Shown: one piece after another, positions 1-64,000 of the stretch | Layout: every line of letters starts with the position of its first letter | Numbering within the stretch: position 1 is the stretch's first letter | NCBI GenBank assembly: GCA_903825395.1 | Contig: CAIKAF010000006.1 | Location: forward strand, 62,001-126,000 | Length of the DNA: 64,000 nt | Direction of reading: 5' to 3' | Source of the DNA: an uncultured Flavobacteriales bacterium | Lineage (GTDB): Bacteria; Bacteroidota; Bacteroidia; CAIKAF01 | Position numbers and translations under genes: made by a program | Notes under the pieces: generated by a model | What the model was told of the DNA's origin: nothing | The model's input: the letters and a program-made list of their open reading frames with translations, nothing else | Databases searched by the model: none

Positions 1-1
1 A

Positions 2-31
2 TTGTTGTTTTTCTGTAAAAAAGTATCTTTG
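2..31 (+). promoter_or_regulatory. Bacteroidota-type promoter of the first gene
   Basis: A TTG at 2-4 is followed, after 19 nt, by TATCTTTG at 24-31. This matches the Bacteroidota housekeeping promoter form TTG-N17-23-TAnnTTTG. The ATG of the small lipoprotein gene lies 15 nt downstream. The same layout recurs at several places in this window, which supports it. It is a sequence match only; no transcription start is known. Confidence 0.6.
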
Positions 32-46
32 AGCAAATTAGAAAAC

Positions 47-415
47 ATGAAAAAACTCATTTTAGTAGCAGGCATAGCAGGCGTGTTGTTTGCGTGTGCA
101 GAAGAGAAGACAGCCAAAGAAATACTTATGGATGGTACATGGAATGCGGAGAGTATTACCTACAATGGGATTGAGTTGGTAGACAGCTTATTGACCAATG
201 GAACGATGGTATTTACGGAGAATCAAGTTATTTCGGATTCGGATCAGCAGGAGCCTGACACGGCATCTTATTCATTGCAGAACAATGATACCGAGATGTT
301 GATAGCAACGGGATCTACCACTCTGCGGTTTCAAATTGAGGAGTTGAAACAGAATTCGGTTCGGTTGAATTCTATGGAGAGTTCTGACACCCTGAATTAT
401 CATTTGGTGCGTTAA
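47..415 (+). CDS. Small lipocalin-like lipoprotein
   Basis: A protein of about 122 residues. The ATG at 47 is chosen because it starts a lipoprotein signal peptide (MKKLILVAGIAGVLFAC) with a lipobox ending FAC, whereas the upstream in-frame extension is not signal-like and overlaps the promoter. The mature part (DGTWNAESITYNG..., then alternating short hydrophobic stretches ending TLNYHLVR) looks like the small lipocalin-like beta-barrel lipoproteins common in Bacteroidota. The protein is probably anchored in the outer or inner membrane facing the periplasm. No ligand can be inferred. It is followed by a 570-nt gap holding an RNA candidate on the other strand. Confidence 0.7.
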   Translation: MKKLILVAGIAGVLFACAEEKTAKEILMDGTWNAESITYNGIELVDSLLTNGTMVFTENQVISDSDQQEPDTASYSLQNNDTEMLIATGSTTLRFQIEELKQNSVRLNSMESSDTLNYHLVR

Positions 416-596
416 GGGTTGGAACGGCGGCAGAATTACGATCTCCGTTTTTTTGGGGGGCATTCTTGGGAAAGGGCCCCTTTAGGGTTTGAAAAAGAGC
501 AATACGTTTGCATCCGAACCAAAAAATGGCTGGATGTCATTGAAAAGGAAACCAATAAATTGAGAGCACTTCGAGATTGAATTGGATTGGGCTTTC

Positions 597-852
597 CAAA
601 ATCTCTTTTTACTCTCTGGTGTAAAGGGCTGATATGCCGCACCAACCCAGTCTCATACCCGAAATTCCCGCCTATCTTTTTATCAAAGTTGCCTTTGAAA
701 AAAGAAGGCATTTCTGAGACTCCCCAGATGAGTTAAGCTTCGCCATTTGGCGAATCTAGAACTCAAAACAAACTTCACGTCATAAACTAACCCGAAGTGT
801 TCCTCGCCACCCCAATACGTGACGAAGCAAAAAAGAACGTTTCACCAGTGAA
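597..852 (-). ncRNA. Candidate structured RNA, family R copy 1
   Basis: Minus-strand, about 255 nt, in the gap between two convergent genes. The 5' hairpin is at 841-852 (TTCAC/GTGAA), the second hairpin at 802-826 (CTTCG/CGAGG side). A long-range helix AGTCTCA (715-721) with TGAGACT (649-655) encloses a conserved GGCAACTTTG. A 3' stem-loop at 605-627 is followed by a short T run. Two further copies, at 24.5-24.75 and 46.57-46.8 kb, share the promoter, the order of helices and the conserved loops. Short open frames cross it but the only shared one is cut by a stop just upstream in this copy, so I favour RNA over protein. The 3' end is approximate. Function unknown. Confidence 0.6.
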
Positions 853-855
853 CTA

Positions 856-886
856 CAAAGATACCCAAGTTCTTACCTAGTTTCAA
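856..886 (-). promoter_or_regulatory. Promoter of family R copy 1
   Basis: On the minus strand, TTG (884-886) is separated by exactly 20 nt from TATCTTTG (856-863). The spacing and the bases around TTG (CTTGAAACT) are the same in all three copies of the family, although the 20-nt spacer itself differs between copies. Confidence 0.65.
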
Positions 887-989
887 GGGCAAAATTGATT
901 TTTTTTTGAAAATTCTGTCGAATGGATTATTTCAAACCCATTGTCAAGAACAATACGTTTGACCAGTAATCATCAATTGATTATTGGTT

Positions 990-1493
990 TTATTTTGACT
1001 CAAACATAATTGGGGATCGCCAAGTCCTATAAAGAGTAAGGACTGGAAATATAAACCAACAGGCATTTGCAAGGAGTACCCGGCCGATTTCAGGTGAGGC
1101 GTGGGGTCCAGTAAATTCTTCAAAGAGGATGATAGTAACATTCGTTATTAGCATGGACGCCCAAACGATGGCTCCGAAGCGAATCCAATTTTTACCTTTC
1201 CAGAATGCATATAGAGCAAAGCCATAAAACGGTCCAAAGAAAAGAACGTCTATCCAAATAGTGGCTTGCCACCAAGGTGGTCTGGCGATTAATAAAGGGT
1301 CAAAATTAAAACCGTACCAATGAATTAAATCAACCATAAAAGGTGGAGGCCAGAGGGGGTACCCTGAAACTCCAGGTTCTTTTACGGTTAATTGTTCTAG
1401 GTCGATCATGTAAACGACCACAAGGAAATTAACCAAATAAAAAACCCACAGAATAAAATCGAGCGGGCGCTGGTGTAAAGGTTTCAAAGCCAA
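990..1493 (-). CDS. EXPERA-domain (TMEM97/EBP-like) membrane protein
   Basis: A 167-residue protein with four hydrophobic segments. Its layout follows the EXPERA family, known from eukaryotic sigma-2 receptor TMEM97 and sterol isomerase EBP: RPLDFILWVFYLVN at the start, an acidic residue in MIDLEQL (Asp31), FDPLLIARPPWW (Asp65) in the place of the TMEM97 motif DPLLQEPPAWF, and a last helix ending in LYRTWRSP. The two acids correspond, from memory of TMEM97, to those lining its pocket. There is no ATG near the start: the first usable codon is TTG at 1493 (or 1487), just after the upstream stop at 1498, so translation is probably coupled. Likely inner membrane; substrate unknown. Confidence 0.7.
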   Translation of the reverse strand: MALKPLHQRPLDFILWVFYLVNFLVVVYMIDLEQLTVKEPGVSGYPLWPPPFMVDLIHWYGFNFDPLLIARPPWWQATIWIDVLFFGPFYGFALYAFWKGKNWIRFGAIVWASMLITNVTIILFEEFTGPHASPEIGRVLLANACWFIFPVLTLYRTWRSPIMFESK

Positions 1494-1497
1494 TTAA

Positions 1498-2289
1498 TTA
1501 AGCCAGTCTTTCATTCTCCTCAGAAGCAAGTTCTGTGTCAACCAATATCCGACCACAGTGTTCGCATTGATTGATTCGTTTGCGTAGGGCAATATCGAGA
1601 ATGCGTTGAGGAGGGAGCGTATTGAAACAGCCACCGCAAGAATCTCGATCGATGTGAACTACGGCCAATCCATTTACTGCATTTCCACGAATACGCTTAT
1701 ATGCATTTAAATACCGTTCTTCGATTTGAGCTTCAAACGCCTGAGATTTTTGCAACAAGGCTTCTTCATCTTTTTGAGTTTCGGCTACAATTGCATCGAG
1801 TTCTTCTCGTTTCAGGTCTAAATTTGCTTGACGCTCGGCGCGTTTTTCTTCGAAAGAGGCTAATTCTTCTTTTAGTCCTTCGATGCGTGCATTGAATTCT
1901 CTGATGCGTTTCTCTGCAAGTTGAATCTCGAGCGATTGATATTCAATTTCTTTTGACAGAGAATCAAATTCACGGTTATTACGAACATTTCCTTGTTGCT
2001 GCTCGTACTTAGAAATCAGCATTGCTGATTCCTTCATTAAATTTTTCTTTGCTGAGATTTCGGACTCCATCGCTAAAATCTCTTCGCTTTTTCGAGCGAT
2101 TTTAGCGTTTAGGCCTTCTACTTCATCTTCCAAATCATTTACTTCGAGGGGTAGTTCGCCTCTAAGTGTACGAATTTGATCGATTTTAGAATCCATAATT
2201 TGAAGGTCGAAAAGTGCACGCAGTTTTTCGTCCACACTCATTTCCGACAGGGATTTTTGGGATTTAGCGCTTGCAGCAGATTTGGCCAT
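1498..2289 (-). CDS. Coiled-coil protein with C4 zinc ribbon (DUF164 type)
   Basis: A 263-residue protein. The long central part (about 35-190) is a heptad-rich coiled coil (many E, K, L and A). The C-terminus has the zinc ribbon CGGCFNTLPPQ plus CEHCGRIL, typical of the zf-RING_7/DUF164 family. In many bacteria this gene sits beside the Nif3-like gene, as here: its ATG at 2289 lies directly after the Nif3 stop at 2291. Probably cytosolic; nucleic-acid binding has been suggested for the family but is not shown by the sequence. Confidence 0.85.
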   Translation of the reverse strand: MAKSAASAKSQKSLSEMSVDEKLRALFDLQIMDSKIDQIRTLRGELPLEVNDLEDEVEGLNAKIARKSEEILAMESEISAKKNLMKESAMLISKYEQQQGNVRNNREFDSLSKEIEYQSLEIQLAEKRIREFNARIEGLKEELASFEEKRAERQANLDLKREELDAIVAETQKDEEALLQKSQAFEAQIEERYLNAYKRIRGNAVNGLAVVHIDRDSCGGCFNTLPPQRILDIALRKRINQCEHCGRILVDTELASEENERLA

Positions 2290-2290
2290 A

Positions 2291-3385
2291 TCAGTAATAA
2301 TTTACAGGATTTGTATTTACCTGTGATATAAGGGTGGCAAAGTTAGGAAATTTTTCTTTCAAAAGAGAGGAAAGATGCTCGGCCACATGATGCTCCGTTT
2401 CATAATGACCGGCATCGATGCACATTAATTTTCCTAAGGCGTCAAAGTACTCATGATATTTCAGGTCGGCGGTAAGGAAGGCATCGGCTCCCGCACGAAT
2501 GGCATCGTTTAATAAGAAACTACCAGCGCCTCCGCACAAAGCGAGGTGCTGAATACTTGATTTGGTTGGTGCTGTAAATTTCAAATGTTGAGCGGAAAGT
2601 ACCTCTTTTAACCTTGCCAAAAAATCTTGAACCGGGACTGGGCTAGGAAAGGATCCTATTAGTCCGCTGCCAACTTCTTGATGGAAATTCTCCAATTGAA
2701 TTACATCATAGGCGACTTCTTCATATGGGTGAGCATTTTTTGCAGCTTGGAGGACTTGGTTCAATTTCCAAGATTCCACCAAAACTTCAATTTTATTTTC
2801 ATTTACGATGCTTCGTTGGTTGGCATTCCCCGAATGGGGGTTGGCGAGGCTGTTGGGTGTAAAACTGCCGGTTCCGTTGGTTAAGAAAGAGCATTCGCTG
2901 TAGTTACCTATTTGTCCTGCACCTGCCTCAAACATCGCTCTTTCAACTTGTTCAGTTTCCTTCTTGGGAGAATAAATTACCAGTTTACATAGGTGGCCCT
3001 TCATGGGGCGTAAAATTCGAAGATTTTCAAGGCCAATTCGTTGGGCCAGTGCTTGGTTAATTCCATTGTGCAAAACATTGTCTAAATTGGTATGAATTGC
3101 ATAGAGGGAAATATTAGATCGAATGGCTTGAATAATGGCTATTTCGGTGTAATGCTCTTCGGTCAATCGCTTCATTCCTTTAAAAAGAATGGGGTGGTGA
3201 GCAATGACGAGGTCACAGCCCAATTGACGGGCCTCTTCAATTACCTCTGGCGTACAATCCAGACTAATTAATGCCTTATTGCATGTTTTGCCCAATTTGA
3301 CAATCCAACCGCTGTTGTCATAGCTTTCTTGGAGTGAAGGTGGTGCTAATTCTTCTAAAAAATTGATTATTAATTGGCTTTCCAC
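2291..3385 (-). CDS. Nif3-like dinuclear metal centre protein
   Basis: A 364-residue member of the Nif3/YbgI (DUF34) family, which forms toroidal hexamers with two metal ions per subunit. Seen in the sequence: SYDNSGW near the start, LVIAHHPILFKGMK with the His pair that binds metal, AIHTNLDN, a central insertion (about 120-230) as in the longer Gram-positive and Bacteroidota forms with HPYEEVAYD, and the C-terminal ADAFLTADLKYHEYFDA and DAGHYETE. A GTG at 3385 is the start, overlapping the upstream gene by 16 nt. The biochemical role of the family is not settled; a GTP cyclohydrolase-like name is sometimes given by annotation transfer only. Confidence 0.9.
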   Translation of the reverse strand: MESQLIINFLEELAPPSLQESYDNSGWIVKLGKTCNKALISLDCTPEVIEEARQLGCDLVIAHHPILFKGMKRLTEEHYTEIAIIQAIRSNISLYAIHTNLDNVLHNGINQALAQRIGLENLRILRPMKGHLCKLVIYSPKKETEQVERAMFEAGAGQIGNYSECSFLTNGTGSFTPNSLANPHSGNANQRSIVNENKIEVLVESWKLNQVLQAAKNAHPYEEVAYDVIQLENFHQEVGSGLIGSFPSPVPVQDFLARLKEVLSAQHLKFTAPTKSSIQHLALCGGAGSFLLNDAIRAGADAFLTADLKYHEYFDALGKLMCIDAGHYETEHHVAEHLSSLLKEKFPNFATLISQVNTNPVNYY

Positions 3386-4032
3386 GGGGTATCTTTTTGG
3401 TTCAGGATTTCAACTATTTTTTCTCGCGAATAACCACGCATTAAGGCGAGTCTCAAATGGGCGTGTGGTTTTAAGCAGGTACTCCATTTGTTGTCTTCCT
3501 TGAGGAGAGCATCCAGTTCTGCATCTGGGAAATTAACTTGGTTTAGTGCTTTGCAAATGGATTTCGCCTGATTTTTCGCTGTCGCATTTTTTAGTTTTCT
3601 TTTCCAATTTGATTGGTCGGATTTAACCAAGTTGGGATCAGGGGCTGGGGGTACGAAAAAATTGGGGGAGCTGGTTTGAACGAAGGTCCATGATTCACCC
3701 TTTTTGCCGCCCATCCAGTGGGCTGGTAGAACAATGGTATCGTTCAGAAGTTGCCATTCCCAATTGGCTTCTACGATTGAGCTTCCTTTCCAGTTCCACC
3801 GGTGTTTTTTCCAAACTGGTTGGGGCAAAAAATGAGTGGGATCGCCCCCTTTTATTCCTATTTCTGGCAGTATTGTATAGGCTGGGTTCCATACCTTAGC
3901 ACTTCCGTCTCCATAAAACTCCAAGTGAACTTTTCCGTTAAGTTGTTTCCAGGTCCCCTGTGCCAGATCCACGAAATAGGTATTGGGGCTGGGGGAAAGC
4001 AAATTTAAACCCAAACAGAGGTAAAGCAGCAT
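3370..4032 (-). CDS. Secreted hypothetical protein
   Basis: About 220 residues. An ATG at 4032 overlaps the stop of the upstream gene (TGATG), implying translational coupling. The N-terminus (MLLYLCLGLNLLSPSPN) could be a signal peptide, followed by a beta-rich, Trp-rich part (GTWKQLNGKVHLEFYGDG; WNWKGSSIVEANWEWQLL) that resembles small lipocalin or DUF-type surface proteins, and a helical C-terminal part (about 135-220). I do not recognise the family. Its place in a tight minus-strand operon between Nif3 and another hypothetical gene gives no clear functional hint. Confidence 0.65.
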   Translation of the reverse strand: MLLYLCLGLNLLSPSPNTYFVDLAQGTWKQLNGKVHLEFYGDGSAKVWNPAYTILPEIGIKGGDPTHFLPQPVWKKHRWNWKGSSIVEANWEWQLLNDTIVLPAHWMGGKKGESWTFVQTSSPNFFVPPAPDPNLVKSDQSNWKRKLKNATAKNQAKSICKALNQVNFPDAELDALLKEDNKWSTCLKPHAHLRLALMRGYSREKIVEILNQKDTPWKAN

Positions 4033-4577
4033 CAAGCACTCACCTTATAAATTTCCAGGTAGGCTTTCCAATTCCACAGGAAGAGAGCGATGATTTCAGT
4101 CAACTCTTTCATTACCTTAGGATTTGGAGAATTCAGTTTTTGGAAATGTTCGGTTTGATAATCGTTGAGTTCATACTTTTTGAATATGGCCATACCCATG
4201 CTGAACACCAAGTTTTTTTGAGTTTTATTTAGGTTACGAAGGAAGTCCATGTAATCCACTAAAATGGAGTCTGCTGTTTCTGGGTCTGCGCCGAGGGATT
4301 GGGTAATTTGAGGAATGAGGACCTGTTTAAAGGCATCTGCATCTTCCGGACTAAAATAGGTTTCAAGATTCAGTAGATTTCCAGCAAAAACGATGTAGCG
4401 GAACCACAAGTTTGAATCTGCTTCAATGTGTGGAGATTTTGCGAACTCCATTTCCTCATTCAACAGCTCGGCTATAATCGGGAACCCTTCGGCTGTTGAT
4501 TCGGTAATAATTCGCACATAATCCGGGGCGATTTCAGTGATGGTTTTTTTCTTTTTACCAAAAAGTTTTGAAAACAT
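4032..4577 (-). CDS. Conserved hypothetical helical protein
   Basis: 181 residues, predicted mostly alpha-helical, with no signal peptide or membrane segment. The basic N-terminus (MFSKLFGKKKKT) is followed by acidic helices with PEDADAFKQVLIPQITQSLGAD. The ATG at 4577 lies 23 nt after the L-2-hydroxyglutarate oxidase stop, and its own stop overlaps the next start. I do not recognise the family. It is probably cytosolic and co-transcribed with its neighbours. Confidence 0.6.
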   Translation of the reverse strand: MFSKLFGKKKKTITEIAPDYVRIITESTAEGFPIIAELLNEEMEFAKSPHIEADSNLWFRYIVFAGNLLNLETYFSPEDADAFKQVLIPQITQSLGADPETADSILVDYMDFLRNLNKTQKNLVFSMGMAIFKKYELNDYQTEHFQKLNSPNPKVMKELTEIIALFLWNWKAYLEIYKVSA

Positions 4578-4600
4578 GGTATTGCAATTTCAGGGTTCTG

Positions 4601-5818
4601 TCAACTAAAATGAAAGCGTTCTTTTGCCATATCTCGGATTTGGCTCCCGATAGCAAGGGCCGCGGTGGCGGCAGGTGAAGGAGCATTGAGTACATGGATG
4701 CTATTGTGGCCATAAGCCAACACAAAATCATCCAGCATTTCTCCATCGGGTCCTAGGGCCATAGCTCGAACTCCGGCACGTCCCGGAGCGAGGTCGGTCA
4801 AGGTCAAATCAGGAATTAGGCGTTGTAGGGTTTTTAGAAATCGGCGTTTACTAAATGCTCGGCGGTATTCATCTAAACCGAACTTCCAGTGTTTGGCGAA
4901 CAACCGCCAGGTTCCTGAATACGATAAAGCGTCTAAGGAATCGGCCAGGTTGAAGTCGGTTTTTCCGTACCCTTCGCGCTTAAACGTAAAAACAGCATTA
5001 GGTCCACATTCAACTCCCCCAAGAGCCATCCGGGTAAAATGGACTCCGAGGAAAGGAAAGGCTGGATTTGGTACGGGGTAAATAAGGTGCTTCACCTTGT
5101 GTTCTGCATGGTGTGCCAATTCGTAATAATCTCCGCGAAATCCAACAATGCGCATTTGCGGTTGGAGTCTATCTTTTTTTGCCAACCGATCGGATTGCAA
5201 ACCTGCACAATAGACAGTGTAGCGTGTTAAAAAGCGTCCTTTATTTGTTTCAAGGATTTGAATATCGCCATCTTGCCGTATATCCTTTACTTCTGTATTT
5301 AGCTGTATTACCGACTGAGGCTGGATGTCGGTTAGCAGCTTGGCCATGGTTTCGGTTGCCCCTCGGAAATCAATAATGCCGGTACAACTTACTCGAACTG
5401 CAGCTAAACCGCGGCAGTGGGGTTCTATTTCTCGAATTTCGTCGGGGCCAATTTTAGAAATTCCCTCAATGCCATTTTCGATGCCCCGATTGTATATTCC
5501 ATCCAATCTTGATAATTCTTCGGTGTCGGTAGCAACAATAATCTTTCCACAGACATCGTGAGCAATGCGATGTTCCTTTGCGAATTCAACAAGTTCTCTG
5601 CGTCCTTGAACGCAATTTTTAGCCTTTAATGATCCGGGCTTATAATAAATACCCGAGTGAATGACTCCTGAATTGTTGCCGGTTTGATGGTCAGCTAAAG
5701 CGGGCATTTTTTCAAGCAATACCAATCTTAGATGTGGATAGGCTTGCTGCAAGCGGTACGCAGTAGCGGCTCCGACAATACCTCCACCAACAATAGCTAC
5801 ATCGAATGTAGTTTCCAT
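4601..5818 (-). CDS. lhgO: L-2-hydroxyglutarate oxidase
   Basis: A 405-residue FAD-dependent enzyme of the DAO family that oxidises L-2-hydroxyglutarate to 2-oxoglutarate, passing electrons to the membrane quinone pool. The Rossmann FAD motif VAIVGGGIVGAATAYRL is at the very N-terminus; NNSGVIHSGIYYKPGSLKA is the family signature, and NAPSPAATAALAIG near the C-terminus closes the FAD site. The ATG at 5818 is chosen because it places the FAD motif about 5 residues in; the open frame continues upstream to a TTG without conservation. A promoter-like element ends only 5 nt before this ATG. Confidence 0.9.
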   Translation of the reverse strand: METTFDVAIVGGGIVGAATAYRLQQAYPHLRLVLLEKMPALADHQTGNNSGVIHSGIYYKPGSLKAKNCVQGRRELVEFAKEHRIAHDVCGKIIVATDTEELSRLDGIYNRGIENGIEGISKIGPDEIREIEPHCRGLAAVRVSCTGIIDFRGATETMAKLLTDIQPQSVIQLNTEVKDIRQDGDIQILETNKGRFLTRYTVYCAGLQSDRLAKKDRLQPQMRIVGFRGDYYELAHHAEHKVKHLIYPVPNPAFPFLGVHFTRMALGGVECGPNAVFTFKREGYGKTDFNLADSLDALSYSGTWRLFAKHWKFGLDEYRRAFSKRRFLKTLQRLIPDLTLTDLAPGRAGVRAMALGPDGEMLDDFVLAYGHNSIHVLNAPSPAATAALAIGSQIRDMAKERFHFS

Positions 5819-5823
5819 ACCTT

Positions 5824-5856
5824 CAAAAGTACAATTTCTATGGTTCAAGAAAACAA
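5824..5856 (-). promoter_or_regulatory. Probable promoter directly upstream of lhgO
   Basis: On the minus strand TACTTTTG (5824-5831) has a TTG (5854-5856) 22 nt upstream. Only five bases separate the element from the lhgO ATG, so the transcript would have almost no leader. Confidence 0.4.
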
Positions 5857-5872
5857 AACTAAGTAAGGGAGA

Positions 5873-6835
5873 TTAGTAATCGCGGCCAAGGAGAAAGTCT
5901 GCAAAGTGTTGAAAAAACAGTTTTTCCTTTGGCTGCAGGTTTAATTCATTCAAGGCCTGAATAGCATTGTTTTTATGGTTCAAGGCAAGTTGCATTGATT
6001 TTTCTTGAAGCTTTAGCTGCTGAAACAAAGTAAGGGTGGCTGTTACCCGTTCGTTATCAGGGAGGGTATCGAAGGACTTTAGTTTCTGAGGTTGTTCTTG
6101 ATGGGTTTGAATCCAGAGCCAGGTTTTTTTTCTAGAGCGCACATCTCCTCCGGGTTGTTTTCCTGTCATTGAAGGGTCCCCGAACGCATCGAGCCAATCG
6201 TCTTTGAGTTGGAAAGCGATTCCCAGCTGTTCTCCAAATCGGTACAATGGCTCGGCTTGATTTTGAGACCAGCCGGCACACAAAGCTCCTGCCTCGAGTG
6301 AAAAACCGAGCAAAACAGCTGTTTTTAGCCGAATCATTTCTATGTATTCTTGAGGGAATACGTGTTCGCGGCATTCGAAATCCATATCCAATTGCTGTCC
6401 CTCGCACACTTCAGCGGCAGTTTGGTTAAATCGATTTAAGAGGATTTTAATTGCTGGTTCCGGGCTTTTTGCCAGGTGCATATACGCTTCAACCAACATC
6501 CTATCTCCACATAGAACACCTGCAGAAAGTCCATTCCGCTCATGCAATGTGGGTTGCCCTCTTCTCAAGGGAGCTTTATCCATAATGTCATCATGGACCA
6601 GGGAAAAATTGTGAAACCATTCTATGGCTAGAGCGGCGCCCATTGCCTTGTGAAAATCTGTTCCGCAGGCCTCTGCTGATGCTAGGCAAACGATTGGTCT
6701 AAGCCTTTTTCCGCCCAAATTCATGAAATAGTCAATGGGCTCATACAGCGAACTTGGCAGATGCTGTGCAACTGAATCCAAACGTAAGGCCTCTTCAAAA
6801 GGCTGTCGCCAGCGTTCAAACGAAAGATTTTCCAT
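5873..6835 (-). CDS. Polyprenyl (farnesyl/geranylgeranyl) diphosphate synthase
   Basis: A 320-residue all-helical trans-isoprenyl diphosphate synthase that condenses isopentenyl diphosphate with allylic diphosphates. Both aspartate-rich motifs are present: DDIMD (82-86) followed by APLRRGQPT, and DDWLD (212-216) with FGD. GGKRLRP (41-47) binds the diphosphate. A Phe five residues before the first motif would favour a shorter product such as C15, but product length is not safely read from this. The gene sits 40 nt after the S46 peptidase stop and may share its promoter. It likely feeds quinone, carotenoid or undecaprenyl pathways. Confidence 0.88.
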   Translation of the reverse strand: MENLSFERWRQPFEEALRLDSVAQHLPSSLYEPIDYFMNLGGKRLRPIVCLASAEACGTDFHKAMGAALAIEWFHNFSLVHDDIMDKAPLRRGQPTLHERNGLSAGVLCGDRMLVEAYMHLAKSPEPAIKILLNRFNQTAAEVCEGQQLDMDFECREHVFPQEYIEMIRLKTAVLLGFSLEAGALCAGWSQNQAEPLYRFGEQLGIAFQLKDDWLDAFGDPSMTGKQPGGDVRSRKKTWLWIQTHQEQPQKLKSFDTLPDNERVTATLTLFQQLKLQEKSMQLALNHKNNAIQALNELNLQPKEKLFFQHFADFLLGRDY

Positions 6836-6875
6836 AGGTTAAAAACGGCGACGCGGTCAAAATGTTTGGTTCGGG

Positions 6876-9005
6876 CTATTGAATTCTGAGTTCAGCAATT
6901 AAGCGGTGTGCGCCGCCCAGCTGCTCGATGCAGAATAACACATATCTAATATCAACAGAGATGGTACGTTTGTACCTGGGGTCGAAGACCAAATCTCCGG
7001 CCATTCCTTCCCAATTGCCATCGAATGCGATACCTATTAAACGGCCTTTTCCGTCAATAACTGGACTACCTGAATTTCCACCGGTGATGTCATTGTTGGA
7101 CAAAAAGTTAACGGGCAAATTGCCATTTGCATCCGCATAACGACCGAACTTTTTGGATTTAAGGAGATTAACCAATCGAAGGGGCAAATCAAATTCTGCA
7201 TCACTTGGGACATATTTTTCCAATAAGCCCGTGTGATCTGTAAGGACATCGTAAGCAATAGCGTCCTTCGTGGAATACCCTTCAATTTGCCCGTAGGTTA
7301 ACCTTAACGTACTATTGGCATCTGGATACCATACCCGTTCCGGCTGATAGGCCATTAGGGCCTTCATCCAGACCTTCATAAGTTCTGCCTCTTCTGCTCG
7401 ATACGCTTCGGCCTTAACTCTTGTTTCAGACATGCGTTGTTGGTAGGACTGTGCCAACTGAAATCCCGGGTCCTTTTCAGCTGTTTTGGCACTTGGACTA
7501 TTCAAAAAGCTCTGCCATTTTTCTGGATTACCTAAAAAAGATTCATTGTAAAGGAAATCAGCCAGAGCCAAATAGGGGTCGGCTTGATTTTTACGCATGA
7601 TTTTTACCGCCTGTTTTTCTGTTAACCAAGACGGCCAAGCTGCTTCAGGAACGGATGCAGTGTAGGCCTGAAGTAAGGCAGCCAGCACCTTTTTATATGT
7701 TGCCGCTGTTTTTTCTTCAAACACTACCGACTCCTTAAGTTTTGTTGTTGCGCTTTGAATCTTTGACGCGTCCTTTTCTTTTAAGGCTGCCATTAACGGG
7801 CTGATTGCTGAGCCCCGTTGAATGATTGGATTTAGGCTAAATCCGATGCGCAAATAGGCCTCGAGAGTAAATGTAGAGCTTGCTTTTTCATTTAAGCTTT
7901 GTAGCTTCCCTCGCACTTCATCATATGCTTGGTATGAACTGTATTTAGCCCATTGTTGAAATTTATTTTCTTCTTCTGCCCGTTTAAACCAAATGGAGGT
8001 GTCTTTCATAGCAGTGGTAACGCCGAGGTAGTATTTTTCTGCGTTGGCAAATCGGGCTTGAGTTGATGCAAGGGCTAATTTAACCGTAATGCTGCCTGCC
8101 ATATCTTTTTCCATTACCCGAAGCATTTTCCCAAACATAAAATTAAGAACGGGGTACTCATTTATCACCTTTTGTTTGAGGGTAGACAATGGTAAATACC
8201 GAGAGGTTCTTGCCGGGAAGCCCATCACCATACTAAAGTCTCCCGCTTTAATTCCGTCGAGGGAAATGGGCAAGTAATTTTTTGGGGAATAGGGAACATT
8301 ATCAGCGCTGTACGGCGCGGGCTCATTGTTTGAATTGGCATAAATTCTAAAGACGGAGAAATCGCCTGTTTGTCTTGGCCACATCCAATTGTCGGTATCG
8401 CCACCGAACTTACCTATAGAGGCTGGTGGGGTTCCGACAAAACGGATATCGTTAAACGTTTGATAAACCCAGAGTAGGTATTGATTTCCGTAATAGATTG
8501 GAGTAATTTTCGCCGTGTATTTTCCTGAGGCCTCCACTTCTTCAATTAATCTTTTTTGGGCTTCCTCTGGATTTGGGGAATAGGTAATTCGGGTTGTAAC
8601 ATCTTCTACCCGCACCAAAAACGTCACAAATAGGCCTTTAACGGGAAGTTCTTCTTTGAATGAAGTTGCCCAATAGCCAGAATCCAAGTAATTGTGTTCA
8701 GGGGTTGATAGTCCTGCTATGGCATCGTATCCGCAATGGTGGTTTGTAAATACCAAACCTTGAGAGGAAACCACTTCGCCGGTACAAAAGCCTCCAAAGT
8801 GAACAATAGCATCTTTAAGGCTAGCGCGGTTCAGATTATAAATATCATCGGCCGACAGGGTGCAGCCCAGCTTTTCCATGTTTTGGATAAACCGTTTCAC
8901 ATCCATGGGAAGCCACATGCCCTCGTTTGAGAATCCATTCAGGAAAATAGAAAGGGAGAAAACAAGAATTAGGGTCGCCTTTCGGACAAATGAGAATTGG
9001 AGCAT
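6876..9005 (-). CDS. S46 dipeptidyl-peptidase (DPP7-like)
   Basis: A 709-residue periplasmic serine peptidase of family S46, which removes dipeptides from the N-terminus of peptides. The ATG at 9005 starts a signal peptide (MLQFSFVRKATLILVFSLSIF). The catalytic His lies in FTNHHCGYDAI (about residue 90), Asp in the central region, and Ser645 in GGNSGSPV. Eighteen residues after the Ser is a Gly (Gly663, in FDGNWEG). In DPP11 the equivalent residue is Arg, giving Asp/Glu specificity, while DPP7 has Gly and prefers hydrophobic P1 residues, so DPP7-like specificity is inferred. A consensus promoter lies upstream. Confidence 0.92.
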   Translation of the reverse strand: MLQFSFVRKATLILVFSLSIFLNGFSNEGMWLPMDVKRFIQNMEKLGCTLSADDIYNLNRASLKDAIVHFGGFCTGEVVSSQGLVFTNHHCGYDAIAGLSTPEHNYLDSGYWATSFKEELPVKGLFVTFLVRVEDVTTRITYSPNPEEAQKRLIEEVEASGKYTAKITPIYYGNQYLLWVYQTFNDIRFVGTPPASIGKFGGDTDNWMWPRQTGDFSVFRIYANSNNEPAPYSADNVPYSPKNYLPISLDGIKAGDFSMVMGFPARTSRYLPLSTLKQKVINEYPVLNFMFGKMLRVMEKDMAGSITVKLALASTQARFANAEKYYLGVTTAMKDTSIWFKRAEEENKFQQWAKYSSYQAYDEVRGKLQSLNEKASSTFTLEAYLRIGFSLNPIIQRGSAISPLMAALKEKDASKIQSATTKLKESVVFEEKTAATYKKVLAALLQAYTASVPEAAWPSWLTEKQAVKIMRKNQADPYLALADFLYNESFLGNPEKWQSFLNSPSAKTAEKDPGFQLAQSYQQRMSETRVKAEAYRAEEAELMKVWMKALMAYQPERVWYPDANSTLRLTYGQIEGYSTKDAIAYDVLTDHTGLLEKYVPSDAEFDLPLRLVNLLKSKKFGRYADANGNLPVNFLSNNDITGGNSGSPVIDGKGRLIGIAFDGNWEGMAGDLVFDPRYKRTISVDIRYVLFCIEQLGGAHRLIAELRIQ

Positions 9006-9050
9006 AGTCGCTAATTTGATTTGTTTACAGCAGAACTTTACATCTGTGCT

Positions 9051-9081
9051 CAAATTTAGGGCCGAAAGTTCGTTTGGCCAA
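9051..9081 (-). promoter_or_regulatory. Promoter of the S46 peptidase operon
   Basis: On the minus strand TTG (9079-9081), a 20-nt spacer and TAAATTTG (9051-9058) match the Bacteroidota consensus. The leader before the ATG at 9005 is about 40 nt. Genes down to 5873 may depend on it. Confidence 0.65.
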
Positions 9082-9160
9082 AAAGAAATGAAATGGAGCA
9101 GGATCTCAACTAAATTAAAGCGGTCAAAATTAAAAAACAGACCATTTTGGGGTTGAGGGG

Positions 9161-9306
9161 TTTGCGGGCCGGATGGAACGGGGTAGCCCGTACGGGGGGA
9201 GGCATAATGGGCGCGTGTTGGGAAGAGCGACCTTGGGAGCTACTTCCCAACCGCTGCCCATATGCCTACCCACGGCGGACTACCCGAGACAGCCGGTCAC
9301 CCGCCC
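9161..9306 (-). repeat. GC-rich structured element, family G copy 1
   Basis: About 146 bp between the divergent S46 peptidase and purS genes. Read on the minus strand it starts TTTTTTGGGCGG and contains the family core GCTCCCAAGGTCGC. Stems specific to this copy are perfect: GTTGGGAAG with CTTCCCAAC around the core, ATGGGC/GCCCAT and GGCATA/TATGCC outside it, and GGGTAG/CTACCC as the outer helix. These pairs differ in sequence from other copies but keep pairing. Confidence 0.75.
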
Positions 9307-9347
9307 AAAAAACATGTAAGAAAACGGATTAAATCGGCGGGGAGAAT

Positions 9348-9355
9348 TATCTTTG
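9348..9355 (+). promoter_or_regulatory. -7 element upstream of purS
   Basis: TATCTTTG, matching TAnnTTTG, ends 14 nt before the purS ATG. No clear TTG lies at the expected distance, so the assignment is weaker than others in the window. Confidence 0.45.
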
Positions 9356-9369
9356 AGGAAAGATTTGAT

Positions 9370-9624
9370 ATGCCACGATATTTGATTCATGCCAGCATAA
9401 TGCCATTGGAAGCGTTGCTGGATCCGCAGGGAAAGGCCGTAGAACGGGGCTTGCATGCGTTGGGATTGGAGGCAGCAGAGCAGGTTCGCGTTGGGAAGCA
9501 AATTCGGTTTCAGGTAGAGGCCGAATCGGAAACGGCGGCGGAAGCCATGGCTGAGAAGGCGTGTACTTCGCTGTTAGCGAATGCGGTAATGGAATATTAT
9601 GTATTCCGTGTAGAGCCCTGTTGA
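9370..9624 (+). CDS. purS: Phosphoribosylformylglycinamidine synthase subunit PurS
   Basis: An 84-residue protein. PurS is the small subunit that bridges PurQ (glutaminase) and small PurL in the fourth step of purine synthesis, conversion of FGAR to FGAM. The sequence carries the family signature LDPQGKAVERGLHALGLE, then VRVGKQIRFQVEAE and CTSLLANAVMEYYVFRVE. The ATG at 9370 gives the usual family length; upstream codons run back into the GC-rich repeat. GAGGAA about 10 nt upstream may assist initiation. purQ and purL are not in this window. The 3' end overlaps the convergent HIT gene by 28 nt. Confidence 0.88.
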   Translation: MPRYLIHASIMPLEALLDPQGKAVERGLHALGLEAAEQVRVGKQIRFQVEAESETAAEAMAEKACTSLLANAVMEYYVFRVEPC

Positions 9625-10019
9625 TTGGCGTACTCTTGCCGTAATGAGGCTGCCAAGCTTGTCAATTCCTCGTCGTTAGCTCGTTGTCCGGGCCTGTGTA
9701 AATTCATGTCTTCCATCTGATTTGAAGGAATTAAATGAATGTGAACATGTGGAACTTCGAAGCCTGCGATTGCCCAACCTATGCGTTTGGATTTAAGTTG
9801 ATTGCGGAGTAAAGAGCCGACCTGATGTGCAAAGGCCGTTAATTGAGCAAAATCTTCAGGTACCATATCTTGGACATTATCTACTTCTGTCTTTGGGATG
9901 ACCAATGTATGGCCTTGATTTCGGGGGTAGATGTCTAAAATTGCTATGAACTTAGATGATTCGGCGACGACATGGCAGGGGATTTCGCCCTGAATCATTC
10001 GGGTGAAAATGCTAGGCAT
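9597..10019 (-). CDS. HIT family nucleotide-binding hydrolase
   Basis: A 140-residue histidine-triad protein. HVHIHLIP is the HxHxHxx motif that binds and hydrolyses nucleoside phosphate or phosphoramidate bonds, and FTRMIQGEIPCHVVAES is the typical HIT N-terminus. Probably a cytosolic purine-nucleoside phosphoramidase or AMP-lysine hydrolase (HinT group). Its ATG at 10019 overlaps the greA stop (TGATG), so the two genes are co-transcribed, an arrangement seen in other Bacteroidota. Confidence 0.9.
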   Translation of the reverse strand: MPSIFTRMIQGEIPCHVVAESSKFIAILDIYPRNQGHTLVIPKTEVDNVQDMVPEDFAQLTAFAHQVGSLLRNQLKSKRIGWAIAGFEVPHVHIHLIPSNQMEDMNLHRPGQRANDEELTSLAASLRQEYANQQGSTRNT

Positions 10020-10486
10020 CAGGCATTAATAGAGATGACTTCAAATTGCATTAGGCCACCGGGAGCGGATATGTCGGCGATTTCGCCGACTGTTTTGCCG
10101 AGCAAGCCTTTGCCAATGGGAGAATCTACAGAAATCTTTGCTGCCTTCAAATCTGCTTCCCGTTCGGACACAATTTGGTAAGTCATTTCCATTTTGGTTT
10201 TTAGGTTGCGGATTTTAACTCTAGAGAGCAGATAAACTTTCGAGTTATCCATTTGACCTTCCTCAATAATTCGGGCGTTATCGATGGTTTGTTGAAGTTT
10301 AGAAATGCGCAGTTCGAGCATTCCTTGAGCCTCGCGTGCTGCGTCGTATTCGGCATTTTCGGACAAATCTCCTTTGTCGCGTGCTTCCGCTATCTGAGCT
10401 GAGATTTTAGGTCGTTCTTTGACTAAATCTTCGAGTTCAGTTTTCAGTTTTTGATATCCTTCTTTAGTTAAATACGTATATGCCAT
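10019..10486 (-). CDS. greA: Transcription elongation factor GreA
   Basis: A 155-residue protein. GreA binds the secondary channel of RNA polymerase and stimulates cleavage of backtracked transcripts. The N-terminal antiparallel coiled coil (about 1-75) ends in the acidic tip region DLSENAEYDAAREAQ, which carries the conserved tip acids, and the C-terminal globular domain contains ISVDSPIGKGLLGKTVGE. Length and motifs are normal. The start at 10486 follows a strong terminator of the upstream operon, so greA must have its own promoter, which I cannot point to with confidence. Confidence 0.95.
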   Translation of the reverse strand: MAYTYLTKEGYQKLKTELEDLVKERPKISAQIAEARDKGDLSENAEYDAAREAQGMLELRISKLQQTIDNARIIEEGQMDNSKVYLLSRVKIRNLKTKMEMTYQIVSEREADLKAAKISVDSPIGKGLLGKTVGEIADISAPGGLMQFEVISINA

Positions 10487-10497
10487 AACACATGGAT

Positions 10498-10531
10498 TAA
10501 AAAAGAAACAGAAAGCCCGGAGGCTTTCTGT
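10498..10531 (-). terminator. Intrinsic terminator of the TonB/secreted protein/PorV operon
   Basis: On the minus strand a perfect 10-bp stem ACAGAAAGCC / GGCTTTCTGT with a TCCG tetraloop (10508-10531) is followed by TTTCTTTTTT. It lies 28 nt after the stop of the PorV-like gene and separates that operon from greA. Confidence 0.85.
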
Positions 10532-10558
10532 TTGAACGAAAATACGAAAAAAGATAGA

Positions 10559-11674
10559 TTATAGCAAGAGGTGAACGCCGAAGGTGTGTACACCGCTAAA
10601 GTTGTAGGTAGCTCTGAAGGAGTAATCTACGCCGATTTTTGTACGGCCTTCCTTTTTGAGAGGGCTTTCAAAAGAGAAGCCTGCGGATGGACCTGTAAAC
10701 GCATTTAGGAGTTCCGCTTCCACCCCTTCGCGTTCTCCAAAGATTCCGCTTTCGAAAGCATATCCTCCGCGGATTTGAAGCATGGAATTCAAATCGTACT
10801 CGAGTCCGAGTAAGAATTGATCTTTCGTAAAGCTATTGGTCGTGAAGTTAAAGGCCGTCGTGATTTTATGTTTTTCCCCTAGGTATTGAACGTAAGCCAG
10901 ACCGATGTTCATCAGTGCGGGCATTTCATATTCAGCAGAACGTTGTTGTTGAGAAACTGGTGCTCCAAAGATTGGACTTTCGTTTTTAACTGTTAGCCCA
11001 TCTCCCGTAGCGATCATGCGGGGGCCGATGTTTTTCAGTGTAATTCCAAAATGAAGATTGTCTTCTCCATAACCTGGGGCCGTCTTTTTCTTTTGGCCAA
11101 TGCTGGTTTTATAAATAATTCCGGCATCAATGGCGAAACCAGCGGCCGAGACATTGGCGATGGCTTGGTTGATTAATCGAACAGTTACTCCACCATGGAT
11201 TGATTTCGAAAACGATTTGGCATAGGAAAGTCCAAGGTTCAGATTGTTCACACTGTAAACTGATCCGGTGCCTTCGGGCTGTTCGGTGGTCGTTTCTTGG
11301 ATATCACCAGAACCTAAACTTGTAACAGAAATACCCAGAACGCCCCGGTTTTTACCTAAATTTTGAGCAAGGCCAAAAGCGTTAATTCCAATGTCAGAAC
11401 CGGCAAGCCAGCGGGTGTGGGTGAATAGCAATTCAGTTCTATCTGTAAAGGCAAGGCCGGCCACATTTAGAAATTCAGATTCAAGACCTCGACCGATGGC
11501 GGTATTGGAATTTGCCCAGCCTGAGCTTCTGGCCCAGGGATTGATTAGCAAATCGGTACTGCCGGCACTGCCGGCGCGATCTTCATTGCCCGCGAACAAA
11601 CTCATGCCAGAAAATGCGAGGATGAGAGTTAGGAATCTGCTGGCTTTCATTGATTTATGCAAAAATGATTTCAT
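10559..11674 (-). CDS. PorV/PorQ-like outer-membrane beta-barrel
   Basis: A 371-residue protein with a signal peptide (a second ATG at 11650, MKASRFLTLILAFSG, gives a cleaner one) and alternating amphipathic strands ending in an aromatic-rich C-terminus (FSGVHTFGVHLLL). It resembles the PorV/PorQ branch of FadL-like barrels. PorV (LptO) shuttles T9SS cargo from the translocon to the attachment complex. NPWARSSGWANSNTAIGRG is the family-type N-terminus. It follows the giant secreted protein gene by 19 nt, so the two are probably translated from one message. It may be a dedicated shuttle for that protein, or a general barrel; the sequence cannot tell. Confidence 0.75.
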   Translation of the reverse strand: MKSFLHKSMKASRFLTLILAFSGMSLFAGNEDRAGSAGSTDLLINPWARSSGWANSNTAIGRGLESEFLNVAGLAFTDRTELLFTHTRWLAGSDIGINAFGLAQNLGKNRGVLGISVTSLGSGDIQETTTEQPEGTGSVYSVNNLNLGLSYAKSFSKSIHGGVTVRLINQAIANVSAAGFAIDAGIIYKTSIGQKKKTAPGYGEDNLHFGITLKNIGPRMIATGDGLTVKNESPIFGAPVSQQQRSAEYEMPALMNIGLAYVQYLGEKHKITTAFNFTTNSFTKDQFLLGLEYDLNSMLQIRGGYAFESGIFGEREGVEAELLNAFTGPSAGFSFESPLKKEGRTKIGVDYSFRATYNFSGVHTFGVHLLL

Positions 11675-11693
11675 TGTACTTCGGTTCTAGTCG

Positions 11694-14600
11694 TCAGAAG
11701 GAATCAAGATCAATTGGGCGCATAACACCGTACCATTTAACGATGCGTTCGCCAATTCCTGGGGCCTTGATGTGGAAAAGATAAAGACCGCTGGCCACCG
11801 GGATATTGGCATAGTTTTTCATATCCCAATCCAAGGACGTAATGCTGCTAGTCCCTTTTTCTAAACGGCGAACTAGAGTACCATTGAGGGCATAAATAGT
11901 AACCGTACAGTTGTCTGGAAGGTTAACGATTTTCACCCGGCTATCCACTTGACTGGTTTCATAGTTGCTTGCGGCATAATACGGATTGGGAACAACCTGG
12001 ATTAAATCTAATGCAGCTCGTGCAGCGGAATTATCGCCTATGGTTGGGGTCAACTTATCCATGGAGAAGTTATACATTGGTCGGTTGTTGTTTGAAGGAT
12101 TAGCAACCGAATGCACTCCGCTAAGACCAGTTTGGTACCGTTTTGTAACGCGAAGACTTAGACGGATATCGCTGCTGAGCCAATTGGTTCCTTTGGCATG
12201 GTAAGGAATACCTGCCCATGCGCAGCTTCTCCACAGGTTACGCTGAATGCTAGAAGGGATAACACTTCGAGGCAGTCCTGCATTATCTAGGAGGTACCCT
12301 TTCATTGTTTCACCTGCATCGTAGCCAGGCATAGATGCAAAGGGTTGTTCAAGAGGGTTGGCTCCAAAGACATACAAATAATGTTTACCTGCGGCGAGGA
12401 AATCACCAAAGTTTGAGATTACCCCTTCCAAGGTTGTAAAATCAACCACCGAAGGATTGAACATCATATCTCGGCCGTTGTTTCCTGCCAGGTATGAATC
12501 TTCTCCAAAAGCGAGATTCAATCGTTGGCCAGTTTCCACGTCGATAGCATACCCTGGGAACCAAGAATAGCCCCACTCGGAAATGTAGTTAGCGGCATCT
12601 GGATTTGTGCTGCTGCCTGAGCCGACTGTAGCAAACTTGCCGTCTTTATCTACAGAAGGGCTGTGGCGTAGAGATAACTTTTCAGGTGCCGTGGTTAAAC
12701 TTGGATGTTTGTAAGCCAGAGCGGAGAAATCTTGAGTTTCAAGAACTGGGCATCTGGTCCATTTAGAGCGGTCAGTAGTAAGAACTACATCAATCGAAGG
12801 CAAAATATTAGGCATTCTGGCCGCGGTGATAACCCTGCCCTCGATGCTTACGATTGCACCGGAAGCGAGCTGATGCGCGGGCAATTGATTTTGATCGTCG
12901 TCCTGATAAATGCTGGCTGAGCTTGTCAACATATACGGAACGATACCGCCGCCGCCAAAGAACGAAATATTGCGTTCGAAGGAAGCGTCTGGATCCATCC
13001 ATAGCAATTGAGTAGAACCACCCACGACCAATTCAATAAAATTTGAATTCCATTGAGGGTCTTGTTCTGAGTCGGTACTACCTGAGCGAACCCAGTTTGC
13101 TGGATTCCCTGTATTTTGGTCACCAAAGAACCCTAACCAATTGTTGCCGGGCTGCGAATTTGTGGTGGTAGCGGAAATAAATCCATTTTCAATTTCACGG
13201 CGATCGAAAAGCACTCCATTGATTACAGTGTAGGCTGGACCGGGATTGGTCACCTGATTTAGGGTTATAGAAAACCCTAAGAAAGGATCCATACCTGGAA
13301 TGTCACGGCGGTCGTACATGATTTGTTCGTAGGGTGTAGACATATCCTTTTCTGAAAGGGCTACGGTATCGCCAAATGGACTTCCGGGTTCCAACAGCAC
13401 CCAGCGGGCGTTTGGATTGATGGTGCCATCTGCTCCAGAGGCATTATCAATTACACGCAGTTGATAATTGCCTCCCCGAACTTTAAGTGGGTCAATCACC
13501 TTTACATTTACGGGTCCCATGCCGTAATCGTAGACCAATGTATCTGCGCGGTGATTTGGAGAGTTAAGGATTCTTTCTTCTGTTTCTTGGGTCAATTTAA
13601 GATCGTTACCGCCGTTACCGCGACCTTCAACCCGGACGATTTGTGGTCCTGAGCCATAAAGCGCATTCAATACTGTTCCATTCAGTTCGGGAACAGGAAT
13701 ATGCGGGATTGCAGTAGTAACTTTAATGTTGCGGCGGCCTAAGAAAAATGGTTCCTTTTGACCGTCCAACTGAAGAGGATCATTTGGATCAAAATTCCTG
13801 TAATTGTTGTATCCATAAGCCAGAGCCATGTAGTAATATTTCTTGTGGTTCACCAATCGTTTATCACCGATGGCGAATTGGTCCTCCTTCAAATTAAAGG
13901 AGTGAATAATTCCTTCATTGCTGCCATTGACTTTCACCTTAGGCACAGAGAAACCAAGTTCCTCATCGAATTCAAAATTGACGATTCGGCCGATTGGATT
14001 TCCATTTCCATCAAAGTCTCGAATATCGCATTGGGCTACCAATCTAGCTTTGGTGTTACCATCATCAGCGAAGATATCGGATGCTGTAATTGTTGGATCT
14101 TTCAGCTGATAAATCATATATCCCTGGAAACGAATCATTCGATCGTTGAAGATTGAATCAATTTTATTTCCCAGGTTAATTGTTGTTTGAATAGGATAGC
14201 TTGGGTTTGAATTAAAACCAAATTGGGTCCCTACGACATTGCCATTGCCATCGAACAACTGAATGGTGGTATCGGCAGCTACTCCGTTAATTGGTGTAGA
14301 GTTGAACACAAACAGTGTGTCTCCGTTGGTAATAATTAACCTAGACCAAGCGGGTGAGAAAACGACAGTGTCTTTGGTTACGGGAGTTGTCTTGAGTTCA
14401 AATTCAGGAATGAAATAATTTAACTCTTCGTACTCTTCCAAATAGTTGTTTGAGGTCGCCTTGTTTGTAACAAACAGTACTAATTCCCTGTCTAATTCCT
14501 GAACATTCAAATCTGGGGCATCGGGTCCATTTAATACTCTAAAGCAATTTTCGAACAAGGATTGAGCCTTTTGGTCAGCACTAAGTACTTTGATTACGGA

Positions 14601-16220
14601 TTCGTAAGGATCTCCTGTAGAGGTTCTTGCCCAAACTACTCCAATGGTAATATCGTTTACCAGACCGGGTTTTAAGGTAAAAGGCCCAGCTGATTGCATA
14701 AAGCGTCGGTCGCCCGGGGTATTGGGAGCAGCACCGGTATTTTGTTCTCTCCAATCAAAACCTGGGTCTATACCTTTAGTACCCCAATTGAACGGATCTG
14801 AGTCTCCGGGGAACATAAAATCCGCAATAATATTTGTTGATCCATTTCCTGGTGTTGGATATCCATCCCCGCCGTACACCATTCGTGTGTTGTCAAGCCA
14901 GAAACCCCGGAGGTAATTGTAATAGTTGGGTGCGGTGCTGGGGTCACGGGTTGGGCCGGTGCCGGGATTATTGTAATATACATATCTCCGCATTCCAAAA
15001 CGTTCGTTATCGGCGATGGTGTCATTGAATCCAAGTCCATTTATAGCGAAAGCGCTGCTAAACCTAGTTGTGTCAGTAAGATTTGAAATATCCAAGGGGT
15101 TGAACACTTCGGCGACACCATTTGAGTCAAGGTAAGGTCCTTCGAAGAAATCGACTCCGATTGCGGGTGGATTGCTTCCATACCCAAGTTGGCCGCTGAA
15201 ATTTTCATCGTTGGCATCTCCATTGTACATAAATCCGAATCCACGTTCAACATCACAGCCGGTATAATCGTCGTTGGCGCCACCGATATCCGAGTCGATA
15301 TTTACCCCAAAGTAGCATGAGGACAAAGTTGTTGTACCGCGGTTGATTAATTCGTAGTTATAGAAGGTCATGTTGTTGATTTCATCGTTTGTATTGAAAC
15401 CAAAACCTTGTGCACGAATTTCCATACCGATGGGATCTCCTTGAGATTCACCGTGAATATTTCCTTTATCGTTGAATACCCACCACAGCGTAAAATCGCC
15501 GTATAAGAATGCAGAGCGGTCGGAGGAACAATCCACATTGTTATCGAGGTCATAGAATGGATAATCGCAATCCTCGTATCTGTAGACTCCATCGCCGTTG
15601 GCATCGTAAAATGGGGCAAGGAGGGATTGCATATTAAGGTGTTGTCCATCGGCTTGCACTATTGGATTACCTGGCCATTTCATAATAACCTCTGGTATCT
15701 GATATCCTTCGCAGCTTGGGTCGTCGGGATCTATGCAATTGCAGAGACGGAATTGTTCAACCTGAGAGCGTGAGATTGCCCAAAGTTGATCGTATAAATC
15801 GCAGGTTTCTGCATCGATTTCGGCGGTACCTAAAACATCCAAGGGGCCGGTATAATAATCAACACCACCGGAGCGGTAACGTTGAGCTGCTACGCGTAGG
15901 GTTTGGGTATTGGCATCGCGTCCTCCGATAATAAGCGTTCCCACGTACATGGAGTGGCGGCCAGATCCTTTGGGGATTTCATATCGGGCATTTTGTACCA
16001 AATCCCACCACATATCTCCACCGGAGTGAATTAAAGCGCGAACGTTATTTACATTTAATTCGGCAGAGGCTGAGGGGGGCAAACAATCTGCGGCCAGTTT
16101 TTTGTCGGGTCCGGGGGAGGATTTTCCTCCATTTGCGTTTCCTCCAACCTTATATGCATAAGATGGAAGGGATAAACCAACGGCAAGGAGGAAGACAAAA
16201 GCAGTTCGAACCTTATTCAT
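11694..16220 (-). CDS. Giant secreted protein with C-terminal sorting-like domain
   Basis: 1508 residues. The ATG at 16220 starts a clear signal peptide (MNKVRTAFVFLLAVGLSLPSYA); the frame runs 33 nt further upstream without merit. The body is acidic, Asn/Gly-rich and beta-rich with many D-x-D-G-D-type loops (YDANGDGVYRYEDCD) that may bind calcium. Near the C-terminus, VPNPYYAASNYET and VTIYALNGTLVRRLEKG, then ASGLYLFHIKA resemble a type A T9SS domain, but the last residues (KWYGVMRPIDLDSF) are not the usual basic end. No catalytic domain is recognised. Gene order TonB receptor, this protein, PorV-like barrel suggests a surface uptake or assembly unit. Confidence 0.8.
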   Translation of the reverse strand: MNKVRTAFVFLLAVGLSLPSYAYKVGGNANGGKSSPGPDKKLAADCLPPSASAELNVNNVRALIHSGGDMWWDLVQNARYEIPKGSGRHSMYVGTLIIGGRDANTQTLRVAAQRYRSGGVDYYTGPLDVLGTAEIDAETCDLYDQLWAISRSQVEQFRLCNCIDPDDPSCEGYQIPEVIMKWPGNPIVQADGQHLNMQSLLAPFYDANGDGVYRYEDCDYPFYDLDNNVDCSSDRSAFLYGDFTLWWVFNDKGNIHGESQGDPIGMEIRAQGFGFNTNDEINNMTFYNYELINRGTTTLSSCYFGVNIDSDIGGANDDYTGCDVERGFGFMYNGDANDENFSGQLGYGSNPPAIGVDFFEGPYLDSNGVAEVFNPLDISNLTDTTRFSSAFAINGLGFNDTIADNERFGMRRYVYYNNPGTGPTRDPSTAPNYYNYLRGFWLDNTRMVYGGDGYPTPGNGSTNIIADFMFPGDSDPFNWGTKGIDPGFDWREQNTGAAPNTPGDRRFMQSAGPFTLKPGLVNDITIGVVWARTSTGDPYESVIKVLSADQKAQSLFENCFRVLNGPDAPDLNVQELDRELVLFVTNKATSNNYLEEYEELNYFIPEFELKTTPVTKDTVVFSPAWSRLIITNGDTLFVFNSTPINGVAADTTIQLFDGNGNVVGTQFGFNSNPSYPIQTTINLGNKIDSIFNDRMIRFQGYMIYQLKDPTITASDIFADDGNTKARLVAQCDIRDFDGNGNPIGRIVNFEFDEELGFSVPKVKVNGSNEGIIHSFNLKEDQFAIGDKRLVNHKKYYYMALAYGYNNYRNFDPNDPLQLDGQKEPFFLGRRNIKVTTAIPHIPVPELNGTVLNALYGSGPQIVRVEGRGNGGNDLKLTQETEERILNSPNHRADTLVYDYGMGPVNVKVIDPLKVRGGNYQLRVIDNASGADGTINPNARWVLLEPGSPFGDTVALSEKDMSTPYEQIMYDRRDIPGMDPFLGFSITLNQVTNPGPAYTVINGVLFDRREIENGFISATTTNSQPGNNWLGFFGDQNTGNPANWVRSGSTDSEQDPQWNSNFIELVVGGSTQLLWMDPDASFERNISFFGGGGIVPYMLTSSASIYQDDDQNQLPAHQLASGAIVSIEGRVITAARMPNILPSIDVVLTTDRSKWTRCPVLETQDFSALAYKHPSLTTAPEKLSLRHSPSVDKDGKFATVGSGSSTNPDAANYISEWGYSWFPGYAIDVETGQRLNLAFGEDSYLAGNNGRDMMFNPSVVDFTTLEGVISNFGDFLAAGKHYLYVFGANPLEQPFASMPGYDAGETMKGYLLDNAGLPRSVIPSSIQRNLWRSCAWAGIPYHAKGTNWLSSDIRLSLRVTKRYQTGLSGVHSVANPSNNNRPMYNFSMDKLTPTIGDNSAARAALDLIQVVPNPYYAASNYETSQVDSRVKIVNLPDNCTVTIYALNGTLVRRLEKGTSSITSLDWDMKNYANIPVASGLYLFHIKAPGIGERIVKWYGVMRPIDLDSF

Positions 16221-16264
16221 ATAAGTAGAATTTAGAAAGCGATACTTCAACATAGTTCTATCGA

Positions 16265-19200
16265 TCAGAAGTTCAAGATGGCTCCAATCCGCATGCGGCG
16301 TGGAAGGCTAAAATTACGGGGGTCATTTACTTTCAGGTTGTACATATCGCGGAAGGCGACAGGATCAATCTGACCATTAATGAAAGGCTGGAATTGGGGT
16401 GCTGTCAAATAGCCATCGTCGTCTGCATTTCCAGTAGCGGCATAGACTCCAATTGTATTTTGAATGTCGAATACATTCAGCACCTGTAAGTAGATATTAA
16501 GCGTTGATTTTTTCCGGCTATCGTTGTCTTTACCGTCTTTCTTTTTACCCCAGAAAATATTGATGTCTTTATCTACCATTAAGTCAACACCAAATTCCCA
16601 AGGCAAGCGATTTCCGTTGATAGAACCTTCTAGAGAAGCTTGGCCACCGCCGGACAGCAATTGGGTACCTGTAAAATTAGATTGTCCACTGTAAGGCACA
16701 CCTGAACCTCCGCGTAGGGTTGCACTGGCGCCGAAGTTTTGAAGTAAGAATTTGAGGGATTGGGGTCCGTTGTATTTGTTCGGGCCCTTTTCTTCTCCAC
16801 CGAAGCGGTAAATTAAGAATGCCGTGAACAGGTGTCGGCGGTCATAATTTGTAGGTACGGTAGTTCTTAGGTTTGGTTGTCCTGAGTTCACCAAATTCAA
16901 TGCTGAGGTATTGTCTGAGCCGGTACCGTCGGCGAATTGAAGCGTGTAAGTAGCTGTCAATTTCAGGTTTCCTGTGCGGCGAAGTTCATACTCGAACGTT
17001 ACCCCTTTTACAGTACCAAAGTCAATATTATCCCAGCCGCCATACGTTCTAGGATACGCTTCATTCACTCGAACTAGGGCGATCATATCACGCAATTCGC
17101 GATAAAATGCTGAAATTTTGAGGGCGCTAGAAGGAGTAAGCAATTGGCGGAAGCCTAAAGAGAAATCCGTTGTACGTTCAGGGCGTAAACTTGGATTATT
17201 AAAGAAAGTGCCTCCTGAATTGTAGGACGCATTATCCCAAAAGAAGTAATCTAGGGGATTTAGGCGCACGGCGCCTGAGGGGCGTTGAGTAAGTACGTCG
17301 TAATAGGCAGTAAATCCAACCTTGTCTGAGATTGGGAAGCTAAATGAAACCCGAGGCATGATATTGATTTGTGGATCATAATCTCGGAAGGCACCAGATG
17401 GGGTAAATCCGGGGCTTTGTATGTCATCAGAGGCATCAACCAAAAAGGGTTGAACTCGACCTGATGCAGTACGCAATAAAGCAGGGTCGTTAATTACTTC
17501 TCCATTTGCGTTGTACCACACATTATCGTTTCTATATCCCAAAATAGATGTTGGATTTTGACGATCGTTTACGTAAACCACGTAATCGCTTCCAATATTG
17601 CCTGGGTGTGTTATGCTATTTCCGTTTAACTCGGTAACCTCGGCAGCGCTGCGTGTGCGGTACAACGAGAATCGATCGGCAAGCACGGACTGGTTGGCAT
17701 CAAACCGATCTACACGGACACCTACGTTGAAGATAATGTCTTTGAATGAGAACTTATCAGAAATATATCCGGCGAGATAAATGGGTTGGAACGAACCGAT
17801 GGGGCGGGTAAAGTTCCCGTACTGATCTTTTGCCGTAAAGAAGTCATCAAAGGTTACATTTTGGGTAGTTCTATTGCCATAAACATCATATCCCCAATAT
17901 GTAACTAGATTATTTCCTTGATTAAGAAGCTCATCTGCGCTAAACATATTGAGGCGGAACGTTGATGGGTCAAGTTCGTCAACATCGATGGTTTCGAGAC
18001 CATCGGCTGAAAGGCCCAATTGTTGGCGTAAATTCCAATCAAAAAAGGCTTGTCCAACTCCGAACTTATAACCGGTTTCAGCGGTACGCTGTTCATTTTC
18101 GCGGTATAGTGCGGGGTAATTAATAGTATCTTTAAATACTCCAGTAACCGGGTCGTAAACAGGAGCTGGCGCGGCGGTATCGATTACGCCTAAGTGTTGG
18201 TTTGCCAGCTGCCAACCCAAACGCCATAAGCCAACGGGGGCCAGGCTATAAAAATTATCGTTTCGTTGTTCAAATTCAAAGCCAAGTTGAAAGTCATGGT
18301 TTCCTATGGTAGCAGAACCTTGCCCAACCACCCTAAATTGGTTGTTATCTGAAATGCTATATCCATTGAATTGTGTTCCGGGATGCGACCATAGGTTATA
18401 AATACTACGGGGGGATTGGCCGTTCAATAGAGCACCGCCTTGTTGAATATTTGGCAAATTGTTGTACACTCCGAATGGGTTATCAAACAGAGTAAAATAT
18501 TGGCTAGTAATGGCGGAGGACGTTGGATTCAAAGATCCGGGCTGATAGGTAACCAGCGTATCAACGAAACCTCCGAATAGGTATCCTGACATATTGGTTT
18601 TGGGATCTAAACCATAACTTGGATATACGGGAGCTCTGAAGGTTTCAAAGCGACCTACGTATCCATAGTTAAAGAAATTGTCTTTATGCAAGGCATCTTG
18701 GGAGGTACTTGAGCCTTTTAGATAGTCCACTTGAAGTGACACCAGTGCATTGCGTAAACCTTTGTTGGATGAATCGGTAGGATTTGCGAAACGGTGGGTA
18801 ATTCGGCCCCAAGCGTTCCAAGTAAAATCGGAAGATTGGCCATTGTTTTCCCAGTTGAAAAGGGAGGATGTGTACGTTCCACCGTCTCTACCGCCTCTAG
18901 CTTGTCCCAAGTTTACAAAACCTCCTGCTGTAATGATGGTTCGTTCAGAGGCGAGGACGTCGAATTTACCTTGAATATTTAAAGAAGAACTAGCTACATT
19001 TTGACGAGACCGGATGGTTTCGAAGTCGTTTTGACGTAGAAACTCGGCGTTCAAAAGGGCTCCGGTTCCTGTTTCAGAAAGGCGAATCGGGTTTTGTTGA
19101 ATATTTTGGAGGACATCTGGTTTAACGCGCCAAATTTTCCCTGCGACAGGTGAAGGATCGCCGCTATATCCACCTTCCACTGTACCTAAGAAGCCAACAA

Positions 19201-20014
19201 CGGGGACTTTCACACCTTCTCGATTTTTCTTTTTGATTAGAGGTCCACCTACAGCTCCGCTGAAAAGATGATTTTGAAAATTATCCAAAAACTGAGAGGT
19301 GCGGCCTTCTACAGTACCGAACCACTTATTTGAAATGCCGCGGGTTGTCAATAAGATGATACCCCCTGTAGCATCGCCAAAAGCGGCAGGGACTCCCCCA
19401 AGAATAACTTGGGTTTCTTCAACGGCTTGTTGAGGAAGATTTGCCGATCCCCCTCTAATTTTAACTCCATCGATAAAAATGGTGGCCCCGGAGCGAGCGC
19501 CGCGAATATTTCCAATTTCACCATCTCGGCTAAACACCCCACCAACGGTAGTAACTGCTGAAAGGGGGCTTCGTCCTGGCAGTTTTAAAATATCTTCTCT
19601 CCGTATGGTAGTGCGGACCATTGTTTCATCGCGTTTGATGAGAGGGACTGTCTCTTCCACAAAATCATACCCTTCAACAACGATAGTTTCAGACCGCAAT
19701 TGAGCATCTACAAACGTAATGTTTCCGCCTGATTCAACCGTAATTCCTTTTGTCAGTTTATTAAAGCCCATGGCCGAGAAAACCAATTGGTATTTTCCGG
19801 CAGGAACGGCTTTCATCCAATAGGTTCCGTTCATATCGGTGGAGGCTCCCCGTACTTGAACGGCATCTTTCATAAGAACGACATTGGCAAACGGCAAGGG
19901 TTCTCCTTTATCGTCCTTAACTACACCTTTCAATTCACCTGTTGAACCTTGGGCTACACTGGTTCCATGAAATGAAACCAGAAGTAATAATAGCGGAAGT
20001 AATTTTTTAATCAT
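16265..20014 (-). CDS. TonB-dependent receptor with carboxypeptidase-like N-terminal domain
   Basis: 1249 residues. A signal peptide (MIKKLLPLLLLLVSFHGTSVAQ) is followed by a carboxypeptidase-regulatory-like domain (about 25-110, GELKGVVKDDKGEPLPFANVVL), a plug domain (about 120-235, with GNIRGARSGATIFIDGVKIRGG and TGGIILLTTRG) and a long 22-strand-type barrel ending RMRIGAILNF with the terminal Phe typical of outer-membrane proteins. It imports a ligand across the outer membrane using TonB energy. It is first in a minus-strand operon; 44 nt separate it from the giant secreted protein. A TAAATTTA about 40 nt upstream of the start is a near match to a -7 element. Ligand unknown; no SusD partner is present. 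Confidence 0.92.
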   Translation of the reverse strand: MIKKLLPLLLLLVSFHGTSVAQGSTGELKGVVKDDKGEPLPFANVVLMKDAVQVRGASTDMNGTYWMKAVPAGKYQLVFSAMGFNKLTKGITVESGGNITFVDAQLRSETIVVEGYDFVEETVPLIKRDETMVRTTIRREDILKLPGRSPLSAVTTVGGVFSRDGEIGNIRGARSGATIFIDGVKIRGGSANLPQQAVEETQVILGGVPAAFGDATGGIILLTTRGISNKWFGTVEGRTSQFLDNFQNHLFSGAVGGPLIKKKNREGVKVPVVGFLGTVEGGYSGDPSPVAGKIWRVKPDVLQNIQQNPIRLSETGTGALLNAEFLRQNDFETIRSRQNVASSSLNIQGKFDVLASERTIITAGGFVNLGQARGGRDGGTYTSSLFNWENNGQSSDFTWNAWGRITHRFANPTDSSNKGLRNALVSLQVDYLKGSSTSQDALHKDNFFNYGYVGRFETFRAPVYPSYGLDPKTNMSGYLFGGFVDTLVTYQPGSLNPTSSAITSQYFTLFDNPFGVYNNLPNIQQGGALLNGQSPRSIYNLWSHPGTQFNGYSISDNNQFRVVGQGSATIGNHDFQLGFEFEQRNDNFYSLAPVGLWRLGWQLANQHLGVIDTAAPAPVYDPVTGVFKDTINYPALYRENEQRTAETGYKFGVGQAFFDWNLRQQLGLSADGLETIDVDELDPSTFRLNMFSADELLNQGNNLVTYWGYDVYGNRTTQNVTFDDFFTAKDQYGNFTRPIGSFQPIYLAGYISDKFSFKDIIFNVGVRVDRFDANQSVLADRFSLYRTRSAAEVTELNGNSITHPGNIGSDYVVYVNDRQNPTSILGYRNDNVWYNANGEVINDPALLRTASGRVQPFLVDASDDIQSPGFTPSGAFRDYDPQINIMPRVSFSFPISDKVGFTAYYDVLTQRPSGAVRLNPLDYFFWDNASYNSGGTFFNNPSLRPERTTDFSLGFRQLLTPSSALKISAFYRELRDMIALVRVNEAYPRTYGGWDNIDFGTVKGVTFEYELRRTGNLKLTATYTLQFADGTGSDNTSALNLVNSGQPNLRTTVPTNYDRRHLFTAFLIYRFGGEEKGPNKYNGPQSLKFLLQNFGASATLRGGSGVPYSGQSNFTGTQLLSGGGQASLEGSINGNRLPWEFGVDLMVDKDINIFWGKKKDGKDNDSRKKSTLNIYLQVLNVFDIQNTIGVYAATGNADDDGYLTAPQFQPFINGQIDPVAFRDMYNLKVNDPRNFSLPRRMRIGAILNF

Positions 20015-20130
20015 ATTCCTATATCCTATAAGGCAGGCACAGCCCGTCCTAAATTTAGTGTGGGTAAAAGTAGATATTTAAGGGCTTTTAACAATACCTT
20101 CATCTATTAATCATGTAAAAAATATTCAAG

Positions 20131-20532
20131 TTAGTGCATGGGGCGGTTCATAATTGCTTGATAAATAATAGCATCCCTTCCTTTGAATGCCCCACTTTTT
20201 ATCCAATTGGATGAAGTTTTTCTTTCCGGCTCAGAGCCAGTTGGCACTGCCTTATTTATACTTGGTGCCTCGTCAGTATCGTAATTGAATGGGACTATTT
20301 CTTCGAATTCTGTCCACGAGTTTGAATTCTGACCCGTCAACTTCCTTTCGCCGAAGAAATCAGGGGCAGGAACGTGCGGTTCGGGTATTGAAGTTGGAAT
20401 TGGTTTCGGCTTAGGGTTTGGCTGATTTTGAGGCCTACTGGTTTTTGAGGAGTTCTTTTTCGCGCCAGTATATGCCCTAAACAGCCAATACAGCACGACG
20501 CCTATTAACCCTATCCATTGTTGAATTTCCAT
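20131..20532 (-). CDS. Small membrane-anchored hypothetical protein
   Basis: 133 residues: one N-terminal membrane helix (IGLIGVVLYWLFRAYTG) followed by a Pro/Lys-rich, low-complexity linker (NQPNPKPKPIPTSIPEPHV) and an acidic tail that ends RDAIIYQAIMNRPMH. Inner-membrane anchored with the tail probably in the cytosol. Short single-pass proteins of this kind are common in Bacteroidota; I know no function for it. It lies between the TonB receptor and ruvC on the same strand with its own spacing on both sides. Confidence 0.65.
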   Translation of the reverse strand: MEIQQWIGLIGVVLYWLFRAYTGAKKNSSKTSRPQNQPNPKPKPIPTSIPEPHVPAPDFFGERKLTGQNSNSWTEFEEIVPFNYDTDEAPSINKAVPTGSEPERKTSSNWIKSGAFKGRDAIIYQAIMNRPMH

Positions 20533-20596
20533 TTTGAAAAACGTTTCAAGTAAATTTACATTTAAATCCTCTAAAACTCAAATAACTTTGAGCGAA

Positions 20597-21187
20597 TTAG
20601 GTTAATCTGTCTGGATTTTGCTGTAAGAAATTTGCCCATGCATTGCCCTTTTTCTTTCCTCCAATGGCCTTATTTTTGATTTTGGGAGGGAGTTCTACCG
20701 GTCCTGAGCTGCGGTAGGCATGACAAATGGCTACACCAAGTGCATCTGTTGCGTCTTCGGTCAATCCCATAGGCAAATCGCCTACTAGATGTTTTAACAT
20801 GATTGCCAACTGTTCTTTTGAAGCACCACCTCTTCCTGTAATGGCTTGTTTTACTTCTCTTGGTGCATATTCAAATACTGGTAATTGGCGGGAAAGTGCG
20901 GCGGCAATAATAACTCCCTGGGCTCGGCCGAGCTTTAGCATTGATTGTACATTTTTCCCAAAGAATGGGGCTTCAATGGCAAGTTCATTCGGATTATGCA
21001 GCTCGATAAGATTTAAAATATACTGATGAATATCAAGCAAGCGCTCAAAATGTTGCCTTTTGGTATCTAGTTTAAATTGTCCGATTTCAATTGGGTTGGG
21101 CTGTTGATTTGCCTTGGCCTCTAAAATGGCATATCCCATAATGGTGGTGCCGGGGTCAATGCCAAGTATGCGCTGCGTGGGAGTCAC
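20597..21187 (-). CDS. ruvC: Crossover junction endodeoxyribonuclease RuvC
   Basis: About 196 residues from a GTG at 21187; the frame is open a further 45 nt to a TTG, so the start is not certain. RuvC resolves Holliday junctions together with RuvAB. All four catalytic acids are in place: Asp11 in LGIDPGT, Glu72 in AIEAPFF, and Asp145/Asp148 in TEDATDALGVAICH. The basic Lys-rich C-terminus (IKNKAIGGKKKGN) is as in other Bacteroidota. It is divergent from the flippase-like gene with only about 30 nt between likely starts. Confidence 0.93.
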   Translation of the reverse strand: MTPTQRILGIDPGTTIMGYAILEAKANQQPNPIEIGQFKLDTKRQHFERLLDIHQYILNLIELHNPNELAIEAPFFGKNVQSMLKLGRAQGVIIAAALSRQLPVFEYAPREVKQAITGRGGASKEQLAIMLKHLVGDLPMGLTEDATDALGVAICHAYRSSGPVELPPKIKNKAIGGKKKGNAWANFLQQNPDRLT

Positions 21188-21215
21188 AAAAAAGGTTTTG
21201 GTTACTTTTAGCCGA

Positions 21216-22157
21216 TTGAAAGCTGTAGGCAAATATACTTTACCCCATGGGCTTTTCCTATTAAAAGGGATTCTGGCTCTCCTTTCTTTTGGTTATTTAC
21301 TTTATATGCTTGAGGGGTTCCCATGGAATCGTTGGCCCGAGATAGAATGGGGTTGGTTTATTGGTCTGCTGATATTGGCTCCCCTAAATTGGAGCTTAGA
21401 AGTGTTGAAATGGAGGAGTTTGTCAACAGATTCAATCAAAATCAAGTATTCAGAATGGTTCAAGGTGTTTTTGGCCGGGATGGCAACGTCTTTATTTTCT
21501 CCTAACAGGACTGGAGAGGCCATTGGTCGGATTTTGTCCTTGCCGCACGGTTTGCGTTGGGCCTTAGGCACATCGGCTATTTTGGGGAATTTGGCTCAAC
21601 TTTGCATTACTCTATTAATTGGGGCCATTGCTTGGGAATATTGGCTTCCTTTTGACTTTTTCCCGGAAGAAATAATAGAGTTCCGGTGGGGTTTTCGATT
21701 TCTTTTTGGCGGCTTGTTGTTGTTTTTCATTATTCGAATCCCTTTCGTTCTGTTGCGTATGCATCGATGGGCTCCGAAGCGCTGGAGGGCGCAGCTAAAA
21801 AAATCAAGCAGAGGTATTCATCCCCAAAAATGGGTAAAAGGATTGTGTTGGGCCCTAGCTCGCTACTGTATATTTTTAGTTCAATGGTGGATTGGCCTGA
21901 ACGCCCTAGGGGCTAATTTTTCGCTTTTTCATGTAGTGCCATCTGTAGCCTTAGTATTTTTCGGAAATGCCCTTATCCCTACTTTTGCGTTAAGTGAATT
22001 GACTTCCCGTGGCTCATTATCCATATTGTTTCTTGGGGGAATTGGAGTAGATCCCCCAACTGCATTTATGGTATCCTCTTTACTTTGGATAATCAACATT
22101 GCATTACCGGCAACGCCAGGCTTTTTCTTTTTATTGAAAAATCCAAACCAGCTATGA
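21216..22157 (+). CDS. Flippase-like membrane protein (LPG synthase TM/UPF0104 family)
   Basis: About 313 residues with roughly seven or eight membrane helices. The pattern FSPNRTGEAIGRI and the later ALIPTFALSELTSRGSLS is that of the lysylphosphatidylglycerol-synthase membrane domain family (UPF0104/DUF2156-type flippases), thought to move lipids or lipid-linked sugars. No ATG lies before the first helix: TTG at 21216 is the best start, and the next in-frame ATG (21306) would delete that helix. The next gene overlaps by 4 nt (ATGA). Its pairing with a glycosyltransferase fits a role in envelope glycolipid export. Confidence 0.7.
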   Translation: MKAVGKYTLPHGLFLLKGILALLSFGYLLYMLEGFPWNRWPEIEWGWFIGLLILAPLNWSLEVLKWRSLSTDSIKIKYSEWFKVFLAGMATSLFSPNRTGEAIGRILSLPHGLRWALGTSAILGNLAQLCITLLIGAIAWEYWLPFDFFPEEIIEFRWGFRFLFGGLLLFFIIRIPFVLLRMHRWAPKRWRAQLKKSSRGIHPQKWVKGLCWALARYCIFLVQWWIGLNALGANFSLFHVVPSVALVFFGNALIPTFALSELTSRGSLSILFLGGIGVDPPTAFMVSSLLWIINIALPATPGFFFLLKNPNQL

Positions 22158-23203
22158 CGATTGTACTTCTGCTTTTAGTGCTATGGACTGGATGGTTGTG
22201 GATTTTACATCTTGGGAACAAACGATTGCGACAACATTGGGGAAATCTACTTTCGAATTCAAAACCAACATCCAGCATTGAAGCCACATGGATTATACCG
22301 TTCCGAAATGAATCCCATAACATTCAACACCTGTTTTTACCACTTGAACCAAAACGACAAGCCAACTTTTTATGGATTAATGATGGATCCACCGATTCTA
22401 GCCTAGAATTATTGCAACAAACATCTGCTCGGCTGAGCCATAGCGATGGAAAAGGAAAGAAAGCTGCTTTGATGGTAGGGTGGGAAAAGTCAGACACAGA
22501 ATGGTGCATTCATTCCGATGCTGATGTAAAATGGTCGGCAGAAGATATGAGTTACTGGCTTCGAATTTTGAGTGCCGTCGATAGCTCGACCGTAGCTGTA
22601 TTTGGTTTGCCTTCCATTCAAGGCCATGCAATGGATATGGAAGATTATAGAGCAGCCATGTACACGGCTGCCGGCATGGCTGGGTGGGGTCTGCCTTTTT
22701 TAGGAAGTGGGGCGGCGTTGGCTGTTCGAAAAAACAAATTGGAGCCGCCCCACCGCAGATGGCTTGGCCCTGGAAGTTCTGGAGATGATGTTTTTTTGCT
22801 TCATGCCATCGAAGCGGAATATGGGCGGGAATCCATCAAAACTCTACCCTACCCTAACCTTAGTGTGATTGGTGCCGCGAACCTGAAATCGGCATTGGCG
22901 CAGCGACTACGCTGGGCCGGAAAATCAATCCAATACAGACAGCCCTCTGCCATTGCGGTTTCTGTTTGGATTTTTGGGTGGCATAGTACCGGATTACTTC
23001 TCCTAGCTTGGCCCGGCTCACTATGGCCCAAATTTTTATTGATTTTAGGAAAAGTCGCATTGGATGCATTGGGTTCTGGTGGTTCGAAAAAAGCCATAAA
23101 ATCCCGCATTTTATTGTCATTGTTTTATTGGCTATACATTCCGCTACTTCCATTTATTTCTTGGCTGGCCTTGCCTTGGCGAGAGGCGAAGAAAGTTTGG
23201 TAA
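22154..23203 (+). CDS. Membrane glycosyltransferase, family 2
   Basis: 349 residues from the ATG at 22154, which overlaps the preceding stop (ATGA). A first membrane helix (MTIVLLLLVLWTGWLWIL) is followed by a GT-A fold: WIIPFRNES, WINDGSTDSS, IHSDADVKWS with the DxD-type metal site, GSGAALAVRK, GSSGDDVFLLH, then QRLRWAGKSIQY (the Q/RxxRW signature), and membrane helices near the C-terminus. It adds a sugar to a lipid or polymer at the inner membrane. Acceptor and donor cannot be read from the sequence. Confidence 0.88.
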   Translation: MTIVLLLLVLWTGWLWILHLGNKRLRQHWGNLLSNSKPTSSIEATWIIPFRNESHNIQHLFLPLEPKRQANFLWINDGSTDSSLELLQQTSARLSHSDGKGKKAALMVGWEKSDTEWCIHSDADVKWSAEDMSYWLRILSAVDSSTVAVFGLPSIQGHAMDMEDYRAAMYTAAGMAGWGLPFLGSGAALAVRKNKLEPPHRRWLGPGSSGDDVFLLHAIEAEYGRESIKTLPYPNLSVIGAANLKSALAQRLRWAGKSIQYRQPSAIAVSVWIFGWHSTGLLLLAWPGSLWPKFLLILGKVALDALGSGGSKKAIKSRILLSLFYWLYIPLLPFISWLALPWREAKKVW

Positions 23204-23225
23204 CTTGCACAGGTCATTTAGGTAC

Positions 23226-24269
23226 ATGAGTTCACCCACCCGCATCGCTTTCAATGCTTGGATAAAACAGCCTTTTGGGGTAATTTCTGCCGCCTATTTA
23301 TTGTTGTTAACCCTACTTGCATTGTTTGCGCCTTGGGTAAGCAATGATTCCACCCCGAATGCCAATCGGCAATGTTTGCCGTGTAGGCTTGCCGAACCTG
23401 GCCGGAACATTGATTTTGCTCTTATTCAAAGGAATAAACCCAAAGTTGGAAATTTATTTGATGGTCAATCGGATGTTGGTCCTTCAATTCCCTTTGATAG
23501 CAAACAGGTCTTTTCAAATGGCACACTATTTACTTTTCAGGGATATTCTGGAAGCAACAAAGAGTGGATTAACAAAGACGAAAGGTATACAATCAAAGAG
23601 CGCACATTCATCTTAGGTACTGACCCCTTAGGCCGTGATGTTTGGAGTAGGCTTATACTTGGGGGGCGTATTTCATTGGGAATCGGTTGGCTGTCTGTAT
23701 TGGTTGCGCTTTTTGTAGGAATTTCAATTGGAGCGGCGGCGGGCTTTTTTGGGGGAAAAATTGATTCCTTTTTGAGTTTTTTTATCAACTTAACCTGGTC
23801 AATACCCACGCTGCTTCTTGTGATGGCAATCACTATAGCCCTGGGTAAAGGCTGGCTGCCAACTTTTATTGCCGTTGGATTATCCACTTGGGTAGAAATT
23901 GCTCGAGTAACGCGAGCAGAAATTATGGGATTAAAGCAACGGGATTTTGCCTTAGCAGGAAGAATCCTTGGGGTGCCCGCAATGCGATTGATTTGGAAGC
24001 ATATTTTACCGGGGTTGCGAGGGCCTTTAATGGTGGTTTCGGCATCCAACTTTGCTGGAGCCGTATTGATTGAAAGCGGCTTAAGCTTTTTGGGATTAGG
24101 AATACAGCCTCCTGCCCCAACCTGGGGCAACATGATGGAGAGTCACCGGCATTTTCTAATTTCAGGACATATACACTTGATTTTGATACCTGGACTCGCC
24201 ATTTTATCGGTGGTTTTATCTTTTATAGTACTTGGTGATAGCATAAAGAAATCGCTAAAAACTGCCTAA
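23226..24269 (+). CDS. ABC transporter permease, DppC/OppC type
   Basis: 347 residues from the ATG at 23226. An N-terminal membrane helix, an extended periplasmic loop of about 100 residues (22-130, containing CLPCRLAEPG) and a binding-protein-dependent permease domain with FILGTDPLGRDVWSRLI, the family signature, and the EAA-type loop AGRILGVPAMRLIWKHILPG. It would form the channel of a peptide importer with a DppB-like partner and ATPases that are not in this window. The loop with a CxxC pair is longer than in enteric DppC but usual in Bacteroidota. Confidence 0.9.
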   Translation: MSSPTRIAFNAWIKQPFGVISAAYLLLLTLLALFAPWVSNDSTPNANRQCLPCRLAEPGRNIDFALIQRNKPKVGNLFDGQSDVGPSIPFDSKQVFSNGTLFTFQGYSGSNKEWINKDERYTIKERTFILGTDPLGRDVWSRLILGGRISLGIGWLSVLVALFVGISIGAAAGFFGGKIDSFLSFFINLTWSIPTLLLVMAITIALGKGWLPTFIAVGLSTWVEIARVTRAEIMGLKQRDFALAGRILGVPAMRLIWKHILPGLRGPLMVVSASNFAGAVLIESGLSFLGLGIQPPAPTWGNMMESHRHFLISGHIHLILIPGLAILSVVLSFIVLGDSIKKSLKTA

Positions 24270-24487
24270 CCTTCAGTTGATTCCAACTTTCGGATTGTTG
24301 GCAAATTTGAGGTTCAGACCAAGATATTTATTCATTAAAACTTGTGAGAGGGCTTTGCTTATTGGGAAAGGGTTGGACCTTTTCGATTGCATCCAATACC
24401 TTTACATCCTAACCAGTACCTTGGCAGGATGTCGCCCATTAAAACCATTAAACCGAGAGCTTTCCAAGGACACCTCACTGCCAACCC

Positions 24488-24751
24488 CAAAACCTATCCT
24501 CTTTACTCCCCAACATAAAAAGGCTGATATGCCACACCAACCCCGTCTCATACCCGAAATTCCCGCTTCCCATTTCATCAAAGTTGCCTCCAATGCAAAC
24601 AGGAAGCATTTCTGAGACTCCCCATATGAATCCAGACAAGCCTTTCAGCTCATCCAAAACTCACAACAAACTTCACGTCATAAAATAACCCGAAGTGTTC
24701 CTCGCCACCCCAATACGTGACGAAGCAAATAAAGAACGTTTCACCAGTGAA
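24488..24751 (-). ncRNA. Candidate structured RNA, family R copy 2
   Basis: Minus-strand, about 264 nt, 220 nt past the end of the ABC permease gene. Compared with copy 1 it keeps the 5' hairpin (24740-24751), the CTTCG-type hairpin (24700-24725), the long-range helix (24613-24618 with 24545-24550) and the conserved GGCAACTTTG, and adds an inner helix GCTTCC/GGAAGC. The 3' stem CCTTTTTA/TAAAGAGG (24498-24523) is followed by TTTT. Similarity to copy 1 runs over the whole length and is interrupted by small insertions and deletions in loops. The 3' end is approximate. Confidence 0.6.
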
Positions 24752-24754
24752 CTT

Positions 24755-24785
24755 CAAAGATACCCACCTTTTTACACAGTTTCAA
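24755..24785 (-). promoter_or_regulatory. Promoter of family R copy 2
   Basis: On the minus strand TTG (24783-24785), a 20-nt spacer and TATCTTTG (24755-24762), identical in layout to copies 1 and 3. Confidence 0.65.
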
Positions 24786-24868
24786 GGGCAAAGGCTACAT
24801 TTTTTACCGGTTGCAACCAGATTTTTTCGTCCTAAAGCCGCTGAGCGGCCTTATTTGCTACGCCAACA

Positions 24869-25368
24869 TACATTGTACTAAAGCCGAATTATCAAGATAC
24901 AATTCCTTAACACCTACCCACCCGGCTCCTGACTTGTCCACTTTAGTGCAACAATTGCCGCAAAGGAAGTTGCAAAAAGAACTGAGGGGGAGGACGGCAA
25001 ATTTTCTATTCAAAATCCTACAAGGTATTCTACGATAATGTCACCTACAATAATGCCACCCCTACGGGGTTTTGATGGTCTGAGCTCCAATACGTTCTAC
25101 AATAATGCCACCCCTACGGGGTTCTGGTGTCCTGAGCTCCAATCTGTTCTAATTTGGTCTTATTAATAGGCCTCTAAGACTTCGGTCATGCAATCCATAG
25201 AGGGCAGGTGCTATTAGCTTGTCCACTTTAGTACAACAAATGCCGCAGGACAGGAAATGCAATTCCATGATAATAATTAAGTTATAAAATAACCCAAAAA
25301 ATGGTGAACAAGTCAGGATACATTGTACTAAAGCCGAATTATCAACATACACCTACCCACCCGGCTCT
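24869..25368. mobile_element. Nested repeats, possibly a degenerate MITE
   Basis: No gene is seen here. A 27-bp block beginning TACATTGTACTAAAG occurs at 24869-24895 and again at about 25319-25345, and CACCTACCCACCCGGCTC occurs after both (about 24911 and 25351). Between them lies an inverted repeat, TCCTGACTTGT near 24928 and ACAAGTCAGGA at 25308-25318, extended to 14 of 15 bases. CTTGTCCACTTTAGT also occurs twice (about 24933 and 25219). Inverted ends inside duplicated flanks are what a short non-autonomous transposon leaves, but no transposase or standard target duplication is visible, so this is inference. Confidence 0.4.
25045..25148 (+). repeat. Two tandem 52-bp repeats with a CCCCTACGGGG palindrome
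   Basis: Units start at 25045 and 25097 with CTACAATAATGCC, each followed by CCCCTACGGGG and TGAGCTCCAAT. The period is 52 bp. A truncated third unit begins at about 25029 (CTACGATAATGTCACC). Each palindrome would form a small hairpin in RNA. Repeats of this general form are scattered in many Bacteroidota genomes. Confidence 0.65.
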
Positions 25369-25380
25369 TTTAGCAGGTCG

Positions 25381-25525
25381 CCCGCGGCAGGGATTGAACC
25401 AGGTTGCCCGCAAGGGGGGCCTGGAGCTGCCCGCGTGGCGCGGAGGCGACTTTAGGAGCCACCGCAAGCCCGCTGGGCAGCCCAGTGGCCACCGCGGACA
25501 ACCGGTGAAAGCCCGTAGCCGCCCC
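25381..25525 (-). repeat. GC-rich structured element, family G copy 2
   Basis: About 145 bp, directly after the nested repeats and 23 nt from the end of the exosortase-like gene. On the minus strand it runs GGGGCGGC, CGGGCTTTCACCGG, core GGCTCCTAAAGTCGCC, and ends TTCAATCCCTGCCGCGG. The outer helix is GGTTG/CAACC and CCGC/GCGG. It is very close to copy 5 (53.3 kb). Confidence 0.75.
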
Positions 25526-25548
25526 AATAAATCAGATTAATTCCAACA

Positions 25549-26127
25549 TCATGTTGCGGCGCAGTCCTTGGGTGTTGAACCAGGACGACTAAAAAACCGC
25601 AGCCAGCCAACAAACAATAAAAAAATTAGGCCGTATGTGATGAATACGTAGGTGTAGGAATGATTGAAGGCATAAAAGGCCGAACTGGAATAGCGCTGCA
25701 TGAACATCAATCCTGTAAGGCGAAACAGATTGCTGGCTTGCACCAGAAGTACGCCCACAGGCAAAAACCAGGCTTTTTGACGAAGGCGACCGGGGAAAAG
25801 TACAATCAACAAAGAAAAAATGACCGTGGCCGGTATGGCCAGGCAATGGTCTTCAATGGCTAAGCCGCGTGTGCCTTCCAGATAAATGACTATGCCCTCT
25901 TGCCGAACCTGTTCTTCTCCAACGGCCTGTGCGACCATGCCCAGGAAGTCCACATTGAGTTTTCCCATCCACACATTAAAGGCATTGCGGGCAGCATTTA
26001 TTTCAGGGATTAGATACGTTATGGCAACGTAGCCTTTCCACAGGCCATAAGACAAGGCCATGCGAGCCATAAAACCAAGGGGATGCGTCCCGTCTTTAAT
26101 GGCATTCAGGCTTCCCGATTTAAGCAT
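25549..26127 (-). CDS. Exosortase/archaeosortase-like membrane transpeptidase
   Basis: 192 residues with about five membrane helices. The three residues of the exosortase active site are in the right order: Cys95 (EDHCLAIPATVIFS), Arg136 (ASNLFRLTGL) and His156 (FNHSYTYVFI). Enzymes of this family cut and re-attach surface proteins that carry a C-terminal sorting tag. The Flavobacteria type XrtF is of similar size, and the EGCNA-type motif there corresponds to EDHC here. No PEP-CTERM-like target is seen in the window. The gene follows the multi-pass protein at 26136-26930 by 8 nt, so they form one unit. Confidence 0.7.
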   Translation of the reverse strand: MLKSGSLNAIKDGTHPLGFMARMALSYGLWKGYVAITYLIPEINAARNAFNVWMGKLNVDFLGMVAQAVGEEQVRQEGIVIYLEGTRGLAIEDHCLAIPATVIFSLLIVLFPGRLRQKAWFLPVGVLLVQASNLFRLTGLMFMQRYSSSAFYAFNHSYTYVFITYGLIFLLFVGWLRFFSRPGSTPKDCAAT

Positions 26128-26135
26128 CGGTAAAA

Positions 26136-26930
26136 TTAAATGCGTTGGAAAAAGACCAAAATAAAGGAGCCAAATGCCACGACCCCAAAAATCAACAGTC
26201 GATAGTCGATTTTATAAAAAGTGGAATTCTTGTAGACGGATGGAGCCGACCCGACAAATCCAAAACTCAGGGCTACAGAGGTGAGTATAGAGCCCAGAGC
26301 CGTTAAAGATGCCCACCAAAAAAACAAATGATCGGTATTTCTGCGGCCTAAAAAATACGCCATCACAGCGAGAATTAGGGTGGGAAATGCAAGATGCCAA
26401 AATGCAAACTTAGACTTACCTCCATGGGTTTGAAGTAGAGAAGCGCTATTAGAAAACTGCAGAACTTCAGGCCCCAAAAACAAAACTGGGATCAAGGAAA
26501 GTGAAAACCCTATTAAAAAAAAGACCAGGGAAAACTCAATTGGAACCCCCATATAGACCAGAAAGTCAGCAACCACACCTGTTTTATTGAACGCGCTGGC
26601 TAAAAATGCTCCAGGCCAAGTGAAGGAAAAAAGCCGAATTGAAAAAATGACTGAGCGTAGCGGATGGTTGGTGGAACGGAGATCTCGAGTTGCAAGAGTC
26701 AAAGCGCCGGCCAAAATCGGTAAACCCAATAGGGCCGCCATGAAATAAAATATGGCTCCAGATTTTGTCCAATTTCGTTCATTCTCGATGGAAATATCCA
26801 AATCTCCCCACACAAAACTTGGATTCAAGTCCAAAGCTTGCAGGGTAACCAGAGAGCATACTGACCAAAGCCAACTGCCTACTGCAAATGCCAAAACAAC
26901 TGACATAAAGGCATTAAGCCGAGCATTCAT
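26136..26930 (-). CDS. Multi-pass membrane protein, partner of the exosortase-like gene
   Basis: About 264 residues from an ATG at 26930 (the frame extends to a TTG at 26960). It has about seven hydrophobic segments and an extracytoplasmic loop after the first (about 35-55, LNPSFVWGDLDISIENERN). The last helix is followed immediately by a short FFQRI tail. No family recognised. Being 8 nt upstream of the exosortase-like gene on the same strand, it may be an accessory subunit, as exosortases in Bacteroidota often have a dedicated neighbour. It is divergent from the nucleotidyltransferase gene. Confidence 0.6.
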   Translation of the reverse strand: MNARLNAFMSVVLAFAVGSWLWSVCSLVTLQALDLNPSFVWGDLDISIENERNWTKSGAIFYFMAALLGLPILAGALTLATRDLRSTNHPLRSVIFSIRLFSFTWPGAFLASAFNKTGVVADFLVYMGVPIEFSLVFFLIGFSLSLIPVLFLGPEVLQFSNSASLLQTHGGKSKFAFWHLAFPTLILAVMAYFLGRRNTDHLFFWWASLTALGSILTSVALSFGFVGSAPSVYKNSTFYKIDYRLLIFGVVAFGSFILVFFQRI

Positions 26931-27014
26931 CCATTTTGTTTTACCTGCAAATGTAATCAATCTGAAAAAACTCTTTCCCCCCGCTCAAAACCAATCCCCT
27001 TTCTATCAATTTAT

Positions 27015-27022
27015 TAAATTTG
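27015..27022 (+). promoter_or_regulatory. -7 element upstream of the nucleotidyltransferase operon
   Basis: TAAATTTG, a match to TAnnTTTG, 24 nt before the ATG at 27047. A TTG at the usual upstream distance is missing. Confidence 0.45.
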
Positions 27023-27046
27023 TGGTTTAATCGACTCGATTTTATC

Positions 27047-28054
27047 ATGAACATCATAATTCCCATGGCCGGAATGGGTAAGCGCATGCGGCCTCATACT
27101 TTAACCATCCCGAAACCCCTTATTCCTATTGCAGGGAAACCCATAGTTCAACGCTTGGTGGAAGACATTGCCAGAGTTTGCCCAGATAAAATCGACCACA
27201 TTGTTTTTGTTACGGGACATTTTGGAGAAGAAGTAGAGCAAAAACTGATTCAAGCCGCAGAAAAAGTAGGAGCTACAGGACACATTCGCTATCAGGAAGA
27301 GGCCTTGGGAACTGCCCATGCCGTGTATTGTGGTCAAGAGTTTTTAAACGGACCCACCGTGATTGCCTTTGCCGATACGCTCTTTTCTGCCGACTTTAAA
27401 ATGAACACCCAGCAAGAAGGCATCATTTGGGTAAAAGACGTGGAAGATCCTTCTGCCTTTGGAGTCGTAACTCTAGATTCTGAAGGATATATCAATGGGA
27501 TGGTCGAAAAACCCAGCACCTTCGTTTCCAATTTAGCCATCATCGGCATTTATTTTGTGAAAAACGGCAATGGCCTTAAATCAAAAATTGAGCACCTGCT
27601 GAACAACAATCTGAAAACAAAAGGAGAATTCCAGCTGACCGATGCCCTGGAATCGATGCGGACAGAGGGCGCTCGTTGGTCAACCGGAGCCGTTAACGAA
27701 TGGCTGGATTGTGGGAATAAAGATGCCACCGTATATACAAATCAACGCATTCTGGAATTAAATCAATCTCGAGAAAATTTAATTTCCGGGAAGGCTGAAA
27801 TCATCCAGTCTGTCATTATTGAACCCTGCTTTATTGGGCCGGGTGTACGCATTGAAAATTCGGTGGTCGGCCCCCATGTTTCCATTGGCGCGAACACTAC
27901 CGTACTCAATTCCATCCTGAAAAACAGCATAGTTCAAGAACATTCAACCATTCAAGATACCCTGCTTCAAGATTCCATGGTTGGAAACCATGCCTCACTG
28001 CGTTCAGAGCCCTGCCGCTATTCCCTTGGAGATTACTCTACGCATGAAGGGTAA
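27047..28054 (+). CDS. Sugar-1-phosphate nucleotidyltransferase with hexapeptide repeats
   Basis: 335 residues. The N-terminal GT-A-like domain begins IIPMAGMGKRMRPHTLTIPKPLIPIAGKP in pieces typical of GlmU/RmlA-type enzymes (G-x-G-x-R-M plus K-P), with EEALGTAHAV and VEKPST further in. The C-terminal third (about 250-320) has left-handed beta-helix repeats (IEPCFIGPGVRIENSVVGP). It transfers a nucleotide to a sugar-1-phosphate, supplying activated sugars for cell-wall or surface polymers; no acetyltransferase motif is obvious. The ATG at 27047 has a -7 element upstream. The following TPR gene overlaps its end by 11 nt. Confidence 0.9.
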   Translation: MNIIIPMAGMGKRMRPHTLTIPKPLIPIAGKPIVQRLVEDIARVCPDKIDHIVFVTGHFGEEVEQKLIQAAEKVGATGHIRYQEEALGTAHAVYCGQEFLNGPTVIAFADTLFSADFKMNTQQEGIIWVKDVEDPSAFGVVTLDSEGYINGMVEKPSTFVSNLAIIGIYFVKNGNGLKSKIEHLLNNNLKTKGEFQLTDALESMRTEGARWSTGAVNEWLDCGNKDATVYTNQRILELNQSRENLISGKAEIIQSVIIEPCFIGPGVRIENSVVGPHVSIGANTTVLNSILKNSIVQEHSTIQDTLLQDSMVGNHASLRSEPCRYSLGDYSTHEG

Positions 28055-29732
28055 ACGGTTCTTGTTGCTGTTCTGTTTCGCCATTGTTCCCAGCATTTGG
28101 GCTCAAGAAACAGAGGCTAGAGTAGCCTTTAAGCAGGCATTCTACACCGCCACAACGCAAAAAATAATCCAAAACAATAAAAAGGCCTTAGAGCTTTTTA
28201 TCGACCTCTGTGCTAAATATCCTGAAGAGGCCGGCCCTGCTCATGAAGTCGCACAGCTGCTGGCTGAAAAAAATCCCGAAATGGCCTTGCCTTTTGCTCA
28301 ACAAGCCCTTCGCCTGCAGCCCAAAGAACCTTGGTTTCATTACTCGGTAATTGGACTTTTAGATAAATTAAATAAAAAAGAGGAGGCTGCCGCGCTTAAA
28401 ATGGGCTTGTTCAACCTGAATAAAGACTTCGAACAAGCGGTCGAAGCCGCCAATTGGTGGATTGAGAGCAACAACCGCAAGCAGCTGTCGAAGTGGATTG
28501 CTCAATTTATTCAACAACCAGAATACCAATCGGAAGCCATACGGGTGGAACTTGCCCAATACCGCAAGCTCAACAATCCTAAAAAATACCTCAAAGCCGT
28601 TCAAAAGCTCTACGCCAAATTCCCAAACGAAGCGGTGGTATTGGGTTCCATGGCTGAGGCTCAAGGGCAGCTGAAGAATTGGAAAGAAGCAGAAGGCCTG
28701 TACCGGCAACTTGCCCAGGAACATCCCAATGACATAAAGGTGCATTTTGCTTTGGCTCAAGCCCTCGAATCTCAGGGATTGTTGGATTCGGCCCAGGCCT
28801 CGCTCGGTCGAGGCTTTCTACACCCTGCCGTTCCACTTTCCGTTAAAATCCAAGTGCTGCAATCCCTTCTAAACTCCTCAGAAAAAAAGCCACACCGACA
28901 AAAACAGGCACTGCATTTAAGCCGAATCCTTCAGATGGAACATGGGGCAGAGCCCTCTACCTATTCCCTATTGGGCGACATTTACGCCAACGAAGGCCTC
29001 CTCGATACTGCAATTTTGTGGTATCGCCGCCATGTTGAGGCGGCGCCTCCCAACCAAACCGTATTTTATCAATTGGTGCGGTTGGAATTATCGAAAGGCC
29101 AATGGAAGCAAGCATTGAAAACCGCAGAAAAAATGGCCTCCCTGTATCCGGCCAATGCCATCTCTTACCTCTATTTTGGCACAGCACTGAATAAAAACAG
29201 CCAATTCGAAACCGCCCTTGAACAACTTAAAAACGGAGAATCCTACATTCCCGCTTCTGAAATCAATTGGAGGCTCCTCTTATTGTATGAAAAGGCCATT
29301 TCGTATGCCGAATTGCATAAATACGACAGAGCGAAAATTGAAATTGGTAGAGGGCAAGATTTGGTTCAGTTCAATGGTCCATTGGCCCTATTGCACATAT
29401 ACCTGATGCTGCATGAGGGCGCTGCGGAATCAGAAATACAGGCGGCACTGAACCTGTATTCAGAACGAGAAGGCGAAACTGAGGCCGTTAAAGCCGCCCG
29501 ATATCTGCTCCAAGCAAAAAAGCTAAGTGCAGAGCAAGTACGGGAATCTTTAAACGATGCCCTGAAAACCAGCGGACCCGATGCTGTCGCTTTGGAATGG
29601 ATTGGCGATGCCTTTCGGCATCTGGGCATGACCGAACAGGCCAAGTTAGCCTACATGAAAGCTTTGGAATTAAATCCAATTCTAATTGGGCATCTGCAAG
29701 ATAAAGTATCATCTTTGTCTGAAATTCCATGA
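28044..29732 (+). CDS. Periplasmic TPR protein
   Basis: 562 residues. The ATG at 28044, inside the end of the previous gene, starts a good signal peptide (MKGKRFLLLFCFAIVPSIWAQ). The rest is built of tetratricopeptide repeats, e.g. AEGLYRQLAQEHPNDIKVHFALAQALESQG, GLLDTAILWYRRHVEAAPPNQ and MTEQAKLAYMKALELNP. Likely a scaffold in the periplasm. In many Bacteroidota the order nucleotidyltransferase, TPR, DUF4292 is kept, suggesting a joint envelope role. The next gene overlaps by 4 nt (ATGA). Confidence 0.85.
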   Translation: MKGKRFLLLFCFAIVPSIWAQETEARVAFKQAFYTATTQKIIQNNKKALELFIDLCAKYPEEAGPAHEVAQLLAEKNPEMALPFAQQALRLQPKEPWFHYSVIGLLDKLNKKEEAAALKMGLFNLNKDFEQAVEAANWWIESNNRKQLSKWIAQFIQQPEYQSEAIRVELAQYRKLNNPKKYLKAVQKLYAKFPNEAVVLGSMAEAQGQLKNWKEAEGLYRQLAQEHPNDIKVHFALAQALESQGLLDSAQASLGRGFLHPAVPLSVKIQVLQSLLNSSEKKPHRQKQALHLSRILQMEHGAEPSTYSLLGDIYANEGLLDTAILWYRRHVEAAPPNQTVFYQLVRLELSKGQWKQALKTAEKMASLYPANAISYLYFGTALNKNSQFETALEQLKNGESYIPASEINWRLLLLYEKAISYAELHKYDRAKIEIGRGQDLVQFNGPLALLHIYLMLHEGAAESEIQAALNLYSEREGETEAVKAARYLLQAKKLSAEQVRESLNDALKTSGPDAVALEWIGDAFRHLGMTEQAKLAYMKALELNPILIGHLQDKVSSLSEIP

Positions 29733-30544
29733 AGATGTTCCGGGGCTTTTGGCTATTGGTAATGGTTGGTTTTGGCTGCGTGGCTCCAAAGGCTCGTAAG
29801 CCATTGCAAGAGCTGAACCAGGCAAACCTTGCCGTTCAAAAGCAATTTGATTCGCTGTTGAGCAATCAACCCGATTGGCAGTGGATGGAAGCGAAATTCA
29901 ACGCCGACATTCTGGTCGGAGATGAGCGCTTTTCGGCCAAAGGTCGACTTCGCATGCGCAACGACAGCTTAATCTGGCTGTCCATAAAGCCTGACATCGC
30001 CATCATCGAAGTATTTCGCATCATCATCGTTAATGATACCGCGCAGGTGCTCGATTTGCTGAATAAAAAGTATTACTCGGGCTCCGTTCGGCAAGCCACC
30101 TCATGGTTAGGTCCGGAAAGTGGCTTGGCCGAGCTGCAAAACATCATTTGGGGCTACCCCTTTTTAATTCATTCCAAAGAGAAATTTTCTTCCTATTTGG
30201 CCGACAAGGAAACCGTATTAAGCACCTTCGGCAGTCTGGAGGAGCCCTCCTTGCCCAATATTGATGGGCAGCGCTTGCGCTTTTTCGGCTTGGGTCGGTT
30301 GAGCGAAAGCCTGATTGTTCGTGCTGCGGAACAGCAACGCATTCGAATGGAATTCACGGGCTACCATCCCATCGAAAAACAATTGTGGCCGGGGAAAATC
30401 GAAATTTCTACGCGGGCCAACGCCAAAGACATTCGCATCAGCTTAGACATGCAGCGCGTGCAATTGCAGGGGCCGCTCGATTTCCCCTTCACCGTGCCCG
30501 ACGCCTATCCGCGCTTCAATTTAAGTCAATTCGGGGGGAAATAA
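29729..30544 (+). CDS. DUF4292 lipoprotein
   Basis: 271 residues. The start overlaps the TPR stop (ATGA). The signal peptide ends in a lipobox (VMVGFGC). The mature part is beta-rich: MEAKFNADILVGDERFSAKGRLRMRNDSLIWLSI is the DUF4292 signature, followed by FRIIIVNDTAQVLDLLNKKYYSG, and the C-terminal GKIEISTRANAKD. The fold is probably LolA/LppX-like, for binding lipids or lipoproteins, but this is inferred. In related genomes it is usually followed by an EnvC-like M23 peptidase; here a GC-rich element follows instead, 16 nt after the stop. Confidence 0.85.
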   Translation: MKMFRGFWLLVMVGFGCVAPKARKPLQELNQANLAVQKQFDSLLSNQPDWQWMEAKFNADILVGDERFSAKGRLRMRNDSLIWLSIKPDIAIIEVFRIIIVNDTAQVLDLLNKKYYSGSVRQATSWLGPESGLAELQNIIWGYPFLIHSKEKFSSYLADKETVLSTFGSLEEPSLPNIDGQRLRFFGLGRLSESLIVRAAEQQRIRMEFTGYHPIEKQLWPGKIEISTRANAKDIRISLDMQRVQLQGPLDFPFTVPDAYPRFNLSQFGGK

Positions 30545-30560
30545 TTTTTATTTTTTTGGA

Positions 30561-30706
30561 GGGCGGCTATTCCGGCTTTCGTGGGTAGTACGCGTTGCGG
30601 CGGCCGCGGCAGCAGTGGGTGCAGCGTGGCTCCCAAGGTCGCCCGCTCCACCCACGCTGCCGGGGCCTCCGCCACTGCGCGCTACCCTACTCAATCCGGG
30701 CCGCAC
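30561..30706 (+). repeat. GC-rich structured element, family G copy 3
   Basis: About 146 bp, starting 16 nt after the DUF4292 stop. On the plus strand it has GGGCGGC, the core GGCTCCCAAGGTCGCC, and clear stems: TGGGTG with CACCCA, GGCAGC with GCTGCC around the core, and outer GGGTAG/CTACCC with CGCG/CGCG. T7 precedes the first G block. Confidence 0.75.
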
Positions 30707-31110
30707 AGCACCTTAATGGTATCAATACCATAGAACGGGGATTAAACCATTACGCCTAAATTAGGCGATAAAAAGAATAGACCAGCCGATTTTAAAATAC
30801 GTTGATTTGTAGCTCTTTAATCAAAATAAAGACCTAAAAATACCGGAAAACCGAATTATTTTTGCCTCAAAACGACATTTTTTTAATTGTTTTGGGTGAT
30901 TATTTTTTGGAATGAATTGCTTATTCGTTTGATTTCTAATTAATTAGATAATTCGGCTATCCTGAATTTAATTTTCAGTTCAAACAGCTGCTCTTTCCAG
31001 AGGCTGACTTTCGAATACATTTGTTGTGTCCTAAGCCATTGAAAGAACCCAATTCATTCATATTAAAGGACATTTTAATTTTAAACCACTTAAATGTGGC
31101 AGTTACCGCT
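30707..31110 (+). other. AT-rich upstream region of the T9SS protein with likely promoter
   Basis: No gene seen. A 15-bp palindrome CGCCTAAATTAGGCG at 30753-30767 and long A/T tracts. TACATTTG at 31016-31023 fits TAnnTTTG and would give a leader of about 85 nt before the ATG at 31111. No TTG is found at the right distance. Confidence 0.4.
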
Positions 31111-34100
31111 ATGAAAAAATGTGCATTCATAGGGCTTATTTTCGTATGGAATGTGGCTCTTTTTGGACAAGCCGGACTCATTTATAAACCCTCCTCTTCC
31201 GTTTTTGGAAAAAGTGTGTTGGATCCCAATGGAGATGGGTATGTTTCTACCACTTCCGCGGGATACAGCTCTACCAACGATGGTCCAAGTTATTCAGAAC
31301 ACACTTGGATTCCATTGCCCACCATGGAAAATGAGCCGCACAGCGATTTGGTCACCGGAGCCAATGGGGGTCATACCGATATCGTCAACAATGGCACAGG
31401 CCAATCGGTATATGTGTTGGTGAAAACCATTGGAGGAGTCGATTACTTAATGGTGCGTTTCCGTATTGGTAAGGCCTCTACCGCCTCGAAAGGCTATTCA
31501 TTGTTGATTGATACAGACGGAAATTTTGGGACTGTCGTTGGCAACAACCCCGGTTTTGAAAAGGAAGTGGTGTTGGAAACGGGAACCCGTGTTGGGGTAT
31601 ACACCCACAATGGAAGCTCAACCACTCAAGATCAGTCCTATGACATTAATCAATACCACCACCGAGCCATTGCCGCCAGTTCCACCAATGGAGATGCCGA
31701 TTATTTTTACGATTACTTTGTGCCACTATCATCGTTAAACTGCACCACCGCAGTTCGAATTGTGGGCACCACCATCACTTCTGCCCAGAGCGGCATTTCA
31801 GGTACCGTATCTGACTTCAACGGCATTGACGATAAAAAATACGGAAACGATCGATTGACCTTATTTAAGGCCATGATCAATTCATTCCCAACCGGGGTCA
31901 CCTTAAATGACCTTAAAACCGCTGCATACACCTTCCCTCCCATGAAATTCCCTGCGCCAACGGTAAACGATGGCTTAACTACATCAAGCACCAGCATAAG
32001 TGGAACCAGTACCGAGCCCAATGGCACAGTTGTAGAAGTGTATAAGAACGGGTCAACCGTGCTGGGAAAAGCAACGGTCAGCTCAAATGCATATACCCTT
32101 TCCGGAGTTTCTGGCTTAAGTCAGGGAGATAAAATTAACGCCCGTACGCTTTTTCATTACAGAAGCACAAACGCATCATCCAGTGGAACAACCTTAACTG
32201 TGGGAGATTCAACAGGCCTGAGGGTGGGAATGCCCCTTTCGTTTGTTTCGGGTACCGGGGTATTTGCCAGCGGAACCACCATTTCCTCCATAACCAACGG
32301 CACCACCGCCATTCTAAGCGCAACCCCAACAACACCATTGTCCTCTGCAACAATTACAGGCAGCAACAAAACCGCGTCGGATACATCGAATACGGTGGTG
32401 GTATTTGCGGCGGCGGCTTGCTATACAGCTCCACCTACAAATTTAGTAAGAGGTGATACGGCCAACCCCCCAAAATATATGGTAAAAGGCAAGTATGCCA
32501 ACGCTGACGGTTCGTCAATTCCAAACAACACAACTGTTTTAATTCGATTGTTTAGGCAGGCTGAGGGATCCGGACAGTTCATAGAACTTACATCACACGC
32601 TAACTACCCAGCTCCTAGATATGTCCAAACAGATGGAACATGGGCCTTTGTCACCATTCTCAGCAATCAGGAACTTAATGATGCTGCAATTTATGCAACG
32701 GCGACTTTAAATGGATGTCAATCAACCTACTCATCGGGTCTTTTAAAAACATCGGGAGGGCCACAATTAACAACCGCCCCAACCATCTTAACTACAACTG
32801 TTCTTGAATCAGCGACGGTATCTAGGACCATTTCCATTCAAAACAACGCTGCAAGTACAGCCATTTTATACTTATATAAGAGTGGCGTTCTAATTGACTC
32901 AACATCATCATGGATAGCCTCAGGAGGAACAGGAACCATCACTTACACTGGTTTTGCTGATGGGGATGTCTTAATTTCTCGGGCTAGATCAAGTAGCGCA
33001 AACACTTATTTGTCAAATAATTCAAATTCCGTTATAGTAACCAAAAGCACAGTCCAAACAACACCACCTATAATTACTGGCACGTACTTAAATGGAGGCA
33101 CTAGCGTATCGGGAACCTGCGCTGAAATCGGTGGAACTGAAATCAAGGTATATAAAAATGGAGCCATCCTTGGCACCACCACCCTGTCGGCCTTTGGCAC
33201 CTGGACTTTAACCGGAATCACATTGGCTACGAACGATGTCATCACCGCTTATGCAACTGCCCCAGGGAAAACATTAAGCGCAGTATCCAACTCAGTTACA
33301 GTCCAAGCCTCTGCTCCAGCAGCGCCCACCATTACCAACTCCTATTTAGCTGGCGGAGATACCATTACCGGAACCTCTGCAGCCTCCCAAGTAGTAATTG
33401 TTTACATTGATGGTTCACCTGTAGATACCGTTACCGCCAACGGAAGCGGAAATTGGATTTCAATCGGATTAAAGCCAAAAAAAGAACTATACAAGGGTGC
33501 CGTACTGCATGCTACTGTATTAACAAATGGCATTGAAAGCCCCATATCCAACACAAAAACAGTGGGTGGAGTTGACAGCTATTCCATAGAAATTCGATCG
33601 GCTGGTGCCCTCCTCCACGAACCCAACATCAATCTGACTTCGGGCATCGATTTTCAAGTGGAAATTCGGGCCCTGAATCTACCGGAATACACGTCTGCGG
33701 CATCTGCCTCTAGCAGTGGCACTACCATTACTGTCGCTAGCGTTACAGGATTGGATACCGGTATGGTGGTAAAAGTGAGCGCAGGAACCGGCAGCTTTTT
33801 GCCGGGGACCAAAGTGGTGAGCATTAATGTGGGTAATAACACCTTCGTGGTTTCAAAGACACCCACAACAGCGCTATCTTCGGCTACAGTAAAAGGAGCA
33901 AAAGTGTTAAGTGGGTACACCAGCCCTGTAAACCTAAGCTCCACCAAACCTATCCTATTGTTTACCGGCGCAGGCCAATCCTTCGTTTCCGGCCACCTTG
34001 GTTACAATGGTTTGCCCAACAACGATACTGTAACCGTGGCTCTAGGAGGAAATGGCTCCGGAATCCCTCTGCGCGTTACCAACCCTGATGATCCAACCGC

Positions 34101-35430
34101 CTTTGGAGAAACCACCATCGCCCTACTTACTCCCTGCTATTGGAAGGGGCGGAGTACTGGAACCCCGCTGGACGACAAAGGCCACAACAAAGGAGACAAC
34201 TGGGTGAATAACATTAGCGGCGGTACCTCCTTTGGGAAAGTGCCCAGAACCGGATCGGATGTAAAATTTGCCAACGATGTGGTTGAAGATATGGCATTGG
34301 AAAGCAGCTACAGTTGGGGAACACTTGATTTCAATAATGCCGGCACTAACAATAGCAAACACGTTATTCTAGGCAACTACGACTTAACATTGAAAGCCGT
34401 GGCCGACCGCGACACCAACATCATTAAAACCACCGGTACCGGCAAACTGATTATGCAAGTAGAAAAAGGTGGAACCACGACCTTTCATGTGGGCAACAAA
34501 CGCTACAACCCTCTTACCATTACCAACAACGGAGTTGAAGCCGACAATTTTAAGGTACTGGTGCGCGATGAAATGTACGCCAATGGCAGCAGCGGCACCC
34601 TCTCTGACTTGAAACGCGTGAAAAAGACCTGGGATATTTCCAGAAATTATACCAATTCTGGAACAGGGGTTAACCTCACCTTCACCTGGCTTTCCGACGG
34701 AAGCAGCAATGGAGAAGAAAGCCAAATCATTGCCGCCGCCGACATGGCCTTGTTCCACCACAACGGAAGCGTTTGGATTGAAGAAATGGCCTGTGGAACC
34801 GCTACCGTGAACAACGGTTTACGCACGGTTACCGCCACTGGCTATATGGGTACGTTTTCACCCTTTGGCATTGGAGATGAAAACCAGCCCCTACCCATCG
34901 AACTCTTAGATTTTTCAGCCGATTGCCAAAGCGGATACCCTACATTTGAATGGACTACCGCCACAGAAACCAACAACAGCCATTTTAATCTTCAGCAGTC
35001 CAGCAACCTGGAAACATGGACCAACGTCGCTCAAATCACTGGAGCCGGATTTAGCTCAACCCCTAAGTCCTACACCCACAACTACAGCGCGTTTTCTCCG
35101 TCTAAAGGCCTCTATTTCCGATTGAAACAAACCGACTTTGACGGAAAATCCGAATCCTTTGATCCCATTCAATTGGGCTCTTGCCTGGGACTAATCCAAA
35201 CCGATGTGAATGTGTGGCCAAACCCTGCATCCGATCAGTTGGAAATCAGTGGTTTTGATCCGGGATCTATGGCATCCGTAGTAAATGCTTTAGGACAGGA
35301 AGTGGCAAAACTGAACATTGCCTCCGAATTGCCAACCCTCTTAAAGGCCTCCGATCTTCCATCGGGCATGTATGCCATTGTAGGACAAAAGAACGGACAG
35401 CCCATGCAGTTGAAGTGGGTTCGCAAATAA
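31111..35430 (+). CDS. Large T9SS-secreted adhesin-like repeat protein
   Basis: 1439 residues from the ATG at 31111, which starts a signal peptide (MKKCAFIGLIFVWNVALFGQ). The N-terminal domain (SVFGKSVLDPNGDGYVS) occurs in other Bacteroidota surface proteins. The middle holds beta-sandwich-like repeats of the type TISGTSTEPNGTVVEVYKNG/ISGTCAEIGGTEIKVYKNG. Two similar modules of about 68 residues are embedded at 32165-32370 and 33700-33905. A PF18962-type type A sorting domain ends the protein (VWPNPASDQLEISG ... LPSGMYAIVGQ ... LKWVRK). It is exported by T9SS and probably anchored or released at the cell surface. No enzymatic motif seen. Confidence 0.88.
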   Translation: MKKCAFIGLIFVWNVALFGQAGLIYKPSSSVFGKSVLDPNGDGYVSTTSAGYSSTNDGPSYSEHTWIPLPTMENEPHSDLVTGANGGHTDIVNNGTGQSVYVLVKTIGGVDYLMVRFRIGKASTASKGYSLLIDTDGNFGTVVGNNPGFEKEVVLETGTRVGVYTHNGSSTTQDQSYDINQYHHRAIAASSTNGDADYFYDYFVPLSSLNCTTAVRIVGTTITSAQSGISGTVSDFNGIDDKKYGNDRLTLFKAMINSFPTGVTLNDLKTAAYTFPPMKFPAPTVNDGLTTSSTSISGTSTEPNGTVVEVYKNGSTVLGKATVSSNAYTLSGVSGLSQGDKINARTLFHYRSTNASSSGTTLTVGDSTGLRVGMPLSFVSGTGVFASGTTISSITNGTTAILSATPTTPLSSATITGSNKTASDTSNTVVVFAAAACYTAPPTNLVRGDTANPPKYMVKGKYANADGSSIPNNTTVLIRLFRQAEGSGQFIELTSHANYPAPRYVQTDGTWAFVTILSNQELNDAAIYATATLNGCQSTYSSGLLKTSGGPQLTTAPTILTTTVLESATVSRTISIQNNAASTAILYLYKSGVLIDSTSSWIASGGTGTITYTGFADGDVLISRARSSSANTYLSNNSNSVIVTKSTVQTTPPIITGTYLNGGTSVSGTCAEIGGTEIKVYKNGAILGTTTLSAFGTWTLTGITLATNDVITAYATAPGKTLSAVSNSVTVQASAPAAPTITNSYLAGGDTITGTSAASQVVIVYIDGSPVDTVTANGSGNWISIGLKPKKELYKGAVLHATVLTNGIESPISNTKTVGGVDSYSIEIRSAGALLHEPNINLTSGIDFQVEIRALNLPEYTSAASASSSGTTITVASVTGLDTGMVVKVSAGTGSFLPGTKVVSINVGNNTFVVSKTPTTALSSATVKGAKVLSGYTSPVNLSSTKPILLFTGAGQSFVSGHLGYNGLPNNDTVTVALGGNGSGIPLRVTNPDDPTAFGETTIALLTPCYWKGRSTGTPLDDKGHNKGDNWVNNISGGTSFGKVPRTGSDVKFANDVVEDMALESSYSWGTLDFNNAGTNNSKHVILGNYDLTLKAVADRDTNIIKTTGTGKLIMQVEKGGTTTFHVGNKRYNPLTITNNGVEADNFKVLVRDEMYANGSSGTLSDLKRVKKTWDISRNYTNSGTGVNLTFTWLSDGSSNGEESQIIAAADMALFHHNGSVWIEEMACGTATVNNGLRTVTATGYMGTFSPFGIGDENQPLPIELLDFSADCQSGYPTFEWTTATETNNSHFNLQQSSNLETWTNVAQITGAGFSSTPKSYTHNYSAFSPSKGLYFRLKQTDFDGKSESFDPIQLGSCLGLIQTDVNVWPNPASDQLEISGFDPGSMASVVNALGQEVAKLNIASELPTLLKASDLPSGMYAIVGQKNGQPMQLKWVRK

Positions 35431-35434
35431 CCCG

Positions 35435-37666
35435 CTATTCGGCTACTGAGGTGGCAGCCAAAACAATGGTCTGAAGGGCTCGAACAACATGAAATTCTGG
35501 CTCACCGCCCAATGCATGCTTTAGCTCAGTTAAGTTCAAGTTCTTGTTTTGGTAAGCAATGCTCAACCAACTGCGCTGTTCGGGAGTAATAAATAAATCG
35601 CCTTCGTTCATTTGCCCGGAAGCCACTGCCTTTGCTAAATGGTTCCAAATGGTAGATTCTACAAAACCGCGCTCGGCCGCAATTTCAGCGATGCTTTTGC
35701 CCGCTTGGTACAACTTCAAGCTTTCTACCACCGTGTTGCCCTTTTCAGCCTTACTTTTAGGCGATTGTTTTTCCCCAGCCTTATTCCCCGCTGCCATTTC
35801 TGCAGCCATGGCTTTCCTCCATTCCGGCTGCACAATGGCATGCAACCGTTGAGGATCTGGTGCAGTACCATTCAATATGGTTTCAACAATGTAGCGGCAG
35901 CGCTGCATGTTTCGAATTTGGGCAAACAGCACTTGATCCAGTGATTCAGCCTCATTCAATACTTTTTTAAATCCCTTTTTGGGATGTTGAATGGCTTTAA
36001 AAATTTCCGTGTTGGCCTCAATCAAGGGGGGTAAAAAATACCCTTCCGCTGCAGAAAGCCGATCCAACAAGGCAGGACTTATTCCCTGCAAGGAAAGGGT
36101 TCTAAGCTGCTGCTGAAAGCGTTCGGCCACCTCCTGAAGCGGATACAGTTTCTCCAACAATCGGCTTCCTAAAGCATAAGATTCAGACAAGGCTGCCTCT
36201 TCGCAGGCTTCTCGAAAATCCCGTATTTCACGAATGCAGCCCAACAGTGAATAGGAACCCATGGCTAAATGCAATGCATAGGCCGTAGAAGCCTCCGTAA
36301 ACATGCTGACCAATTGCTGAGCATCCGGTCGGTTCGACTCAAACTCGGTCAATATTTTGGGTACGGCAATGCCCTTGTTCGGAAAGGGAGAAAGCAATAC
36401 CAATCCATCCAATCCGGTTAAGCGCGACAAAGCCACATAGCTCTGTCCGGAAGCAAAAATATTCTGAACGTCCAAAATGGCTTTTTCGAAGGTCAATCCC
36501 TGGCTTTTGTGGATGGTGATGGCCCAAGCCAAACGCAAGGGAAATTGAGAAAAACTACCAATGACCTCTTCCTTGATGGAACCGGAAGCCGATTCAACGC
36601 TATAGCGAATGTTCTCCCACAAATAGGGCTCTACTTGCAACCGCTGCCCATCTTCCGTTTTTACAAACACCTTGTCTTCAGATAAAGAATACACCCGAGC
36701 CAGCTTTCCATTGTAGTACCTTCCCTCTCCACTCAAGTCGTTTTTTATAAACATGACCTGAGCTCCTTCTTTCAAAATCAAATTTTCCTCACAGGGATAC
36801 ATGCTTTCCGGAAATTCGCCCTTGATGTAGGCCGGATACCGAAATGGTTCTTCCGGAATCGCCCGCAATTCCTGCTCGTTCATGCGCGCCGCCATCCAGT
36901 TGTGGGTGGTTAGGGTAATGTACGATTCGGAATAATCCGGGCTGAACTCAGAGGTATATTTCTGATTCAATCGAGCAATATCCTCGGTGGTCGGTTGATT
37001 GTACCGAAGCCGATTTAACAGAGACACAAACTCCGGATCTGTTTGCCTGTATATTTTATTCAATTCAATATGAACCGGGGGCTGTTCTTGTAAGGCGTGC
37101 GCCTGAAAAAAATAGAGCCCATCCGGATAATAACCTCGGAGTACTTCCCACTCTTCATCTTTAATGACGGGAGGCAACTGCATTAAGTCTCCAATAAAAA
37201 GCACCTGCAGGCCCCCGAAAGGCTGTCTGCTTTTACGCACCCACCTCAGTACCGCATCGATGGCATCAAGGGTGTCAGCACGAAGCATACTTACCTCATC
37301 AATCACCAATAAATCGGCACTTCGAATGGCTTTTCGTTTAACAGCAGCCAGCCGAATTCTACGGGTTAAGGTAGATTGAGTTTCAAATGCATGCGCCCCA
37401 TAAACCACCATATCGCGTTGAGCTGGAATAAATGCACTGAGGGGCAATTGAAATTGGGAATGAAGGGTTACACCTCCGGCATTAAGAGCAGCGATTCCCG
37501 TGGGGGCTGTAATCAATAAGGGTTTGGGCGGATTGGCTTTTATCCGGTGCAAAAAAGTAGTCTTGCCTGTTCCCGCCTTTCCGGTTAAGAAAACATGCCG
37601 TCCTGTTTGATTTAAAAAATATTCCGCTATTCTGGCAGGATCTTCCGTCCCTGTAATCATCGACAT
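35435..37666 (-). CDS. Pif1/RecD-like DNA helicase with C-terminal HTH domain
   Basis: 743 residues. Superfamily 1 helicase with Walker A GKAGTGKTT (29-37), Walker B LLVIDEVSML (Asp123-Glu124), later motifs QLPPVI and AITIHKSQGLTFEKA, and YVALSRLTGLDG. The C-terminal part has a HRDC-like helical region and a helix-turn-helix of the RecQ/HTH_40 kind (SLKLYQAGKSIAEIAAERG). It unwinds DNA 5' to 3', probably in replication or repair, and may act on G-quadruplexes or forked DNA by family analogy. TACCTTTG at 37698-37705, 31 nt upstream of the ATG, is a likely -7 element. The 3' end converges on the T9SS gene with only 4 nt between. Confidence 0.9.
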   Translation of the reverse strand: MSMITGTEDPARIAEYFLNQTGRHVFLTGKAGTGKTTFLHRIKANPPKPLLITAPTGIAALNAGGVTLHSQFQLPLSAFIPAQRDMVVYGAHAFETQSTLTRRIRLAAVKRKAIRSADLLVIDEVSMLRADTLDAIDAVLRWVRKSRQPFGGLQVLFIGDLMQLPPVIKDEEWEVLRGYYPDGLYFFQAHALQEQPPVHIELNKIYRQTDPEFVSLLNRLRYNQPTTEDIARLNQKYTSEFSPDYSESYITLTTHNWMAARMNEQELRAIPEEPFRYPAYIKGEFPESMYPCEENLILKEGAQVMFIKNDLSGEGRYYNGKLARVYSLSEDKVFVKTEDGQRLQVEPYLWENIRYSVESASGSIKEEVIGSFSQFPLRLAWAITIHKSQGLTFEKAILDVQNIFASGQSYVALSRLTGLDGLVLLSPFPNKGIAVPKILTEFESNRPDAQQLVSMFTEASTAYALHLAMGSYSLLGCIREIRDFREACEEAALSESYALGSRLLEKLYPLQEVAERFQQQLRTLSLQGISPALLDRLSAAEGYFLPPLIEANTEIFKAIQHPKKGFKKVLNEAESLDQVLFAQIRNMQRCRYIVETILNGTAPDPQRLHAIVQPEWRKAMAAEMAAGNKAGEKQSPKSKAEKGNTVVESLKLYQAGKSIAEIAAERGFVESTIWNHLAKAVASGQMNEGDLFITPEQRSWLSIAYQNKNLNLTELKHALGGEPEFHVVRALQTIVLAATSVAE

Positions 37667-37741
37667 AATTTTTAATAATCCATACTTCCCTTAGCTTCAA
37701 AGGTAGCCAATTCAAACCTGACTTGCCAGAAATAAACTCGC

Positions 37742-38194
37742 TTAAGGCTGTCCAAAATGCAAGGGATGTTTCCAACCTTGCATTTGAATGATAAAGGGCT
37801 GCCCATTATTCAGGGTGGAAATTTCAAAACGCAGTTGCTGCTTTACTTCACTGCGGCAAGGGTCTTCTCCCCGACCAAGAATTCTTAATGGAATTTGGGG
37901 CGGCATGGATTTCATCATAGATCCATTCCAAATCAACTCTACAGCGACATTCCCGCAGCCTCCGGCCCGGTGCACATCCACCACCAAGCATCGTCCGTCC
38001 AAATAAGCCGAATCTATGCGTAGGGGGAAACCGGGCATTTTGAACAGCTCGTTATCCATTAACCATCCACTTCCACACGAAGGCTTCCGGCCAGATGAAG
38101 CAGGAGGCAGGTTGGAGGCTGTTTCCTTTGAGGTTGTACAGCTCCCCAAAAAAAAGAAAAGGATGAGGGGTAGAAACCAAGGCAATGTTCTCAT
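37742..38194 (-). CDS. Small lipoprotein, unknown function
   Basis: 150 residues. Lipoprotein signal peptide MRTLPWFLPLILFFFLGSC with lipobox LGSC. The mature part has four Cys (CGSGW, GRC, GGCGN, DPC) and a beta-rich core (RLRIDSAYLDGRCLVVDVHRAGGCGNV in pieces), suggesting one or two disulfides in the periplasm. I do not recognise a family with a known function. Its ATG overlaps the ACMSD stop (ATGA), so the two genes form an operon. Confidence 0.7.
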   Translation of the reverse strand: MRTLPWFLPLILFFFLGSCTTSKETASNLPPASSGRKPSCGSGWLMDNELFKMPGFPLRIDSAYLDGRCLVVDVHRAGGCGNVAVELIWNGSMMKSMPPQIPLRILGRGEDPCRSEVKQQLRFEISTLNNGQPFIIQMQGWKHPLHFGQP

Positions 38195-39204
38195 AATTCA
38201 AAGGAATCTGAACTTAGCTTAAGCCAATTCAACGCTGATTTGTGGTAAATTAAAGCTTGGTCGTCCTCAGAAAGCCCCATTTGATCCAAGTATGCCCCAA
38301 TTTCAAGATCGCCTAAAGGAAATGGATAATCAGACCCTAGCATCATTTTTTCTGGACCAATCTGTTCTAAAATATAGCGCGTCAAATCGGCATCGTGGGT
38401 GATTGAATCAACCCAAAACCGACCGAAGGATTCCCGGGGATTTACATTGTTGTCAATAGCAACCAAATCGGGACGGCATTGGAATCCATGTTCCAGGCGA
38501 CCAATGGTTGGAATAAAGGTCCCGCCGGCATGCGCAAAACATACCCTCAACTGTGGCAAGCGTTCAAATACTCCGCTAAAAACCATGCTGGCTGCAGCCC
38601 GAGCCGTTTCGGCAGGCATTCCCACCAGCCAAGGCAACCAATATTTGCTCATATGTTCCTGGCCCATCATATTCCAGGGATGCACCAAAACCGCCAAATC
38701 CAATTCGGCACAGGCCTCAAAAATAGGGAAGATGCGGTCATCGCCCAGATTGATGTCATTGATGTTGGACCCAATCTGTATTCCCGGCAGAGCAAGCTCT
38801 TCTTTTAACCTGCGCAGCTCTTCAATAGCCAACGTGGTATCCTGCATAGGCAAGGTTCCCAAACCGATGTAGTGTTTGGGGTATCTTGCCTGTATTCCGG
38901 CCAAATGATCATTCAAAAATTGAGCAACACGTAAAGTATGTTTCGGCTTTGCCCAGTAACTAAACATGACAGGAACGGTACACACCACTTGAACTTGGGT
39001 TGAATACCTGGCATATTCATCGATTCGAAGTTCTGGATTCCAACAGTTTTCTTGTATTTCCCTGAAAAATGTTTCATCCTTCATCATTCGGGCAGCCCCC
39101 TTTTTATGATGATGCAAACGAATAAATCCTCCGTAGCCAAATTCAGCTGCAAAATCAGGAATATGCTCCGGCAACAAATGGGTATGCATATCAATTTTCA
39201 GCAT
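38191..39204 (-). CDS. 2-amino-3-carboxymuconate-6-semialdehyde decarboxylase (ACMSD)
   Basis: 337 residues, the same size as human ACMSD, in the amidohydrolase superfamily. It decarboxylates ACMS in the kynurenine route of tryptophan breakdown, diverting it from quinolinate and NAD. Conserved: metal site DMHTHLLPEH (His7, His9), FGYGGFIRLHHHKKG, ENCWNPE, TVPVMFSYWAKP, LGTLPMQ, VHPWNM, YWLPWLVGMPAET, CFAHAGG and LGSDYPFPLGD. The ATG at 39204 gives MLKIDMHTH, matching the MKIDIHSH start of the family. No other kynurenine-pathway gene is in the window. TATCTTTG lies 3 nt upstream of the ATG. Confidence 0.92.
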   Translation of the reverse strand: MLKIDMHTHLLPEHIPDFAAEFGYGGFIRLHHHKKGAARMMKDETFFREIQENCWNPELRIDEYARYSTQVQVVCTVPVMFSYWAKPKHTLRVAQFLNDHLAGIQARYPKHYIGLGTLPMQDTTLAIEELRRLKEELALPGIQIGSNINDINLGDDRIFPIFEACAELDLAVLVHPWNMMGQEHMSKYWLPWLVGMPAETARAAASMVFSGVFERLPQLRVCFAHAGGTFIPTIGRLEHGFQCRPDLVAIDNNVNPRESFGRFWVDSITHDADLTRYILEQIGPEKMMLGSDYPFPLGDLEIGAYLDQMGLSEDDQALIYHKSALNWLKLSSDSFEL

Positions 39205-39207
39205 GAA

Positions 39208-39215
39208 CAAAGATA
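39208..39215 (-). promoter_or_regulatory. -7 element next to the ACMSD start
   Basis: TATCTTTG on the minus strand, a perfect TAnnTTTG, ends 3 nt before the ATG. A TTG at 17-23 nt is not seen. If real, the transcript would start at or within the start codon. Confidence 0.4.
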
Positions 39216-39355
39216 GACATTTTGAGCCGGGTAAGGCCATTGCCCTACATTGTCTTAACCTCAATCTGTGTTGAAGAATACGCTTCCATCCACACTACTT
39301 CAAGCATTATGAAGCATCGAAGCTACAAACAAAGTGCTTTCTCTATCTTCGCAGT

Positions 39356-42268
39356 ATGCAGAAATTAGTTTTAGCCCTATTCATATTCAGTGTAGGAGCG
39401 ATATCTGGTCAAACACCTGCCATGAACGCCCATTCCGCCAACCGAATTTGGATAGCCAATACCACCGTTCATTCTGAGCCTGGAATTAGCAATACGGGAA
39501 TCGATGTTTTAATAAAAGATGGCATTATTGAATACGTTGGCTATTCCCCTTCAGACACCTTGAATTGCCTGAAAATTGATGGTCGGGGGCGGCATGTCTA
39601 TGCCGCTTTTATACACCCCTACTTCAGTCCTGGAATTGAGCTGCCAGAAAAAGTAGATGCACCGGGACCCAACCCCGAGTCGGAAAAAGAAGTGTTGGAC
39701 TTATGGCCCAACGATGCGGTACACCCTGAACGATGGTCATGGGAGGCCTGGTTTCCCTCAAAAGAAACGGTAGATGCATGGATGAAAGAGGGCATTGGAT
39801 ATGTTGTTCCCACCCTAACAGATGGACTTATTCAAGGCAGCTTTCCCGCGGTCTCTTTATACGGTCCAAACCAACGCCCCTTGCCCATTAAACTCCATTC
39901 AGCCATCGGTTTTTCTTTTGATAAAGGACGCTCTGTGCAAGATTACCCAAGTTCCTTACCCGGAGCTGCAGCCCTGCTTCGCCAATTCATAGTGGATGCC
40001 AATTATGCAGAAAAACACCCTAAATACATTAAATACCGTCGCTCACTCGATGCTTATCTAACCTTAAAAAATCTTCCCCATTTTGTTCAATCCCCCTCAG
40101 CATGGGATATCCCACTTTGGAAACAGCTTTTCCCCAACCAAAACTTGGTTTTTGTGGAACACGGAGAAGCTTACCGCTTAAGCAGTACCGATTTAAAAAA
40201 AGGCGACCGCTTGCTTTTGTCCTGCCGACTTCCTAGCCTACCTGAAGTCCGAGACCCCCTACTCATCGAAAAATCAGATGTCATTCAATTGAAGGAATGG
40301 GAGCTATTTCCCTCCCTCCCAAAACTATTGAACCAACAGGGTATTGAAATTGCTCTTAATCCAGGGGAAAATCCGGAAGCCTTTAGGAAGGCCTGCGGTA
40401 TATTTTTGCAAAACGGGTTCGACGAGGACAAACTGCTGGAGTCCCTCACCACTAGGCCGGCTGAATGGCTTGGACTTGAAGATCAAATCGGAAAAATTGA
40501 AAAAGGGTTTCGGGCAGGCCTCATCATTACAGCAAATGCGTTGGGCAACCCCGATGGCCTTCAGGTTGAAGCTCTAATTCTAGAGGGAGAACTCAAACGG
40601 ACGTCCGCGTCCTTAAACCGAATACACCTGCAGATGAATCCTGAAGACCCAACTTCAGACTCTCTGGCCTTTGATTTTTTTGAACAGGAAGGCAAACGTT
40701 GGATTGAAATTGAGGGGAAAAAGTATGACCCAGAACGTGAGTCAGCTGGGGCCCTTATTTTCAAATGGGGAACCACACAACAATACATGTATTTCCCAAT
40801 CTGGCAGTCCGGAAAAACAACCCAAACCATACATTTAACATTTATCGATTCTGCCGGAGGAACATCCGTACGGCGCTTTTCCGTCCAGCACCTAAGTCCA
40901 ATTAAAGAAAATATGGACTTGGCTTCCTTTCCCACTAAAGTTTCTATCGATAGGTACTTCCCCATGCATGCCTTTGGATACTCTGGTGACGATAGCCCCA
41001 CCCAAACCGATGTAGTAATCCGATCTGCAACCGTATGGACAGGTCATCCTGCCGCAACGATTGAAGCAGATGTGTACCTAAAAAAAGGCAAAATCTCTGC
41101 TATTGGCAAAGAGCTTAAAGTGCCAGCTGGAACCCTTGAAATTGAAGCTACAGGAAAGCACCTTACCGCAGGAATCATTGATGAACACTCTCACATCGCC
41201 TTGCGTCAGGGAGTCAATGAATCGGGGTCGGCCATTTCGTCTGAAGTGCGAATGAGTGATGGCCTTCGGCCCGATGACCCTGCCGTTTATCGGCAATTGG
41301 CTTCCGGGGTAACTTCAGCTCAACTGCTTCATGGCTCGGCCAATCCCATCGGCGGGCAATCGGCCATTGTACGCATGAAATGGGGCGCTTCACCATCTGA
41401 AATGCTCTTCCCAAATGCCCCCGGATTCATAAAATTTGCCCTGGGTGAAAATGTAAAACAAGCCAATTGGGGCGAACGCTTTACCGTACGCTATCCACAA
41501 ACCCGACTTGGAGTAAAAACCTTTATTCAAGAACAATTTTTAAGGGCACAAAACCCGATACCCGGACCTGTTTCCCTCAGGTATGAAGTCCTAAAAGAAA
41601 TTTTAGCAGGAAAGCGCAACATTACTTGCCATTCCTATGTGGCCAGTGAAATACTGATGTTGATGCATCTGGCCGATTCCCTTGGCTTTAAAGTCCGAAC
41701 CTTTACCCATGTGTTGGAAGGATATAAAGTAGCGAAGGAATTGGCAAAGCATGGAGCGGCAGGATCTACATTTTCAGATTGGTGGGCATACAAAGCCGAG
41801 GTGAACGATGCCATTCCCTACAATGCTACATTGATGCATAAAGCCGGTGTATTAACCGCATTAAATTCCGACGATGAAGCCATGGGGACCAGACTAAACC
41901 TAGAAGCGGCTAAAATGGTTCGATATGGTGGCGTTTCGGAAGCAGAGGCCTGGAATATGGTGACATTAAACCCCGCGAAAATGCTGGGTATCGACCAACG
42001 CGTAGGAAGCATTGAAATTGGTAAGGATGCAGATGTCGTCCTTTGGAATGGTCACCCTATGCTCTCGGCATCGGTACCAGAGATAACCTGGATTGAAGGC
42101 ATAGACTATTATTCCAAAGAACGGCACCAACGTATGATTCAACGGAATAACGCAGAAAAAAAACGATTGATTCCTTTCATTTTAAATGCCATTTCAAAAG
42201 GTGAAAAGCCAACAGAACCCGCCTTCAAATCCTTTAAAACATACCATTGTGAAGACCTTAATCCTTAG
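39356..42268 (+). CDS. Two-domain secreted amidohydrolase-like protein
   Basis: 970 residues with a signal peptide (MQKLVLALFIFSVGAISGQ). It has two amidohydrolase-type modules. The N-terminal one (about 25-400) keeps the fold pattern but not the metal site: the usual H-x-H after the central strand is replaced by FIHPYFS. The C-terminal one (about 545-950) has IIDEHSHIALR with H-x-H, and NPAKMLGIDQRVGSIEIGKDAD. It is likely a periplasmic hydrolase or dipeptidase-like enzyme of the imidazolonepropionase group; substrate unknown. The neighbouring 42249 gene overlaps by 20 nt and is of the same kind, a pairing usual in Bacteroidota. TATCTTCG just before the ATG is a one-mismatch -7 element. Confidence 0.85.
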   Translation: MQKLVLALFIFSVGAISGQTPAMNAHSANRIWIANTTVHSEPGISNTGIDVLIKDGIIEYVGYSPSDTLNCLKIDGRGRHVYAAFIHPYFSPGIELPEKVDAPGPNPESEKEVLDLWPNDAVHPERWSWEAWFPSKETVDAWMKEGIGYVVPTLTDGLIQGSFPAVSLYGPNQRPLPIKLHSAIGFSFDKGRSVQDYPSSLPGAAALLRQFIVDANYAEKHPKYIKYRRSLDAYLTLKNLPHFVQSPSAWDIPLWKQLFPNQNLVFVEHGEAYRLSSTDLKKGDRLLLSCRLPSLPEVRDPLLIEKSDVIQLKEWELFPSLPKLLNQQGIEIALNPGENPEAFRKACGIFLQNGFDEDKLLESLTTRPAEWLGLEDQIGKIEKGFRAGLIITANALGNPDGLQVEALILEGELKRTSASLNRIHLQMNPEDPTSDSLAFDFFEQEGKRWIEIEGKKYDPERESAGALIFKWGTTQQYMYFPIWQSGKTTQTIHLTFIDSAGGTSVRRFSVQHLSPIKENMDLASFPTKVSIDRYFPMHAFGYSGDDSPTQTDVVIRSATVWTGHPAATIEADVYLKKGKISAIGKELKVPAGTLEIEATGKHLTAGIIDEHSHIALRQGVNESGSAISSEVRMSDGLRPDDPAVYRQLASGVTSAQLLHGSANPIGGQSAIVRMKWGASPSEMLFPNAPGFIKFALGENVKQANWGERFTVRYPQTRLGVKTFIQEQFLRAQNPIPGPVSLRYEVLKEILAGKRNITCHSYVASEILMLMHLADSLGFKVRTFTHVLEGYKVAKELAKHGAAGSTFSDWWAYKAEVNDAIPYNATLMHKAGVLTALNSDDEAMGTRLNLEAAKMVRYGGVSEAEAWNMVTLNPAKMLGIDQRVGSIEIGKDADVVLWNGHPMLSASVPEITWIEGIDYYSKERHQRMIQRNNAEKKRLIPFILNAISKGEKPTEPAFKSFKTYHCEDLNP

Positions 42269-43445
42269 CCTTTTCTTTTCGGCTTCTGCTTTGGCACAGG
42301 GGTCGTTTGCCATTAAAAATGCCACTCTTCACCTTGGAAATGGGAAGGTTATTGAACAAGGATTGTTGCATGTTCATGAAGGAAAAATCGCTGCCGTTGT
42401 AGATGCCAAATCGAATGGATCATACACGCTTGCGCCGGATATTCCTGTTTTGGATGGACAAGGGTGGAATGTGTTTCCCGGCCTGATTTTAATGAATACC
42501 ATTGTTGGTCTGACGGAAATTGATGCGGTACGAGCCACCCTCGATTTTGATGAAGTTGGCCGATTCACTCCAGAGGTGGAAGGACATGTAGCTTTCAATG
42601 CGGCCTCTTCCATTCTGCCAACCTTGCGTCAAAATGGTGTATTGTTTGCCGAAGTCAGCCCCCGAAATGGATTGATTGCCGGAAGCTCATCCGTTCTGCG
42701 CCTAGACGGCAAAGCCTGGCCCCAAGCACTTTTAGCAAAAAACCGAGGAATGCACATGCATTGGCCAAGAATTAACCGTGAATCTGCAGAACTAAAAAAT
42801 GACCTTCTTTCCTTATTGGAACAAGCAAAAGCCGGAAGAACAGGACAACAATATCAAGCCTTACGCCGTGTGATTCTCGGAGATGAACCCATCATGCTTC
42901 ACATCAATTCAGCCTCTGAATGGCAAGATGCTATGGATTTTTTTAGACCATGGCCCAGTATAAAATTGATTGTATTGGAATGCCGTGATTGCGAACTAAT
43001 TGCCAAAGAATTAAACTCTCAAAATCAGCCCTTTATCGCCAGTAGAATCTGGGAACTGCCTCCATTTGCCCACTCCGATCCTTCGCAACGCTATGCAAGC
43101 ATTCGGGCCTTGGATTCTGCCGGCCTTATTTTAGCGCTGGATTATGAGGGAGATATGGAAGCCATGGGTGGCCGAAATTTGGGCTTTATGGCAGGTACAC
43201 TACAGCGAGCAGGATTCAGCCCAAATGAAATTTTACACCTCATCACCTTAAATCCCGCCAAAATTTTAGGCATTGATGACCAAGTCGGCAGCCTTGAAAT
43301 AGGTAAAGAAGCGAGCTTCTTTGCTTGTCAGGGAAGCCCCTTAGAGGCACTCCATTTTAAACTGCTGCACCTTTGGTCGCAAGGAATTGAAATCCCTTTG
43401 GAAGGAAGGCAAGAAAGCTTGAAGCATGAATTTGAATCAAAATAA
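42249..43445 (+). CDS. Secreted amidohydrolase-like protein, metal site degenerate
   Basis: 398 residues from a GTG at 42249 that begins a good signal peptide (VKTLILSLFFSASALAQ). The fold of the amidohydrolase family is visible (FAIKNATLHLGNGKVIEQG, GWNVFPGLILMNTIVG, LITLNPAKILGIDDQVGSLEIGKEA), but the H-x-H of the first metal site is absent (LILMNTIVG instead). It may be a non-catalytic partner of the upstream protein. It overlaps both neighbours, by 20 nt at each end, so translation is probably coupled. Confidence 0.8.
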   Translation: MKTLILSLFFSASALAQGSFAIKNATLHLGNGKVIEQGLLHVHEGKIAAVVDAKSNGSYTLAPDIPVLDGQGWNVFPGLILMNTIVGLTEIDAVRATLDFDEVGRFTPEVEGHVAFNAASSILPTLRQNGVLFAEVSPRNGLIAGSSSVLRLDGKAWPQALLAKNRGMHMHWPRINRESAELKNDLLSLLEQAKAGRTGQQYQALRRVILGDEPIMLHINSASEWQDAMDFFRPWPSIKLIVLECRDCELIAKELNSQNQPFIASRIWELPPFAHSDPSQRYASIRALDSAGLILALDYEGDMEAMGGRNLGFMAGTLQRAGFSPNEILHLITLNPAKILGIDDQVGSLEIGKEASFFACQGSPLEALHFKLLHLWSQGIEIPLEGRQESLKHEFESK

Positions 43446-44226
43446 CCTCAATGCCATTTTAGCTTTAGGTAGAACAGCAGCTGAGCGCGTCCTTGACATT
43501 TATAAGCAGGACTTTTCTGTACATATAAAGGCCGACGATAGTCCATTAACATTGGCAGACCAAGACGCCGATCGTATTTTTCAAGAAGGACTGGCTCCCT
43601 TTGGCTTACCCATCATTTCAGAGGAAAGCCCGATCGACCTAAAACAAAATTTTTCAACCTGTTGGGTTGTGGACCCCATAGACGGAACAAAAGAATTTGT
43701 GGCACGAAATGGCATGTTCACACTAAATGTAGCTTTGGTCGATCAAGGAATACCCATATTGGGCTTGCTTATTGCTCCCGCATACCAAGGTCGGGAGTCG
43801 GGAGCTTGGTTGGGTGGCCCCAATCTGGGATTGTGGCATTGGAGCATGGATGAAGATTGGGTCTGGCATCCTGATTTAGCTCAAGTGAAGCAAGAACTGC
43901 CTGGAGACTCTGTACGCATGGTCGGAAGCCGTTCCGATTTCCGTGAACATTTAGACACTTGGAAACAGCATTATGCAGAAAACCAAAACTTGGAATTACT
44001 AAAAGTAGGCAGCAGCTTAAAATTCACCTTTATTGCCAAGGGGAAAGCCGATTTTTATCCTCGAAGTCATAATCTAAGCGCATGGGATATCGCCGCCGGT
44101 CATGCCTTGGTGTTGGGCGGTGGGGGGCGAATGCTGCAATTGGACAACCAAGAGCCTTTGATTTATAAATTGCCAGATATAGTAATGCCCGGATTTTTGG
44201 CTGAGGCGAAAAAAGCTAAACGATAA
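43426..44226 (+). CDS. cysQ: 3'(2'),5'-bisphosphate nucleotidase CysQ
   Basis: 266 residues of the inositol monophosphatase superfamily. It hydrolyses PAP to AMP, recycling a by-product of sulfate assimilation and acyl-carrier transfer. Seen: metal site ISEESP (Glu66-Glu67), DPIDGT (83-88) and the C-terminal SAWDIAAGHALVLGGGG. The gene overlaps the end of the upstream gene by 20 nt. It lies in the same direction as the two amidohydrolase genes, but no functional link is evident. Confidence 0.93.
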   Translation: MNLNQNNLNAILALGRTAAERVLDIYKQDFSVHIKADDSPLTLADQDADRIFQEGLAPFGLPIISEESPIDLKQNFSTCWVVDPIDGTKEFVARNGMFTLNVALVDQGIPILGLLIAPAYQGRESGAWLGGPNLGLWHWSMDEDWVWHPDLAQVKQELPGDSVRMVGSRSDFREHLDTWKQHYAENQNLELLKVGSSLKFTFIAKGKADFYPRSHNLSAWDIAAGHALVLGGGGRMLQLDNQEPLIYKLPDIVMPGFLAEAKKAKR

Positions 44227-44230
44227 AATG

Positions 44231-44238
44231 TATATTTG
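44231..44238 (+). promoter_or_regulatory. -7 element of the PKD/T9SS gene
   Basis: TATATTTG, a match to TAnnTTTG, 19 nt before the ATG at 44258. No TTG is found at the usual distance. Confidence 0.45.
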
Positions 44239-44257
44239 AGTACCAACTTAACACCCT

Positions 44258-46156
44258 ATGAATAGACTGATTCTTTTCATCTCTTTAATATTGGGTTTTT
44301 CTGCCCAAGTTCAAGCTCAATGTCCGGGTTGTTCCCCCAATACAGTTTTATGTCAGGGCAGCAATGGTCCCTGCCCTAACACTATGGACACGGCCACTTC
44401 GGGGCTAGCCTATGAAGATACTATGACTTTTTATCTGCCTAAACAAGTAGATGCCACTCAGCAGTCGGGCGGGCTCTTTAGTTGGGTAGATTTTTTGAAG
44501 TTTGAGATTTTGAGCATTAGCGGATTGCCGTTTGGCATAAATTGGGAATGCAATACCAGCAATTGCACCTATTTCCCCAGCCAATTCCCAAATGGCACAT
44601 TTGCTTGCATCCGGTTCTGCGGTACGCCCTTAGCCACTCCCGGAACATATACCTTAACCATCGACACCAAAGGAACTGTTCAAACTCCGTTTGGTGCTCA
44701 ATCGGGGAATGAAATTTTCACCATAGATCTAGTCGTTTTACCCCCCGTGGGCGGGAATAGCGGGTTTAGTTTTTCTCCTTCCACCGGCTGCGCACCACTA
44801 ACAGTACAATTTACAAATCAAAATCCATCAAACGGATACCAACCCGGCCCTAACAATCTAGGATATCAGTATACTTGGGACTTTGGGAACGGCCTAACTA
44901 GTACCGCTGAACAACCTGCTCCTATAGTTTATGGAATCGGGGGTAATTATTCCATTTCGTATCAGGCTATCATTGATACTTTACCCTTCTTTCTACAATC
45001 TCTTACCGTAAATACAGTAAATTGCACCGATATCCCTTTCTTTGGAGATCACCCTGATTTATACCTGCGTGTTCTGGATGCCGGAGGAAACCTACTTTTA
45101 ACCACCAACAGCAATCAGGTGAATTTTCCCCCCGGAAGTTCACCACATACTTGGAACATCAATTTACCTGTCTTGAATGGCCCATTGGCTATTGAAATAA
45201 TGGATTCAGACGGAGGTTTATACGGAAACGATGACAACTGCTACAACGATCAAACGGGCGGATACATCATTCCACTAAATACGCCTTCCGCCCAACAATA
45301 CAATGTTCCGGTGGTTCAGAGTTTCAATCAAAATGGTCTGTCATTTTCGTATGTGATGCAAAAAACCGCCTTTGTTGTTCAAAGTAGCGACACCCTGGTG
45401 GTTAACCCCACTCCGCCGTTTAGCCTCTTGTCGGTTTCCCCAGGTACAACCTCCTGTCAACGAGATTCTGTAAGGCTGGAAGTATATCCGGGTTTTGCCT
45501 ATGAATGGTATTGGAATGACACCATACTTGTGAGCAATATAGGCTCGGCATATTACGCAAAAAACCCAGGAAACTACAAGGTAAAAATCATTGACCCTGC
45601 CACAGGCTGTTACACTTGGAGCGGAGATACCAATTTAATTTTCCACCCTACTACACCGCCTGGCTTTCCCAATGTAGGTATTTCGTATTCAAATGGAATT
45701 TTGAGCTCCAATTTAAGCGGCACGTACACGTACCAATGGATTTTCTGGAATGGGACTTCCTGGTTGCCGATTGCTCCTCCGTTGGGAAGTGTTGCTACAT
45801 TAAATCCATCTCAAAGCGGTAATTATGCCTTAATTGCGACAAATTCCTTTGGTTGTGGAGACACTTCAAATGTAATCACCGTGGGAGATGCCGGCATGGA
45901 CTCTTGGGTTCAAAACCATGTAGTGGTATTTCCCAATCCCGCAGGCCGTGAATTGCACATCCGTTGGCCATCAGGGCTTAGCGGCACATATGAAGTTCAA
46001 ATCCATGATTTGTCTGGTCGCCTCATGAAATCGTGGACAGAGGACATTAGCATCGACCACCAAAGTTCATTTACCATCGATTTGCCTTCTGGAAGTTATA
46101 TGCTAAGCGGCAGAGGGCTAAGTGGAAATTGGATTAAACGGATTGTCGTTAAGTAA
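44258..46156 (+). CDS. T9SS-secreted protein with PKD-like domain
   Basis: 632 residues. Signal peptide MNRLILFISLILGFSAQVQAQ. The N-terminal part is Cys-rich (CPGCSPNTVLCQGSNGPCPN). A PKD-like domain (SPSTGCAPLTVQFTNQNPS ... YTWDFGNG) lies at about 170-260, followed by Ig-like beta-sandwich parts (LRLEVYPGFAYEWYWND type). A type A sorting domain ends it (VVFPNPAGRELHIRWPSG ... WIKRIVVK). Exported by T9SS to the cell surface or medium. Function unknown, probably binding or structural. Confidence 0.88.
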   Translation: MNRLILFISLILGFSAQVQAQCPGCSPNTVLCQGSNGPCPNTMDTATSGLAYEDTMTFYLPKQVDATQQSGGLFSWVDFLKFEILSISGLPFGINWECNTSNCTYFPSQFPNGTFACIRFCGTPLATPGTYTLTIDTKGTVQTPFGAQSGNEIFTIDLVVLPPVGGNSGFSFSPSTGCAPLTVQFTNQNPSNGYQPGPNNLGYQYTWDFGNGLTSTAEQPAPIVYGIGGNYSISYQAIIDTLPFFLQSLTVNTVNCTDIPFFGDHPDLYLRVLDAGGNLLLTTNSNQVNFPPGSSPHTWNINLPVLNGPLAIEIMDSDGGLYGNDDNCYNDQTGGYIIPLNTPSAQQYNVPVVQSFNQNGLSFSYVMQKTAFVVQSSDTLVVNPTPPFSLLSVSPGTTSCQRDSVRLEVYPGFAYEWYWNDTILVSNIGSAYYAKNPGNYKVKIIDPATGCYTWSGDTNLIFHPTTPPGFPNVGISYSNGILSSNLSGTYTYQWIFWNGTSWLPIAPPLGSVATLNPSQSGNYALIATNSFGCGDTSNVITVGDAGMDSWVQNHVVVFPNPAGRELHIRWPSGLSGTYEVQIHDLSGRLMKSWTEDISIDHQSSFTIDLPSGSYMLSGRGLSGNWIKRIVVK

Positions 46157-46566
46157 GCCTCTAGATTCAGCTCTGAAAAGTGCCTAGGGATGAAACATCA
46201 CGGGCACTGCAACCACAGTATATGCTTTAAAAAAGTAAGGAAGGGGGTTCTGCCTCGGACTTTAAAATAAAGCTAAAAACCAACTAGAGCACTGAATCAT
46301 TTTGGGGATTAAGGGGCGTTCATTTTTTTGAAGAGGGTTGGGTAAGGAATTTAAGGGTGTCAGAAGAATTATTCCCCTTTTGGGACTTCAGTTTACTCCA
46401 ACAGCGATTTCCTGAAGGCCATGCTTTGGCATACCAGAAAAAAGGTTGCCTCGCGCCCTTCGGGTCGCCAATCTTTTCCTACCATTTAATGGAATCTTGA
46501 AAATTAATTTGATCCCCTCCCCCTCTTTTCCTCTCCTCCTCAAATCCCCTTCCAATTTCCCCTCCT
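46157..46566. other. Gene-free stretch with a pyrimidine-rich tract
   Basis: About 400 nt between the T9SS gene and the family R RNA. No coding sequence is supported. A C/T-rich tract runs from about 46513 to 46566 (blocks such as CCCCTCCCCCTC). A GC-rich hairpin-like segment (CGCGCCCTTCGGG) lies near 46451-46465. No further structure is recognised. Confidence 0.4.
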
Positions 46567-46594
46567 AAAAAAGGATGAATTTGCCAGTTCATCC
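46567..46594 (-). terminator. Intrinsic terminator of family R copy 3
   Basis: On the minus strand the stem GGATGAA / TTCATCC (7 bp, 46573-46594) with an 8-nt loop is followed by TTTTTT. It starts right after the long-range helix of the RNA, with no gap. Confidence 0.8.
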
Positions 46595-46800
46595 AGTCTC
46601 ATTCCCATGCTCCCGCTTCCTGCACCAGCAAAGTTGCCCTTGCACGATTCAGAAAGCTTTTCTGAGACTCCCCAAGGCGAACCTGGTTCCGTTTTTCAAC
46701 TTCCCCAAATTCCCGTAGTTCACTCCAAAAAGTGCCCTAACTGTTCTTCGCCACCCCAAATACGTAACGAAGCTCTTCTTTTTAACGTTTCATCGATGAA
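46567..46800 (-). ncRNA. Candidate structured RNA, family R copy 3
   Basis: Minus-strand, about 234 nt, from just after the promoter to a strong terminator. It is the most diverged copy, yet keeps the helices: the 5' hairpin is TTCAT/ATGAA (46789-46800) where copies 1 and 2 have TTCAC/GTGAA, a compensated C-G to T-A change; the second hairpin closes CTTCG/CGAAG (46746-46772) where the others use CGAGG; the long-range helix AGTCTCA/TGAGACT (46663-46669 with 46595-46601) is complete; the inner helix is GCTTTC/GGAAGC. GGCAACTTTG and GGGGTGGCGA are conserved. Both ends are well marked, which makes this the best copy for defining the RNA. Confidence 0.68.
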
Positions 46801-46803
46801 CTT

Positions 46804-46834
46804 CAAATTTACGCGAGGATTTTCAAAGTTTCAA
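46804..46834 (-). promoter_or_regulatory. Promoter of family R copy 3
   Basis: On the minus strand TTG (46832-46834), 20 nt, then TAAATTTG (46804-46811). The two variable positions of the -7 element differ from the other copies but the consensus bases are kept. Confidence 0.65.
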
Positions 46835-47058
46835 GGGGAAAGGCCATTTTAATGTGTGAACGAACTCAGAAGTGAAAGGCATAAAATCTTTGGATTGCTT
46901 TCTACACAGCCACTCCAAGCACATTAACGCTTTTGAAAAAAATGCTCAAGTATTTTTTTAACAAAGAAATAGAGCTAGTAATTTAAGCCGAAAGCTTCAT
47001 GTGAACCACTGTGCATTGATTTGGTCTGGCATAAAACGACTTGTTTTCGAGAATCCAA

Positions 47059-47802
47059 TTAAACGCCGAATACGTTCCAGAGTAGCTTAACTACTGTAAA
47101 GGCGCCGATGCATAGAATCATGACCAAGGAAAGGTTCCTGAATCCGGATTGAGGTATATAGGTAAGGATTTTTCTTCCCAAAAAGGAACCTATAAAACCC
47201 ACAGCCAACAGCAAGGGTACATACTTTAAATCATGGCCATGAATAAAGCCATTTTTATAGTAAACCACGGTTCGTGATGCATCTATCATTAGGTCTATCA
47301 CCGCTGAAGTCGCAACAAAGGCACTTTTTTCTAAGTTAAATGCAGCCATGGTAAGTCCCCGTATGGCCCCGCCTGTGCCCAGCAATCCTGCTGAAAATCC
47401 CGAAAATGCTCCTCCGATAAATGAATTTTGAAGAGTAGGCCGAATAAAATCTGATTTTCGAATTAGAAAAAAGACGCTAAATAAAACCAAAAAAACGGCT
47501 AAAAAAGCCTCTAAAAAAAGGGGTGCAATGTGTTTCGCCAGGTATCCGCCCAACAACACAAAAACGACAGAGGGAAGCCCAATGCTCAAAATTAAACGAA
47601 CATTCAAGCCCTGCTTAAATAAAAAAATTTTACTGATGTTGCTGGACAAATGAAATACAGCGGTAATCCCCAACACCGACTGAAAATCAAAATAGAAATT
47701 AGCCATAGGAACAAAAAATACGGAGGACCCGAATCCTCCGATGGTTCCAATTATCTCAGCAACCAAAGCCAAAAGGATAAACACAAAACTCAAGTTGCCC
47801 AT
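47059..47802 (-). CDS. TauE/SafE family permease
   Basis: 247 residues with about eight membrane helices in two similar halves, the usual TauE/SafE (DUF81) length. Family motifs: LVAEIIGTIGGFGSSVFFVP in the first half and FSGFSAGLLGTGGAIRGL in the second. The family exports small anions such as sulfite or organosulfonates; substrate unknown here. Its 3' end faces the family R copy 3 promoter about 225 nt away. Confidence 0.85.
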   Translation of the reverse strand: MGNLSFVFILLALVAEIIGTIGGFGSSVFFVPMANFYFDFQSVLGITAVFHLSSNISKIFLFKQGLNVRLILSIGLPSVVFVLLGGYLAKHIAPLFLEAFLAVFLVLFSVFFLIRKSDFIRPTLQNSFIGGAFSGFSAGLLGTGGAIRGLTMAAFNLEKSAFVATSAVIDLMIDASRTVVYYKNGFIHGHDLKYVPLLLAVGFIGSFLGRKILTYIPQSGFRNLSLVMILCIGAFTVVKLLWNVFGV

Positions 47803-47909
47803 GCCATCTGTTCAAATTGCGAGTACTTGCAAGGTAATAAAATAGTTGGGGAGCACTTCTGTTCTATGAACACTTTAGATGACAATCGGGTAAAAATCTC
47901 TTTTCCTCT

Positions 47910-47939
47910 TTGGCCTCCCTAATAAACATTGTATATTTG
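47910..47939 (+). promoter_or_regulatory. Promoter of the DOMON protein gene
   Basis: TTG at 47910-47912, 19 nt, then TATATTTG at 47932-47939, matching the consensus fully. The ATG follows 17 nt later. Confidence 0.65.
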
Positions 47940-47956
47940 AACAAACAAACACCCAT

Positions 47957-48748
47957 ATGAAATCATTTTTCCTCTCCATTTTCTCTATAGGCTTTTGCTT
48001 TTCGTTGGCAACAGCTCAGACAAAAACGATTGCGTATCAGGAATTGCCTGATGCCATGGGCAATGCCACTGGATCAGGTATGTTTTTTGGAGCTACCATG
48101 GATTCAGATACCATTACAGTAACCTTCGGAGGCATTTTTGATCGCTGGTTGGCCTTGGGATTTGGCAACTCCATGAGCCCCACCGATGCGCTGGTTTTTT
48201 CTGAAGGGAAATCAGGCGCCAGCCATGCTCAAGATTGGTTTGATTATTACAACAGCAATGGAAGCATTTCAGGTGTAAACAAAGACGCATCTCAAGATTG
48301 GATAATCATTTCCAGTAATATTTTAGGAGGAGTTCGTGCCGTTACCGCCAAACGGGCCTTAAATACCGGCGATAATAACGATGCGGCTTTATCATTTAGT
48401 GATGCTACTTTACGCCTGGTTTGGGCAAAAGGCGCCTCTGCTTCCTACACCCTGAACAACCATGGTCCTTCCAACCGCGCCTATGGCATCAATCTTCCTT
48501 GGCAATCGACTACAGGAATTGAAGAGGGTGAAGTGGCCTACAACTGGACTCAACAAAACCGCCGCATCGAAATTCAAATGCCGGTTTCTGCCGCTTTAGA
48601 AGTAGAAGTCACCGACCTTCAAGGAAAGCAAGTGTACAGCTCCAAGCAGGTTCAGCGCTTTGAATTGAACGATGTGCAGCCTGGCATCTACGTGTTAAGC
48701 ATTGGCATGAATGGCAAATTCAGCTCATCCAAAATACTTCTACACTAA
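47957..48748 (+). CDS. DOMON-domain protein with T9SS sorting domain
   Basis: 263 residues. Signal peptide MKSFFLSIFSIGFCFSLATAQ. A DOMON domain (about 25-175) is suggested by FGGIFDRWLALGFGNSMSPTDALVF, DWFDYYNSNGSISGVNKDASQDW and the ending LRLVWAKG. DOMON domains bind haem or sugars. The C-terminal part (about 190-263, LEVEVTDLQGKQVYSSKQ ... GIYVLSIGMNGK ... SSKILLH) is a type A sorting domain. Secreted by T9SS. Ligand not deducible. Confidence 0.8.
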   Translation: MKSFFLSIFSIGFCFSLATAQTKTIAYQELPDAMGNATGSGMFFGATMDSDTITVTFGGIFDRWLALGFGNSMSPTDALVFSEGKSGASHAQDWFDYYNSNGSISGVNKDASQDWIIISSNILGGVRAVTAKRALNTGDNNDAALSFSDATLRLVWAKGASASYTLNNHGPSNRAYGINLPWQSTTGIEEGEVAYNWTQQNRRIEIQMPVSAALEVEVTDLQGKQVYSSKQVQRFELNDVQPGIYVLSIGMNGKFSSSKILLH

Positions 48749-48752
48749 AAAC

Positions 48753-49295
48753 ATGATTAAGCAGTGGGGCCCAATTAGGGCCCTTTTTTTTGTCCTTATT
48801 TCATGCTGGGGAATGCAGCTGCGGGCTCAATCTCCATTTTTTGACTACTGCCGCGAAGGGAAGATTGAGGCGGCTACCTCTTGGATTGCAACGCATCCAG
48901 AGGCCATTAATCAAGTGTCAGAATCTGGATTTTCTCCCCTGATTTTAGCGGTGTACCGAGGCCAAGATGCCATGGTGGATTGGCTGATTCATAATGGCGC
49001 AGATCTGAACTATGTGAGCCCTGAGGGCACGGCCCTAATGGGAGCCGTGTATAAAGGTCAACAACGGTTGATTCAGCACCTCTTGACCAAAGGAGCGAAT
49101 CCAAACCTCAGCAACGCCCTTGGGCAAACGGCGCTTATGTTGGCGGCACAGACGGAACAACCGGAGGTAATGCAACGGTTAATCGAAGCTGGGGCTCAAC
49201 CAGAGCAACAAAATGCGGCGGGAAAAACAGCTGCTGATTTTGCTCGCATTTCAAACTGTATGCCTTGCCTGCAGGTTTTGGAAAAGAAACGTTAA
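48753..49295 (+). CDS. Ankyrin-repeat protein
   Basis: About 180 residues from the ATG at 48753, four nt after the DOMON gene stop. A signal peptide (MIKQWGPIRALFFVLISCWGMQLRAQ) is followed by about four ankyrin repeats: GFSPLILAVYRGQDAMVDWLI, GTALMGAVYKGQQRLIQHLL, GQTALMLAAQTEQPEVMQRL and GKTAADFARISNC. Probably periplasmic and protein-binding. The close spacing suggests co-transcription with the DOMON gene. Confidence 0.88.
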   Translation: MIKQWGPIRALFFVLISCWGMQLRAQSPFFDYCREGKIEAATSWIATHPEAINQVSESGFSPLILAVYRGQDAMVDWLIHNGADLNYVSPEGTALMGAVYKGQQRLIQHLLTKGANPNLSNALGQTALMLAAQTEQPEVMQRLIEAGAQPEQQNAAGKTAADFARISNCMPCLQVLEKKR

Positions 49296-49330
49296 GCCCT
49301 TGAAGGAAAATGAGACAAGGACGAATCGAC

Positions 49331-49482
49331 GCGGCCGCGGCCGGGATGGAGCCGGCACCGAACCGCTACCTACCCTGTTCAGCCTGCGCCTTTTGGGGGC
49401 GACCAACGGAAGCCACAAAAAGCGCAACAGGCTGACTGGGTTGGAAAGGTGAGGTACAGGTGACAGCCCGATAAGCCGCCCC
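49331..49482 (-). repeat. GC-rich structured element, family G copy 4 (most diverged)
   Basis: About 152 bp between the ankyrin and yebC genes. On the minus strand it starts T8GGGGCGGC and has a core GGCTTCCGTTGGTCGCC that departs from the others. Pairing persists: CAGCCTG/CAGGCTG and GCGC-TTTTG/CAAAA-GCGC flank the core. Confidence 0.65.
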
Positions 49483-49493
49483 AAAAAAAACCC

Positions 49494-49501
49494 TATTTTT
49501 G
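49494..49501 (+). promoter_or_regulatory. -7 element of yebC
   Basis: TATTTTTG, a match to TAnnTTTG, 20 nt before the ATG at 49522. It directly follows the T-rich end of the GC-rich element. Confidence 0.4.
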
Positions 49502-49521
49502 AGCCATAAAAATCCAAACCC

Positions 49522-50229
49522 ATGGGCCGTAGTTTTGAAAAACGAAAACATAAAATATTTGGTCGGAATGCCAAAATTTCTAAGCTGTTTACCAAGTATG
49601 GCAAGGAAATTTCAATGGCAGTAAAGGCGGGCGGTGCTGAGCCTGCAAGCAATACCCGCTTGCGGACGGTGGTGCAAAATGCCAAGGCAGATAACATGCC
49701 TAAAGACCGGATTGAAGCCGCCATTCAACGTGCTTCAAGCAAGCAGGATGCTGATTTTCAAGAGGTTGTATATGAGGGATACGGACCCCACGGAATTGCC
49801 ATTGTGGTAGAAACGGCAACAGATAACCCCACCCGAACCGTAGCAAACGTTCGTATGTATTTTAATCGGGCCGGAGGCAACTTGGGCACCAGCGGAAGTT
49901 TGGACTTTTTATTTCAGCGGAAAGGGGTATTTAAAATTGCGGCAGAAGGGCAAAATCCCGAAGACCTTGAGCTGGAATTGATTGATTTTGGCGCCGAAGA
50001 AGTGGTGCTGGATGAAGACATGATTTATATTTACACTCCCTTCGAGGAGTTTGGAACCATGCAGCAGGGCCTTGAATCGAAAGGAATTGTTGTTTTAAAT
50101 GCCTCTACAGAACGGATTCCTGTTACCACCACCGAGTTGAATGCAGAACAACAAGAAGAAATTGGGAAGTTAATAGAACGCTTTGAAGAGGATGATGATG
50201 TAACCGCAGTGTTTCATAATCTGGGTTAA
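49522..50229 (+). CDS. YebC/PmpR family protein
   Basis: 235 residues. The family includes TACO1-like translation activators that help ribosomes pass proline stretches and proteins also named as DNA-binding regulators. Seen: MGRSFEKRKHKIF with Bacteroidota-type start, ISMAVKAGGAEPASNTRLR, NMPKDRIEAAIQRA, YEGYGPHGIAIVVE and NPTRTVANVR. The C-terminal domain is complete. Length is normal. Confidence 0.94.
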   Translation: MGRSFEKRKHKIFGRNAKISKLFTKYGKEISMAVKAGGAEPASNTRLRTVVQNAKADNMPKDRIEAAIQRASSKQDADFQEVVYEGYGPHGIAIVVETATDNPTRTVANVRMYFNRAGGNLGTSGSLDFLFQRKGVFKIAAEGQNPEDLELELIDFGAEEVVLDEDMIYIYTPFEEFGTMQQGLESKGIVVLNASTERIPVTTTELNAEQQEEIGKLIERFEEDDDVTAVFHNLG

Positions 50230-50319
50230 GGAAAAAAGGCTCTCTGTGGGCCCTGTGGGGTTGTCTTCTCAAACCCTTCTCTTGGCACGTAATCGTAGCC
50301 TTCAATTTGCTCGGCCGAG

Positions 50320-51507
50320 TTATACCGAACGGCAAGCCGAATAGGCCAACCAGGCAAGCATGGCCGTGCCAACCACCAATGACTCTGGATCTATGTCAAA
50401 TCTGGCATCGTGGACCGAGAAGGCATGTTCTCCATTTGCTGAGGCTGTTCCAAGCCGGAAATACACCAAAGGAGCCACAGGGGCATACCAGGCAAAATCA
50501 TCGGCGGTCATTCGGATGGGCAATTCCCGGCTGTTTTGAGGTCCCAGCAATTCGGCTGCCTTTGAGCTGGCCCAAGCTGTCCATTCCACTGAATTGACCA
50601 AAGGCGGGTAGCCAGAACGAATGTCAATGTGCGTTTGAGTTCCAAATTCAACATCCAAATCAACAGCAAGCTTTTGAAGGGCCTGATGCGCAAGGTTGCG
50701 GCGTTCCGGCGTCAGGCAACGTAGGGTCCCTTTTAATTCAACCTGAGCCGGAATTACATTCGTACTTCCCAAACCCTGAAACCAGCCGATGGAGGCCACT
50801 ATCGGTTCTTCGGGAGTTGACATCGTTTCGCCCAAGGCATACACGCGACTGACCAAAGCAGAAGCTGCCGCTAGGGCATTTTCGTTTTGCCGCATCAGGG
50901 CCGCATGCCCGCCCCGGCCTTGCACCGAAATCCAAAGTTCATCCGTAGAGGCCATGTAGGGCCCGGGGCGAAAACCCACGGCGCCAACCTGCATTTCTGG
51001 AAAAACATGCATTCCGATAAGCACATCAGGGCGGTGTTCAGCAAACAAGCCCTGTTCCAGCATCATTTTACCTCCGCCCGGCAGCTGCTCTTCCGCAGGC
51101 TGAAATACCGCTAAAACATCGCCCTGCCACTCTTCCTTCAGGTTGCTGAGTAGATGCATTGCCCCCAATAAACAAGCCGTATGTACATCGTGGCCGCAGG
51201 CATGCATGCGACCTGCATGTTTAGAAGCATAAGATGCCTGGGTTTTTTCTTCAATGGGAAGGGCATCCAATTCGGCCCGAATTCCAACCCTACGGCCTGA
51301 ACCCGGCCGCCCTGTTTTACTGACCAAAAGGCCATGGTGGCTTTGCCAAGTTTGAATTTCCCAGCCTGTGGGAAGATACGACAGTACCTTTTCTTTGGTT
51401 CGCTCCTCTTGAAAAGACAGTTCAGGGTCGGCATGAATGGCTTCTCGCCATGCCTTTACTTGAGGCAGTAACGCATGTGCAGCAACAAGAAAATCCGATG
51501 GATTCAT
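50320..51507 (-). CDS. M20 family amidohydrolase (N-acyl amino acid hydrolase)
   Basis: 395 residues of peptidase family M20D, which hydrolyses N-acyl amino acids such as hippurate or N-acetyl amino acids. Metal-binding residues: RMHACGHDVHTACLLG, QPAEEQLPGGGKMM and the C-terminal RMTADDFAWY. A lid domain lies in the middle (about 175-290, ISVQGRGGHAA). No signal peptide; cytosolic. The start overlaps the stop of the upstream half-size TauE gene by 4 nt (ATGA). Confidence 0.9.
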   Translation of the reverse strand: MNPSDFLVAAHALLPQVKAWREAIHADPELSFQEERTKEKVLSYLPTGWEIQTWQSHHGLLVSKTGRPGSGRRVGIRAELDALPIEEKTQASYASKHAGRMHACGHDVHTACLLGAMHLLSNLKEEWQGDVLAVFQPAEEQLPGGGKMMLEQGLFAEHRPDVLIGMHVFPEMQVGAVGFRPGPYMASTDELWISVQGRGGHAALMRQNENALAAASALVSRVYALGETMSTPEEPIVASIGWFQGLGSTNVIPAQVELKGTLRCLTPERRNLAHQALQKLAVDLDVEFGTQTHIDIRSGYPPLVNSVEWTAWASSKAAELLGPQNSRELPIRMTADDFAWYAPVAPLVYFRLGTASANGEHAFSVHDARFDIDPESLVVGTAMLAWLAYSACRSV

Positions 51508-51887
51508 TTTCCAATCAGGTATTTGATGGAAATGACAGCTAAAATCAATCCGAAAATTCGTTTTAGCATTAATTGATCCAATTTAATAGCCAATGAAGAA
51601 CCTAAAAAGCTACCACCAATAAAGCCAAGTGCAATAATCAAAGCAAAGGAAATATTGACATTTCCACCTTTATGGTAATTCATTACCGATAAAAAGGCGC
51701 CAACCGGAATGAGTAAGGTGGCCAGACTGGTACCTTGAGCCTGATGTTGGGAAAGCCCCAACAGCAGCACAAGTGACGGAACGATAACTATGCCTCCTCC
51801 AATCCCGGCTAAGCCACTCAATGCGCCGGCCAAAATCCCGATGCCCAGTAAAATTAAAACAGTTAATATGTCCATTGGTGTCTTCAT
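51504..51887 (-). CDS. Half-size TauE/SafE-like membrane protein
   Basis: 127 residues with about four membrane helices, corresponding to one half of a normal TauE/SafE permease (ALSGLAGIGGGIVIVPSLV, then QGTSLATLLIPVGA). The open frame starts with a good ATG at 51887 and ends cleanly, so it is not a visible truncation. Half-size members of this family would have to form dimers. It directly precedes the M20 amidohydrolase, suggesting transport of a product or substrate of that enzyme, but this is inference. Confidence 0.8.
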   Translation of the reverse strand: MKTPMDILTVLILLGIGILAGALSGLAGIGGGIVIVPSLVLLLGLSQHQAQGTSLATLLIPVGAFLSVMNYHKGGNVNISFALIIALGFIGGSFLGSSLAIKLDQLMLKRIFGLILAVISIKYLIGK

Positions 51888-51888
51888 T

Positions 51889-53067
51889 TTATTTTTTCAC
51901 CATTAGAATTTGGTGGAGGTTGGATTGGTTGTTCCGTAAAATATAGCTGCCGGAAGGCAAATGCGCGGGGAGAGGCAAAAACGAATCTGAGCTGAGAACG
52001 GTCCATTCGGCGTGGATTCTCCCCTGAGCGTCGCTGAACAGGTATGTGCCGGGGCTAGCATCCTTCAGATAAAACCCGGTTTGACTTGGGTTTGGAAATA
52101 CCGAAATGTTTGGGTTAGATTCACCTATAGATTGGATGGGGAAGCGGCAGACGAACAGCCGTCCATTTTTTGCTCCGGCAAGAATAGAACCATCGGGAAG
52201 CAGAGTTCCAGAACTAAGGGTGCTGAAGGAAAACGGGGCGGGGAGCATCAAGCTGTCTTGAGCCGATTTTATACCTCCAGTTCCCAACAGCCAGTATTCT
52301 CCCTCGCGAATCAGCATAGCATTCCATTCTTCATAACCGGAACGCTGGGCCTGCCACGTTGCTCCGGAATCGGCAGATTGCAACAGTTCTCCATTAAATC
52401 CACAGGCCAATAGTTCATTGGCAGGAGTTGATTTTATATCGGTGAGCGTATTGGGAGAGTCTTGAACTACTAGGTTCCAAACTTCTCCATCAGAACTCTT
52501 GAGAATCACCCCATCGGAGCCTACGGCCCAAGCTACACCTTGATTGTCGGTGGTTACGGCAAGCAACCAAGAATTGGTAATGGGTTGGGGACTTTGCCAG
52601 TTGATTCCATCGTCATCGGAAAAAAAGCAACGGCCATTTAAGCCCACGGCCACAAGTCGGCCATTGGGCAATGCACACCAATCCATAATCCAATCGTTGC
52701 GACCAAATGAAACGGCTTGCCATGTCGTTCCTGCATCGGTGCTGCGTAGGCCCTTGCCTTCATACCCGCAGCTCAACAAATTTCCGAGTGGCGTTTTTGC
52801 TATGGCATATTGCAGTCCTAGGTCTGAACGCTGAATTTCTGTCCATGTGATTCCAGCATCGAAGCTGCTGTAAATTCGAGCGGTAGAGGTGTTTCCTGAT
52901 ACAGCAAATAAGCTGTCCTGACTTAGTGCATATACGTCTTGAATGGGTTCCGGACTTTCGACCGAAAGCGATTCCCAGGACTGAGCAAAGCCAGAACCCA
53001 GCAGAAATAGGAAGAAAACGATCAGCCAACTGCTGTTTTTACAGGATTGAATTGGAATGCATTTCAT
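51889..53067 (-). CDS. T9SS-secreted YCF48/BNR-like repeat protein
   Basis: About 392 residues from the ATG at 53067; an ATG at 53076 is an alternative. Signal peptide ends near SGFAQ. Beta-propeller repeats of the YCF48/BNR kind appear about every 45 residues: SFDAGITWTEIQ, STDAGTTWQAVS, SDDDGINWQSPQ and SADSGATWQAQR. A type A sorting domain closes the protein (ISVFPNPSQTGFYLKD ... LPSGSYILRNN ... ILMVKK). The stop is 1 nt from the half-size TauE start. Confidence 0.85.
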   Translation of the reverse strand: MKCIPIQSCKNSSWLIVFFLFLLGSGFAQSWESLSVESPEPIQDVYALSQDSLFAVSGNTSTARIYSSFDAGITWTEIQRSDLGLQYAIAKTPLGNLLSCGYEGKGLRSTDAGTTWQAVSFGRNDWIMDWCALPNGRLVAVGLNGRCFFSDDDGINWQSPQPITNSWLLAVTTDNQGVAWAVGSDGVILKSSDGEVWNLVVQDSPNTLTDIKSTPANELLACGFNGELLQSADSGATWQAQRSGYEEWNAMLIREGEYWLLGTGGIKSAQDSLMLPAPFSFSTLSSGTLLPDGSILAGAKNGRLFVCRFPIQSIGESNPNISVFPNPSQTGFYLKDASPGTYLFSDAQGRIHAEWTVLSSDSFLPLPAHLPSGSYILRNNQSNLHQILMVKK

Positions 53068-53315
53068 GTTTAACATTGAGCAGCGCAAAAAAACACGTCC
53101 TCCGTTGAACTCGGACTCTGGGCCGGAAAATTAAATTTTAAGAGCATGGAAAAGATATGGTCCATAGGTCAAAAGTACGCTTGTTTTCTTAAACTACCGT
53201 TGAATTGCAGCTGGAGTTTGAGGCAAACCTGTCAACCTTAATGTTGGCCTTGTTGATGCTCCTGCTTACCTCTGGGCACGTTGCGGTAAAAATCTCCACT
53301 TTCGTAGCCACGATT

Positions 53316-53462
53316 CGCCCGCGGCAGGGATTGAACACGGTTGCCCGCAAGGGTGGCGGAGCCTGGCCCGCGCGGCGCGGAGGCGACTTTAGGAGCCACC
53401 GCAAGCCCGCTGGGCCAGCTTTCGCCAACCGCGGACAACCGGTGAAAGCCCGGCTGCCGCCC
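53316..53462 (-). repeat. GC-rich structured element, family G copy 5
   Basis: About 147 bp, 38 nt after the subtilisin gene stop on the same strand. Minus-strand reading: GGGCGGC, CGGGCTTTCACCGG, core GGCTCCTAAAGTCGCC, ending TTCAATCCCTGCCGCGG. Outer helix GGTTG/CAACC. Nearly the same as copy 2, 28 kb away, which points to recent spread. The remaining 250 nt up to 53067 show nothing else. Confidence 0.75.
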
Positions 53463-53500
53463 AAGCCTCATCCTACATTTTACTCCGAATTAACCTCAAA

Positions 53501-56416
53501 TCAATCGTTGAGCACCATGATTTTAATGCGGGCAGCCTGCCCCTCAATTTCAATCTGGTAAAGCCCTGCAGACACATTCGCCCATTCCATGCGGCCCTTG
53601 TCGGAAACCTTGCCCCGGGCAACCTGCCGGCCCTGAGCATCGTACATTTGCCAATTCAAATTGCTGCCCTCAAGTCCCCAAACCTGCACAAACCGATGCG
53701 CCGGATTGGGATACAAGCGCAAGGCCTGCCCCTGATTTGAAATCACCGACAAATCCAGCTGCAGCGGCTCTGACATCGCCGAACAACCGTATTCATTGCT
53801 CACCAAAACCTGGTATATGCCGTTTTGATTTACATTCAGACTGGACGCCGTTTCTCCGGGAATCTCTTGTCCGCCCTGATACCACTGATAACTGGCAAAA
53901 TTGCCGTTCAGCAAAATCTGCCCATTTGAATACGACAGCACCGGCTGAGGCTTGGGCCAAACGGTTACCGAACCTTGCCAAGTTCCACTGCCGTAGGCGT
54001 TGCTGGCCTGAAATTGAATGGGATAAGCCCCCGCAGCCATGTATTGAACCACGGGATTTTGCAGCGGAGAACTTCCGGGCGTTCCGCCCAGAAATGTCCA
54101 AGTCCAGGACGTTGGATTGAATAAGGACAAATCGGTTAAAAACAGGCTGTCTTCCGCACACACGCTTTCCGCGCTTTGACTGGCCAGCGCCTGGGGCGCA
54201 ATTTGCGGTGGACCACTGCAAATGCCCGTCAACCGAATGTTATCCAGCCATATGTTGTTTCCTCCATTGTTTTGCACCACGAATGCAATGCGCAAATCGG
54301 GGTAGCCATCAAAGGCAGATAAATCGAGGGTGTTGCAGTTGGGCCCAATGCTGGAGGCGGCACACCATTCTGTGGCACTCTGAGGCAAGAAATTATTGGT
54401 CAACAAACTGCCGGTAGCAAAAACCCCTTGCCCGTTTTCTGCAATGCGCAGCAGCCGATGTGGAAAGGTCTGTCCCCCATCGGTACTCAATGACACCCAA
54501 AGCGAATCGCGAACGGTTGACACCCGGCGGCGGTGCGCATGCTCAAAGCTGAGCTGCAAACCGGTATGTTGGGCCGCATTTACAGAAAATGAAATCAGGC
54601 TATCCAACTGTCCCGCCATGTTTTGATGCTGAAAAATGGGCATATATACGGCGGTATTTCCGGGTTGAGTACCATTGGAAGGGCCTTGCAGCCAGGTGTT
54701 TTGCTGATCGGGATTCCCAATGCTCCAGCCCAGCTGGTTTAGGGTTCCGCCTTCAAAGGTCTCAAACATCAGGTTTTCCGTTCCGGTGTTGATGACCTGA
54801 GCAAAGCCGGTTTGCACCAGTGAATCGCTGCCAAAGGGATTGTAGGCCACTAAAATCACATCGTACGAGCCAAAACCGGGGTACAGCACCGTAGGCGATG
54901 AGGCCGTAGAGGTTGCGGGATTGCCACCGGGGAAATACCACCGAACGCTGTCCACCTGCCCCAAACTGGTTTGGGTAAACGAAATGGGCGTACCGGGGCA
55001 AACCCCATTGTTTTGGGCATTGAACGCGGCCACCGGCGGCTGATTGGGCACGCAGTTGTAGGTTTGCACCTGCAGAATTCCCTTGTATAAATTGAGGCGA
55101 CCTTGGCTGCTGGTAATTCCGGCCATGGAGCCGATGGAATCAACGCCCAGCAGCAAATACTGCCGCATTTGCAAGGCCAGCGCTGCCGGATTGGCTTTGT
55201 AGTTTTGAATGAACAAGGGGCAAGCGGCGGCATAATACAGGGCAATGGCTCCCGCCACATGGGGAGTGGCCATGGACGTGCCGGTCAGGTTGCTGTAGTT
55301 GTTGGTGGGTACGGTGTTGTAGATGCTGGTTCCGGGGGCGCCCAGATCCATGTGTATGGGGCCATAGCCGGCGCCTGAATTTTTAGTGTCGGTCCGGGTG
55401 GTATTGGTCACGGCCACCATGTATGAGCTTGGGCAAGTGGTGGGAATGTCGCCCACCACATCCACATTCACGCCTTGATTGGGACCGGCTCCGGCATTTA
55501 AAATGCCCAGCGTACCCAGCGTGTCATAAAAAGCGCACCAGATGGGATAATTTGCGGCGTTGCCATTATCCACCCCGAAAGAGGCGTTGGTGGAAACCAC
55601 AAAAGCCCCTTGTTGTCCTCCGGTTTGGTCGTAGCGTTCGCGCATGCTCGCAGCGTAGGCATAGGCCGCCACAACGGTAGCTTCATTCCCTGAACTTCCT
55701 TGAATCGGCATCCAGCGGGCATTCCAGTTTACTCCTGAAACGCCAATTCCGTTGTTTCCTTGTGCGGCCACAATGCCGGCCACATGCGTACCGTGCTGAC
55801 CACTGCTGATGCTGCCGTTGTTGTTGTAGGCATTCCAGCCGTTCACATCGTCAATGTACCCATTGCCATCGTCATCAATGCCGTTTCCGGGGATTTCAAA
55901 GCGGTTTTTAAATAGAGTTGGAGCCAAATCGGGGTGCGAAATCTGAAAACTGCCATCCACAATGGCAACAACTAGAGTATCTCCGGTTTGAGTCAGACCG
56001 CCGGTGGTAATGTTCCAGGCCAGTTCAGCGTCAATGTCAGCGCCCGGCGTTCCTCCTCCCTGACCTGTGTTGTTTAATGACCATTGTTGGGCAGAATAAG
56101 AGGCATCGTTGGGGGCGGCGCGCAATTCCATGGTATGGTTGAACTGGGCCAACGCCACGGCCGGACAACTCTTGGCTGCTGCCAAGGCCGTTTGAGGCGG
56201 CACGGAACTGGGATAGCTCAGAACATATACCCGATACCGTTCGCTGGCCGTGTACAGCAGCTCGGAAGCAAAGGGCAAATCCGCTTGCACATCGGTCGGA
56301 GTGCGATTGGGTTTCAGCAGCAGCAAAAGTTCTCCCTGGCGAATATTGGCTTCCGTTCCAGATTGCGCGGAAAGCAGGCCTGCCGTGCAGAAGAATAGCA
56401 AAAAAAGATAGCGCAT
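53501..56416 (-). CDS. Subtilisin-like S8 protease with PKD and T9SS domains
   Basis: 971 residues from the ATG at 56416, which starts the signal peptide MRYLFLLFFCTAGLLSAQ; the frame upstream runs into a repeat. After a propeptide (about 20-105) comes an S8 domain with Asp154 (AIVDGSFQISHPDL), His208 (GQHGTHVAGI) and Ser381 (LTGTSMATPHVAGA), and a Ca-type loop GIDDDGNGYIDD. Two PKD-like domains and a carbohydrate-binding-like section follow. The type A sorting domain is LRLYPNPAHRFVQVWG ... AGLYQIEIEGQ ... IKIMVLND. The T9SS protease acts outside the cell, degrading proteins for growth. Confidence 0.93.
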   Translation of the reverse strand: MRYLFLLFFCTAGLLSAQSGTEANIRQGELLLLLKPNRTPTDVQADLPFASELLYTASERYRVYVLSYPSSVPPQTALAAAKSCPAVALAQFNHTMELRAAPNDASYSAQQWSLNNTGQGGGTPGADIDAELAWNITTGGLTQTGDTLVVAIVDGSFQISHPDLAPTLFKNRFEIPGNGIDDDGNGYIDDVNGWNAYNNNGSISSGQHGTHVAGIVAAQGNNGIGVSGVNWNARWMPIQGSSGNEATVVAAYAYAASMRERYDQTGGQQGAFVVSTNASFGVDNGNAANYPIWCAFYDTLGTLGILNAGAGPNQGVNVDVVGDIPTTCPSSYMVAVTNTTRTDTKNSGAGYGPIHMDLGAPGTSIYNTVPTNNYSNLTGTSMATPHVAGAIALYYAAACPLFIQNYKANPAALALQMRQYLLLGVDSIGSMAGITSSQGRLNLYKGILQVQTYNCVPNQPPVAAFNAQNNGVCPGTPISFTQTSLGQVDSVRWYFPGGNPATSTASSPTVLYPGFGSYDVILVAYNPFGSDSLVQTGFAQVINTGTENLMFETFEGGTLNQLGWSIGNPDQQNTWLQGPSNGTQPGNTAVYMPIFQHQNMAGQLDSLISFSVNAAQHTGLQLSFEHAHRRRVSTVRDSLWVSLSTDGGQTFPHRLLRIAENGQGVFATGSLLTNNFLPQSATEWCAASSIGPNCNTLDLSAFDGYPDLRIAFVVQNNGGNNIWLDNIRLTGICSGPPQIAPQALASQSAESVCAEDSLFLTDLSLFNPTSWTWTFLGGTPGSSPLQNPVVQYMAAGAYPIQFQASNAYGSGTWQGSVTVWPKPQPVLSYSNGQILLNGNFASYQWYQGGQEIPGETASSLNVNQNGIYQVLVSNEYGCSAMSEPLQLDLSVISNQGQALRLYPNPAHRFVQVWGLEGSNLNWQMYDAQGRQVARGKVSDKGRMEWANVSAGLYQIEIEGQAARIKIMVLND

Positions 56417-56529
56417 ACAGGTAAATTCTGCAGGGGAAGATACGACAAAAAGAGGGCTAATGCAGGGCGGTTCCCTGTTAATTTTTTGGAAAAGGGGCGG
56501 CGAAATCAAGCTGAAATCAGGGTTGTTTT

Positions 56530-56675
56530 GGGCGGCAGGCGGGCTTTCTCGGGTAGTCCGCGTTGGCCGGGCGGGCTGCCTGCGGGCTGCGGTGGCTCCT
56601 AAAGTCGCCTCCTCGCCGCGCGGCAGCATCCGCCGGCCCACTTGCGGGCAACCCGTTCAATCCCTGCCGCGGGCG
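56530..56675 (+). repeat. GC-rich structured element, family G copy 6
   Basis: About 146 bp in the upstream region of the subtilisin gene. Plus-strand reading: GGGCGGC, CGGGCTTTCTCGGG, core GGCTCCTAAAGTCGCC, ending TTCAATCCCTGCCGCGG. Faces copy 7 head to head at its TTCAATCCC end, with about 450 bp between. Confidence 0.75.
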
Positions 56676-56700
56676 AATCGAAATTTCAGGGTTTTAGTTG

Positions 56701-56729
56701 AAAAAATGTCTCTTTGAAGAGACATTTTT
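56701..56729. terminator. Symmetrical hairpin, possible bidirectional terminator
   Basis: ATGTCTCTT/AAGAGACAT (56706-56725) is a 9-bp perfect inverted repeat, flanked by A5 on one side and T5 on the other, so it would terminate from either strand. It lies 25 nt after family G copy 6 with no gene reading toward it. Confidence 0.5.
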
Positions 56730-56776
56730 ACCGTCTGGGTTTTAAGCGGTGTGGTCTTGAAGGGAATGTATTTAAT

Positions 56777-57126
56777 AAAAAACCGTCTTAGCGTTGACCA
56801 GGCTTCTTTGCGCCCTTTGAGCCGACATGGAGTTCTTTGTGGTAAAGAAAAAAACAAGGCACAACGGGCAAAATGAGTGTTGCATAACTTGCTGAAATGG
56901 CTGCCAGATTAAATTTTTCTTTAGAGGAGCTTGGACCGTTATTTTGGATAAAATCAATGATTTGACTTTCTTTACGACTAAGCGTTTGAGCTAAATTGGC
57001 TAAGGATTACAGTGTTTTTGGCTCAAATTCATGTTTTTTTGAGCTAAATGTGGGTTTACAATGAGCTAAATCCTCAGAAAACCGCCTTAGTTTTGACCAG
57101 GCCCCTTTGCGTCCTTTGAGCCGACA
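56777..57126 (+). repeat. Pair of 50-bp direct repeats
   Basis: Related copies at about 56777-56826 and 57078-57126 share TTGACCAGGC and CCTTTGAGCCGACA. The second ends 2 nt before family G copy 7. The segment between is AT-rich with GAGCTAAAT three times and carries no supported gene. Similar CTTTGCG..CTTTGAG repeats are known from other Bacteroidota. Confidence 0.5.
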
Positions 57127-57127
57127 C

Positions 57128-57275
57128 GCCGCCCGCGGCAGGGATTGAACCGGGTTGCCCGCAAGGGGGGCGGGACGGCGGCCGCGCGGCGAGGAGGCGA
57201 CCTTGGGAGCCACCGCAGCCCGCTGGCAGCCCTCCCGCCCACCGCGGACAACCGGTGAAAGCCCGTCCGCCGCCC
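57128..57275 (-). repeat. GC-rich structured element, family G copy 7
   Basis: About 148 bp, between two minus-strand T9SS genes. Minus-strand reading: GGGCGGC, CGGGCTTTCACCGG, core GGCTCCCAAGGTCGCC, ending TTCAATCCCTGCCGCGG. Outer helix GGTTG/CAACC. Inverted relative to copy 6. The 175 nt between it and the next gene (57451) hold nothing recognised. Confidence 0.75.
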
Positions 57276-57450
57276 TACTCCCATCCAAACCCAATACGCC
57301 CTCCCCAATGTTTAGGCATGTCCCAAAAGTCCAATGCCCATGGTACAAACCCAAAACCAAACCAATTCTCGAACGAAATCTCCAAACCGACTGCCCAACT
57401 CCGCCTAAACCCATTCTTCCCTTCCAATCAATGGCTCCGGCAAACCAGCT

Positions 57451-59232
57451 TCAAGGCCCACCATGCACGACCTTCCACCACCTTTCCCCTTGTTTCAATA
57501 CATACAAGCCGGCCGGCAGGGACTGCAATCCCCGCAATTGCCCGTTTTCACTGCGGCGCAATACTTGGCCACTGCCGGAATACAGCACGCAAGGTTCTAA
57601 AGGCTCGGGCGCCTTCAGCTCGCTGCCAAATGGATTGGGATAGGGCCCCACTTCGCCGAACTCAGGCATGAGCGACAACGGCTCGGGCGGAGTGGCCTCG
57701 GCATCGGAACAGACCGCTCCCAAGCCCTCTCGAAAACGCCAGGTGGCCGGGGCATCGAACTCAAAAGCCTGCCGCGGATACCCATAGGCCGGCCAAGGAA
57801 TGGACGGTTGCCAATACGGCGGAGCCGTTTGACGGTAATACGATGTATCAGCCAACCCTTCGGTTTGCGGCGGCTGACACCCCCCACGAATGTTGTTGCC
57901 AAACAAAAAATGCTGGGTTCCATTTAAGGAAAAGGCGCCCTTCAAAAAGCCGGTGTTGGTGGTGGTGTTGCCCACAAAATGCTGCCGAATGCTCACCGGA
58001 TTCCCCGCCGTTACATAAATTCCCCAACCATTTACCCGATTCCGGAAAAATACGTTGTCAGGCCCCGCCGGCCCCCAATAATGATCTACCATGATCATCT
58101 CCAATTCATTCCCCTCTATTAGGTTTGCAAAGGGATAATGGCCATGTATGGAAACATCTGCCGAATAGTCGCTGATGGCCTCAGAGCGATTGACTTCCAC
58201 CGAATGGTTGTAGGCCAACACATTTCCATTGGCACCATGCTTTACCGACATGGCATGCCTAAGCCGCCTGAACCGGTTGTTTTCAATCAAACAGGAGGTG
58301 GAATGGCTGTTCAGGGTGATGCCATAGCCGCGCGTACCGCTGCCGTCAAACACCTCGGCATCATGAAAATAAGAGTGACGGATGCTAATGTGACTGGAAT
58401 AATCAATCAACACGTGCGAGCCCTTGGATTTTTCACTCTCCAGGCCCTGCACCAAGGCATCGGCCACCCGATTGAATCGAATGTGCTTGCCGGGCGCGGT
58501 TTGACTAAAATCGGTGCGGAAAATGCGAAAACAAAACAAGCCTATTCCTTGACGCATCAGCAGCGGCCGAGCCTGGGGCGACAAGGCCGAATCAGGAACA
58601 AAGCGGAATCCCTCTTCCAAAAATACGGTGTCGCCAAGCACCTGCACGATGCGGCTAATGTGCCCTACGCTAAAGGTGGCCCAACTGGCTGGATTCGAAT
58701 CCCAATCTCCATTTTCTTGATGCAGTTCGGTATACCGCCCGGGTCTGAATCCACTGGTGTCGGCCACCCGAAACCAAGTTTGCCGCAAGGTGGGCAATTC
58801 CAACACATCCCTCAATGGCCCTCCGGTGGTTCCTGAGGCGCTGAACAAATCATGGCCTCCACCGGGCTGAAAGCGAATGCGGCTTGCCGAGCCAAATCCT
58901 TCTACAATCATGCTGTCGTACAACACGACCGCCGAAGAAAGCCGAAATTCTCCGGTATCAATTAATATGCGCAATGGCCGGCCCCTCATTCCCTGGGGGA
59001 TGTTGCCCCATGCTGCGTCGTCGTTCAGGGTATCGTTGGGAATGCCCCCAAGTTCGGTCAATTTCAGGGTTGGAATTCCGGTGGTATCCCAAAAGCGGGC
59101 TCCGGCCAGATGCCAGTCGTAGTGGTACTCGGGGGGTAAGACTTGAGCCCGGAGCCCCGAAATGCTCAACACAAAAACCAGGGCACAGACCAACCATCCA
59201 GACAGGCAAACAGGACCGCGCTGATTTTTCAT
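57451..59232 (-). CDS. T9SS-secreted parallel beta-helix protein
   Basis: 593 residues from the ATG at 59232 with a basic signal peptide (MKNQRGPVCLSGWLVCALVFVL). A right-handed parallel beta-helix is suggested by repeats such as HISIRHSYFHDAEVFDG, GITLNSHSTSCLIENNRF and NVLAYNHSVEVN (about 270-430), as in pectate-lyase-like folds. No active site of a polysaccharide lyase is recognised. A type A sorting domain closes it (VGPYPNPFGSELKAPE ... LPAGLYVLKQG). Its start is 78 nt after the NdpA stop. Exported by T9SS, possibly polysaccharide-binding. Confidence 0.85.
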   Translation of the reverse strand: MKNQRGPVCLSGWLVCALVFVLSISGLRAQVLPPEYHYDWHLAGARFWDTTGIPTLKLTELGGIPNDTLNDDAAWGNIPQGMRGRPLRILIDTGEFRLSSAVVLYDSMIVEGFGSASRIRFQPGGGHDLFSASGTTGGPLRDVLELPTLRQTWFRVADTSGFRPGRYTELHQENGDWDSNPASWATFSVGHISRIVQVLGDTVFLEEGFRFVPDSALSPQARPLLMRQGIGLFCFRIFRTDFSQTAPGKHIRFNRVADALVQGLESEKSKGSHVLIDYSSHISIRHSYFHDAEVFDGSGTRGYGITLNSHSTSCLIENNRFRRLRHAMSVKHGANGNVLAYNHSVEVNRSEAISDYSADVSIHGHYPFANLIEGNELEMIMVDHYWGPAGPDNVFFRNRVNGWGIYVTAGNPVSIRQHFVGNTTTNTGFLKGAFSLNGTQHFLFGNNIRGGCQPPQTEGLADTSYYRQTAPPYWQPSIPWPAYGYPRQAFEFDAPATWRFREGLGAVCSDAEATPPEPLSLMPEFGEVGPYPNPFGSELKAPEPLEPCVLYSGSGQVLRRSENGQLRGLQSLPAGLYVLKQGERWWKVVHGGP

Positions 59233-59309
59233 GGTCCAATTCCCGGCGGCGGACTTCCCTAGCATGGAATCCGCACTAGCTTCAGCCAACAACCAATCTG
59301 CCCAGCCCC

Positions 59310-60332
59310 TCAAGACTCTTCCGAAAAATAAAGTTTGTAATAGTATTTCCCTTTTTCCTCATCAAAGCCCCGCTCAATAAAATCCTTGTTGCCATGCACA
59401 TACACATGGAAGTTTTTATCAAGCTTTATTACAGAACGCATAAACTTGCCGTGCTGCTTCACTACCGTGTCTTGTTCAATATTTACCCGATTCGGCAATT
59501 CGGTTTCCCGTTCTTCTTCAAAGGCTACTTTATAGTCCATGAAGGCCTCTTGCAGTTGTGAATTGTGAATGACTTCGCGGCCAAATTCTTCCACATCAAA
59601 CACGGGGTTGGAACTTAAGTAGCGCGAGGTTTGATCTAAAAAGGCCATTTGTTCGGTCCGTTCCACTTTGTTTTCGGTGGACAATACATCTTCGGAAAAG
59701 CCTTTGATTAAGTCCATCACTTGCCGGGTGGCTTGTTGGGCATTGGAGTGTGGATTTAAGCTTAAAAAGCCTTGCAGCCAATACTTGATTTCGGCATTCT
59801 TGTCGGCCACGATGGCTTTAAACCCGCGCTCTTCGTCGGGAATAAACAGGGCTCCCTTGTCGGGGCGTTTGCCTGAAAGGCCTTTCATCCATTTCAATTC
59901 CCATGACTCGGCCTGGTCGTTCAAGGCCAAAATGGATTCTTCGGTTTCGGCCTTAAACAAGCCAATTCCGGGTTGACCTTCGGTTACATTATCGAAAAAA
60001 GCCAGAATAAAAACCCCTTTTCGGGTGGTGTATCCGGGGGCGGTATCAGCCAGGCGCTGCGCCAATTTTTTGCCATAATCGTGCAAGGCATCGGGTTCTT
60101 CCAGTATGGCTTGCAACATATCGTGCAAAGATGCAGAGGCCTCGCTTTCATCGGGGCGGTACCAGGTGGCCTGTGGCAAATCGCCCAACAGGTATTTTAA
60201 AAATTCAGGAGATTCTGCTCCTTGGGGCGGATAGGTCAATGCCGGAGCAGAAACGGTGGGTGCCTGCACATCTCCTTGTGGAATCCGGTGTATTGAAAGT
60301 GCACGCAAGCGCGCCAATTGGTACCAGCTCAT
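59310..60332 (-). CDS. Nucleoid-associated protein NdpA/YejK family
   Basis: 340 residues, the usual length for the Bacteroidota branch of the 37-kDa nucleoid-associated protein family. Seen: KGVFILAFFDNVTEGQPGIGLFKAE near residue 105, KDFIERGFDEEKGKYYYKLYFSEES at the end, and KYWLQGFLSLNPHSNAQQATRQ. These proteins associate with the chromosome in E. coli; a precise role is not known. TACCTTTA at 60348-60355, 15 nt upstream of the ATG, is close to a -7 element. No membrane or signal segment. Confidence 0.85.
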   Translation of the reverse strand: MSWYQLARLRALSIHRIPQGDVQAPTVSAPALTYPPQGAESPEFLKYLLGDLPQATWYRPDESEASASLHDMLQAILEEPDALHDYGKKLAQRLADTAPGYTTRKGVFILAFFDNVTEGQPGIGLFKAETEESILALNDQAESWELKWMKGLSGKRPDKGALFIPDEERGFKAIVADKNAEIKYWLQGFLSLNPHSNAQQATRQVMDLIKGFSEDVLSTENKVERTEQMAFLDQTSRYLSSNPVFDVEEFGREVIHNSQLQEAFMDYKVAFEEERETELPNRVNIEQDTVVKQHGKFMRSVIKLDKNFHVYVHGNKDFIERGFDEEKGKYYYKLYFSEES

Positions 60333-60407
60333 AGCTAAATTTTAAGGTAAAGGTAGCGCATGAGGGGGATTTTCAAGGCCAAATCAACACCTACATGCTT
60401 CTTTTTT

Positions 60408-60556
60408 GGGGCGGCTTTTCGGGCTTTCGGCCTTAGTCCGCGGCCGTAAGCTACGGCCCCAGCGGCTTTACTGTGGCTCCCAAGGTCGCCTCCGCAGCGC
60501 GCGGGCCCGAAGCTTCCGCCCTTGCGGGCTAAGGCTTTCAATCCCGGCCGCAAGGC
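60408..60556 (+). repeat. GC-rich structured element, family G copy 8
   Basis: About 149 bp between the NdpA start and the PKD gene. Plus-strand reading: T6GGGGCGGC, CGGGCTTTCGG, core GGCTCCCAAGGTCGCC, ending TTTCAATCCCGGCCGC. The outer helix GCCTTAG/CTAAGGC pairs perfectly in full and has a different sequence from the other copies. Confidence 0.75.
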
Positions 60557-60568
60557 CTCCTCAACCCC

Positions 60569-63500
60569 TTACCGAATCAAATTGATTTGACCGTGGTAGG
60601 TAACAAATTTGTTCTCCAACGATCGCACCACAATTTTATATACATACACCCCAACCGGTACCGGTTCTCCGTTCAATCGACCATCCCAACCGGCATTGAT
60701 TTTTCCATACGATGACCAAATGGAGTTCCCCCAACGGTCAAAAATGTCGTAATCAATTTCCACAATGCCATCTCCAACCACCTTGAATAGTTCATTCAAA
60801 CCGTTTTCATTGGGAGTAAAGGTATTGGGAATGTACACCGAAAATGGAGGCCGAATTTTAACCTGACCATAGGCAACGTCGGTACATCCTTTGTCGGTAA
60901 AGGCGGTAATTTGAACGGTGTACAAACCGGTATCGCGGTATTGATAAACAAATTCATTGGCGGAGGAACTGCTGCCATCGCCCATTTCCCAAATTACATT
61001 GACATGGCCGCTGCTGGCGTCGGTGAAGGTAACCAGAGGTTTATCTAAGGAGGTAACGGCAGGATTGATGAGCATGCCGGCTACAGGCAAGGGCCATACC
61101 CTGATGTATCCGGGGGCAGATGCGGAATCAACACAACCCAAGGCCGAGGTTGCAATTAAACCTACAGAATAGGTCCCCGGGTTGGGATACGTATGCGAGA
61201 AACTGGAAGAATTGCCGGAATTCCCATCGCCTAAGAACCATTGATAGGAGGCAATTTGCCCACTGCTAATGGTGCTGTTGCTTTGAAATTGAACTGTTAA
61301 TGGCTGACAACCCTCGTTCGGACTGGCAGAAAAAGCCACTACAGGTAATGGATGTACCACAATGGTAACAGAATCAACCACACTGGGCACAGTGCAGCCA
61401 TCAGAGGCAGTTACAATGTAGGTGGTGGTTTGATTGGGAGTCACGGTATGGGGGCCCGGACCGGAAGGCAGCCCGTTGCTCCATGTCAGTATTCCATTTC
61501 CATTCCCCCCTTGAAACTGAGCCCCTACCGTGCTTGAATATCCAAAACATACGGCATCGTCGGGACTGGCTTGTACCTGAAGCGCCGGACTAACAATAAC
61601 GCTAGCATTTGCGGGCAAGGCTACACAGCCGTTGGCATCAACCACTTGAACGGTCAGACTTAAATTCCCTGTGGCCGACAAGGGAATGGACAACGTGGCA
61701 GCTCCGGTATGCCAAATTTGATTAAAGGGCGCCGTACCTCCGGTGATTTGCACGGTGGCCGTAGAGGTTTGCCCAAAACACAAATTCGTTGGTGCCTGAA
61801 TGTTGGCTACCGGCACCGGATAAATACTAAGGGTATCGAATATCGTATCGGAGCAGCCAAATACGTTGGTCACCTTCAGCTCAATCGGATAGGTCCCCGG
61901 CTGGGCATAGGTATGGCTTGGGTTTTGTTGATTCCCTGTACCTCCATCACCAAAAGTCCAATTCCATTGGGAAGGGAAAAACGTGGCTGAACCCGAAAAC
62001 TGAGCCGGTTGGGCATTAAGGCAGACTGGGTTCAAGGACATGCTGCCCACTGGTTTCGGCCGAATCACCACTTCAATGGAATCGTAGTTGGTAACATTGT
62101 TGCAGGTGGCCTGCAAACGAATTATAAACCGACCATGCTGATTGAAATAATACACCAAGCTGTCCGAGCCCGGCAAGGAATCCACTACTACCCCATTGCT
62201 GTCGCTGATGGACCAATCTTGACTGCAAACCAGACCTACAGAAGTATTGTTCCACAATAAAATGGAATCGCCCTGACAAATGACCGTATCTGAAACTGAA
62301 AACTGAGGAACGTTGTTGCAGTTAAAACAAATAATGTCGCTGTTGGGCACCAACGAAATGGGAGCCGGATTCGGTGATGCCGATAAAATAGAAATGGCGT
62401 TGTATGAGGGACTTTGAGTGCCGCTGGACAGATTGGGCGTCAGCATGGTTGGAGTTGGATTGTTGCTGTACGGACAATTGGCCAATCCCCCTACACTATC
62501 CACCTTCACAAACATGGGGTCAAAGTATTGGGCGCCAAACCCTTGGGTGGAGGCCGATACCAGAAAGCCTCCATCTTGGGTTTCCTGTATACCCCAGCCT
62601 TTGTCTAAGCTATTGCTGCCATAGGTTTTACTCCACAAGCGATTTCCTAATGCATCGTACACATTGAACAACACATCGGCTCCGCCATTCCCCCAGGTGG
62701 TGGTGTAGCCGCTCTGTAAAATGAGGTTGTTGGAGGTATAATTCACAAAGTGAGACCGGTCGTCCCCGGCCCCTTGCATTACACGAGCCCATTGCAATAC
62801 TCCCGTAGCACCGGCCAAACGCATCAGCATTAAATCGTTTCCTTGGCCCATGCTGCTGGTGGTAGCAGAAATAATCAAATCTCCATTGGGAGTAACCTTC
62901 CCTGCCAAATCCCAATCAACACCATCGTTGCTCGACATACCATAGCTGCGGGTCCAAATGGGGTTGCCCAGGCTGTTTAAGCGAGCGGCAAAAACGTCCT
63001 GACCGCCATACGGCCCAAAGTATTGACCGGCAATAAAAATATCTCCCCCGGGCAAGGCCTCTACATAATTCACCCAAGCGTCGGTCAATCCTACATTGCG
63101 TTGCCAAAGCGGAGTACCGGCAGCATTGGTTTTAAGAATAAATCCCGTTCTTGGACTACCCCAAAAACCACCCATCAAAAAGCCTCCATCGGGGGTTTCA
63201 TCGGTAGCTAGGCCAAAGTCGTCGTTTCCGGTTCCAAAGGTTCTGGACCATTGCAATTGCCCTTGAGGATTTAACCGAACCAACCAGGCATCGTAATTGC
63301 CTGCTCCCCACGACCGAGCCAATCCGGCGATAATGTAGCCTCCATTGCTGGTTTGACGAACAAATTTTCCTCCTTCCTCATCTGGCCCTCCATAGCGGTA
63401 ATACCATTGTGTGGCTCCGCATTCATCCACCTTCATCACATACAAATCGCACATGCCATGGCCGCCCGTTCCATCATCCTGACCTGTTCCAATAAACCCT

Positions 63501-63649
63501 TTATCATTGGTTTCTGAAAAGGCCAATCCGAAATTCAATCCCGGAATTTTTTCTACCCGTAAAAAGGTGGTAATGTTGTTGGCTTGGGCTTCCAATCGAA
63601 GCATCGCCGTGCAAGCCAATCCGACGATAAGAAAAAAACGACCCATCAT
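60569..63649 (-). CDS. PKD-repeat protein with gliding-motility type B sorting domain
   Basis: 1026 residues. Signal peptide MMGRFFLIVGLACTAMLRLEA. N-terminal propeller-like repeats (GDYDAWLV type: NYDAWLVRLNPQGQLQWSRTFG, FIAGQYFGPYGGQDV), then four or five PKD-like domains (WNWTFGDGGTGNQQNPSHTY, WEMGDGSSSSANEFVYQY). The C-terminus is the type B sorting domain of gliding-motility-associated proteins (IPNTFTPNENGLNELFKV ... FDRWGN ... VPVGVYVYKIV). Type B domains need a PorP-like partner for attachment. The start overlaps the stop of the upstream hypothetical gene (ATGA). Confidence 0.9.
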   Translation of the reverse strand: MMGRFFLIVGLACTAMLRLEAQANNITTFLRVEKIPGLNFGLAFSETNDKGFIGTGQDDGTGGHGMCDLYVMKVDECGATQWYYRYGGPDEEGGKFVRQTSNGGYIIAGLARSWGAGNYDAWLVRLNPQGQLQWSRTFGTGNDDFGLATDETPDGGFLMGGFWGSPRTGFILKTNAAGTPLWQRNVGLTDAWVNYVEALPGGDIFIAGQYFGPYGGQDVFAARLNSLGNPIWTRSYGMSSNDGVDWDLAGKVTPNGDLIISATTSSMGQGNDLMLMRLAGATGVLQWARVMQGAGDDRSHFVNYTSNNLILQSGYTTTWGNGGADVLFNVYDALGNRLWSKTYGSNSLDKGWGIQETQDGGFLVSASTQGFGAQYFDPMFVKVDSVGGLANCPYSNNPTPTMLTPNLSSGTQSPSYNAISILSASPNPAPISLVPNSDIICFNCNNVPQFSVSDTVICQGDSILLWNNTSVGLVCSQDWSISDSNGVVVDSLPGSDSLVYYFNQHGRFIIRLQATCNNVTNYDSIEVVIRPKPVGSMSLNPVCLNAQPAQFSGSATFFPSQWNWTFGDGGTGNQQNPSHTYAQPGTYPIELKVTNVFGCSDTIFDTLSIYPVPVANIQAPTNLCFGQTSTATVQITGGTAPFNQIWHTGAATLSIPLSATGNLSLTVQVVDANGCVALPANASVIVSPALQVQASPDDAVCFGYSSTVGAQFQGGNGNGILTWSNGLPSGPGPHTVTPNQTTTYIVTASDGCTVPSVVDSVTIVVHPLPVVAFSASPNEGCQPLTVQFQSNSTISSGQIASYQWFLGDGNSGNSSSFSHTYPNPGTYSVGLIATSALGCVDSASAPGYIRVWPLPVAGMLINPAVTSLDKPLVTFTDASSGHVNVIWEMGDGSSSSANEFVYQYRDTGLYTVQITAFTDKGCTDVAYGQVKIRPPFSVYIPNTFTPNENGLNELFKVVGDGIVEIDYDIFDRWGNSIWSSYGKINAGWDGRLNGEPVPVGVYVYKIVVRSLENKFVTYHGQINLIR

Positions 63650-63963
63650 GGATTGGAAATTAAAATGGTTTTAATCTCCGGCTCAGGATACCCAACTTTC
63701 TGAACAATAGCATACCTCAAAAATGAATCCTGAGTCCACCGGCTTTCTACCGCATCAAAATTGGCTGTACTATTGATTCGGTCAATGACCAAATTCTGAA
63801 CGGTATCGTTGGTAAAATACTCTTTGAATTTCAACCCTAAAAATGGGCAGTGCAGGGCGCCGTGATCGATTTCAATGTGGACATGCTTCAGCGTCGCCTG
63901 TTGTGCATAGGCTGAGTGCGCTGAAAAACCCATCATTAAAAGCATTAGGAAACGAAAGAGCAT
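63646..63963 (-). CDS. Small secreted hypothetical protein
   Basis: 105 residues with a signal peptide (MLFRFLMLLMMGFSAHSAYAQ). The mature part (ATLKHVHIEIDHGALHCPFLGLKFKEYF) has one Cys and a C-terminal ILISNP. I do not recognise it. It overlaps the following T9SS type B gene by 4 nt, so it may be a small partner of that protein. TATCTTTA at 63992-63999 is a near match to a -7 element, 28 nt upstream. Confidence 0.7.
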   Translation of the reverse strand: MLFRFLMLLMMGFSAHSAYAQQATLKHVHIEIDHGALHCPFLGLKFKEYFTNDTVQNLVIDRINSTANFDAVESRWTQDSFLRYAIVQKVGYPEPEIKTILISNP

Positions 63964-64000
63964 ACGAAGAAATTTAACTTAGAAGAGAGAGTAAAGATAG

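Follow-up and report, generated by a model that had tools for sequence, protein, structure and literature searches.

Interspersed repeats in bacteria are usually regarded as parasitic or as junk, and a structured RNA is usually present in one or a few copies per genome, as is the case for the 6S genes. REP/RAYT elements and the IS200/IS605-type palindromic elements occur as many intergenic hairpin copies near gene ends, and HEARO, the omega RNA of IscB, and the TnpB-associated RNAs are structured RNAs of a few hundred nucleotides that are tied to mobile elements and of which standalone copies occur. The large bacterial RNAs GOLLD, ROOL, and OLE have elaborate folds without a known mechanism, and several of them multimerise. 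In the Bacillus cereus group, bcr1 and the related BCR repeats are group-restricted, interspersed repeats of 100–400 bp with tens of copies on the chromosome, bcr1 averaging 39, and a TTTAT motif is reported in connection with bcr mobility (PMC6542083). Searching the literature for multicopy structured RNAs in Bacteroidetes gave no result.

The stretch of DNA analysed here (the window, 64 kb) carries three copies of a promoter-linked RNA family, each on the minus strand (Table 1). The first-pass annotation of this sequence had likewise counted three copies, which holds for the window, whereas the genome contains far more, with covariance-model searches of the source genome (G000) returning 34 matches, comprising 22 full-length copies and 12 pieces at contig ends, and a BLAST search of the same genome returning 37 places. 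As the assembly breaks at the RNA repeat, the true copy number in this genome lies somewhere above 22. The genomes compared are all draft assemblies of uncultured bacteria, in which the ends of copies often coincide with contig ends.

Building models from the copies and searching further genomes, as the first-pass annotation had proposed, recovered a coherent family. Using the covariance models R1 and R2, it was found in four of the six genomes of the genus, with 28 matches in G005, 15–17 in G003, and 8 in G001 in addition to those of the source genome. The same models found no member in the remaining two genomes of the genus (G002 and G004), in ten genomes from five other genera of the family, or, under filters stricter than those of the in-family search, in ~380 other genomes from the class. 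Scanning named genomes with a DNA pattern gave hits in only three MAGs, VGMT01 (K_DeepCast_35m), JAQCBQ01 (casp15), and CAILUT01 (ErkenSummer), which correspond to the carriers G005, G003, and G001 respectively, and whose isolate names read as lake and Caspian samples. On these searches the family is restricted to one clade, a single genus of aquatic Bacteroidota, at ~8–30 places per genome. The family tree contains bursts of near-identical copies together with several old subfamilies, and degenerate copies are present in G001.

Copy 3 is bounded by a promoter and a terminator, both of which had been proposed in the first-pass annotation. The coordinates and the promoter layout given there are exact at this copy, and the TTG-N20-TAnnTTYG spacing recurs without deviation in 55 of 59 copies, the spacer sequence itself being variable, and TAnnTTYG lies at a constant distance from the RNA in 54 of 59. 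In Flavobacterium psychrophilum the −7 box consensus TAnnTTTG lies at −12 to −5 (PMC9723704), which would place the +1 of copy 3 near 46799. The proposed terminator was also recovered, as a 7-bp stem (46594–46573) followed by T6 (46572–46567), with the stem covarying across copies. The tail that follows is composed of a purine-rich stretch and a second hairpin region, and ends near (C)TATTGG.

Table 1. Positions in the window of the RNA copies, the elements of copy 3, and the copies of repeat B.
Feature	Position	Strand	Remarks
Copy 1, diverged subfamily	621–855	−	G000:C6:62621-62855, 205.1 bits; syntenic copies in G005 and G001
Copy 2, diverged subfamily	24516–24754	−	G000:C6:86516-86754, 214.7 bits
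Complete RNA gene, copy 3	46834–46567	−	TTG box to end of T-run
−33 element TTG (family form CTTGA)	46832–46834	−	Exact 20-nt spacing, 55/59 copies
−7 element TAAATTTG (Bacteroidota sigma-A consensus TAnnTTTG)	46804–46811	−	Exactly 20 nt after TTG
12-nt palindrome TTCATCGATGAA at inferred RNA 5′ end	46789–46800	−	Spans about −1 to +11
RNA, ~233 nt, inferred +1 to end of T-run	46567–46799	−	Covariance models R1 and R2 match 46568–46803; covariation
Hairpin H2, CTTCGTTAC / GTGGCGAAG	46746–46772	−	97% of cells paired, 62 copies
Hairpin H4, variable stem, GNRA loop (GAAA)	46677–46714, ends approximate	−	GNRA in 50/62
Domain H5, GTCTCA / TGAGAC around long hairpin with GNRA loop (GCAA)	46596–46668	−	Cells paired 98.6%, 90.6%, 96.7%
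Intrinsic terminator GGATGAA-loop-TTCATCC + T6	46567–46594	−	Two-sided changes in 6/6 pairs
Tail travelling with RNA gene	46398–46566	−	Common to dispersed copies; diverged form in most subfamilies
Repeat B, window copies	9163–9311, 25383–25529, 30559–30705, 49336–49485, 53320–53464, 56526–56671, 57134–57277, 60405–60553		

Covariation in alignments wider than the three window copies indicates that the family encodes a structured non-coding RNA, which bears out the multicopy, promoter-linked structured RNA of the first-pass annotation. In the model alignment of 62 copies, 92% of cells are paired, and two-sided changes are seen in 38 of the 56 pairs compared with 23.4 after shuffling, with none of 500 shuffles reaching 38, whilst sliding the partners by 1–3 columns yields 11–22 pairs only (covariation score 0.346 versus 0.185); cells in these counts are sequences, and not independent events. 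As this alignment leans towards the structure, the fairer test is an alignment of the first 39 copies made using MAFFT without structure, where two-sided changes occur in 26 of the 56 pairs compared with 17.8 after shuffling, above all shuffles and all slid controls (5–22 pairs over both alignments). Single-sequence folding gives z-scores of −1.7 to −6.7. Among the individual helices, H4 shows two-sided changes in 9/9 outer and 3/3 inner pairs of the 62 copies, and the two apical loops swap GNRA members (GAAA, GCAA, GTAA, GCGA, GTGA, and GAGA), the H5 loop being a GNRA tetraloop in 46 of 62 copies and UUCG in one. In the alignment fold TTCAY pairs with an invariant downstream GTGAA; an alternative helix, marked by a fixed exchange of G-C for C-G at columns 77/104, competes with the pairing of the 5′ end to this same GTGAA.

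The conserved first hairpin described in the first-pass annotation is better read as a palindrome of the form TTCA-(TCGA, CTAG, or CTGG)-TGAA. No stable hairpin is predicted for the isolated 5′ 14-mer, with a dimer of 8–10 bp predicted instead, and predicted 5′-end dimers amount to −12 to −15 kcal/mol. We rejected a local 5′ hairpin as the explanation for the T-A/C-G change noted between copies, as the changed pair would close a loop of 2 nt, which RNA cannot form. The centre of the palindrome is self-complementary in 58 of 59 copies, despite taking six forms (TCGA, CTAG, CTGG, TCGG, CCGG, and CGTG), and 18 copies keep this self-complementarity only via G-U pairs. The property conserved at the 5′ end is self-complementarity rather than sequence, suggesting that the palindrome serves to form RNA homodimers or, less likely, acts as a DNA operator.

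Recent duplicates (L058/L060, L027/L028, L043/L047, and others) share only a unit of ~450 nt, which starts ~60 nt upstream of the RNA and runs through to the tail end, with unrelated flanks beyond; some pairs include a neighbouring copy of a second repeat, repeat B. From these pairs, the RNA gene, its terminator, and the ~170-nt tail disperse together as one ~450-nt unit, and the “new RNA repeat” suggested by the first-pass annotation is an apt description to this extent. Neither terminal inverted repeats nor a target-site duplication is evident by eye in the duplicate pairs, and the sole element-free site compared is rearranged. This site, in the close relative G003, was the only candidate empty site read through, and proved to be a rearrangement breakpoint, with synteny between G003 and G000 broken ~130 nt upstream of the RNA at L005 (L250, G003:C20, ~2421). 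One G003 copy (L219, G003:C138) has the left flank of L016 on one side and the right flank of L003 on the other, these being two different loci of the source genome, and RNA copies may sit at points of genome rearrangement, or the MAGs may contain an assembly error.

No homologous flanking genes were found between copies of one genome at the cut-off used, a result that speaks against the RNA acting in cis on one particular type of neighbour. With genes taken as ORFs of ≥100 aa, the neighbouring genes are convergent for 32 of 58 copies, compared with 40 of 320 background gene pairs (12.5%; p = 9e-12) and 21 of 80 long gaps (26%; p = 7e-4). Some syntenic gaps hold copies of different subfamilies in different species, in opposite orientation at L094/L194 and L099/L195, and in the same orientation at L087/L204; such coincidences may be due to chance, given the preference for convergent gaps.

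Comparison of syntenic sites indicates that individual RNA copies are under purifying selection. Over eleven syntenic pairs the RNA distance is 0.02–0.20 and the flanking dS ranges from 0.07 to saturated, with values of 0.09–0.14 and 1.3 to saturated respectively for pairs between the source genome and G005 or G001, and the conserved core at syntenic loci is 82–96% identical compared with 39–65% for the intergenic flanks, which can no longer be aligned. An exception is L101/L222 (G000 and G003), where the RNA distance of 0.13 exceeds the flanking dS of 0.09, so that constraint, or true orthology, does not hold for all pairs. Gene conversion from other copies is an unlikely source of the similarity, as the copies at sites such as L023/L051 and L031/L048 fall into small subfamilies of their own, with the orthologues clustering in the tree.

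As the first-pass annotation had supposed, the RNA lies outside known classes, with none of the 4227 families of Rfam 15 matching in the window at gathering thresholds, and a permissive search of copy 3 and 20 other loci giving chance-level or flank matches only. A sub-threshold match to Flavo-1 RNA (RF01705; 29.8 bits, E 0.008) lies in the flank of one RNA copy (L140, G005:C26, 63–131). The 6S-Flavo model (RF01685) matched neither the six genus genomes nor the control genomes, rendering this search uninformative, and no match to the IscB N-terminal domain was found in the genus genomes, with the control search again uninformative. The annotation had also raised an origin in a mobile element as a potential objection. 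The RNA family has no match in plasmids, phages, or viral contigs, and nine viral contigs in which a chance 17-mer occurs carry no RNA copy. Reverse transcriptase (PF00078) is absent from all four carriers and occurs only in G002 and G004, the two non-carriers, TnpB is absent from all six genus genomes, and Y1 transposase is absent from the carriers G001 and G005 and present in non-carriers; none of the three tracks the family. Mobility by a resident reverse transcriptase, a TnpB-linked RNA, or Y1/RAYT is thus not supported, with the first two missing in the carriers and Y1 in two of the four. The carriers, which lack reverse transcriptase genes, are 2.4–2.6 Mb in size, and the non-carriers of the genus, with one such gene each, 3.0–3.2 Mb.

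Repeat B is ~150 bp long and folds end to end into a single long hairpin whose bulges are conserved (GGCAGGGATTGAAC ... GGAGGCGACTTTAGGAGCCACC ... GTGAAAGCCCG). A first look gives ~200 candidates per genome in precisely the four RNA carriers, and none in twelve other genomes of the family. Within ~700 bp of an RNA gene, repeat B always faces the gene with the same end (as at 25383–25529 and in the other loci compared), upstream copies being inverted and downstream copies direct, with no exception seen, also beside non-convergent genes. Because of this constant orientation, we considered whether B and the RNA gene form a composite with B as its terminal inverted repeats, and rejected this, as B is far commoner and mostly stands alone. 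At 56526–57277 two head-to-head B copies, ~460 bp apart, have no RNA copy between them and enclose a 49-nt direct repeat (56779–56827 and 57078–57126). The interval between RNA copy 2 and repeat B (24868–25351) contains a cluster of direct repeats, ATACATTGTACTAAAGCCGAATTATCAA (24868, 25318) and CTTGTCCACTTTAGT (24933, 25218), and a 52-nt tandem unit with CCCCTACGGGG (25045, 25097).

The best overall explanation, to which we assign a probability of about 0.55, is a structured RNA gene, new and specific to this lineage, that is present in many dispersed copies and probably acts in trans by its shape. In this scheme RNA polymerase would start at a strong housekeeping-type promoter, make an RNA of ~233 nt, and stop at the intrinsic terminator, with the RNA folding into GNRA-capped hairpins and the closed GTCTCA/TGAGAC domain, and its self-complementary first ~10 nt allowing two molecules to pair end to end. 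The ~8–30 gene copies per genome would provide a high RNA dosage, the ~450-nt unit moving into intergenic gaps, preferably convergent ones, where selection would then keep the copies. The homodimeric RNA may bind, hold, or sequester a protein in trans, in principle like the 6S or CsrB RNAs, a step that, taken alone, we propose only tentatively and at less than even odds. The sequence itself shows the anatomy of the gene, its structure and copy number, its dispersal as a unit, the selection on copies, and the restriction to one clade, and expression, trans action, dimer formation, and a protein partner are what we infer beyond this.

A non-autonomous mobile element, SINE- or MITE-like, moved by proteins in trans and with copies useless to the cell, would account for the discrete unit and the unrelated flanks of recent pairs, the bursts of near-identical copies alongside old subfamilies, the degenerate copies in G001, and the restriction to one clade, and the syntenic gaps in which subfamily or orientation differs between species suggest turnover. 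Useless insertions would not, however, be expected to remain far more constrained than neutral sequence at syntenic sites, and with no reverse transcriptase or TnpB in the four carriers, Y1 transposases missing from two of these, and no target-site duplication or clean empty site found, we regard this account as doubtful. Against the trans reading, the bias towards convergent gaps could mean a cis role, for example in separating transcription units. Such a cis element of gene ends, separating convergent genes through terminators, antisense transcription, or insulation with the RNA as a by-product, would fit the excess over background, the terminator and tail hairpins, and the few gaps that are occupied whatever the orientation or subfamily. 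Nevertheless, 26 of the 58 copies lie outside convergent gaps, which may also simply be the safest places for insertion, and a terminator needs ~30 nt rather than a conserved fold of 230 nt with fixed promoter spacing, making a cis element quite unlikely.

A dimeric repressor bound to the 5′ palindrome at the start site could, alternatively, switch all copies, the product then being a regulated stress or phase RNA, and the location of the palindrome at about −1 to +11 of the promoter in nearly all copies is consistent with an operator. A protein that reads sequence would hardly tolerate six different centres and 18 copies paired through G-U alone, which favours RNA pairing and leaves the operator slightly less probable again than the cis element. 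A small protein or decayed coding repeat is extremely improbable, and the family is no protein gene, a match to a known one having been named in the first-pass annotation as a possible contradiction; short open stretches occur in all frames, as in any sequence, but no frame is open across the copies, the indels are not multiples of three, and the stems show compensatory changes.

The multicopy structured RNA gene favoured here is a long folded RNA with its own promoter, which in aquatic Bacteroidota genomes of ~2.5 Mb combines the dispersal of a repeat with the conservation of a gene, and which, if expressed, would count among the RNA genes with the most copies in these cells. It raises the question of how a 450-nt unit spreads without a reverse transcriptase or an obvious transposase. 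More speculatively, a dispersing RNA gene may have been turned to host function, as an RNA-only homodimer or scaffold at tens of sites, spread without any transposase or reverse transcriptase having been identified, and gained together with the ~200-copy repeat B found in exactly the same genomes and always facing the RNA gene with the same end, although we would not expect this reading to hold in full. The exact-spacing promoter, the tetraloop exchange, and the kept self-complementarity are features that can be tested directly at the bench.

Compared with known systems, the family is closest in behaviour to the bcr1/BCR repeats, which are likewise group-restricted and interspersed, with tens of copies and features of mobile elements (PMC6542083). 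No sequence relation to these is known or was found, and no TTTAT-type motif or target duplication is evident here; the RNA unit is further set apart by its fixed-spacing promoter, its own terminator, and the selection measured at syntenic sites. Unlike REP/RAYT elements, the unit is far larger and internally promoted, with Y1 absent from the carriers G001 and G005 and present in non-carriers. In contrast to HEARO and the omega RNAs, the RNA starts inside the unit, which leaves no outside guide, with no Rfam match and no TnpB in the six genomes. GOLLD, ROOL, and OLE differ in that the present RNA is shorter and occurs as tens of dispersed copies, again without an Rfam match. It resembles 6S-Flavo (RF01685), 6S, and CsrB as a free-standing RNA gene that would act on a protein by shape, as is known for 6S and CsrB, yet unlike 6S-Flavo and 6S the family is not matched by any Rfam model. 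We file it as a lineage-specific structured RNA doubling as an interspersed repeat.
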